This document shows positions 1-20,695 of a stretch of 20,695 bases of DNA, piece after piece. The stretch covers positions 1 through 20,695 of IMG/VR virus record IMGVR_UViG_3300033273_000436; one strand, given 5' to 3'. Under the pieces are notes generated by a model that was not told the origin of the DNA, searched no databases, and saw only the letters and a program-made list of their open reading frames with translations. A program made the translations under genes and the position numbers. The stretch comes from a virus. Positions within the stretch are counted from its first letter, which is position 1, and each line of letters begins with the position of its first letter.

Positions 1-1
1 C

Positions 2-1192
2 CCCACAATGTCTGCTGGTACCGCTGGTTTCAGTGGCAGCAGCACCGCTACTGGTCCTGTCGCAGGTTTCGACCCTGTTCTGATCAGCCTGATCCGCCGT
101 TCGATGCCTAAGCTGATTGCTTATGACATCGCTGGTGTTCAGCCGATGACTGGTCCTACTGGTCTGATCTTCGCAATGCGCTCCCGCTATGGTACCAACC
201 GTACCGCTGGCACCGAGGCATTCTTCAACGAAGCAGATACCGAGTTCTCCGCAGAGAACGCAGCAAGCGACCTCGGTCGTACCGCTCAGGCAGGCAGCAA
301 CCCTGCAGTCCTGAACGACGCTACCCCTGGTTCCTACACCTACAGTGGCGGTATGCCGACTGCTGAGGCTGAGGCACTGGGCGACGCTGCTGGTAACCAG
401 TTTGCTGAAATGAACTTCAGCATCGAGAAGGTCACCGTGACCGCTCAATCTCGTGCGCTGAAAGCTGAGTACAGCTTGGAACTGGCACAAGACCTCAAGG
501 CAGTTCATGGTCTGGACGCTGAGAGCGAGCTTGCAAACATCCTCAGCACCGAGGTGCTGGCAGAGATCAACCGTGAGGTTGTTCGTACCGTTTACAAGAT
601 TGCACGCCCTGGCGCTCAGAACAACACTGCTACCGCAGGCATCTTCGACCTGGACGTTGACTCCAACGGTCGTTGGTCGGTTGAGAAGTTCAAAGGTCTC
701 CTCTTCCAAATCGAAAGAGACATGAACGCAATCGGTCATGAGACTCGTCGTGGAAAGGGTAACATCCTGATCTGTTCTGCTGACGTTGCTTCGGCACTGT
801 CGATGGCAGGCGTTCTGGATTACACCCCCGCACTGTCTGGCAACGCTGGTCTGAATGGCGATGACAACAGCAGCACCCTTGCTGGTACCCTCAACGGTCG
901 CATCAAGGTGTATGTTGATCCTTATTCCGCTAACGTAAGTGACAAGCACTTCTACGTTGCTGGTTACAAGGGTAGTTCCGCATACGACGCTGGTCTGTTC
1001 TATTGCCCCTACGTGCCCCTGCAAATGGTTCGTGCCGTTGGTCAGGACACCTTCCAGCCCAAGATCGGCTTCAAGACTCGCTACGGCATGGTCGCTAACC
1101 CGTTCGCAGAAGGCACCACTCAAGGTGCTGGTGCTCTCACCGCGAATGCAAACCGCTACTACCGTCGCGTACAGGTCGCAAACCTCATGTGA
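2..1192 (+). CDS. gp23: Major capsid protein gp23, 5'-truncated by window edge
   Basis: Main shell protein of the T4-like head (HK97-type fold). The reading frame is open to the left edge (codons Pro-Thr precede the first visible Met at position 8), so the N-terminal part, including the region removed by the prohead protease in T4, lies outside. Visible hallmarks are the segment VAGFDPVLISLIRRSMPKLI followed by QPMTGPTGLIFAM, both highly conserved in cyanophage gp23, and a C-terminus ending RRVQVANLM, like the T4 family. About 396 residues are visible; T4 gp23 has 521 and cyanophage versions are somewhat shorter. Codons are strongly biased to GC-ending forms, as expected of the most abundant virion protein. 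A strong terminator follows directly. The Met at 8 is almost certainly internal, not the start. Identity is close to certain. Confidence 0.96.
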   Translation, partial: PTMSAGTAGFSGSSTATGPVAGFDPVLISLIRRSMPKLIAYDIAGVQPMTGPTGLIFAMRSRYGTNRTAGTEAFFNEADTEFSAENAASDLGRTAQAGSNPAVLNDATPGSYTYSGGMPTAEAEALGDAAGNQFAEMNFSIEKVTVTAQSRALKAEYSLELAQDLKAVHGLDAESELANILSTEVLAEINREVVRTVYKIARPGAQNNTATAGIFDLDVDSNGRWSVEKFKGLLFQIERDMNAIGHETRRGKGNILICSADVASALSMAGVLDYTPALSGNAGLNGDDNSSTLAGTLNGRIKVYVDPYSANVSDKHFYVAGYKGSSAYDAGLFYCPYVPLQMVRAVGQDTFQPKIGFKTRYGMVANPFAEGTTQGAGALTANANRYYRRVQVANLM

Positions 1193-1216
1193 TCATTCAC
1201 TCACAAAGAGTGTTAC

Positions 1217-1243
1217 AAAGGACCTTTCGGGGTCCTTTTTTTA
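1217..1243 (+). terminator. Intrinsic terminator after gp23
   Basis: A perfect 8-bp stem (AAAGGACC at 1217-1224 pairing with GGTCCTTT at 1231-1238), six-base loop TTTCGG, followed by an unbroken run of T to 1242. It lies 25 bases after the gp23 stop codon, so it probably ends the capsid transcript and insulates the small genes downstream. Confidence 0.9.
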
Positions 1244-1249
1244 TTAAAT

Positions 1250-1259
1250 ATAGTATACT
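1250..1259 (+). promoter_or_regulatory. Possible -10 region (ATAGTATACT)
   Basis: Just after the gp23 terminator and 11 bases before the next start codon lies ATAGTATACT, containing a -10-like TATACT at 1254-1259. The overlapping TATTAAATA at 1242-1250 also resembles a degenerate T4-type late promoter (TATAAATA). No good -35 hexamer is visible. Similar ATAGTATA/GTAGTACA strings precede the genes at 10173 and 14386. Position supports a promoter here, but the class is uncertain. Confidence 0.35.
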
Positions 1260-1270
1260 GAAACTGATCT

Positions 1271-1435
1271 ATGAGTACAGGAACTGTGACAAAAGTTGAC
1301 TTGCTTGCTAGGATTTACAAACTGAAGACTGCCCTGTACAACGGAGAACATAAAGACAAAGGGGCTGAATGGCACGATGGTGCCCATTACGCACTAACAT
1401 CTGTACTGGACATCCTTGATGAGTATTCACGATGA
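1271..1435 (+). CDS. Small conserved cyanophage-type protein, unknown function
   Basis: A 54-residue protein starting MSTGTVTKVDLLARIYKLK and ending ILDEYSR. It looks like a soluble, mostly helical small protein with a central tract of charged and aromatic residues (NGEHKDKGAEWHDGAHYAL). Similar tiny proteins with an RxYKLK.ALYxGEH pattern occur in other cyanomyoviruses as far as I recall, always unannotated. It is the first gene after the gp23 terminator and its stop overlaps the next start (ATGA at 1432-1435). No clear Shine-Dalgarno sequence precedes the ATG. Function unknown. Confidence 0.7.
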   Translation: MSTGTVTKVDLLARIYKLKTALYNGEHKDKGAEWHDGAHYALTSVLDILDEYSR

Positions 1436-1605
1436 AAGACCTGGACTTTCTTGATAACCTCTTACCCATGGACGAAACAGACCTGAAGCAGTTGCGACAG
1501 AGAGCACTTCGCATGAAGACAGACATCCTAATGGAAGAACCCTGTCCAATCTATGAAGCGGATGAAGCAGATTGGGAAGACTTTTGGTATGGAGAAGAGG
1601 CATGA
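1432..1605 (+). CDS. Small acidic protein, unknown function
   Basis: A 57-residue acidic protein beginning MKDLDFLDNLLPMDETDLKQ. It has a probable helix rich in Leu and Arg in the middle and a very acidic, Trp/Phe/Tyr-containing tail (ADEADWEDFWYGEEA). It overlaps the previous gene by four bases and the next start by four bases (ATGA at 1602-1605), so the three are almost certainly translated from one message. No family recognised. The tight overlaps on both sides are the main evidence that it is real. Confidence 0.65.
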   Translation: MKDLDFLDNLLPMDETDLKQLRQRALRMKTDILMEEPCPIYEADEADWEDFWYGEEA

Positions 1606-1835
1606 AATGGCAGTGGGGTCCAGATACAGAGGTACCAGAACGCCTCACCAGGGAACAAGTGCAGGAGATGATTGATGAATCTATCTCAGATGCCATACGA
1701 AAGCATAATCGTAATGCTTCGATTATCTCTATGTGTGTTGGGTGGGTTGTTCTTGCACTTTTTGCTGAAGGTCTTCTTCGACTCATTGGAGTAATCGATC
1801 CTATATTCCCATGGTTGAACGTTACATTGAACTGA
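1602..1835 (+). CDS. Small single-pass membrane protein, unknown function
   Basis: A 77-residue protein, start MKWQWGPDTEVPERL. The first 35 residues are hydrophilic and probably helical (TREQVQEMIDESISDAIRK); residues about 41-65 form one hydrophobic segment (IISMCVGWVVLALFAEGLLR), followed by a short tail. I chose the ATG at 1602 rather than an upstream in-frame ATG at 1572 because it forms the ATGA overlap with the previous stop, as elsewhere in this cluster. Function unknown; a small inner-membrane protein is the likeliest description. Confidence 0.65.
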   Translation: MKWQWGPDTEVPERLTREQVQEMIDESISDAIRKHNRNASIISMCVGWVVLALFAEGLLRLIGVIDPIFPWLNVTLN

Positions 1836-1990
1836 CAGGCATCGTTCTGCTCCTAGTCTTTGCTGGGACTATGTTCTATCACGGTCGCATGATCGTGAAG
1901 AACAAACACGGTTACTGGCATATGGACCGAAAGGAGTGGGACCGTGCTAATATGCGAAAGCGTATCGAAGAACTACTTAAGGACAAATGA
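1811..1990 (+). CDS. Small membrane-anchored protein, unknown function
   Basis: A 59-residue protein starting MVERYIELTGIVLLLVFAGT. Residues about 5-24 form a hydrophobic helix at the N-terminus, then the chain turns basic and charged (MDRKEWDRANMRKRIEELL), fitting an N-terminal membrane anchor with a short cytoplasmic helical tail. It starts inside the previous gene (25-base overlap in another frame) and ends in an ATGA overlap with the next gene at 1987. No family recognised. It is the second predicted membrane protein in this five-gene cluster. Confidence 0.6.
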   Translation: MVERYIELTGIVLLLVFAGTMFYHGRMIVKNKHGYWHMDRKEWDRANMRKRIEELLKDK

Positions 1991-2229
1991 ACGCAGACTG
2001 GCGCTACTCTGAAGACCGTATGGACCTGCGACAGCAGGTCTTCATGTCACTCAAAGACTACCTCAATGAATACCCCCGAGCAGTCTATGAGTTCTCTCAT
2101 GACTGGGTGTCTCAGGGCAATAACAACCTAAATAACCTTGAGACATGCTTTAAGTGGTTCCTACAGGAACTAAATATAAGGGGTATTACTGAGCAGTATG
2201 GCGACCTGGAAGAACCAGATACAGAATAA
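1987..2229 (+). CDS. Conserved small protein upstream of gp3, unknown function
   Basis: An 80-residue soluble protein (start MNADWRYSEDRMDLRQQVFM). It is rich in aromatic residues and has an acidic C-terminus (GDLEEPDTE). The pattern DYLNEYPRAVYEFSHDWVSQ suggests a compact helical fold. It overlaps the previous gene by four bases and the gp3 start by 32 bases in a different frame, so translation is probably coupled to gp3. I do not recognise a family. Confidence 0.65.
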   Translation: MNADWRYSEDRMDLRQQVFMSLKDYLNEYPRAVYEFSHDWVSQGNNNLNNLETCFKWFLQELNIRGITEQYGDLEEPDTE

Positions 2230-2764
2230 GAACTTCTTGAGCCCGATTGGGTTCAAGTTTACGCTGGCAAAGTATCCCAAGGTTGCCTATTTCTCTCAGT
2301 CTGCAAACATCCCTGCAATCAATCTGGGTGTCTTAGAGCAACCTACTTACTACGGACGTTCCCTCCCATCAGACGGGAACATTACATATGATCCATTCAC
2401 CATGAACTTCCTGGTGGATGAAGATATCGAGAACTATATTATCTTACACAACTGGATTCGTGGTCTGGGTGTTCCTGATAGATTCCAAGAGCGTAGAGAT
2501 TTTATGGACGCTCAGGGAGAACTCACCAACGGTATGCAAGGTACGGAAACAAAGTTTGCCGATGCCACGTTGACAGTTCTAAACTCAAACTTTAGATCTA
2601 ACTTTCAGGTCGTATTTTATGATATACTACCTATATCTCTCAGTGCTTTGGACTTTAACGCATCTGTAGATGGTACAGAGTATGCTGCAGCGTCAGTAAC
2701 TTTCAGATATAGATCGTACGAGATTCAAGCGATTGAGGGGACACGTAAAACAGAACTCTCCTAA
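2198..2764 (+). CDS. gp3: Tail completion and sheath stabilizer protein gp3
   Basis: A 188-residue protein. In T4, gp3 forms the ring that caps the tail tube and is needed to stabilise the sheath; the T4 protein has 176 residues. The pattern here (FxFTLAKYPKVAYFSQSANIPA, a YYGRSLPSDG turn, then a VDEDIENYIILHNWIRGLG segment) belongs to the tail-tube-like superfamily that includes gp19 and gp54. Assignment to gp3 rather than another member rests on length and on position: in cyanomyoviruses the gene between gp23 and uvsY is annotated gp3. The stop abuts the uvsY start (TAATG). Tail family membership is solid; the exact orthologue is inferred from synteny. Confidence 0.75.
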   Translation: MATWKNQIQNKNFLSPIGFKFTLAKYPKVAYFSQSANIPAINLGVLEQPTYYGRSLPSDGNITYDPFTMNFLVDEDIENYIILHNWIRGLGVPDRFQERRDFMDAQGELTNGMQGTETKFADATLTVLNSNFRSNFQVVFYDILPISLSALDFNASVDGTEYAAASVTFRYRSYEIQAIEGTRKTELS

Positions 2765-3198
2765 TGGCAGTCTTAAATCTTGAACGTTTGCAAGAGCAAT
2801 GGGCAGAGGATGCCCCTCTTGACGAAAACGACCTTGTGAATCAAGCACTTGCTGTGCCTGGACTCCATCAACGGTGGATGACATACTATAGCACATTCAA
2901 GTTAATGCACAGTGATGCCTGTGTGAGCATGAATCGCATCGTCAAAGAAAAGTTTGAATACTACGCTGGCAAAGCACCCGCCAAGGTATATGCAGAAAAA
3001 CCCTTTGATCACAAGGTACTCAAAGGTGACCTAGATAAGTATGTATATGCCGATGACGATTGGTGTAAAGCGAGACAAAAGATCGATTATCTTGAAACGT
3101 GTCTTTATTATATTGAGGGCGTTCTAAGACAGATCTCTAACCGAGGTTACACCATTAAAAACGTTATTGACTTGAGAAAGTTTGAAGCGGGTTATTGA
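2764..3198 (+). CDS. uvsY: UvsY recombination mediator
   Basis: A 144-residue protein, close to the 137 residues of T4 UvsY. UvsY loads the UvsX recombinase onto single-stranded DNA covered by gp32 and so drives recombination-dependent replication and repair. The best evidence is the C-terminus: residues about 121-143, with ISNRGYTIKNVIDLRKFEAG, match the conserved T4 end with its SRGFAIKHIQDMRAFEAG pattern. The N-terminal part has the expected short motif LERLQEQWAED. The gene overlaps gp3 by one base and its TGA overlaps the uvsW ATG, so uvsY and uvsW are probably co-translated, like the adjacent pair in T4. Confidence 0.93.
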   Translation: MAVLNLERLQEQWAEDAPLDENDLVNQALAVPGLHQRWMTYYSTFKLMHSDACVSMNRIVKEKFEYYAGKAPAKVYAEKPFDHKVLKGDLDKYVYADDDWCKARQKIDYLETCLYYIEGVLRQISNRGYTIKNVIDLRKFEAGY

Positions 3199-4661
3199 TG
3201 ACTGTTATTAGCAAAAAGAATGAAGTTTACATTAAGGTAAATACAGAACCCCACATTCATCAGGAACTTGCAGACTACTTCTGCTTTGAGGTTCCTGGCG
3301 CTAAGTTCATGCCTCACTATAGATCCCATGTATGGGATGGAAAGATCCGTTTGTACTCCCCAGGAACGGGTGAGATATACGCGGGTCTTTTTGATTATGT
3401 TTGTCACTTCCTAGAGGAGCGAGGTTACAAGTATAAGTTAGAGGAAAGTCAGTTCTATGGATTACCAAATGAATCCGACCCCTTCATCACTCCTGAGGGT
3501 GTTGCGGGGTTTGTTAGATCTTTGGGTCTGCCTTTCAAGATCCGAGATTACCAACTCAAAGCAGTATTCTCAGCACTTAAAGCTAATCGCAAACTACTAC
3601 TCTCCCCCACGGGATCAGGAAAATCCCTGATCATATATACACTTGTGAGGTGGCACCTACAAAAGGATAGGACAGTCCTTATCATTGTGCCTACACAATC
3701 TCTCGTCACTCAGTTAACACAAGACTTCAAAGATTATGGATGGGCAGCAGATCATTACGTCCATCAGATCATGGGTGGTCAAGAAAAATACGTTGAAAAT
3801 CCTGTAGTGATATCTACGTGGCAGTCAATCTACAAGGAACCTAAGAAGTTCTTTAATAGATTTGATGTCATCATCGGTGACGAAGCACACCTCTATAAGG
3901 CAAAGAGTCTCGTTGGTATTCTGACCAAGTGCCATGACGCAAAATATCGCATCGGTCTGACAGGTACACTCGATGGCATGAAGACACACCAGATGGTTCT
4001 AGAAGGACTGTTTGGTATGTGCAATCGTGTGACCAATACTGCTGACCTGATGGAGTCGGGAATGCTGTCAAAACTGCGTGTGCGTTGTCTGTTACTGCAG
4101 CATGGTTTTGTGCCATTCGACGACTATCAGCAAGAGATGGACTATATCGTATCACACCCAAAACGCAATAAGTTTATATCAAAACTGGCAGCAGACCTGG
4201 ATGGTAACACCCTCATCCTATTCAACTACGTCGAGAAACACGGAGACGTTCTTCATGAGGTGCTAAATACTTATGTGGATGCAGACCGCAAGGTCTTCTA
4301 CATTCACGGTGGTGTGGAAACATCCGAACGAGAACGAGCACGTCAGATTTGCGAAAAGGAATCTAACGCAATCATCCTCGCATCCTATGGAACTTTTTCC
4401 ACAGGTATTAACATTCGGAATCTTCACAATGTAATCTTTGCGTCCCCTTCAAAGTCTCGCGTACGAAACCTCCAATCTATTGGTCGTGTCTTACGCAAAG
4501 GTGAAAACAAAGCACAGGCAGTGTTGTACGACATTGCTGATGACTGCTCTAGAGGATCAAGACAAAACTACACTCTTCGTCACTTGGTAGAACGAATCAA
4601 GATTTACCAAGAAGAGAAGTTTAACTACGAGGTCTCCAAGATTAAGTTCAAGAATGATTAA
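3198..4661 (+). CDS. uvsW: UvsW DNA/RNA helicase (superfamily 2)
   Basis: A 487-residue ATP-dependent helicase; T4 UvsW has 503. UvsW unwinds R-loops and branched DNA, shuts off origin-dependent initiation and helps recombination-dependent replication. Visible motifs: Walker A SPTGSGKS at residues 136-143, DEAH box at 228-231, motif III TGT at 255-257, and motif VI SIGRVLRKG near the end of the second RecA-like domain. The N-terminal approximately 110 residues match the small DNA-binding domain of the family. I start at the ATG at 3198, which overlaps the uvsY stop, rather than the TTG one codon before. The 3' end overlaps the next gene by 8 bases. Confidence 0.96.
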   Translation: MTVISKKNEVYIKVNTEPHIHQELADYFCFEVPGAKFMPHYRSHVWDGKIRLYSPGTGEIYAGLFDYVCHFLEERGYKYKLEESQFYGLPNESDPFITPEGVAGFVRSLGLPFKIRDYQLKAVFSALKANRKLLLSPTGSGKSLIIYTLVRWHLQKDRTVLIIVPTQSLVTQLTQDFKDYGWAADHYVHQIMGGQEKYVENPVVISTWQSIYKEPKKFFNRFDVIIGDEAHLYKAKSLVGILTKCHDAKYRIGLTGTLDGMKTHQMVLEGLFGMCNRVTNTADLMESGMLSKLRVRCLLLQHGFVPFDDYQQEMDYIVSHPKRNKFISKLAADLDGNTLILFNYVEKHGDVLHEVLNTYVDADRKVFYIHGGVETSERERARQICEKESNAIILASYGTFSTGINIRNLHNVIFASPSKSRVRNLQSIGRVLRKGENKAQAVLYDIADDCSRGSRQNYTLRHLVERIKIYQEEKFNYEVSKIKFKND

Positions 4662-5103
4662 CTACGTAAAACACGATCATCAGTTTCTTGGCATCATCAA
4701 ACTTTCTTCTGGGGAAGAAGTCCTAGGAGAGATGGTGGCAACAGAAGATGTGGAATCTCCTGGCACAACTATTCTGTTCATTACTAATCCTGCTCGCACC
4801 AAGCAAGTACACATTGAGCAGGATGGAAAACAAGGAGTCGGTGTGGGACTAATCAAATGGCAATACTTCTCAGATGAAGATTTCTACATCATCTCTGAGA
4901 AAGATATTATCTCTATTGCTCCTATGAGTAGAGAAGGAACACTAGCGTACAAACGCTGGTTAAGGAATGAACTTGATGGGGATGACTCAGAAGAAAGTTA
5001 TAAGACAGATATTCCAAAACATCTTGGTGCACGTGGTTCTGTACAAGAGGCACGGCGTTACCTTGAAAAACTGTTCAAAGCACCCTCATCAGATAAAAGC
5101 TAA
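4654..5103 (+). CDS. Conserved cyanophage protein, possible small beta-barrel
   Basis: A 149-residue protein of unknown function following uvsW. The N-terminal about 100 residues alternate hydrophobic and polar residues in a way that suggests beta strands. The opening FLGIIKLSSGEEVLGEMV followed by VxISPMSREG-like text near residue 90 resembles an Sm-like small barrel seen in related phage proteins, but this is a fold guess only. The C-terminal about 45 residues are charged (DGDDSEES, then a helical RRYLEKLFKAP). It overlaps uvsW by 8 bases and is the last gene before a non-coding stretch, so it likely ends the gp3-uvsY-uvsW operon. Confidence 0.7.
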   Translation: MINYVKHDHQFLGIIKLSSGEEVLGEMVATEDVESPGTTILFITNPARTKQVHIEQDGKQGVGVGLIKWQYFSDEDFYIISEKDIISIAPMSREGTLAYKRWLRNELDGDDSEESYKTDIPKHLGARGSVQEARRYLEKLFKAPSSDKS

Positions 5104-5215
5104 AAGAGTTCTTTTGAACCCTTACAGTGTTAGTTTAATGAGATTATTAGATGTTGTCAAGTCTTGACACATAAACGGTCATTGTGTATCATGGTGTGCA
5201 GGTGCAGATATTCCT
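5104..5215 (+). other. Non-coding junction upstream of gp55
   Basis: About 110 bases without a gene. At 5104-5123 there is an imperfect hairpin (AAG-A-GTTC, loop TTTT, GAAC-C-CTT) that could be a weak terminator but lacks a following T run. The right half holds the promoter listed separately. Confidence 0.5.
5164..5192 (+). promoter_or_regulatory. Sigma70-type promoter upstream of gp55
   Basis: A perfect -35 hexamer TTGACA (5164-5169), a 17-base spacer, and TATCAT (5187-5192) as the -10, which matches TATAAT at five of six positions. Predicted start of transcription is about 5199, 17 bases before the first gp55 ATG. This is the best host-type promoter in the window and suggests that gp55 and the recombination genes behind it are read early or middle by host RNA polymerase. 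Confidence 0.8.
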
Positions 5216-5692
5216 ATGGTACTCATGACCACAAAGAAAAAACAGCACTACGTTGATAACCGCGAGTTCCTTGAGGAACTTGTAAAGTATCGCAAGCGGG
5301 TACGTATTGCTAAGGAGCGTGGACTTGAGAAACCACGCATCACAGAATATATCGGTGAATGCTTTCTGAAGATTGCAACTCACCTCTCATACAGACCAAA
5401 CTTCATCAACTACATGTACAAGGAAGACATGATTGGTGATGGAATCGAGAACTGTGTCCAATATATTGACAACTTTGATCCCGCAAAATCCAGTAATCCT
5501 TTCGCATATTTTACTCAAATCGTCTACTATGCTTATCTGCGGCGTATATCTAAAGAGAAGCGGCAGATGGATATTAAGGACAAACTGATCGAGAAGAAAG
5601 GTTTCGATGAAGTGTTCCACTCTGATGGTGACCACAGTCATGCCGACTTAAACTCCATCAAGTATCGTATTGAAAGCAACATGAGGTCCTGA
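5216..5692 (+). CDS. gp55: Late-transcription sigma factor gp55
   Basis: A 158-residue sigma factor that directs host RNA polymerase to late promoters of the TATAAATA type. The region around residues 67-115 (YKEDMIGDGIENCVQYIDNF, then the near-invariant SSNPFAYFTQI) matches the region-2-like core of T4 gp55, and YIGECFLKIATHLS matches the helix before it. T4 gp55 has 185 residues; this one is shorter, mainly at the C-terminus, where T4 gp55 carries the short motif that binds the gp45 clamp. I do not see an obvious hydrophobic-acidic clamp-binding tail here. Two starts are possible: ATG at 5216 or at 5225; neither has a strong Shine-Dalgarno. A TATAAATA box occurs downstream at 18582. Confidence 0.93.
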   Translation: MVLMTTKKKQHYVDNREFLEELVKYRKRVRIAKERGLEKPRITEYIGECFLKIATHLSYRPNFINYMYKEDMIGDGIENCVQYIDNFDPAKSSNPFAYFTQIVYYAYLRRISKEKRQMDIKDKLIEKKGFDEVFHSDGDHSHADLNSIKYRIESNMRS

Positions 5693-5874
5693 TGAAAAAG
5701 AGTAAGTTTCCATGGCCATATCATGTTGATGAAGAAACAAAGATTGTTTCTGTCTATGTTGTTAGTGGTTGGCCATCTGTTATGATGATTCCCAAGAAGG
5801 TAGAAGAATACTTCCCTGGATACAAAGGTGTAGTAGTATCCAAAGATTACTTTGATCGATTAAAAGAACAATGA
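5692..5874 (+). CDS. Small conserved protein, unknown function
   Basis: A 60-residue protein starting MKKSKFPWPYHVDEETKIVS. It seems to form a small beta-rich domain (strands around IVSVYVVSGWPSVMMI and KGVVVS) with a charged helical end. It overlaps the gp55 stop (TGATG) and its stop overlaps the next start (ATGA). No family recognised; the tight overlaps and typical codon use support that it is real. Confidence 0.65.
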   Translation: MKKSKFPWPYHVDEETKIVSVYVVSGWPSVMMIPKKVEEYFPGYKGVVVSKDYFDRLKEQ

Positions 5875-6230
5875 CACACAACCTCCCAGACAGAGATGAT
5901 GCTCCATGGTTGGACACTACCTATGATGGATTCAATGAAGAACAAGCACTGAAAGCACTTGACAAACTCTACCAAGAGAATGATAAAGGTATGGAGGAGT
6001 TATCTGAAATCGATATCTCAAAAGTTCTCATAGAAGGAGACACCGCAACTATTATGGGTGTAAAGTATAAGAGAGTAGAAGAATCACAAAGTTTTACTGA
6101 AAGAGAAGGACAACTTCACTTTGTTATATCTGAATGGTGGGATCAAGTTTTCACATCAGGAGATAGCAAAGACGAGAGTATCAGCACCCTTGTAGAATAC
6201 ATTATGGAACTTGAGGATGAAGATGACTGA
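5871..6230 (+). CDS. Acidic protein, unknown function
   Basis: A 119-residue acidic protein. Residues 1-40 include NLPDRDDAPWLDTTYDGFNE and a helix LKALDKLYQEN; the middle has a short strand pair (KVLIEGDTATIMGVKYKRVE); the end is strongly acidic (MELEDEDD). No catalytic motif is visible and I do not recognise a family. It overlaps the gene before by four bases and the one after by eight. The position between gp55 and gp47 suggests a replication or transcription accessory role, which is only a guess from context. Confidence 0.6.
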   Translation: MTHNLPDRDDAPWLDTTYDGFNEEQALKALDKLYQENDKGMEELSEIDISKVLIEGDTATIMGVKYKRVEESQSFTEREGQLHFVISEWWDQVFTSGDSKDESISTLVEYIMELEDEDD

Positions 6231-6516
6231 AACCCCAGTGAAGAAGAGCAAACTGTCTACCTCTCTTGGGGGTACAGTAGAGGAGAATATTCCTGAGGAT
6301 GTTGTGTGGATCGATGATGCGTTCTACATCATGAAGACTCGATTCGGTATGCACACCAGCATCCTGAAGAACCCTCTGGGTGCACACTTCATCACTGGAC
6401 TTGAGTATGATACAGTGGTTGAAGTCACACGCTGGCATCTGAAATCGATTCAAGATGATGTTCTTGATGAGTACACCCGCGTGGTAAACGATGGTTTTGT
6501 TGGAGGCAAACTGTGA
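6223..6516 (+). CDS. Conserved small protein upstream of gp47, unknown function
   Basis: A 97-residue protein beginning MTETPVKKSKLSTSLGGTVE. The central part (IPEDVVWIDDAFYIMKTRFG, then a GLEYDTVVEVTRWHLKSIQ segment) looks like a compact alpha/beta fold. In-frame ATGs also exist at 6217 and a TTG at 6211; I choose 6223 because GAGG at 6213-6216 sits six bases in front of it. It overlaps the previous gene by 8 bases and its stop overlaps the gp47 GTG. No family recognised. Confidence 0.6.
   Translation: MTETPVKKSKLSTSLGGTVEENIPEDVVWIDDAFYIMKTRFGMHTSILKNPLGAHFITGLEYDTVVEVTRWHLKSIQDDVLDEYTRVVNDGFVGGKL
6502..6506 (+). promoter_or_regulatory. Shine-Dalgarno site setting the gp47 GTG start
   Basis: GGAGG at 6502-6506, six bases before GTG at 6513. 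This supports the non-ATG start of gp47, together with the GTGA overlap with the preceding stop. Confidence 0.75.
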
Positions 6517-7538
6517 GTAAAATCCTGTTGATCACGGATCAGCACTTTGGAGTTCGTAATGACAACCAAGTCTTTATAGACAAATATAATAAGTTTTATA
6601 GCAAAGTAGTCATTCCTTTCATTGACAAGTATGGTATAACCGATGTCATTGCCTTAGGAGATACCTTTGACAAACGCAAGAGTATCAACTTTAACTCACT
6701 TGACGCTGCAAAGGAGATGTGGTTCACCCCCCTCCAAGATCGTGGCGTGCATCTCACGATGCTGGTAGGTAACCATGATATCTACTACAAAAATACTCTA
6801 CGCATTAACTCTCCCGAACTTCTTCTCGGAGAATACGACAACATTACTGTCATCGATGAGCCTTGCCAACGTAATGTTGGTGGTCTTGATATACTTTTTC
6901 TGCCTTGGATTTGTGATGACAATCGAGAGCGATCTCGAATGGAAACGGAAAGCAGTAGTGCTACTGTCTGTATGGGGCATCTTGAGCTTAACGGTTTTGA
7001 ATCTATTCCTGGTCATTATATGGAGCATGGTGACGACCCATCCATATACGGAAAGTTTGATCTGGTCTGCTCAGGACATTTTCACATGAAGTCTCGGCAG
7101 GGTGTTGTGAACTATCTCGGCAACCCGTATCAACTCTACTGGGGAGATTATGGTCAGAAACGAGGGTTCCATGTCCTAAATACTGATACGTTAAAGTTAA
7201 CATTCTTGCCCAATCCGTATGACATCTTCCAAAAGGTGTACTACGATGACACTCGGGAGATCAAGTTCCCCAAAAATCTCAATGGTTCTTATGTCAAACT
7301 GATTGTAGAGAAGAAGACAGATCAAGTTATCTTTGATCAAACTATCAAACAACTTCAGAGTGCAGGATGTGCAGACCTCAAGATCATTGAAGATCTCACC
7401 GTAGATCTAGAAGATGTTGATGAAGCAATCGAAACGGAGGATACACTCACTACTCTTGAGCGGTGCGTCTCTGACCTAGACAATAAGGATGATATCTTCG
7501 CTATCTTAAAGTCCTTGTATTTGGAGGCGCAACAATAA
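6513..7538 (+). CDS. gp47: Recombination endonuclease subunit gp47 (Mre11-like)
   Basis: A 341-residue phosphoesterase/nuclease; T4 gp47 has 339. With gp46 it forms the phage Mre11-Rad50 complex that resects double-strand ends for recombination-dependent replication and degrades host DNA. Metal-binding motifs of the calcineurin-like fold are all visible: DQHFG at residues 9-13, GD at 49-50 in ALGDTFDKR, GNHD at 86-89, GHLE at about 155-158, and GHFH at 188-191. The start is GTG at 6513, backed by GGAGG six bases upstream. The stop shares a base with the next gene (TAATG). The gene is not next to gp46 directly: a DUF3110-like gene lies between them. Confidence 0.96.
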   Translation: MSKILLITDQHFGVRNDNQVFIDKYNKFYSKVVIPFIDKYGITDVIALGDTFDKRKSINFNSLDAAKEMWFTPLQDRGVHLTMLVGNHDIYYKNTLRINSPELLLGEYDNITVIDEPCQRNVGGLDILFLPWICDDNRERSRMETESSSATVCMGHLELNGFESIPGHYMEHGDDPSIYGKFDLVCSGHFHMKSRQGVVNYLGNPYQLYWGDYGQKRGFHVLNTDTLKLTFLPNPYDIFQKVYYDDTREIKFPKNLNGSYVKLIVEKKTDQVIFDQTIKQLQSAGCADLKIIEDLTVDLEDVDEAIETEDTLTTLERCVSDLDNKDDIFAILKSLYLEAQQ

Positions 7539-7810
7539 TGGCATATGTATTGACCGATAAAGCATCAGGCGGCGTGTTCGCAGTGACCGACCACCGAAAT
7601 GGTAATCGAATCATTACTATGTTTGTTGACAAAGACGACGCTGACAGGTATCATGGACTACTGGTAGCGAATGGTTTTACCAGACCGCTAGAAGTCTTGG
7701 AGATCGATCAAGAAACAGTTCAAGAGAACTGTGAAATCAATGACTATTCATACAGTGTGATCGAACCAGACGATATTATTATGCCCCCTGACGACTTAGA
7801 GGACGAATGA
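7538..7810 (+). CDS. DUF3110-like protein between gp47 and gp46
   Basis: A 90-residue protein. The central pattern, with IITMFVDKDDADRYHGLLVA followed by PLEVLEIDQETVQENCE, resembles the cyanobacterial DUF3110 family (VxxFEDEDDAxRYAxLLEAQ then EIDxEEIEEFC), a small family of unknown function found in cyanobacteria and plastid-bearing lineages. This match is from memory of the family consensus. The C-terminus is acidic (PPDDLEDE). The gene overlaps gp47 by one base and gp46 by four, so it is embedded in the nuclease operon and will be made together with both subunits; GGAGG lies at 7523-7527. A host origin and a role modulating the nuclease are both inference. Confidence 0.75.
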   Translation: MAYVLTDKASGGVFAVTDHRNGNRIITMFVDKDDADRYHGLLVANGFTRPLEVLEIDQETVQENCEINDYSYSVIEPDDIIMPPDDLEDE

Positions 7811-9519
7811 TTACTTTTGAAAAACTTCGTTGGAAAAACTTTCTGAGCACTGGTAACCAGTACATTGAAATGGATCTAACGAAGTCCCCTTCGACTCTCA
7901 TTATTGGATCTAATGGGGCAGGTAAGAGCACAATGTTGGACGCATTGTGCTTTGGTTTGTTTAACAAACCATTTAGGAAGATTAACAAACCTCAACTAGC
8001 AAACACGATCAACGAGAAAGAGTGTCGTGTTGAAGTTGAGTTCAAGATTGGCAGTGTAGAGTACAAAGTTGTCCGTGGGTTGAAACCCGCCGTCTTTGAA
8101 ATCTACCGCAATGGATCTTTGCTAGACCAAGATGCAGCGAATCGAGACTATCAGAAATACCTGGAGCAGAATGTACTTAAACTTAACTTCAAGTCTTTCA
8201 CTCAGGTTGTTATTCTTGGTAGTAGCACTTTTGTGCCTTTTATGCAGTTGCCTGCTGCACATCGAAGAGAAGTTATCGAAGATCTCCTAGACATTCAAGT
8301 CTTCTCTCAGATGAACGCAATCCTCAAGGATCGTGTGAAGGATGCAAAAGAAGAGATTGGCAAGTGCAATCATGAACTTGAACTTGCACAACAAGCAGTA
8401 GACCTCAAGACTGATAACATCAAGAATCTTGAACTGCAGTCCACTGCATACCTTGAGGAAAAGCAACTCAGACTGCAGAAAAATGTTGGTCGCATCTCTG
8501 AGATTGATACTGAAGTGGATTACCTACAAAGTATTGTCACTGAGATGGAACCAAAGGTTGTCAATCTTGATAATCTGAAAGAGCAGTACGATAAACTCAA
8601 AGAGTTTCGTACCAAGATCAAGCAGAACTTAGATCAAACTAAGAAGGGCAAAGAGTTCTACGAGAACAATGATCAGTGCCCCACATGCACTCAGACCATT
8701 GATGAAGTATGGAAGGCAGAGCAGTGTAAATCTTTGACTGAAAAGATTCAAAAATATGACTCAGGTGTGACTGACCTCACTGGTAAGATCAAAGGCATTC
8801 TTGCTAGCATTGATGAGGTTGAAACCGTCAACAAAGATCTTGTTGATAAGCGATACACCATCAACTCTCTTCTGAAAGAACAGTCACGTCTGCAACGTGA
8901 CAACGCTAAACTAGAAGATGAGATCAATGCTGGTTCTCCCAACATTGATAAGGAACGTGAGGTTCTGGATGGATTGCTCATGGCAAGTGAAGAGAAGCAG
9001 TTTGCATGTTCACAAATCAATAAGCGATTCAGTGATCTGAAAGTTGTTGGTAACTTGCTCAAGGACGGTGGCATCAAGACTAAGATCATCAAGAAGTTTG
9101 TTCCTACGATCAACCGCCACATCAACAAGTATCTGCAAGAGATGGACTTCTTCGTGAACTTCACTCTCGATGATGAGTTTAACGAAGTCATCAAGTCTAG
9201 GTTCCGCGATGTCTTCACTTATGCATCTTTCTCTGAAGGGGAGAAGCAGAAGATTGATCTAGCACTGCTGTTCACATGGCGACAGATTGCTAAACTCAAG
9301 AACAGTGTTTCCACAAACCTTCTGATTCTTGATGAAGTATTTGATTCTTCCCTAGATAGTGCAGCAACTGTTGATCTGCTTAAGATCCTCAAAGGACTTC
9401 CACAAAGCACCAACCTTTTTGTCATTTCACACAAAGGTGAAATCCTTCTGGATAAGTTCCACCGCACTGTGAGTTTTGAAAAACCAAATGACTTCTCTAA
9501 GATGACGGAGATTGAATAA
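7807..9519 (+). CDS. gp46: Recombination endonuclease subunit gp46 (Rad50-like)
   Basis: A 570-residue SMC/Rad50-type ATPase; T4 gp46 has 560. It partners gp47 in end resection. Visible parts in order: Walker A GSNGAGKST at residues 34-42, a long coiled-coil arm rich in Glu, Lys, Leu and Gln (about 165-430), the zinc hook CPTC at 291-294 in the middle of the arm, the ABC signature SEGEKQK starting at 476, and Walker B LLILDE at 505-510. All catalytic elements are intact. AGAGGA at 7798-7803 lies upstream of the ATG, which overlaps the DUF3110-like gene stop. The stop overlaps the next gene by one base. Confidence 0.97.
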   Translation: MITFEKLRWKNFLSTGNQYIEMDLTKSPSTLIIGSNGAGKSTMLDALCFGLFNKPFRKINKPQLANTINEKECRVEVEFKIGSVEYKVVRGLKPAVFEIYRNGSLLDQDAANRDYQKYLEQNVLKLNFKSFTQVVILGSSTFVPFMQLPAAHRREVIEDLLDIQVFSQMNAILKDRVKDAKEEIGKCNHELELAQQAVDLKTDNIKNLELQSTAYLEEKQLRLQKNVGRISEIDTEVDYLQSIVTEMEPKVVNLDNLKEQYDKLKEFRTKIKQNLDQTKKGKEFYENNDQCPTCTQTIDEVWKAEQCKSLTEKIQKYDSGVTDLTGKIKGILASIDEVETVNKDLVDKRYTINSLLKEQSRLQRDNAKLEDEINAGSPNIDKEREVLDGLLMASEEKQFACSQINKRFSDLKVVGNLLKDGGIKTKIIKKFVPTINRHINKYLQEMDFFVNFTLDDEFNEVIKSRFRDVFTYASFSEGEKQKIDLALLFTWRQIAKLKNSVSTNLLILDEVFDSSLDSAATVDLLKILKGLPQSTNLFVISHKGEILLDKFHRTVSFEKPNDFSKMTEIE

Positions 9520-9758
9520 TGGACACAGTAGTAATCTATTCAAACGGTAGTCAAGAGTGTGAGCGTATGGGTATGCTGCTTAAAGCACTTGGCGGTGAGT
9601 TCCACGAGTACATGTTAGGTCAGCACTTTACAGAACATCAGTTCCGTGGTGAGTTTGGTCCTGAAGCAACCTACCCACAAGTCTCTATCGGTATGAAACA
9701 TATCGGTAGTATGAAAGAAACCCTGCAGTATATGAGCGACAAAGGATTGTTTGTCTAA
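9519..9758 (+). CDS. Glutaredoxin-like protein lacking the first active-site Cys
   Basis: A 79-residue thioredoxin-fold protein. The start VVIYSNGSQECERMGMLLKA lines up with the glutaredoxin opening (VxIYTKPxCPYCxRAxxLL), and TYPQVSIG at 51-58 is the conserved cis-proline strand. In the usual CPYC motif the first Cys is the nucleophile; here that position is Ser11 and only the second, Cys14, is present (S-Q-E-C). It may therefore bind glutathione or a partner without normal dithiol chemistry. Cyanophage relatives are usually annotated glutaredoxin. It follows gp46 with a one-base overlap. Confidence 0.8.
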   Translation: MDTVVIYSNGSQECERMGMLLKALGGEFHEYMLGQHFTEHQFRGEFGPEATYPQVSIGMKHIGSMKETLQYMSDKGLFV

Positions 9759-9964
9759 TGTGGAGACTTTGGTGTTATGCACTCGGAAAAAAAGAAGGAC
9801 GAGACAAAAGAGATGCGGATAACATTGCTCGTATACGGACTGTTATACTTCTCATTTATCTTGTCACTAACTGTTTCATTGTTGCAGGAGTGATCCGCCA
9901 TTGGAACGATGTACCAGAGGCGTCTGTATGCCCCCCTAGCGTGCCTGTACGCAATGCTATATAG
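9758..9964 (+). CDS. Small membrane protein, unknown function
   Basis: A 68-residue protein starting MWRLWCYALGKKEGRDKRDA. A basic N-terminal part is followed by one hydrophobic helix at about residues 27-47 (VILLIYLVTNCFIVAGVI) and a short polar tail with one Cys. This layout suits a single-pass inner-membrane protein with a positively charged cytoplasmic N-terminus. It overlaps the glutaredoxin-like gene by one base (TAATG). I do not recognise a family. Confidence 0.65.
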   Translation: MWRLWCYALGKKEGRDKRDADNIARIRTVILLIYLVTNCFIVAGVIRHWNDVPEASVCPPSVPVRNAI

Positions 9965-9990
9965 TAGAGGAGTCATTCGAGCATAAATCC

Positions 9991-10176
9991 GTGACTACGC
10001 CGACCACGCCAAACTGGCAACACCACTCTAAGAAGGACAAACACGGCAAGGGCACTTGCAAGGGGAGAATCCGAGCAAGCAAGCAGCGCCTCAGACACTT
10101 GAAAAACCGTCTACACAAGACCTCCGACCTGCGTCGGGGGTCTTATAGTATATGGGTAACCGAGACAGAGACATGA
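9991..10176 (+). CDS. Doubtful small basic ORF
   Basis: A possible 61-residue, very basic protein from a GTG start (first residues TTPTTPNWQHHSKKDKHGKG). The stretch CKGRIRASKQRLRHLKNRLH looks like a genuine basic amphipathic helix and might bind nucleic acid. Against it: the start is GTG, the AGAGGAG at 9966-9972 is 18 bases away, the last third of the ORF is overlaid by a strong hairpin (10117-10144), and its end overlaps the start of the cobT-like gene. It could be real with read-through of the hairpin, or a chance frame in a regulatory leader. Confidence 0.4.
   Translation: MTTPTTPNWQHHSKKDKHGKGTCKGRIRASKQRLRHLKNRLHKTSDLRRGSYSIWVTETET
10117..10144 (+). terminator. Strong hairpin, probable terminator before cobT
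   Basis: A 12-bp stem (AAGACCTCCGAC at 10117-10128 with GTCGGGGGTCTT at 10133-10144, one G-U pair) closed by a four-base loop CTGC. It ends in TCTTAT rather than a long T run, so termination may be partial; it could also act as an RNA stability element or attenuator in front of cobT. The free energy should be high for so short a hairpin. Confidence 0.65.
10144..10154 (+). promoter_or_regulatory. Possible -10 region for the cobT-like gene
   Basis: TATAGTATATG directly after the hairpin contains a -10-like TATAGT (10144-10149). No -35 is visible because that region is the hairpin. If used, transcription would begin near 10156, downstream of the ATG at 10152 but upstream of the ATG at 10173. 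Similar strings occur at 1250 and 14361. Confidence 0.35.
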
Positions 10177-12344
10177 CCACCACTCCCGACATCAAAGGTA
10201 CACTCGCCCGTTTGCTTGCCACCGAGAACCTGATTGTTGAGCACGCTGTATGCGACACTGCATCCTTTGACGTTGACCGTCGTGTGCTCAAGTTGCCCAT
10301 TTGGAAAGATCTGGACAACGATACCTATGACCTGCTCGTCGGTCATGAGGTTGGTCATGCTCTGTTCACTCCTCCCAGCAGTGAGTATGAGGTGCCTGAT
10401 GACATTCCCAAGTCTTACGTCAATGTGACAGAGGATGCTCGTATAGAGAAACACATGAAGACTAAGTTCCCTGGTCTGGGCAAGTCCTTCTATCGTGGTT
10501 ACAACAACCTGCATAACAAAGACTTCTTTGGTATCAGGGATCGTGATCTCAACAAACTCAAACTGATTGACCGCATCAACCTGCACTGCAAGATCGGTGC
10601 CTATGCAATGATCCCCATCAGCGCAGAGGAACAACAGTATCTCGATCTGGTCAAGCAGTCCGAGACCTTTGACGATGCAGTAATCGCTGCTCGCGTACTG
10701 TGGGACCTGCAGAAGCAAGGACGCGAGAAGCAGCAGGACGCACCTGCTGCCAACGACGACTCTGAGAAGGATGGTGTCAGTGGTGAGTCTGAGCAGGAAA
10801 GCAATCCTGTTGAGTATGTCAACGATGACAACGGTCAGCAGTCCGACAGCAACAATGATGATTCTGACGATGCCGATCTGGATATGCCCTCCTACGAGCA
10901 GGGTGGTTTTGATGAGGCAGAGACTGATACCAATCTTACAGACAACCTTGCAAACGCTGCATCCAAGAACTCTTGGGATGAACCTCGCTACGTTGAGATT
11001 GACAATCCCGATCTCAAGCGTGTGATCACTCCTATGAAGTGGGTGCGCGAGAACATTCGTCAGTTCTGGAATCAGATTGATGAAGATCGCAAGAGGTTGG
11101 AGAGCGACTGCCTTGACTTCACCCTTCTGGATGCAGAGTTCAATAAGTTCAACGACTCCACCAACCGTGAGGTGAACTATCTCGTTAAGGAGTTCGAGAT
11201 GAAGAAGTCTGCAGCATCCTATGCACGTCAGACGGTATCCCGCACTGGTGTTCTTGACACTCGTAAAATACATACTTACAAGTTCAATGAAGATCTCTTC
11301 AAGAAGATCACTTCTACCCCTGACGGCAAGAACCATGGTCTGATCTTCATGCTTGACTGGTCTGGTTCTATGTCAGATCACATCTATGAGACCGTTAAGC
11401 AACTGTTGTCTCTTGCATACTTCTGCCGCAAAGTCAACATCCCCTTCACCGTGTACTCCTTTGTGTATGATCATTACCTGACTACACTGAGTCTTGCTGA
11501 TGATGAGGTTTCCCAACCTCTGACTGACAAGCGTGATCACACCATGGTGTTTGATGAGTCATTCCACCTGATTACTCTGCTTGACAGTGAGTCAAACAAG
11601 CGTGACTTCACAGAGTCGGCAAAGCATCTGTTCCGTATCGCATACCAGTATGGTGTTCGCAACTGGGATTATGCTCGTCAGTCTCGTTGGAATCACATTC
11701 CTGTCCCTGGGTTCATGCAGTTGGGTGGCACTCCTCTTAATGAGGCAATCGCTACTCTGCCTGCTCTGATTCCTGCATTTCGTGCTCAGCATGGTGTTGA
11801 GAAACTCAACGTTGTCATCTTGACTGACGGTGAGTCCAACTCCTCCTCTGAGTGGGTGCACAAGGATTACACTCGGACTGATGGTGAGACGGTCAGTACC
11901 ATCTTCTGTTCTGCTATTCGTGACAACACTCGTCTCCGCCATCGTGGCACTGGTCGTGTGTTCCGTGAAACCAGCTGGCACTACCAGTTCACTGATGCAC
12001 TCCTAGACTATGTTCAGGCAGTGTATAAGGATGTCAACATTCTTGGATTCCGTATCGGAACTGCTCGTGAGTGCACCCGTGTGATCACAAACTACCTGGG
12101 TTTCAGCGGCGACAAGTCATTCAAAACCCAAACCGAGTTTAGGAAGAACCGTTCTGTGAGCATCACTGAAACTGGGTATGAAGAGTTGTACTTGATTGCT
12201 TCCTCTGTGCTGGATAACGATGTAGACTTTGATGTGAAGGAGGATGCTACCAAGTCTCAGATCCGTTCTGCATTCCGCAAGACGCTCAAGGGCAAAGCAG
12301 CAAACAAGAAAATCCTTTCGTCGTTCGTTTCCAAGATCACATGA
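10173..12344 (+). CDS. cobT: CobT-like protein: HExxH metalloprotease plus VWA domain
   Basis: A 723-residue protein in two halves. The N-terminal half has HEVGH at 58-62 and, about 25 residues on, NVTEDAR (84-90), the layout of a zinc metalloprotease (two His plus a downstream Glu). Residues about 185-255 are a highly acidic low-complexity linker. The C-terminal half is a von Willebrand A domain with a complete metal-binding MIDAS: DWSGS at 395-399, a downstream Thr in GGTPLNEA, and LTDGES. CobT of aerobic cobaltochelatase and MoxR-partner proteins share this VWA domain, and a CobS/MoxR-type ATPase is encoded nearby at 13252. An in-frame ATG at 10152 would add seven residues; I prefer 10173 because 10152 sits in a possible -10 box. 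True cobalt insertion is doubtful: no CobN is seen, and the protease motif suggests protein remodelling. Confidence 0.85.
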   Translation: MTTTPDIKGTLARLLATENLIVEHAVCDTASFDVDRRVLKLPIWKDLDNDTYDLLVGHEVGHALFTPPSSEYEVPDDIPKSYVNVTEDARIEKHMKTKFPGLGKSFYRGYNNLHNKDFFGIRDRDLNKLKLIDRINLHCKIGAYAMIPISAEEQQYLDLVKQSETFDDAVIAARVLWDLQKQGREKQQDAPAANDDSEKDGVSGESEQESNPVEYVNDDNGQQSDSNNDDSDDADLDMPSYEQGGFDEAETDTNLTDNLANAASKNSWDEPRYVEIDNPDLKRVITPMKWVRENIRQFWNQIDEDRKRLESDCLDFTLLDAEFNKFNDSTNREVNYLVKEFEMKKSAASYARQTVSRTGVLDTRKIHTYKFNEDLFKKITSTPDGKNHGLIFMLDWSGSMSDHIYETVKQLLSLAYFCRKVNIPFTVYSFVYDHYLTTLSLADDEVSQPLTDKRDHTMVFDESFHLITLLDSESNKRDFTESAKHLFRIAYQYGVRNWDYARQSRWNHIPVPGFMQLGGTPLNEAIATLPALIPAFRAQHGVEKLNVVILTDGESNSSSEWVHKDYTRTDGETVSTIFCSAIRDNTRLRHRGTGRVFRETSWHYQFTDALLDYVQAVYKDVNILGFRIGTARECTRVITNYLGFSGDKSFKTQTEFRKNRSVSITETGYEELYLIASSVLDNDVDFDVKEDATKSQIRSAFRKTLKGKAANKKILSSFVSKIT

Positions 12345-12850
12345 ACATCTTTGCAGTTGATGAAGATCCAGTTCTGGCAGCAGGTATGTTGCCAGACAAG
12401 CACATCGTCAAGATGCCATTAGAAACGGCACAGATGTTGGCGATTATCTATAGTCCTCACTATCATGATATCGCCCCCCTTTTCAAAGCGGACGGAACAG
12501 TGTATAATACTAAAAAGGGTGCCTTCAAAAATCATCCTTGTACTAAGTGGGCAGCAGCAACCAAACATAATATCGCTTGGTTAATCGAACATGGTCTAGC
12601 ACTATGTCACGAGTACACCTATCGATACGGTAAGGTTCATGCTTGTCAGAACACAATCGAGATGGCAAACATTATGTGGAGTGGTGCATGTTCTAACAAG
12701 CATTCTCCATTTGTTCGTGCCATGCCCGATGAGTACAAACTTGATACCAGCATTGACACGGTGACTGCGTATCGCATGTATGTTGCTTCAAAACCCTGGG
12801 CAGCGGGCAACTATCTTCGCAAACCTGATCGCAAACCTGATTGGATATGA
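12341..12850 (+). CDS. Conserved phage protein with HxxK/HPC motifs, unknown function
   Basis: A 169-residue protein. It carries a set of polar residues that look catalytic or metal-binding: DKHIVKMPLETAQML near residues 19-33, NHPCTKWAA near 64-72, and LCHEYTYRYGKVHAC near 88-102. The C-terminal part has MPDEYK and an AYRMYVASK segment ending in a Lys/Arg/Pro-rich tail. I recall relatives with the same KMxLExAQxL and HPCxxW motifs in many tailed phages, without a known function. It overlaps cobT and speD by four bases each (ATGA), so it belongs to the same transcript. Confidence 0.75.
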   Translation: MNIFAVDEDPVLAAGMLPDKHIVKMPLETAQMLAIIYSPHYHDIAPLFKADGTVYNTKKGAFKNHPCTKWAAATKHNIAWLIEHGLALCHEYTYRYGKVHACQNTIEMANIMWSGACSNKHSPFVRAMPDEYKLDTSIDTVTAYRMYVASKPWAAGNYLRKPDRKPDWI

Positions 12851-13182
12851 GACACATCCTCTTCACCCTCAAAGGGTGTTCTGCTGTCCTTCTTGATGAC
12901 GAACAATATATTCGGGATGTCATCTATCATGCCAGCGTAAAGTGTGGGTCCACACTTCTTTCGTTGAACTCTCATAAGTTTAATCCTCAAGGTGTAACTT
13001 GTGTTGCCATGTTGGCAGAGAGTCATATTAGTATTCACACTTGGCCAGAGTTAGGCATGGCAGTGTGTGATGTTTTCACCTGTGGTGATCACACCAAACC
13101 CCAGGACGGGGTGGACTACATGTACTCCATGATGCACGCTACCAACGTGGTCAGTCAGGAGTTCAGGAGACCACTTGCCTAA
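12847..13182 (+). CDS. speD: S-adenosylmethionine decarboxylase SpeD
   Basis: A 111-residue pyruvoyl enzyme making decarboxylated SAM, the aminopropyl donor for spermidine synthesis. The signature AESHISIHTWPE lies at residues 57-68: the proenzyme cuts itself between Glu58 and Ser59, and Ser59 becomes the pyruvoyl group; His64 and Cys79 (in DVFTCG) match the processing and catalytic residues. The length fits the short prokaryotic form. I start at the ATG at 12847, which overlaps the previous stop; a TTG two codons earlier is less likely. speD is a known auxiliary gene of cyanophages; polyamines may help DNA packaging or protect host photosystems, which is inference. Confidence 0.95.
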   Translation: MRHILFTLKGCSAVLLDDEQYIRDVIYHASVKCGSTLLSLNSHKFNPQGVTCVAMLAESHISIHTWPELGMAVCDVFTCGDHTKPQDGVDYMYSMMHATNVVSQEFRRPLA

Positions 13183-13188
13183 CTGTCC

Positions 13189-13220
13189 ACTCTGCCCCGA
13201 CTCTGCCCCGACTCTGCCCC
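13189..13220 (+). repeat. Three direct repeats of ACTCTGCCCCG
   Basis: Units at 13189-13199, 13200-13210 and 13211-13220 (the last lacks the final G). The array runs straight into TATAAT at 13221, so it covers where a -35 and upstream activator contacts would be for the cobS promoter. It could be an operator or activator site, or simply slippage in a GC-rich stretch. Confidence 0.85.
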
Positions 13221-13229
13221 TATAATAAG
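13221..13229 (+). promoter_or_regulatory. Probable cobS promoter (-10 TATAAT)
   Basis: A perfect TATAAT at 13221-13226 within TATAATAAG, 23 bases before the cobS ATG. No TTGACA lies 17 bases upstream; instead the tandem CTCTGCCCC repeat is there, so an activator may replace the -35 contact. The same TATAATAAG occurs at 20681. Confidence 0.6.
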
Positions 13230-13251
13230 TGGGTAATCAACAGAACAACAC

Positions 13252-14355
13252 ATGCCTCGCCTTTCTAACGTGACCACTGAAGACCTGATCTCTTACCTGA
13301 CCAGCACCTTTGGTCCTGAAGTTTCGACTGCAAACCTTGTTGCTGCCTCTGATCACTTCGGTGTGTCTTACCCCACCGTTACCAAGCGTCTTGACCAGTA
13401 CAAGTCTGGTCGTGGCAAGTGGGACCTGACTGTTCAAGAAGTCCGTGAGCAACTGGAGCAACAACTCTCCAACCACGTTACCGTACAGGAAAATGCCAAC
13501 TTGATTCCGCAAGAAGATAGTAACTTTGTCCCGTTCGGGAACTTCCGCGATGTTAAGAAGATCATCAAGTCCAACATCTTCTACCCCATATTCATCACTG
13601 GTCTCTCTGGCAACGGTAAGACCTTCTCCGTGGAGCAAGCATGTGCTCAACTGGGTCGTGAACTGATTCGCGTCAACATTACCATCGAAACGGATGAAGA
13701 TGATCTTATTGGCGGTTTCCGTCTGGTTGACGGTAATACTGTTTGGCACAATGGACCTGTTATTGAGGCACTTGAGCGAGGTGCTGTTCTCCTCCTTGAT
13801 GAGATTGACCTCGCAAGCAACAAGATTCTTTGTCTCCAGTCTGTTCTGGAAGGCAAGGGCATTTTCCTGAAGAAGATCGGTCGCTATGTCACTCCTGCTA
13901 GTGGTTTTACTGTGGTCGCTACTGCTAACACTAAAGGTAAGGGGTCGGAAGACGGTCGGTTCGTCGGAACCAACGTCCTCAACGAAGCATTCCTTGAGCG
14001 ATTCCCCCTGACCTTTGAGCAAGAGTATCCCACCCCCTCCGTGGAGAACAAAATGCTCCACAACTATTGCAAAGAACTCAACTGCTGCGAAGAGTCCTTC
14101 ATCAACTCTCTCGTTGCCTGGGCAGACATCATCCGCAAGACCTTCGCTGAAGGTGGTGTTGATGAGGTAATCTCTACCCGCCGTCTGGTGCACATCATCC
14201 GTGCCTTTGCTATCTTCGGTGACCGTCTCAAGGCAATCAAGGTCTGCCTCAACCGTTTCGACGACGAGACCAAACAATCTTTCATCGAACTGTATGATAA
14301 GATTGACTCTGAGGTTGATACTGCCAATGTCCTCACCGATGTTGCACCTTTCTGA
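13252..14355 (+). CDS. cobS: CobS-like AAA+ ATPase (MoxR family)
   Basis: A 367-residue AAA+ ATPase, the gene called cobS in cyanophages. Residues 28-46 look like a helix-turn-helix (ASDHFGVSYPTVTKRL), then a linker, then the ATPase core: Walker A GLSGNGKT at 117-124, Walker B VLLLDEID at 179-186, sensor 1 ATAN at 223-226, and an arginine-finger region near Arg250. CobS is one subunit of aerobic cobaltochelatase, but the same family (MoxR) works with VWA proteins to remodel or mature targets. The nearby VWA/HExxH protein at 10173 is the natural partner. No Shine-Dalgarno is visible, and codons are strongly biased as in gp23. ATPase identity is certain; the cobalamin role is doubtful. Confidence 0.92.
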   Translation: MPRLSNVTTEDLISYLTSTFGPEVSTANLVAASDHFGVSYPTVTKRLDQYKSGRGKWDLTVQEVREQLEQQLSNHVTVQENANLIPQEDSNFVPFGNFRDVKKIIKSNIFYPIFITGLSGNGKTFSVEQACAQLGRELIRVNITIETDEDDLIGGFRLVDGNTVWHNGPVIEALERGAVLLLDEIDLASNKILCLQSVLEGKGIFLKKIGRYVTPASGFTVVATANTKGKGSEDGRFVGTNVLNEAFLERFPLTFEQEYPTPSVENKMLHNYCKELNCCEESFINSLVAWADIIRKTFAEGGVDEVISTRRLVHIIRAFAIFGDRLKAIKVCLNRFDDETKQSFIELYDKIDSEVDTANVLTDVAPF

Positions 14356-14370
14356 AAAACGTAGTACACT
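14342..14370 (+). promoter_or_regulatory. Weak sigma70-like promoter before the gp45 operon
   Basis: TTGCAC at 14342-14347, a 17-base spacer and TACACT at 14365-14370. Both hexamers are partial matches (three and four of six), and the -35 overlaps the end of cobS. GTAGTACACT resembles the box at 1250. Correct spacing is the main support. Confidence 0.35.
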
Positions 14371-14385
14371 TAACCAAGTCTGATT

Positions 14386-14673
14386 ATGGCAATGAAGTAC
14401 AGTGAAGATACCATTCTTGAGGAACTGCGTGCCTATGTGCTGAGCACATACGGTCAACACTATTCCTCAGGTAATGATTCTATCCAGACACTTGATTTGA
14501 TAGAAGCATGTGGTGATGCAGAAGCATTCTGCCGAAGCAACATCCTCAAATATGCTTCTCGCTACGACAAGAAGGGTACCGCCCGCAGAGACATTATTAA
14601 GATTCTGCACTACGGTATGCTTCTTCTCCACTTCAACGACAAAAACGCACAAACTGAAACGTATCCTCAATGA
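14386..14673 (+). CDS. DUF3310-like phage protein
   Basis: A 95-residue helical protein. The central pattern, IEACGDAEAFCRSNILKYAS then RYDKKGTARRDIIKILHY, fits the small phage family DUF3310 (IExx..DxEAFxxGNxIKYxxRxxKKxGxxDLxKAxxY), which is widespread in tailed phages and sometimes called a putative nucleotide kinase, without solid proof. The match is from memory of the family pattern. It lies about 30 bases after cobS and overlaps the gp45 start by four bases, so it leads the clamp and clamp loader transcript. Confidence 0.75.
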   Translation: MAMKYSEDTILEELRAYVLSTYGQHYSSGNDSIQTLDLIEACGDAEAFCRSNILKYASRYDKKGTARRDIIKILHYGMLLLHFNDKNAQTETYPQ

Positions 14674-15365
14674 GTATTAGTCTTTCCCCTGTTACCTATG
14701 ACCTGCTGAAGAACTTCAGCAACATCAACAAGTCGATTGTTATTGAACCAGGCAGCAAGATCAGCACTATCTCACTGAATCGTAACATCCTTGCTCGTGC
14801 TACGGTTCCTGAGGACTTTCCTCATCAGATGGCATTCTATGATCTGTCCACCTTCCTGGGTGGTATCTCCCTGATCGAACAACCCGAACTTGACATCGAT
14901 GAGCGTCGCTGTCGTGTGAAGTCTAAGAACGGTCGGTCTAGCACCACGTTCTTCTACGCTGATCCTGACATCATCACCTCTCCTCCTAAGAAGGAGTTCA
15001 GTCTCCCCGACACCATCACCTCGTTTGATCTGTCTTCTGAGACTCTGATCACCATCGAGCGTGCTGCTAAGATGTACATGGTCCCTGACCTGTGCTTGTC
15101 TACCAGCAACGGCAAGATGATTCTTTCTGTCACTGACAAGAAGAATGACACCAGCAACGCATTTGAGATTGAGGTTGGTGAGGACGACCGTGACTACTGT
15201 TTCTGCTTCAAGGTTGAGAACCTCAAAGTTATGTCACAGGCACAACGTTCTGCCACGTCTGTCAACTATGTTGTGAACATCTCGGACAAGAAGGTTGCAC
15301 ACTTCAAGGGTCAAAACCTTGACGTTGAATACTTCATTGCCCTTGAACCCGACTCCGTATCCTGA
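14670..15365 (+). CDS. gp45: Sliding clamp gp45
   Basis: A 231-residue DNA polymerase processivity factor; T4 gp45 has 228. It forms a trimeric ring on DNA, holds gp43 at the primer end, and in T4 also activates late transcription through gp55 and gp33. The opening LSPVTYDLLKNFSNINKSIV matches T4 (LSKDTTALLKNFATINSGI), AFYDLSTFLGGISLI matches the T4 AIYDLNGFLGILSLV segment, and the end EYFIALEPDS matches NYVVALEADS. The gene has the biased, GC-ending codons seen in gp23 and gp44. It overlaps the DUF3310-like gene and is followed by 16 bases and gp44. Confidence 0.96.
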   Translation: MSISLSPVTYDLLKNFSNINKSIVIEPGSKISTISLNRNILARATVPEDFPHQMAFYDLSTFLGGISLIEQPELDIDERRCRVKSKNGRSSTTFFYADPDIITSPPKKEFSLPDTITSFDLSSETLITIERAAKMYMVPDLCLSTSNGKMILSVTDKKNDTSNAFEIEVGEDDRDYCFCFKVENLKVMSQAQRSATSVNYVVNISDKKVAHFKGQNLDVEYFIALEPDSVS

Positions 15366-15381
15366 TCGCTGATTTTACATT

Positions 15382-16317
15382 ATGTTTCTCTGGGTTGAAG
15401 AATATCGTCCTAAGACTATCGATGAGTGCATCCTGCCTGACTCCACCAAGGAAGTCTTCAGGGGGTTTCTAGAGAAGGGCGAGATCCCCAACCTACTCTT
15501 GTCTGGCACCGCTGGTGTCGGCAAGACCACAGTTGCTAAGGCACTGTGCACCGAGTTGGGTGCTGACTACATCGTGATCAACGGTTCCGACGAAGGTCGT
15601 TTTCTCGACACCGTTCGGAACCAAGCGAAGGGGTTCGCTAGCACCGTCTCTCTGACCTCTGAGGCACGCCACAAGGTCATCATTGTGGACGAGGCGGACA
15701 ACACCACCCCTGACGTGCAACTGCTGCTCAGGGCGTCTATAGAGGAGTTCAGCAAGGTCTGTCGGTTCATCTTCACTTGTAACTACAAGAACAAGATCAT
15801 CGAACCTCTGCACTCCCGTTGTGCCGTGGTTGACTTTGCCCTCAAGGGTACCGACAAGACTGCCATTGCTGGTCAGTTCTTCAAGCGAACTCAAGATATT
15901 CTCTCCAAGGAGAGTATTGACTTCGATCCTAAGGTGGTTGCTGCTCTGGTCAAGAAGCACTTCCCCGACTTCCGCCGTACTCTGAACGAGTTGCAGCGGT
16001 ATTCCTCTCGCGGCAAGATCGACTCTGGTATCCTTGCTCAGGGTACTGATGTGCAGATCCAAGACCTTGTTAAATATCTACGAGGTCGTGAGTTCACCAA
16101 CATGCGTAAGTGGGTTGTTCAGAATCTGGACAACGAACCCACTAAGATCATGCGGAAAGTCTATGACTCGCTCTACGATTACCTTGAACCCAAGAGTATT
16201 CCTGAAGCAGTCCTCATCATCGGTGAGTATCAGTACAAGTCCGCATTCGTTGTTGACCAAGAGATCAACTTGGTGGCATTCTTGACTGAGATTATGATGC
16301 GTTGTGAGTTCAAATGA
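15382..16317 (+). CDS. gp44: Clamp loader ATPase subunit gp44
   Basis: A 311-residue AAA+ ATPase; T4 gp44 has 319. Four copies with one gp62 open the gp45 ring and load it on DNA. Motifs: WVEEYRPKTIDECILP at the N-terminus, Walker A GTAGVGKT at 42-49, Walker B VIIVDEAD at 99-106, sensor 1 CN at 133-134, and the arginine-finger SRC motif at 145-147. No clear Shine-Dalgarno precedes the ATG; in T4 this gene is a RegA target. The stop overlaps the next gene (ATGA). In T4 gp62 follows directly; here two genes, an oxygenase and a methylase, lie between. Confidence 0.97.
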   Translation: MFLWVEEYRPKTIDECILPDSTKEVFRGFLEKGEIPNLLLSGTAGVGKTTVAKALCTELGADYIVINGSDEGRFLDTVRNQAKGFASTVSLTSEARHKVIIVDEADNTTPDVQLLLRASIEEFSKVCRFIFTCNYKNKIIEPLHSRCAVVDFALKGTDKTAIAGQFFKRTQDILSKESIDFDPKVVAALVKKHFPDFRRTLNELQRYSSRGKIDSGILAQGTDVQIQDLVKYLRGREFTNMRKWVVQNLDNEPTKIMRKVYDSLYDYLEPKSIPEAVLIIGEYQYKSAFVVDQEINLVAFLTEIMMRCEFK

Positions 16318-16946
16318 AACTAGATCTGAAACCAATCTCTAATATCCACAAACTCTTTCCCGTTGATGTCATGGAGTTTGAGGGTATTGAGATCGATCAG
16401 TGTGTTATAGATGCCCTACATCGTGAACAGATGGGATTGCATAACTTTCCCAATACAGTCTATACATCTCGTGGAGATCTTCACAAACGTCCAGAGTTTT
16501 CTAATCTCCTCCGTCAAATCCAAGAGTGTCTGAACTCTTACATGGTTCACTACTATCTGGATACTGAAAAACTTGCAGTATCATTGATGTGGGCAGTGCT
16601 ATCTAGAGCAAACTCGGGCGGATGTCATCCGATGCACCGTCATTCAATGTCGGTTGTGTCGGGTATTTTGTATCTGTCGGATGGTGTTTCTACAGTGTTT
16701 CATGATCCAGTCACTGCACGGAGCTATGATACACTGGAGGTCATGAGGAGAGATGGATGGGAACCCTATGAGTATATTCCTGCTCGCAAGGGTACACTAA
16801 TCCTGTTTCCTGGTTGGTTTTTGCACAGTTCTCAACCAAACACAGAAGACAAAGAACGCTGGTGCATTGCCTTCAATACTATGCCCGAAGGTGACACCAA
16901 CAACACCGCTGATGAGTACCCCCAAGTGAGACTGAAAGTGTTATGA
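16314..16946 (+). CDS. 2OG-Fe(II) oxygenase family protein
   Basis: A 210-residue probable 2-oxoglutarate and iron(II)-dependent oxygenase with a double-stranded beta-helix core. The segment HPMHRHSMSVVSGILYLSDG (105-124) gives two candidate iron ligands, His108 and His110, in place of the classic HxD. GTLILFPGWFLHSSQPN (160-176) supplies the distal His171, and Arg182 in KERWCIAFN is the expected 2-oxoglutarate anchor. This matches the phage-rich 2OG-FeII_Oxy_5 type family. Substrate unknown; in cyanophages such enzymes are common and could modify proteins, nucleic acids or metabolites. It overlaps both neighbours by four bases. Confidence 0.85.
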   Translation: MKLDLKPISNIHKLFPVDVMEFEGIEIDQCVIDALHREQMGLHNFPNTVYTSRGDLHKRPEFSNLLRQIQECLNSYMVHYYLDTEKLAVSLMWAVLSRANSGGCHPMHRHSMSVVSGILYLSDGVSTVFHDPVTARSYDTLEVMRRDGWEPYEYIPARKGTLILFPGWFLHSSQPNTEDKERWCIAFNTMPEGDTNNTADEYPQVRLKVL

Positions 16947-17779
16947 AGAAGTTGAAAACACCCCTGAGATACCCTGGTGGTAAGTCTCGTGTTGCTGATC
17001 AACTGATGAAGTGGTTCCCTGAGCAGATTGCTGAGTTTAGGGAACCTTTCTTGGGTGGTGGGTCTGTAGCAATCGCCTTCAGCAAAGCAAATCCCGATAT
17101 CCCTGTGTGGGTGAATGACAAGTATGATTACCTCTACAACTTCTGGACAGTCCTCCAAGACTATGGAGATGATTTGTCTGATGTTCTGCAAGCAATCAAA
17201 CTTGAGCATGATGATGAACCCAAAGCGAAAGAGTTATTCATCAATGCTAAGGAGGAGATTCACGAAGCAGATTCTTTTCGTCAAGCTGTTCTTTTTTGGA
17301 TTCTTAATAAGTGCTCTTACAGTGGGTTGACTGAGAACTCTGCGTTCTCCGCCACTGCATCCCGACAAAACTTCACTGTGCGTGGTGCTAAGGCACTGAA
17401 AGAATACTCTGAGATTATTCAGTCATGGAACATCACTAACTATGACTACACTGATCTGATGCATGAACCAGGGGAGGACATCTTTTTGTTCTTGGATCCT
17501 CCCTACATGATCGGATCCTATCTGTATGGGTCTAACGCTGCCCTACACAAGCAGTTTGATCATGACTGGTTTGCACAGTCTTGCAAAGCATGTCCACACA
17601 AGTGGATGGTCACCTATAATGTGAAGGATGAGATCTCCGAAGCGTTCTCCGAGTACGAACAACGCAACTTCCATATCACATATGGTATGCAGCATCGCAG
17701 AGACAATCGGAAGCAAGAACTCCTCATCACAAACTACCAAGTCGAACCTCTCACCCCTGTAGAACTACTTTATGTCTAA
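16943..17779 (+). CDS. dam: DNA adenine N6-methyltransferase, Dam type
   Basis: A 278-residue methyltransferase of the D12 class, which includes E. coli and T4 Dam. Motifs: LRYPGGKS at 8-15 at the N-terminus, the SAM-binding FREPFLGGGSV at 32-42, a partner acidic residue near Asp59 (VNDKYD), and the catalytic DPPY at 185-188. No restriction enzyme is encoded beside it, so it is a solitary methylase, probably protecting phage DNA or marking it for timing. GATC is the likely target by family, not shown by the sequence. It overlaps gp62 by 8 bases. Confidence 0.94.
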   Translation: MKKLKTPLRYPGGKSRVADQLMKWFPEQIAEFREPFLGGGSVAIAFSKANPDIPVWVNDKYDYLYNFWTVLQDYGDDLSDVLQAIKLEHDDEPKAKELFINAKEEIHEADSFRQAVLFWILNKCSYSGLTENSAFSATASRQNFTVRGAKALKEYSEIIQSWNITNYDYTDLMHEPGEDIFLFLDPPYMIGSYLYGSNAALHKQFDHDWFAQSCKACPHKWMVTYNVKDEISEAFSEYEQRNFHITYGMQHRRDNRKQELLITNYQVEPLTPVELLYV

Positions 17780-18164
17780 TCACGAGATCCCTCTTAAGGA
17801 CTATCTGAACAGCATCAACCTCAAGCAGGGTGATCTAACTGAGGATGAGAGGGCGATGGCAAAGTATCCTGCCTTTGTTATCAATAAGTGTATGGGTGGG
17901 TTCATCGATACTGTCATGCTCGCCAATACTATGAACGGCATGGCACATATGGACAAAGATCTCCAATATCAGTTTTATCTATATAGTGTTAGGAAATCCA
18001 AAAGATTTTCTCCTTGGCAGAAGAAGGAGTCCAACAAGGACATCGATCTTGTAAAGCAGTATTATGGTTACAACTATGAGAAAGCGGAACAAGTTTTGCG
18101 GATTCTGACAAAAGAACAACTTGACATTATTAAATCAAAACTTGATATTGGAGGAAAAAGATGA
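17772..18164 (+). CDS. gp62: Clamp loader small subunit gp62
   Basis: A 130-residue protein; T4 gp62 is longer (187). It is the non-ATPase subunit that with four gp44 chains loads the gp45 clamp. The segment AKYPAFVINKCMGGFIDTVM, followed by LQYQFYLYSVRKSKRFSPW, is typical of cyanophage gp62. Its place directly before regA agrees with the 45-44-62-regA order of T4. Its last codons contain the GGAGG that serves as the ribosome binding site of regA. The short length relative to T4 is normal for cyanophages as far as I know. Confidence 0.9.
   Translation: MSNHEIPLKDYLNSINLKQGDLTEDERAMAKYPAFVINKCMGGFIDTVMLANTMNGMAHMDKDLQYQFYLYSVRKSKRFSPWQKKESNKDIDLVKQYYGYNYEKAEQVLRILTKEQLDIIKSKLDIGGKR
18150..18154 (+). 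promoter_or_regulatory. Strong ribosome binding site of regA
   Basis: GGAGG six bases before the regA ATG at 18161, embedded in the gp62 C-terminal codons and followed by AAAAAG. In T4, RegA represses its own translation by binding near its start, so this site is a candidate for autoregulation. Confidence 0.75.
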
Positions 18165-18586
18165 GTGAGGAGATCAAGTGGTCTCAAGATCTGATGTTAG
18201 AAGTCTCCCTTCGTGAACCCGATGATTTTCTGAAAGTCCGTGAAACGTTGACCAGAATCGGTGTCGCTTCTCGCAAGGAAAGAAAACTATATCAGTCTTG
18301 CCACATCCTACATAAGAAGGGCAAGTATTATATTGTCCACTTCAAAGAACTGTTTGCCCTGGACGGCAAGCAAACGAACATTAGTGAGAACGATGTGCAA
18401 CGACGCAATAGGATTGCACGTCTGCTCTCAGACTGGGGTTTGATTACAGTAGTTAACGAACTCGTAGACGAACAACTAGCACCATTGAACCAAATCAAAG
18501 TCCTGTCCTACAAGGACAAGGGTGAGTGGATCTTGGAATCGAAATATAATATCGGTAAGAAAAAGGTAGCAATCGCGGAAGTATAA
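18161..18586 (+). CDS. regA: RegA translational repressor
   Basis: A 141-residue RNA-binding protein; T4 RegA has 122. It blocks translation of early messages, including gp44, gp45 and its own, by covering their initiation sites. The match is extensive: EPDDFLKVRETLTRIGVASR, then LYQSCHILHKKGKYYIVHFK, then RRNRIARLLSDWGLI follow T4 RegA almost residue for residue, and WILESKYNIG matches its C-terminus. The extra residues are mainly an N-terminal extension (SEEIKWSQDL) and a lysine-rich end. It overlaps gp62 by four bases and has the best Shine-Dalgarno in the cluster. A late promoter overlaps its stop codon. Confidence 0.97.
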   Translation: MSEEIKWSQDLMLEVSLREPDDFLKVRETLTRIGVASRKERKLYQSCHILHKKGKYYIVHFKELFALDGKQTNISENDVQRRNRIARLLSDWGLITVVNELVDEQLAPLNQIKVLSYKDKGEWILESKYNIGKKKVAIAEV

Positions 18587-18589
18587 ATA
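18582..18589 (+). promoter_or_regulatory. T4-type late promoter TATAAATA
   Basis: A perfect TATAAATA, the consensus read by RNA polymerase carrying gp55. It overlaps the regA stop codon (TAA at 18584-18586) and lies 22 bases before the ATG of the next gene, so transcription should begin at about 18595-18600. I saw no other exact TATAAATA at a gene boundary here. It implies that the genes from 18612 on are expressed late. Confidence 0.8.
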
Positions 18590-18611
18590 GCCATGCCTTC
18601 CCCAACTACCT

Positions 18612-18944
18612 ATGACGGAATCTAAACCCGCCGTGGTAGAGAAGGAAGACCACGATGAAGATAAAAGTGAAGTCCTTGGTAATCTGGTGAAAGTCGTTGT
18701 ACTTATCTGGTCTGCTTCTCTCCTCACATTCTCATACGTTCGACTTCCTAATGGGCAAAAGATCTTAGATTTTGACCCCACCTTCATTGCCTCGGTGTTT
18801 TCTGGCTCGTTAGCTGCGTTCGGACTGTCTCCTGCTAAATCAGGTGGTGGTAATGGTAACGGTGCTGCCAAGAAAGTAGGAGCAAAGAAAGAACCAGAAG
18901 TTGTGTCCGCTATCGAACCCAAAAAAGATGCAAAAGATAGTTAA
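18612..18944 (+). CDS. Two-helix membrane protein under a late promoter; holin candidate
   Basis: A 110-residue protein. A charged N-terminus (KEDHDEDKSE) is followed by two hydrophobic segments, about 24-43 (NLVKVVVLIWSASLLTFSYV) and 55-74 (DPTFIASVFSGSLAAFGLSP), separated by a short polar loop, and then a Gly/Asn/Lys-rich tail with many lysines. Two transmembrane helices, about 110 residues and a charged C-terminus are the layout of class II holins, but no sequence family supports this and many phage proteins look similar. No Shine-Dalgarno precedes the start. The late promoter at 18582 fits lysis or virion assembly. Confidence 0.75.
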   Translation: MTESKPAVVEKEDHDEDKSEVLGNLVKVVVLIWSASLLTFSYVRLPNGQKILDFDPTFIASVFSGSLAAFGLSPAKSGGGNGNGAAKKVGAKKEPEVVSAIEPKKDAKDS

Positions 18945-19197
18945 TGTACTTGCTGTGTCGTCTTTTCTTGTATCTGCTGCCATTGTTGCTGGTGGTAGTT
19001 ACGTTTATCTCAATAGAGATAATCTCGTAGAAGGCGTCAAATCTCAGATCACAGCAGGAATCAAAGCAACAGTCGCAGATGCACTACCTGGCATGTTAGA
19101 TGCCGCAATGCCGAAGATGCCTGAGGTAACTGGTGGTGCTATCCCCGAAGGTGGTACGTCCCTTCCCACGACGACAGGTCCCGCTCTCCCCTTCTGA
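18928..19197 (+). CDS. Small membrane-anchored protein with Pro/Gly-rich tail
   Basis: An 89-residue protein starting MQKIVNVLAVSSFLVSAAIV. The first about 28 residues form an N-terminal membrane anchor or signal, then an amphipathic helix (VEGVKSQITAGIKATVADAL), then a tail rich in Pro, Gly and Thr (TGGAIPEGGTSLPTTTGPAL). The ATG at 18928 is preferred over an upstream TTG because the conserved part begins there. It overlaps the previous gene by 17 bases. I recall very similar proteins in other cyanomyoviruses, annotated hypothetical. Function unknown. Confidence 0.75.
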   Translation: MQKIVNVLAVSSFLVSAAIVAGGSYVYLNRDNLVEGVKSQITAGIKATVADALPGMLDAAMPKMPEVTGGAIPEGGTSLPTTTGPALPF

Positions 19198-19199
19198 GC

Positions 19200-19826
19200 A
19201 TGTTCTGGAAGTCCAAAGTACAATCTGTGGAGGAAACGCCAATGGAAACTCCAACTAAGAAGTCATCACCAATAAAACCTATTGGATTGGCATTGTTGGG
19301 TCTTATAGGTGTTGCTCACATAGGTGTACTTGGGCATCTGATCAACAGACCACAGTATCCTGTCATCAACTTCCCTCAAGGTGACTACTCATCTTATGAA
19401 GTGGAAGCAACGAGAGATGGGTATAAGATTAAATACAAAGCAAACGACCCTGCTATCCTAGAATCAAATCGTTCATTGAATCTGGACAAACATAAAGAAG
19501 GATTCTTTGGTGGAACTACAACTGAAATGCGAAGAGAACTTCGTAGGGACCAATACACGATGGACGGTGCTAGAAACCTAGGGGGCGGCGCAATAGACGC
19601 CGAGGGAAAGTCCCTTGCAAAAAGCGAAGAGTGTATCAGGGCGGACGCTGGAGCACGGTCTCAAGGTGCCCTCGCGGGGACTAGCATCGCTGCAGGTGCC
19701 TTTGTACCTGCTGTCGTCAACATACCCTACATAGGGTGGTTGGCTGCAGGATGGGTAACTCTTCTTGGTGGAAAGGTTGGGTCTGATATTGGGTCTGAAG
19801 TTGGTCAAGTTTTTAACGATTGCTAA
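19200..19826 (+). CDS. Membrane protein with glycine-zipper-like C-terminus
   Basis: A 208-residue protein. After a polar N-terminus there is a hydrophobic helix at about 28-48 (PIGLALLGLIGVAHIGVLGH), a soluble mid-region with charged helices (TEMRRELRRDQYTMD), and a long Gly/Ala-rich hydrophobic end from about 155 (GALAGTSIAAGAFVPAVVNI and on to LGGKVGSDIGSEVG) that resembles the glycine-zipper hairpins of pore-forming or envelope-inserting proteins. No family recognised. It starts two bases after the previous stop and shares a base with the next start (TAATG). Confidence 0.7.
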   Translation: MFWKSKVQSVEETPMETPTKKSSPIKPIGLALLGLIGVAHIGVLGHLINRPQYPVINFPQGDYSSYEVEATRDGYKIKYKANDPAILESNRSLNLDKHKEGFFGGTTTEMRRELRRDQYTMDGARNLGGGAIDAEGKSLAKSEECIRADAGARSQGALAGTSIAAGAFVPAVVNIPYIGWLAAGWVTLLGGKVGSDIGSEVGQVFNDC

Positions 19827-20620
19827 TGGATATCCCTATTATTACTTCTCCCAATATTGATATTGGGGAGATTGAAATACCCAATACTCTTAATACTACT
19901 TCACCCGCAATCCCTGCAGCACCACCAGTTGTGGTGAATATTGGTGTGCCTGTTGTTGATATTCCTGGATGTGTAGAGGCACACGAGAGTAACAGCAAAT
20001 CTAAAACTGTCGGAAGTGATGACGACAGAGGACTGGTTACGTATTGTGATTCTGGGGTTCCTAGTTTTAATCCTATTCAGTTTGAACCTGAGCAGATAGT
20101 CCCCACCTATCCTGCTGGTGTTGATACTAGACCAAAGGAAGAACCCAAACCGCCAGGGCAGGTAGAACTACCACCAGCAGCAACACCTGCCACTGCTAAG
20201 ATAGATTGTCCTACACCAGCACAGCAGGCAAAGGAACCTGTAGGAACATACATCGAAGGTTTCAGGAAGAAGGTTACTGAATACAAACTTATAGGGAAGG
20301 AGTGTATTCAGATTACAGAGAAAGTCCCACTACCAGAACAAATCATCGCTGGTGCTCCCAGTGCTGGTGTCGTGATGACAACCGCAAGTATTGCTGTCGT
20401 TGCTACAACTTCAGCACTATTAGCAAAACCGCTGGCAGACATACTATTGAAAGTAGTCAGACCAACAGTCAAGAAGGTGATGAAGAAGATTGCTGCAATC
20501 AGAAAGAAACCTATTCCCGTCCAGAGCGTAGGTGACCGCCGAGCAGAGCAGCGTCAGATGAACCATGCTGTTCGTGAGTTGCGTTCTGTTTTCCCGAGGA
20601 GGAAGAAACGGAAGGGATAG
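19826..20620 (+). CDS. Proline-rich membrane protein with very basic C-terminus
   Basis: A 264-residue protein with three parts. Residues 1-135 are Pro/Ile/Val-rich and low in complexity (for example NTLNTTSPAIPAAPPVVVNI; PPGQVELPPAATPATA) with Cys49, Cys74 and Cys128. Residues about 173-200 are a hydrophobic helix (GVVMTTASIAVVATTSALLA). Residues 208-264 are strongly basic and probably helical, ending RRKKRKG. This suggests a membrane protein with a nucleic-acid-binding or membrane-surface tail. The ATG at 19826 overlaps the previous stop. No family recognised. Confidence 0.7.
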   Translation: MDIPIITSPNIDIGEIEIPNTLNTTSPAIPAAPPVVVNIGVPVVDIPGCVEAHESNSKSKTVGSDDDRGLVTYCDSGVPSFNPIQFEPEQIVPTYPAGVDTRPKEEPKPPGQVELPPAATPATAKIDCPTPAQQAKEPVGTYIEGFRKKVTEYKLIGKECIQITEKVPLPEQIIAGAPSAGVVMTTASIAVVATTSALLAKPLADILLKVVRPTVKKVMKKIAAIRKKPIPVQSVGDRRAEQRQMNHAVRELRSVFPRRKKRKG

Positions 20621-20695
20621 CATGGACGTGTGGATGTGTATGTCCTGGAGGATTATTCACAACAACATCAGCACACACTTTATAATAAGGAGAGC
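20621..20695 (+). promoter_or_regulatory. Leader with TATAATAAG box and Shine-Dalgarno at window end
   Basis: No confident gene. TATAATAAG at 20681-20689 repeats the box in front of cobS. AAGGAGAG at 20687-20694 is a good ribosome binding site for a gene starting just outside the window; by synteny this could be DNA polymerase gp43. If TATAAT is a -10, its start would fall after the Shine-Dalgarno, so both cannot serve the same gene. A short ORF from ATG 20622, with GGAAGGG at 20610-20616 in front, is open to the edge but cannot be judged. Confidence 0.4.

Follow-up and report, generated by a model that had tools for sequence, protein, structure and literature searches.

The gene lying between the nuclease subunit genes gp47 and gp46 in this phage belongs to the cyanobacterial family DUF3110, and marine T4-like cyanophages in general share its embedding at this site, which is no peculiarity of this phage. 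Considering the predicted fold, which resembles one half of Tic22, together with the fixed genomic place, we give a probability of roughly 40% to the reading that the product is a cytoplasmic, single-domain peptide-binding protein of the Tic22 type, serving as a chaperone-like accessory of the gp46/gp47 nuclease. Nearly all marine T4-like cyanophages carry the gene and no function for it is in print. If true, this reading would provide the first lead for DUF3110, which occurred as a single gene in every genome searched from the picocyanobacterial order (61/61). The gene itself is already known and widespread: the copies of marine T4-like cyanophages (syn9 gp147; NC_028663, NC_015285 and NC_021530, whose earlier annotation labels the gene DUF3110) have the same family (phrog_470 / DUF3110), size and place as the one described here. 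The present analysis adds the fold, the dnaK-dnaJ neighbourhood in the host, the single split between phage and host copies and the strict synteny. No publication connecting DUF3110 with Tic22 or with gp46/47 came up in a literature search.

The window, that is, the whole analysed stretch of 20,695 nucleotides (IMG/VR record IMGVR_UViG_3300033273_000436), contains the gene at positions 7538..7810 of the plus strand, with an ATG start and a product of 90 aa. This open reading frame matched Pfam DUF3110 (PF11360) with an E value of 1.3e-13 and 51.4 bits, against a gathering cut-off of 20.2, and covered positions 11-84 of the 84 profile positions; the DUF3110 likeness named in the original prediction was thus borne out by profile comparison. 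Through PHROGs it was assigned to phrog_470 (function unknown) with an E value of 1.6e-29. The NCBIfam search with the protein gave a chance match only, and the sequence search of solved structures a single chance match at E 0.98. Comparison with close relatives yielded dN 0.019 and dS 0.78 against L002 (ratio about 0.02), and dN 0.044 and dS 0.29 against L004 and L005 (ratio about 0.15). With dN so low relative to dS the frame behaves as a translated gene: it is genuine and evolves under purifying selection. A conserved core, F-V-DKDDADRY, is encoded by codons 29-38 (7622..7651, plus strand). F29 and the residues DKDDADRY (31-38) were invariant across alignment A1, which is composed of 24 phage and host rows including three host rows, while the core is looser in wider sets, reading EEDDAERY in S-B05 and FESEDDATRF among the host rows.

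The upstream neighbour, gp47 (6513..7538, plus strand; phrog_100, E 2.4e-126), is an SbcD/Mre11-like nuclease subunit, and the downstream neighbour, gp46 (7807..9519, plus strand; phrog_77, E 3e-181), is an SbcC/Rad50-like ATPase subunit. The DUF3110 gene overlaps both of them, as had been read from the letters at the outset, and that reading of the sequence was correct in every factual point. In the plus-strand motif TAATG (7536..7540) the stop codon of gp47 (TAA, 7536-7538) shares one base with the DUF3110 start codon (ATG at 7538), and in ATGA (7807..7810, plus strand) the DUF3110 stop codon (TGA, 7808-7810) and the gp46 start codon (ATG at 7807) overlap by four bases. The overlaps had also been taken as a sign of coupled translation and hence of equal dosage with the nuclease. 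The overlaps are real, but the dosage part is weakened: in a hand-made list of 25 window genes, 14 of the 24 junctions overlap likewise, ten by four bases and four by one, and the DUF3110 gene has a Shine-Dalgarno-like GGAGG of its own (7523..7527, plus strand) within the 3' end of gp47, ten bases before its ATG. Since overlaps of one or four bases are common in the window, the step from overlap to equal dosage is a weak one, and the conserved position is a better argument than the overlaps for a link with gp46/gp47.

This position was followed in a pool of 205 viral loci, obtained from four IMG/VR scans and from annotated records. Five incomplete loci were dropped before the count, and the 200 complete copies corresponded to 109 distinct proteins. 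All 109 were placed between gp47 and gp46, in a sample that was non-random in that the IMG/VR loci were the best matches of the queries and the divergent records were picked for low identity. The gene is accordingly linked to both nuclease subunits across the group, as would be expected of an accessory subunit, and the original claim about its place holds well beyond the window. In 108 of the 109 copies gp47 reached at most 10 bases into the DUF3110 gene or stopped up to 3 bases short of it, with the exact 1-base overlap in 96; in S-SKS1 one 56-aa ORF separates the two genes. For 105 of the 109, gp46 started at a spacing between -32 and +2 bases, the value being -4 in 44 copies and -14 in 51. 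In L078 (P-SSM5) and L284 gp46 starts as usual and its frame breaks off some 97 and 124 codons in, respectively; the break in P-SSM5 is an annotated gap. Two loci contained homing-endonuclease-like ORFs between DUF3110 and gp46 (L268:4319-4774 and L273:3782-4330; HNH-type and GIY-YIG-type, judged by eye), with both genes intact. Relatives lying away from gp46/47, which the original prediction had named as the observation that would speak against it, were not found by four queries of the phage records or in IMG/VR. Among the other neighbours, 42 of 43 loci had gp55 at most 2.5 kb upstream, the phrog_744 gene before gp47 recurred in 10 of 43, and the thioredoxin-domain, glutaredoxin-like gene directly after gp46 (9519-9758 in the window) was in the same place in only 2 of 42.

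When the window protein was used as tblastn query, 455 of 50,697 phage records were matched (E up to 10). Identity to the window protein was below 60% in all 455, and it reached 96% in IMG/VR contigs. The S-B05 copy as query matched 467 records, comprising 374 Synechococcus, 61 Cyanophage, 24 Prochlorococcus and 8 Marine records. Weak matches to Vibrio phages and to a Marinitoga virus (E 9-10) were taken as chance. For gp47, 376 Synechococcus and 61 Cyanophage records were matched; the similar numbers, in lists compared by count and not record by record, indicate that the gene is present in nearly every T4-like cyanophage.

DUF3110 was found in none of four whole genomes outside the cyanophages, namely T4, Stenotrophomonas phage Ps15, Vibrio phage D525 and Acinetobacter phage DLP3. 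As the original prediction stated, unrelated small ORFs lie between genes 47 and 46 of T4; they are 46.2 and 46.1, which Pfam assigned to T4_Y03C and DUF5487. They fill the same gap and are small like the DUF3110 gene, but their families differ, and the DUF3110 profile gave no meaningful score on them. Small unrelated genes also occupy the site in Vibrio phage D525 and Acinetobacter phage DLP3; the gap genes of the T4, Vibrio and Acinetobacter phages were rejected as DUF3110 members. In the Menderavirus Ps15, the closest other T4-like phage examined, gp47 and gp46 overlap with nothing between them, and therefore the nuclease can do without a DUF3110 protein. A site that holds unrelated small genes in T4, D525 and DLP3, and beside which homing endonucleases have entered, might suggest that DUF3110 is a neutral passenger, kept since the overlapping ends make deletion costly. 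The strong purifying selection argues against such a passenger, as does the finding of the gene in almost every record of the group; we consider this reading very improbable.

The predicted structure is suggestive of one half of Tic22, a holdase chaperone of plastids and cyanobacteria. An AlphaFold2 model of the phage protein, based on the 24-row alignment, had a pLDDT of 87.6 and a pTM of 0.75, and its predicted elements follow the order strand-strand-strand-helix-strand-helix-strand, resembling one Tic22 half. The model of a host copy was poor (pLDDT 59.8). In a Foldseek search with the predicted phage fold, Tic22 structures ranked first with E values of 4e-3 to 5e-3 (best 4.4e-3). VIA-align gave Z scores over 76-77 residues of 9.2 for 4e6z, 8.7 for 8xks_I, 8.4 for 8xqw_Q and 7.5 for 4ev1; these values lie in the range that the program rates as middling to fair, and according to its own note a top Z of 7 to 8 is typical of models lacking a clear match. 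These top four chains are Tic22 of Plasmodium, Tic22 of Anabaena and one subunit apiece from two Chlamydomonas FtsHi motor complexes; from their ranking alongside Tic22, 8xks_I and 8xqw_Q would be Tic22-like subunits. Thermus TTHA0547 (function unknown) followed with a Z of 7.4, and the next unrelated fold reached 4.3, AcrIC9 being among the rows at that value.

Profile comparison between phage DUF3110 and cyanobacterial Tic22 lent weak support to this likeness, with a score of 29.1 (P 6e-4) over the whole domain. The controls remained lower, at no more than 16.4 in 100 column shuffles, 12.1 for the reversed profile and 11.5-14.9 for the profiles of gp47, gp46 and gp55, and the second-best alignment landed on the second Tic22 half. 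Against Tic22, hhalign returned a probability of 28% with the phage sequences, 18% with all sequences and 0.8% with the host sequences alone. A Pfam-A scan of the window protein up to E 10 returned DUF3110 alone, the Tic22 model (PF04278) being unmatched. The best matches in a viral structure library were other cyanophage copies, one of which is named 'Tic22-like family protein' (E 3e-8). It comes from Synechococcus phage S-SCSM1 (YP_010669744), where the gene is likewise placed between gp47 and gp46. Tic22 occurs only in the name of that record, and the main text of the S-SCSM1 paper does not mention it (PMC9602691).

Two differences from Tic22 were observed. Tic22 is composed of two tandem halves, whereas phage DUF3110 is one domain of 90 aa; and Tic22 has a signal-sequence-like start (by eye, in 17 cyanobacterial ORFs longer than 200 residues), which is not seen in the window protein. 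In one cyanobacterium (L071) two DUF3110 domains were found in a single 315-codon frame, a two-half arrangement as in Tic22. Two papers (PMC3652856, PMC12895209), which relay claims of Tripp 2012 and Glaser 2012, report that Tic22 acts as a holdase and has non-polar grooves, and in a published analysis the Tic22 family is listed with the peptide-binding chaperones. Judged from the model, phage DUF3110 perhaps works like half a Tic22.

Across the phylum, DUF3110 was found in 63 of the 146 genomes drawn. In marine picocyanobacteria (L043-L045 and L161-L189) all 32 loci have dnaJ directly upstream of DUF3110 in the same orientation, and dnaK precedes dnaJ in 31 of them; Pfam confirmed Hsp70, DnaJ and DUF3110 in L043. 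The gene after DUF3110 in 18 of these 32 loci (flanks mostly 1.5 kb) encodes a SIS-domain protein, which we take to be murQ-like. Among the 30 best-scoring loci of other cyanobacteria, dnaJ was beside DUF3110 in none and the murQ-like gene followed in 25. Cyanobacterial DUF3110 and the phage copy have in common the Pfam family (PF11360), the DKDDADRY core and the domain length. They differ in about eight extra residues before the last PP (by eye), present in picocyanobacteria and absent from the phage copies, and in location, the host gene following dnaK-dnaJ or preceding the murQ-like gene and the phage gene standing between gp47 and gp46.

The host neighbourhood might also speak for an action on the host, with the phage protein as a copy of a proteostasis factor that tunes DnaK-DnaJ or thylakoid protein upkeep, and with the gp47-gp46 place as an old insertion kept for operon timing. 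Such an action would agree with the dnaJ linkage and with the core common to the host and phage rows of A1. It would further agree with the conserved dnaK3-dnaJ3 cluster, tied to thylakoids in a published study (PMC7281324), if the picocyanobacterial dnaK is dnaK3. However, host-derived auxiliary genes such as talC and cp12 are usually mobile among cyanophages, according to another study (PMC3037559), and DUF3110 is fixed in 109 of 109 copies; we regard an action on the host as possible but rather unlikely. In a published account, DUF3110 covaries with photosystem genes in marine metagenomes, as both occur in cyanophages.

We favour the chaperone-like accessory of the nuclease. The holdase grooves of Tic22, the dnaK-dnaJ genes beside the host copy and the constant position within the nuclease operon, taken together, suggest a small peptide-binding helper in the assembly or control of gp46/gp47, whereby we infer the binding partner from the genomic place. 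The protein would act on the Rad50/Mre11-like nuclease by binding an exposed segment of one subunit while all three are being translated next to one another, and the nuclease complex might then assemble correctly, or stay restrained until needed. Because host DUF3110 probably partners the DnaK-DnaJ pair, the phage protein may pass nuclease subunits to the host chaperones. The partial distance correlation of DUF3110, calculated from 45 of 54 distinct copies with all four genes plus the window, was 0.30 with gp47 (9 of 1000 permutations as high), 0.26 with gp46 (5 of 1000) and 0.11 with gp55 (119 of 1000); as neighbouring genes share their history, the values for gp46 and gp47 are confounded by linkage.

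The strict adjacency to gp47 and gp46 would equally suit a third subunit or an acidic regulator of the nuclease acting without any chaperone function, for example by shielding phage DNA or guiding the nuclease, as the original prediction proposed. The window protein is indeed strongly acidic, with a net charge of -15, and the median over the 109 distinct viral copies is -13. On the other hand, gp46 or gp47 matches (E 1e-2) were found near host DUF3110, whose members are D/E-rich by eye, in 0 of 65 loci (flanks mostly 1.5 kb), which argues against an origin of the family together with such a nuclease. A role of this kind appears unlikely to us, and the chaperone-like accessory role is more likely than targeting of the nuclease to host DNA.

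In a tree built from 118 rows (55 phage, 63 host; 101 columns), the two groups were split by one branch with 100/100 support. Repeated captures from hosts were rejected on account of this branch. The tree is unrooted, so the direction of transfer cannot be read from it; the splitting branch measures 3.3 changes per column, and the inner order is limited by the small number of columns and by some long branches. One old transfer between cyanobacteria and cyanophages would be the simplest reading of the tree, and it may instead have proceeded from phage to host. We might speculate, as a tentative scenario with the odds somewhat against it, that DUF3110 is a family of cytoplasmic half-Tic22 chaperones, coupled to DnaK-DnaJ in marine picocyanobacteria, that was taken once by an ancestor of the T4-like cyanophages and became an obligate third component of the Rad50/Mre11-like nuclease.

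Several other genes of the window were also noted. An S-adenosylmethionine decarboxylase-like gene is located at 12841-13182 (phrog_3125, E 9.9e-52). The gene at 10152-12344 is assigned to the 'peptidase' phrog_459, carries the motif HEVGHALF and weakly resembles a cobalamin-biosynthesis family, and that at 13252-14355 encodes an ATPase filed under porphyrin biosynthesis, its phrog_249 being cobS of other records; the phrog_459 protein and the phrog_249 ATPase may form a working pair. On the minus strand two long open antisense frames, at 10143-11336 (397 codons) and 13237-14460 (407 codons), lie opposite real genes and are probably by-products of codon usage.

Follow-up and report, generated by a model that had tools for sequence, protein, structure and literature searches.

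Surveys count cobS, which belongs to the core gene set of marine T4-like cyanophages, among the auxiliary vitamin B12 genes. RavA-ViaA, NorQ-NorD and midasin are MoxR-VWA-type pairs that remodel proteins. For the cyanophages, Liu et al. (2021; PMC8651126) identified the VWA gene as 'cobT', called its 'peptidase' label a mistake and proposed a hijack of CobN, and a review doubted that cyanophage cobS is bacterial cobS (PMC5083919). Working on group 2.2 jumbo phages, Iyer et al. (2021; PMC7824862) reported a MoxR-vWA-metallopeptidase pair and proposed that it acts in virion assembly; they placed the cyanophages in group 2.1. A limited search of open-licence papers found none that joins the CobN-hijack, MoxR-vWA-metallopeptidase and cobS-doubt views, and literature searches returned nothing combining MoxR, VWA and CobS, nor cobS with cyanophage transcriptomes. 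A metallopeptidase-VWA/MoxR pair of the DUF2201 type has thus already been proposed for other jumbo phages; the cyanophages carry a second branch, which is CobT-like and whose two genes belong to their core set.

The stretch of DNA analysed here (the window) is a 20,695-base virus contig, a fragment, with a gene order like that of T4-like cyanophages: a gp23-like capsid gene, UvsW, gp47, gp46, a zincin-VWA gene, a CobS-like gene, gp45 and gp44. The original prediction described a 723-residue protein with an HExxH motif, a downstream Glu, an acidic linker and a complete VWA MIDAS, followed about 0.9 kb later by a CobS/MoxR-type ATPase, and this was borne out for the reading frame, its length, all of the residues and the spacing, which is 908 nt and holds denV-like and speD genes. 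The features of the locus are:

10144..10159, plus strand: promoter-like TATAGTATATGGGTAA ahead of the VWA gene, one of just two such sites in the window
10173..12344, plus strand: zincin-VWA protein gene, 723 aa, ATG at 10173, PHROG 459 'peptidase'
10173..10742, plus strand: N-terminal zincin-like domain, residues 1-190 (AF2 pLDDT 92.5; zincin neighbours)
10344..10358, plus strand: HEVGH, predicted zinc-binding/catalytic motif, residues 58-62, on helix 49-65, invariant in 71/71 relatives
10431..10448, plus strand: EDARIE, residues 87-92, on helix 80-98, with Glu87 the candidate third zinc ligand; E87, D88, R90 and E92 invariant
10743..10910, plus strand: acidic linker, residues 191-246, probably disordered (pLDDT <50)
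11334..12341, plus strand: VWA domain, residues 388-723, midasin/NorD-like (VIA-align Z 16.3 and 15.6)
11355..11369, plus strand: MIDAS DWSGS, residues 395-399 (plus T520 and D552); D, S and S invariant
13221..13236, plus strand: promoter-like TATAATAAGTGGGTAA ahead of the ATPase gene, the second such site in the window
13252..14355, plus strand: CobS-like MoxR-type AAA+ ATPase gene, 367 aa (PF07728 E 2.4e-17, CbbQ_C; PDB CobS E 4e-21)
13324..13416, plus strand: weak HTH-like N-terminal segment of the ATPase, residues 25-55, below the Pfam cut-off and partly conserved among 46 sequences
13600..13623, plus strand: Walker A GLSGNGKT, residues 117-124, at least 90% conserved

The N-terminal half of the VWA protein, for which a zinc site formed by HEVGH and Glu87 had been proposed, was modelled by AF2 with a higher pLDDT when residues 1-190 were taken alone (92.5) than in the full-length model (78.5). 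In the model, read together with the sequence, the two motifs lie on adjacent helices. Zincins made up most of the top 50 rows of structural neighbours, with Z scores of only 4-6, below the safe level of the tool; they included ZMPSTE24 (Z 5.9), ArdC (5.7), selecase (5.6) and abylysin (5.4), together with jannalysin, BlaR1, IrrE/PprI, BepA, SprT and Wss1. A Foldseek search with the same domain gave no E-value <0.03, and against viral structure models it matched 'CobT'/VWFA proteins of other phages and of haloarchaeal viruses. In its predicted structure the domain resembles a zincin fold, and it may bind zinc. The VWA half resembles most closely the midasin MIDAS domain (Z 16.3) and NorD (Z 15.6). 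Foldseek with the whole zincin-VWA model returned essentially VWA matches only, searches of PDB sequences with the protein or its profile brought up no relevant match, and no NCBIfam model matched the protein.

Both metal sites are conserved. Across 71 non-identical IMG/VR relatives of the zincin-VWA protein, H58, E59, H62, T66, N84, E87, D88, R90 and E92 are invariant, as are the MIDAS residues D395, S397, S399 and D552, and position 520 is T in 70 and S in one. HExxH arises in just 2.4% of shuffles of the protein, and HExxH, E87 and the MIDAS are all retained in the Ochrobactrum phage OC protein at 21% identity.

The partner is an ATPase of the AAA_5/CbbQ type with Walker motifs present, and the two genes go together. 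By tblastn the zincin-VWA protein was found in 463 phage records and the ATPase (at least 80% coverage) in 457, each gene giving the same record counts for Synechococcus (365), 'Cyanophage' (61) and Prochlorococcus (24) phages. In IMG/VR the ATPase was present in 65 of 80 VWA loci, always downstream and on the same strand (65/65), and in the other 15 the sequence stops within 782 nt of the VWA gene, so that across cyanophages the pair was never split in a locus reaching far enough. Staphylococcus phage AAA matches were set aside, the next gene having neither VWA nor HExxH, and scans of viral contigs with the OC and MJW CobT proteins as queries returned no relatives. Upstream of the pair lies gp46 (57/57 IMG/VR loci reaching far enough) and downstream gp45 (29/31 loci). 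Neighbours in other phages are dnaE (DNA polymerase III alpha), primase, polymerase or ligase genes, and an IncC-like plasmid carries bet and exonuclease genes near its CobS/CobT-type genes. Such location is weak evidence for a target, because early and middle phage clusters hold many unrelated genes; taken with the HTH-like N-terminus of the ATPase, and the zinc-finger-like N-terminus of some SSU5-type ATPases, it weakly favours a client in DNA metabolism over one in the virion.

HExxH is retained in CobT-type proteins of Ochrobactrum, Salmonella, Rhizobium, Roseobacter, Zobellviridae, Vibrio, Tsukamurella and Gordonia phages, and also in those of plasmids and some bacterial genomes; most of these proteins retain a downstream ED-x-R-[IV]-E-like motif too. 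With hhalign the cyanophage N-domain aligned to the zincin-bearing mobile-element CobT proteins at 98.8% probability, and these in turn aligned weakly to the cellular CobT N-domain (41%, E 3e-4). SSU5 CobT matches both PF06213 and PF11775, neither of which matched the zincin-VWA protein of the window; PF11775 was without a match in the window as a whole, and PF06213 gave weak matches in 2 of 37 relatives (best E 0.006). HExxH was found in none of 80 cellular CobT loci (mostly Hyphomicrobiales), where an EQARVE-type motif is present, nor in five further divergent cellular CobT proteins. One cellular CobT-like protein has an HExxH at residue 196, which lies after the Glu motif and is unaligned, and was therefore not counted. 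In two ATPase-core trees, which are unrooted and have some long branches, cyanophage CobS fell outside the cellular CobS clade and grouped with the Ochrobactrum phage protein; the CobS proteins of cells whose CobT lacks HExxH formed one clade in both trees, with support of 95/99 once long branches were removed. None of 18 complete records of phages and plasmids that carry CobS/CobT-type genes had a CobN-family match, a set that includes one Staphylococcus phage with the ATPase only; the window itself is only a fragment. SSU5-type CobT genes, counted by gene match regardless of HExxH, occur in 252 of the 5,426 E. coli genomes covered, in every case on a plasmid.

On balance we think it probable that the pair is a MoxR ATPase/zincin-VWA protein-remodelling machine which clips a client drawn from phage DNA replication and recombination, or from the host proteins attached to that machinery. 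The ATPase would most likely assemble as a ring and pull on, or remodel, a protein bound to it, with the VWA protein as its adaptor, the MIDAS docking on the ATPase and/or gripping the client as in NorQ-NorD and midasin. The zincin domain, on its flexible acidic tether, could then clip the client, or a loop that it exposes, in a manner coupled to ATP. That client would most likely be a replication or recombination protein of the phage, or a host protein bound to that machinery, and not a corrin chelatase.

Several other readings have to be weighed against this one. The least probable in our judgement is that phage CobS and CobT take the place of the cobaltochelatase motor subunits, work with host CobN and raise cobalamin for nucleotide synthesis. 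It is a published proposal (PMC8651126), CobS is the closest solved relative of the ATPase if midasin is set aside (PDB E 4e-21), and Synechococcus elongatus has a CobN-family protein, of a family that also covers Mg-chelatase subunits, so that a hijack is possible in cyanobacteria, though it is not the simplest reading. However, the ATPase scores 71.9 bits against a cut-off of 558.55 for the CobS equivalog model TIGR01650, its VWA partner is without an NCBIfam match, cellular CobS forms a separate clade, and the zincin site is conserved with no obvious role in chelation. Related pairs also occur on elements of E. coli, Salmonella and Klebsiella, and an E. coli control genome had no CobN match; the review cited above calls cyanophage cobS 'not actually homologous' to bacterial cobS (PMC5083919). 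From the zincin neighbours, the VWA likeness, the pairing, the lack of CobN in the 18 records, the lack of HExxH in cellular CobT and the separate clade of cellular CobS, we conclude that 'CobS, cobalamin synthesis' is probably the wrong label, and that the VWA partner may be better described as a 'peptidase'. The original prediction that the pair is proteolytic or remodelling rather than a cobalt chelatase is partly supported: it stands for a MoxR-AAA+/VWA remodelling pair with an intact zincin motif and a NorD/midasin-like VWA domain, which may also cleave a target or mature a phage protein. In Pseudomonas phage nickie, Stenotrophomonas phage ANB28 and Acinetobacter plasmid pRBH2-4 the HExxH is lost and the pair kept, so cutting cannot be the universal function, and by these sequences remodelling without cutting appears viable in relatives of the cyanophage pair. 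Those three mobile elements, and the CobS partners retained by CobT-type proteins without HExxH, are what speaks for a MoxR-VWA chaperone only, in which the zincin fold, whether or not it holds zinc, serves docking or structure; cellular CobT appears to have gone the same way. Glu59 is required for catalysis and dispensable for structure, yet it is invariant in 71/71 cyanophage relatives along with the rest of the four catalytic and ligand residues, and we regard a chaperone without cleavage as unlikely, though the least so of the alternatives.

A role in the virion, with the pair remodelling and processing head or tail proteins as proposed for the DUF2201-type jumbo phage pair, comes next and is also rather unlikely. 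The analogy is published and extends to the MoxR-VWA tail system of Acidianus two-tailed virus (PMC7824862), and both genes lean in their codon usage towards the capsid gene. Gp23-like codons had been put forward as a sign of abundant expression, and both genes do exceed most others in codon adaptation to gp23 (CAI 0.52 for the VWA gene and 0.535 for the CobS gene, against 0.27-0.44 for most genes), but their nearest matches are gp45 and gp44 (0.58 and 0.53) and not gp23 itself (0.73). In several lineages the genes belong to replication/recombination modules, away from structural genes, and the T4-type late promoter TATAAATA is absent near both. TATAnTA...GGGTAA occurs at only two sites in the window, 29-31 nt upstream of the two gene starts, and TATAAT-like sites precede both genes in relatives, consistent with separate strong promoters for the two genes. 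The two cyanophage-core virion proteins known from proteomics are T4-GC 15 and 190, whereas the S-PM2 copies of the pair are annotated T4-GC 146 and 150. Also doubtful on present evidence is a DNA-associated ATP-driven protease, in which an HTH-bearing CobS-like ring would recruit the zincin-VWA protein to replicating phage DNA so that proteins bound or crosslinked there are stripped off or cut; cellular CobST would then descend from such a mobile-element remodeller through loss of the zinc site.

Carried by essentially all T4-like cyanophages of the ocean under the label "vitamin B12 synthesis", the pair looks like an ATP-driven protein remodeller in which one subunit has an intact zinc-protease site, lost from true B12 enzymes. 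If cobS is half of a protein remodeller or protease, ecological claims about vitamin B12 need revision, and cellular CobT would be a zincin relative whose metal site has been lost. Phage-plasmids, conjugative plasmids and phages of many hosts share this architecture, which suggests that the machine is widespread, though uncharacterised.

Of the described systems, the pair of Atu_ph07 (ASV44728/ASV44729) likewise has a VWA protein with an N-terminal metallopeptidase-like domain beside a MoxR ATPase and is also near DNA polymerase genes. ASV44728 is, however, a DUF2201_N/DUF2201 protein (PF13203/PF09967) without HExxH, and the window protein has neither PF13203 nor PF09967; a profile search that had no positive control did not recover the Atu_ph07 pair. 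CobS-CobT of CobNST shares with the phage pair an AAA+ ATPase and a VWA partner with an acidic linker, and its N-domain is related to that of the phage protein via the zincin-bearing mobile-element CobT proteins. The phage protein differs in keeping the HExxH that cellular CobT lacks, the phage CobS lies outside the cellular clade, and CobN was not found with the pair. Minigluzincins, IrrE, SprT/Wss1 and ArdC are neighbours of residues 1-190 in their zincin fold and, as far as we know, have neither a VWA domain nor a MoxR partner. We know of no intact zincin site in the adaptors of NorQ-NorD, CbbQ-CbbO and midasin; what these have in common with the phage pair is the VWA fold (Z 13-16), the AAA+ subfamily and an architecture of adaptor plus ring.

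In the window, the zincin-VWA and CobS-like MoxR-type AAA+ ATPase genes have the same 5' layout, in which a GTCYAC box is followed by a hairpin or repeat and then by TATAnTA...GGGTAA; in relatives, a box, terminator hairpin and TATAAT likewise precede each gene.

9519-9758, small glutaredoxin/thioredoxin-like gene, ahead of the pair
10104-10172, region upstream of the zincin-VWA gene
12341-12850, denV-like pyrimidine dimer glycosylase gene, between the pair
13181-13251, region upstream of the ATPase gene

The denV-like gene is similarly sandwiched in 16 of the 65 IMG/VR loci, and one also lies near cobST in Roseobacter phage CRP-810.

The HExxH motif has decayed in three CobT-type proteins (DSEISK, DREVST and DQEVAK), all of which retain the ATPase neighbour. 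Their records are of Pseudomonas phage nickie, Stenotrophomonas phage ANB28 and Acinetobacter plasmid pRBH2-4.

L221:5010-7094, CobT-type gene, HExxH degraded, ATPase gene adjoining
L222:5007-6992, the same
L086:3004-4926, the same

The IncC-like conjugative plasmid Aeromonas pA (L085:256-7674) carries CobS-like AAA, bet, exonuclease, DUF3150 and zincin-VWA genes in a single cluster. Its ATPase clusters with that of a chromosomal zincin-type pair.

Follow-up and report, generated by a model that had tools for sequence, protein, structure and literature searches.

A late-promoter block of four predicted membrane-protein genes is one arm of a putative envelope cassette common to three kinds of marine cyanophage

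Phage lysis of Prochlorococcus and Synechococcus accounts for a large flux of carbon in the ocean, and no genes for opening the envelope have been recognised in these viruses. Two-component spanins, such as lambda Rz/Rz1, consist of a membrane protein and an exported partner, with a proline-rich periplasmic part and conserved cysteines (PMC6139136). In a survey that covered about 20 phages isolated on these two hosts, no spanins were found, the outer membrane being perhaps simply fragile, and the phages listed without spanins include Syn9, S-SM1, S-RSM4, and P-SSP7, among other cyanophages; in the same paper, a type I (N-out, C-in) protein is named as a possible i-spanin (Kongari et al. 2018, PMC6139136). 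With regard to late transcription, the published late motif is NATAAATA/TATAAATA, of which NATAAATA occurs in S-PM2 (PMC2984593).

A mobile cassette comprising T4-GCs 218, 219, 234, 235, and 237 together with a plasmid stability protein was described by Sullivan et al. 2010 (PMC3037559). The passages of that paper that describe it treat it as a myovirus mobility cassette and mention no late promoters, podovirus or siphovirus copies, or lysis role. Here, the genes of this cassette are analysed in a window of 20,695 nucleotides (positions 1 to 20,695 of IMG/VR record IMGVR_UViG_3300033273_000436), which is a fragment of a T4-like cyanophage extending from the major capsid region to the replication region. 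Four genes of the window, A to D, are the same genes as in the 2010 cassette, and both orthology and order are confirmed: in S-SM1, SSM1_163-166 correspond to T4-GCs 218, 414, 219, and 234 and match A, B, C, and D in order, and T4-GCs 235, 236, and 237 come next on the other strand. While the four genes themselves were known, the late promoter borne by the block, the facing operon for exported proteins, the occurrence in three virion types, and the lysis hypothesis are new relative to 2010. As judged from sequence comparison, A-D are one arm of a late cassette common to three unrelated kinds of marine cyanophage (Table 1).

Table 1. Position and character of the promoter element and genes at the end of the window
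Feature	Position	Strand	Description
Element TATAAATA	18582-18589	+	T4-type late promoter; core TAAATA 18584-18589; overlaps regA stop
5' leader of gene A	18590-18611	+	no hairpin here; hairpin in many relatives
Gene A	18612-18944	+	110 aa; two predicted membrane segments, charged tails; DUF6450 (PF20048), phrog_721, T4-GC 218
Gene B	18928-19197	+	89 aa; one N-terminal membrane segment; phrog_568, T4-GC 414
Gene C	19200-19826	+	208 aa; N-terminal membrane segment, conserved domain, glycine-zipper-like C-terminus; phrog_605, T4-GC 219
Gene D	19826-20620	+	264 aa; acidic proline-rich N-part, C-terminal membrane segment, basic tail; phrog_570, T4-GC 234
gp165 homolog, C-terminal 60 codons	20511-20693	-	phrog_848, T4-GC 235; last gene of the facing operon

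The first-pass annotation had noticed a perfect TATAAATA on the regA stop codon, followed by four packed membrane-protein genes, and both are present. The regA stop TAA (18584-18586) lies within the element, neighbouring genes from A to D overlap or stand 2 nt apart, and each of the four has at least one predicted membrane segment. By hydropathy, A has two segments, of which the second is weak, B has a single one, D has one close to its C-terminus, and C has a strong one plus a weaker C-terminal glycine-rich one. On the other hand, the proteins had been thought to be unlike any family, which does not hold, as all four belong to described families (Table 1), those of the mobile cassette of Sullivan et al. 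2010. The block had also been regarded as placed among replication genes, and its position after regA proves ordinary in cyanomyoviruses (Syn9, S-SM1, and S-RIM50); in other genomes it stands beside virion genes, as in S-RSM4, where the two genes immediately upstream are annotated as virion structural proteins, or near psbA, as in S-SCSM1, whose cassette lies near psbA/psbD and has no gene A. The four genes are not a constant unit either: the commonest myovirus order is A B C D on one strand facing gp165 gp166 gp167 on the other, many loci have the variant A C...B D, and C, in which C145 and C208 are invariant, is confined to cyanomyoviruses among the loci examined.

That the block carries its own late promoter, as had been claimed, is strongly backed by comparison of upstream regions. 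In the window, TATAAATA occurs only once when both strands are counted, against 0.17 copies per strand expected under a first-order Markov model, and the ATG of gene A follows its start by 30 nt and the TAAATA core by 28 nt. Of the 77 gene A loci taken from IMG/VR and reference phages, 75 have TAAATA 26-30 nt ahead of the start codon. When only distinct upstream regions are counted, it precedes A in 48/50, B in 3/45, C in 3/53, and D in 0/36 (shuffled mean 2.4); in a wider set, A has it in 95 of 104 distinct upstream regions from cyanomyoviruses (shuffled mean 5.8) and gp167, which opens the facing operon, in 63 of 90, while the frequency of the hexamer before B, C, D, gp165, gp166, regA, and gp62 is at background level. 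The hexamer is kept when the upstream gene differs, such as in S-RSM4. In S-CREM2, used as a positive control, TAAATA is in position for 15 of 24 virion-detected genes vs. 5 of 14 others. When the 31 gene starts of the window are scanned for TAAATA in the interval 18-42 nt upstream, only three carry it, at spacings of 26 (the gene that follows gp23), 27 (the gene at 2198), and 28 (gene A), and from UvsW to regA no gene start has it in that interval. The window also encodes gp55-like and gp45 genes. In contrast, TAAATA precedes A in 0/59 T7-like (podovirus) copies and in 2/49 siphovirus-type copies, in phages that are not expected to use gp55. The comparative counts, the positive control, and the distribution in the window together make late activity of the T4-type promoter of the block a well-supported inference.

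The element thus resembles T4 late promoters in having TATAAATA with a TAAATA core that is correctly placed before the block. It differs from them in cyanophages in that TAAATA is the sole constant part, often including the TAA of the upstream stop codon. As the conserved element, the perfect TATAAATA noted at first was rejected in favour of the hexamer, because the exact octamers of S-RIM50, S-SM1, and Syn9 are inside gp62 and not before A. These copies share one offset within gp62 (215 nt; S-RIM50 129693, S-SM1 130377, and Syn9 134727) and may stem from constraint on the coding sequence or serve as an internal promoter of regA. In addition, many A leaders, from TAAATA to the A start (loci L007-L173), contain a short hairpin, such as GAGC-CTT-GCTC, GATGAGCC...GGCTCATC, or CTCAGA-GTTA-TCTGAG, and the mean stem is 4.05 bp vs. 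2.96 bp in shuffles; in the leader of the window, the stem has only 2 bp and the hairpin is not formed.

Besides A-D, the cassette includes three facing genes for exported proteins, gp167, gp166, and gp165, which are added to it here and of which one enters the window. The homolog of Syn9 gp165 is antisense to the 3' end of D, with which it overlaps, and the end of the window falls inside its gene. gp166 and gp167 both begin with a signal-peptide-like sequence, and a hydrophobic stretch in gp165 ends in a cleavage-like site; by eye, the signal sequences of gp165 and gp166 are of the Sec type and contain no lipobox. The start of gp165 lies out of frame inside gp166, and the two genes overlap by a median of 166 nt in myoviruses and 139 nt in siphoviruses. 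Structure prediction for gp165 was weak (mean pLDDT 51) and gave no significant fold match. Among gp165 loci from genome collections (L335-L349), most are on contigs that bear labels such as Lewinella, Formosa, and Euryarchaeota, and one is in the isolate genome Nonlabens xiamenensis 1Q3 (188 kb contig); all of these look like cyanophage sequence that was assigned to the wrong organism.

Cyanophages of three virion types share these families. Both A and gp165 are found in the T7-like P-SSP7, P-SSP10, NATL1A-7, and S-TIP37 and in the siphovirus MED4-117, and homologs of A have thus been detected in cyanopodoviruses and a siphovirus. Profile searches revealed a siphovirus-type order, A gp167 gp166 gp165 facing D B, in 64 of 80 loci, and a podovirus-type order, D-like, A, gp166, gp165, in 70 of 80 loci. 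PHROG matches independently confirm the siphovirus members (gp166, 4e-45; gp167, 5e-40; D, 3e-44; B, 9e-18) and gp166 of podoviruses (5e-32). A podovirus gp167 is not claimed, since the gp167 and gp166 profiles match one and the same ORF there. The families A, gp166, and gp165 recur together in T4-like, T7-like, and siphovirus-type cyanophages, D occurs in two of these lineages, and a D-like protein occurs in the third. The cassette is carried by most sequenced T4-like and many T7-like cyanophages. PSS2, Syn5, S-PM2, P60, and S-CBS4 have neither A nor gp165, nor does S-SZBM1, and S-CREM2 has neither save for one sub-threshold A match, so that the cassette is not needed by every cyanophage. Its families are found in cyanophages only, and no homology to host proteins was detected, matches in genome collections being mostly phage-like or misbinned contigs. 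In the S-TIP37 record, the homolog of gene A (L091 6501-6629) is left unannotated, and gp46 resembles the D-like protein with a frame problem at its end.

In P-SSP7, P-SSP10, and S-TIP37, the cassette is located between the tail fibre and the small or large terminase genes. The T7 holin gp17.5 sits between the tail fibre and small terminase genes. The cyanopodovirus cassette thus occupies the same interval as the late lysis region of T7 (gp17.5 holin and gp18.5/18.7 spanins, around gp18/gp19) and likewise starts with small membrane proteins; it differs by the additional exported gp166 and gp165, and no lipoprotein o-spanin of the T7 type was seen. No sequence relation of the cassette to T7 lysis proteins is claimed.

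The form of gene A is that of a class II holin, being small with two membrane segments and charged ends, and the depositors of P-SSP7 likewise note two TM regions in its homolog. As in class II holins (such as T7 gp17.5), there are about 80-160 aa, two membrane segments, a short loop, and charged termini. However, A has no sequence match to any known holin family and matches only DUF6450 and PHROGs of unknown function; it is therefore put forward as a holin-like candidate. In D, the N-terminal part of 115 myovirus proteins contains 14% Pro, a charge of -9, and four Cys, and the C-terminal tail has a charge of +14. The four cysteines are invariant and kept in myo- and siphoviruses. Given the basic tail and the one membrane segment, the N-part is predicted to be periplasmic by the positive-inside rule, and the charge pattern fits an N-out/C-in protein with a single C-terminal segment, a putative topology that is reversed relative to Rz. 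The podovirus D-like protein has the same architecture without the cysteines, and its similarity to D is weak (hhalign probability 54%, 35 columns). Searching solved structures by sequence found nothing for C or D, and structure prediction for D was weak (mean pLDDT 67), with no significant match to a solved fold. D is considered a candidate inverted spanin-like protein.

Taken with the spanins, the cassette is similar in having a membrane protein with exported partners, a proline-rich part predicted to be periplasmic, and conserved cysteines, and the out-of-frame overlap of gp166/gp165 is similar to that of overlapped spanin pairs. It differs from lambda in that D, with its C-terminal anchor, would be the reverse of Rz and in that no lipoprotein was identified in the cassette. 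The proteins do not conform to standard spanins: a lipobox is not seen by eye in gp165 or gp166, and a signal peptide is absent from D. The cassette also yielded no endolysin; gp165 was considered for this role and rejected for lack of an enzyme family match.

The first-pass annotation had left open whether the proteins are a lysis, envelope-spanning, or virion-internal system, and of these, an envelope or lysis role has become the leading reading. Lysis fits best with the late timing, the T7-like genome position, the sharing across virion types, and the envelope targeting, and a late lysis module, in which A is holin-like, D is inverted spanin-like, and gp166/gp165 are exported partners, is given about an even chance. 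The block would be the membrane-protein arm of a cyanophage envelope cassette that is switched on late by the TAAATA element of the sigma-gp55/clamp type before A and before gp167. In this scheme, A would make the inner membrane permeable, as class II holins do. D would be anchored by its C-terminal membrane segment with the acidic proline-rich part towards the periplasm and, with the exported gp166/gp165 pair, would disrupt the outer membrane as an inverted-topology spanin analogue; B and C may be accessory membrane proteins. A more tentative proposal, with perhaps one chance in three of being correct, is that a single exchangeable lysis system of a non-canonical kind is common to all three virion types and consists of a holin-like protein, an inverted spanin-like protein of the inner membrane, and an overlapping-gene exported pair without a lipoprotein. 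If true, such a system would account for the breach of the cyanobacterial outer membrane by phages in which no spanin is listed, a step for which the cassette supplies named candidate genes.

Among other explanations, the proteins may be packaged or injected and form a channel or an anchor in the host envelope at infection, as a virion or DNA-ejection module. Its late promoter, the S-RSM4 arrangement, and the glycine-zipper-like C-terminus of C are consistent with this, but myo-, sipho-, and podoviruses share the cassette despite their different virions, and the signal-peptide-like N-termini of gp166 and gp167 point to the periplasm rather than to particles. On both grounds, occurrence in three virion types and export of the partner proteins, we regard a virion role as unlikely. 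The virion proteome tables of S-CREM2 and S-SZBM1 were unusable as evidence on this point, as both phages have neither D nor gp165; the S-CREM2 hypothetical proteins tested matched other families or none. Late remodelling of the host surface, for example for superinfection exclusion or protection of the infected cell, would likewise suit a late promoter, the combination of exported gp165-167 with membrane proteins, and a host-specific distribution in cyanophages only. Since exclusion systems are usually early or middle and the T7-like genome position matches a lysis region, this seems a still slimmer prospect than a virion role.

Support of host membranes or photosynthesis during infection would account for the restriction of the cassette to phages of cyanobacteria and for the S-SCSM1 copy near psbA/psbD. 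However, photosynthesis-type auxiliary genes are reported to be of the middle class (PMC5082946) while the cassette has late promoter elements, and the absence of detectable homology to host proteins also makes such a role improbable. The published reading, proposed in the cassette passages of PMC3037559 and repeated in PMC9602691, is that of a mobile cassette carried by a plasmid-stability protein, possibly for pseudolysogeny, and it agrees with the varying location among cyanomyoviruses. Among the families matched by the four proteins, only phrog_568, that of B, bears a functional name, 'plasmid stability', but B has no Pfam or NCBIfam match at E up to 1, to a plasmid-stability or toxin-antitoxin family or to any other, and consists of one membrane segment and a short tail, so that this widely copied annotation is unsupported; mobility would also leave the late promoters and the conservation across three virion types unexplained. 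We consider it the least probable reading, and a very improbable one.

Some further observations were made. In S-CREM2, gp131 (L004 11580-11774), which has 64 codons and lies among virion genes with TATAAATA directly upstream, is the sub-threshold match to DUF6450 (E 9.9e-4) and could represent a vestige of gene A or a diverged version of it, the rest of the cassette being absent from this phage. In addition, the replication region of the window contains a pyrimidine dimer DNA glycosylase gene followed by S-adenosylmethionine decarboxylase (speD) at 12341-13182.
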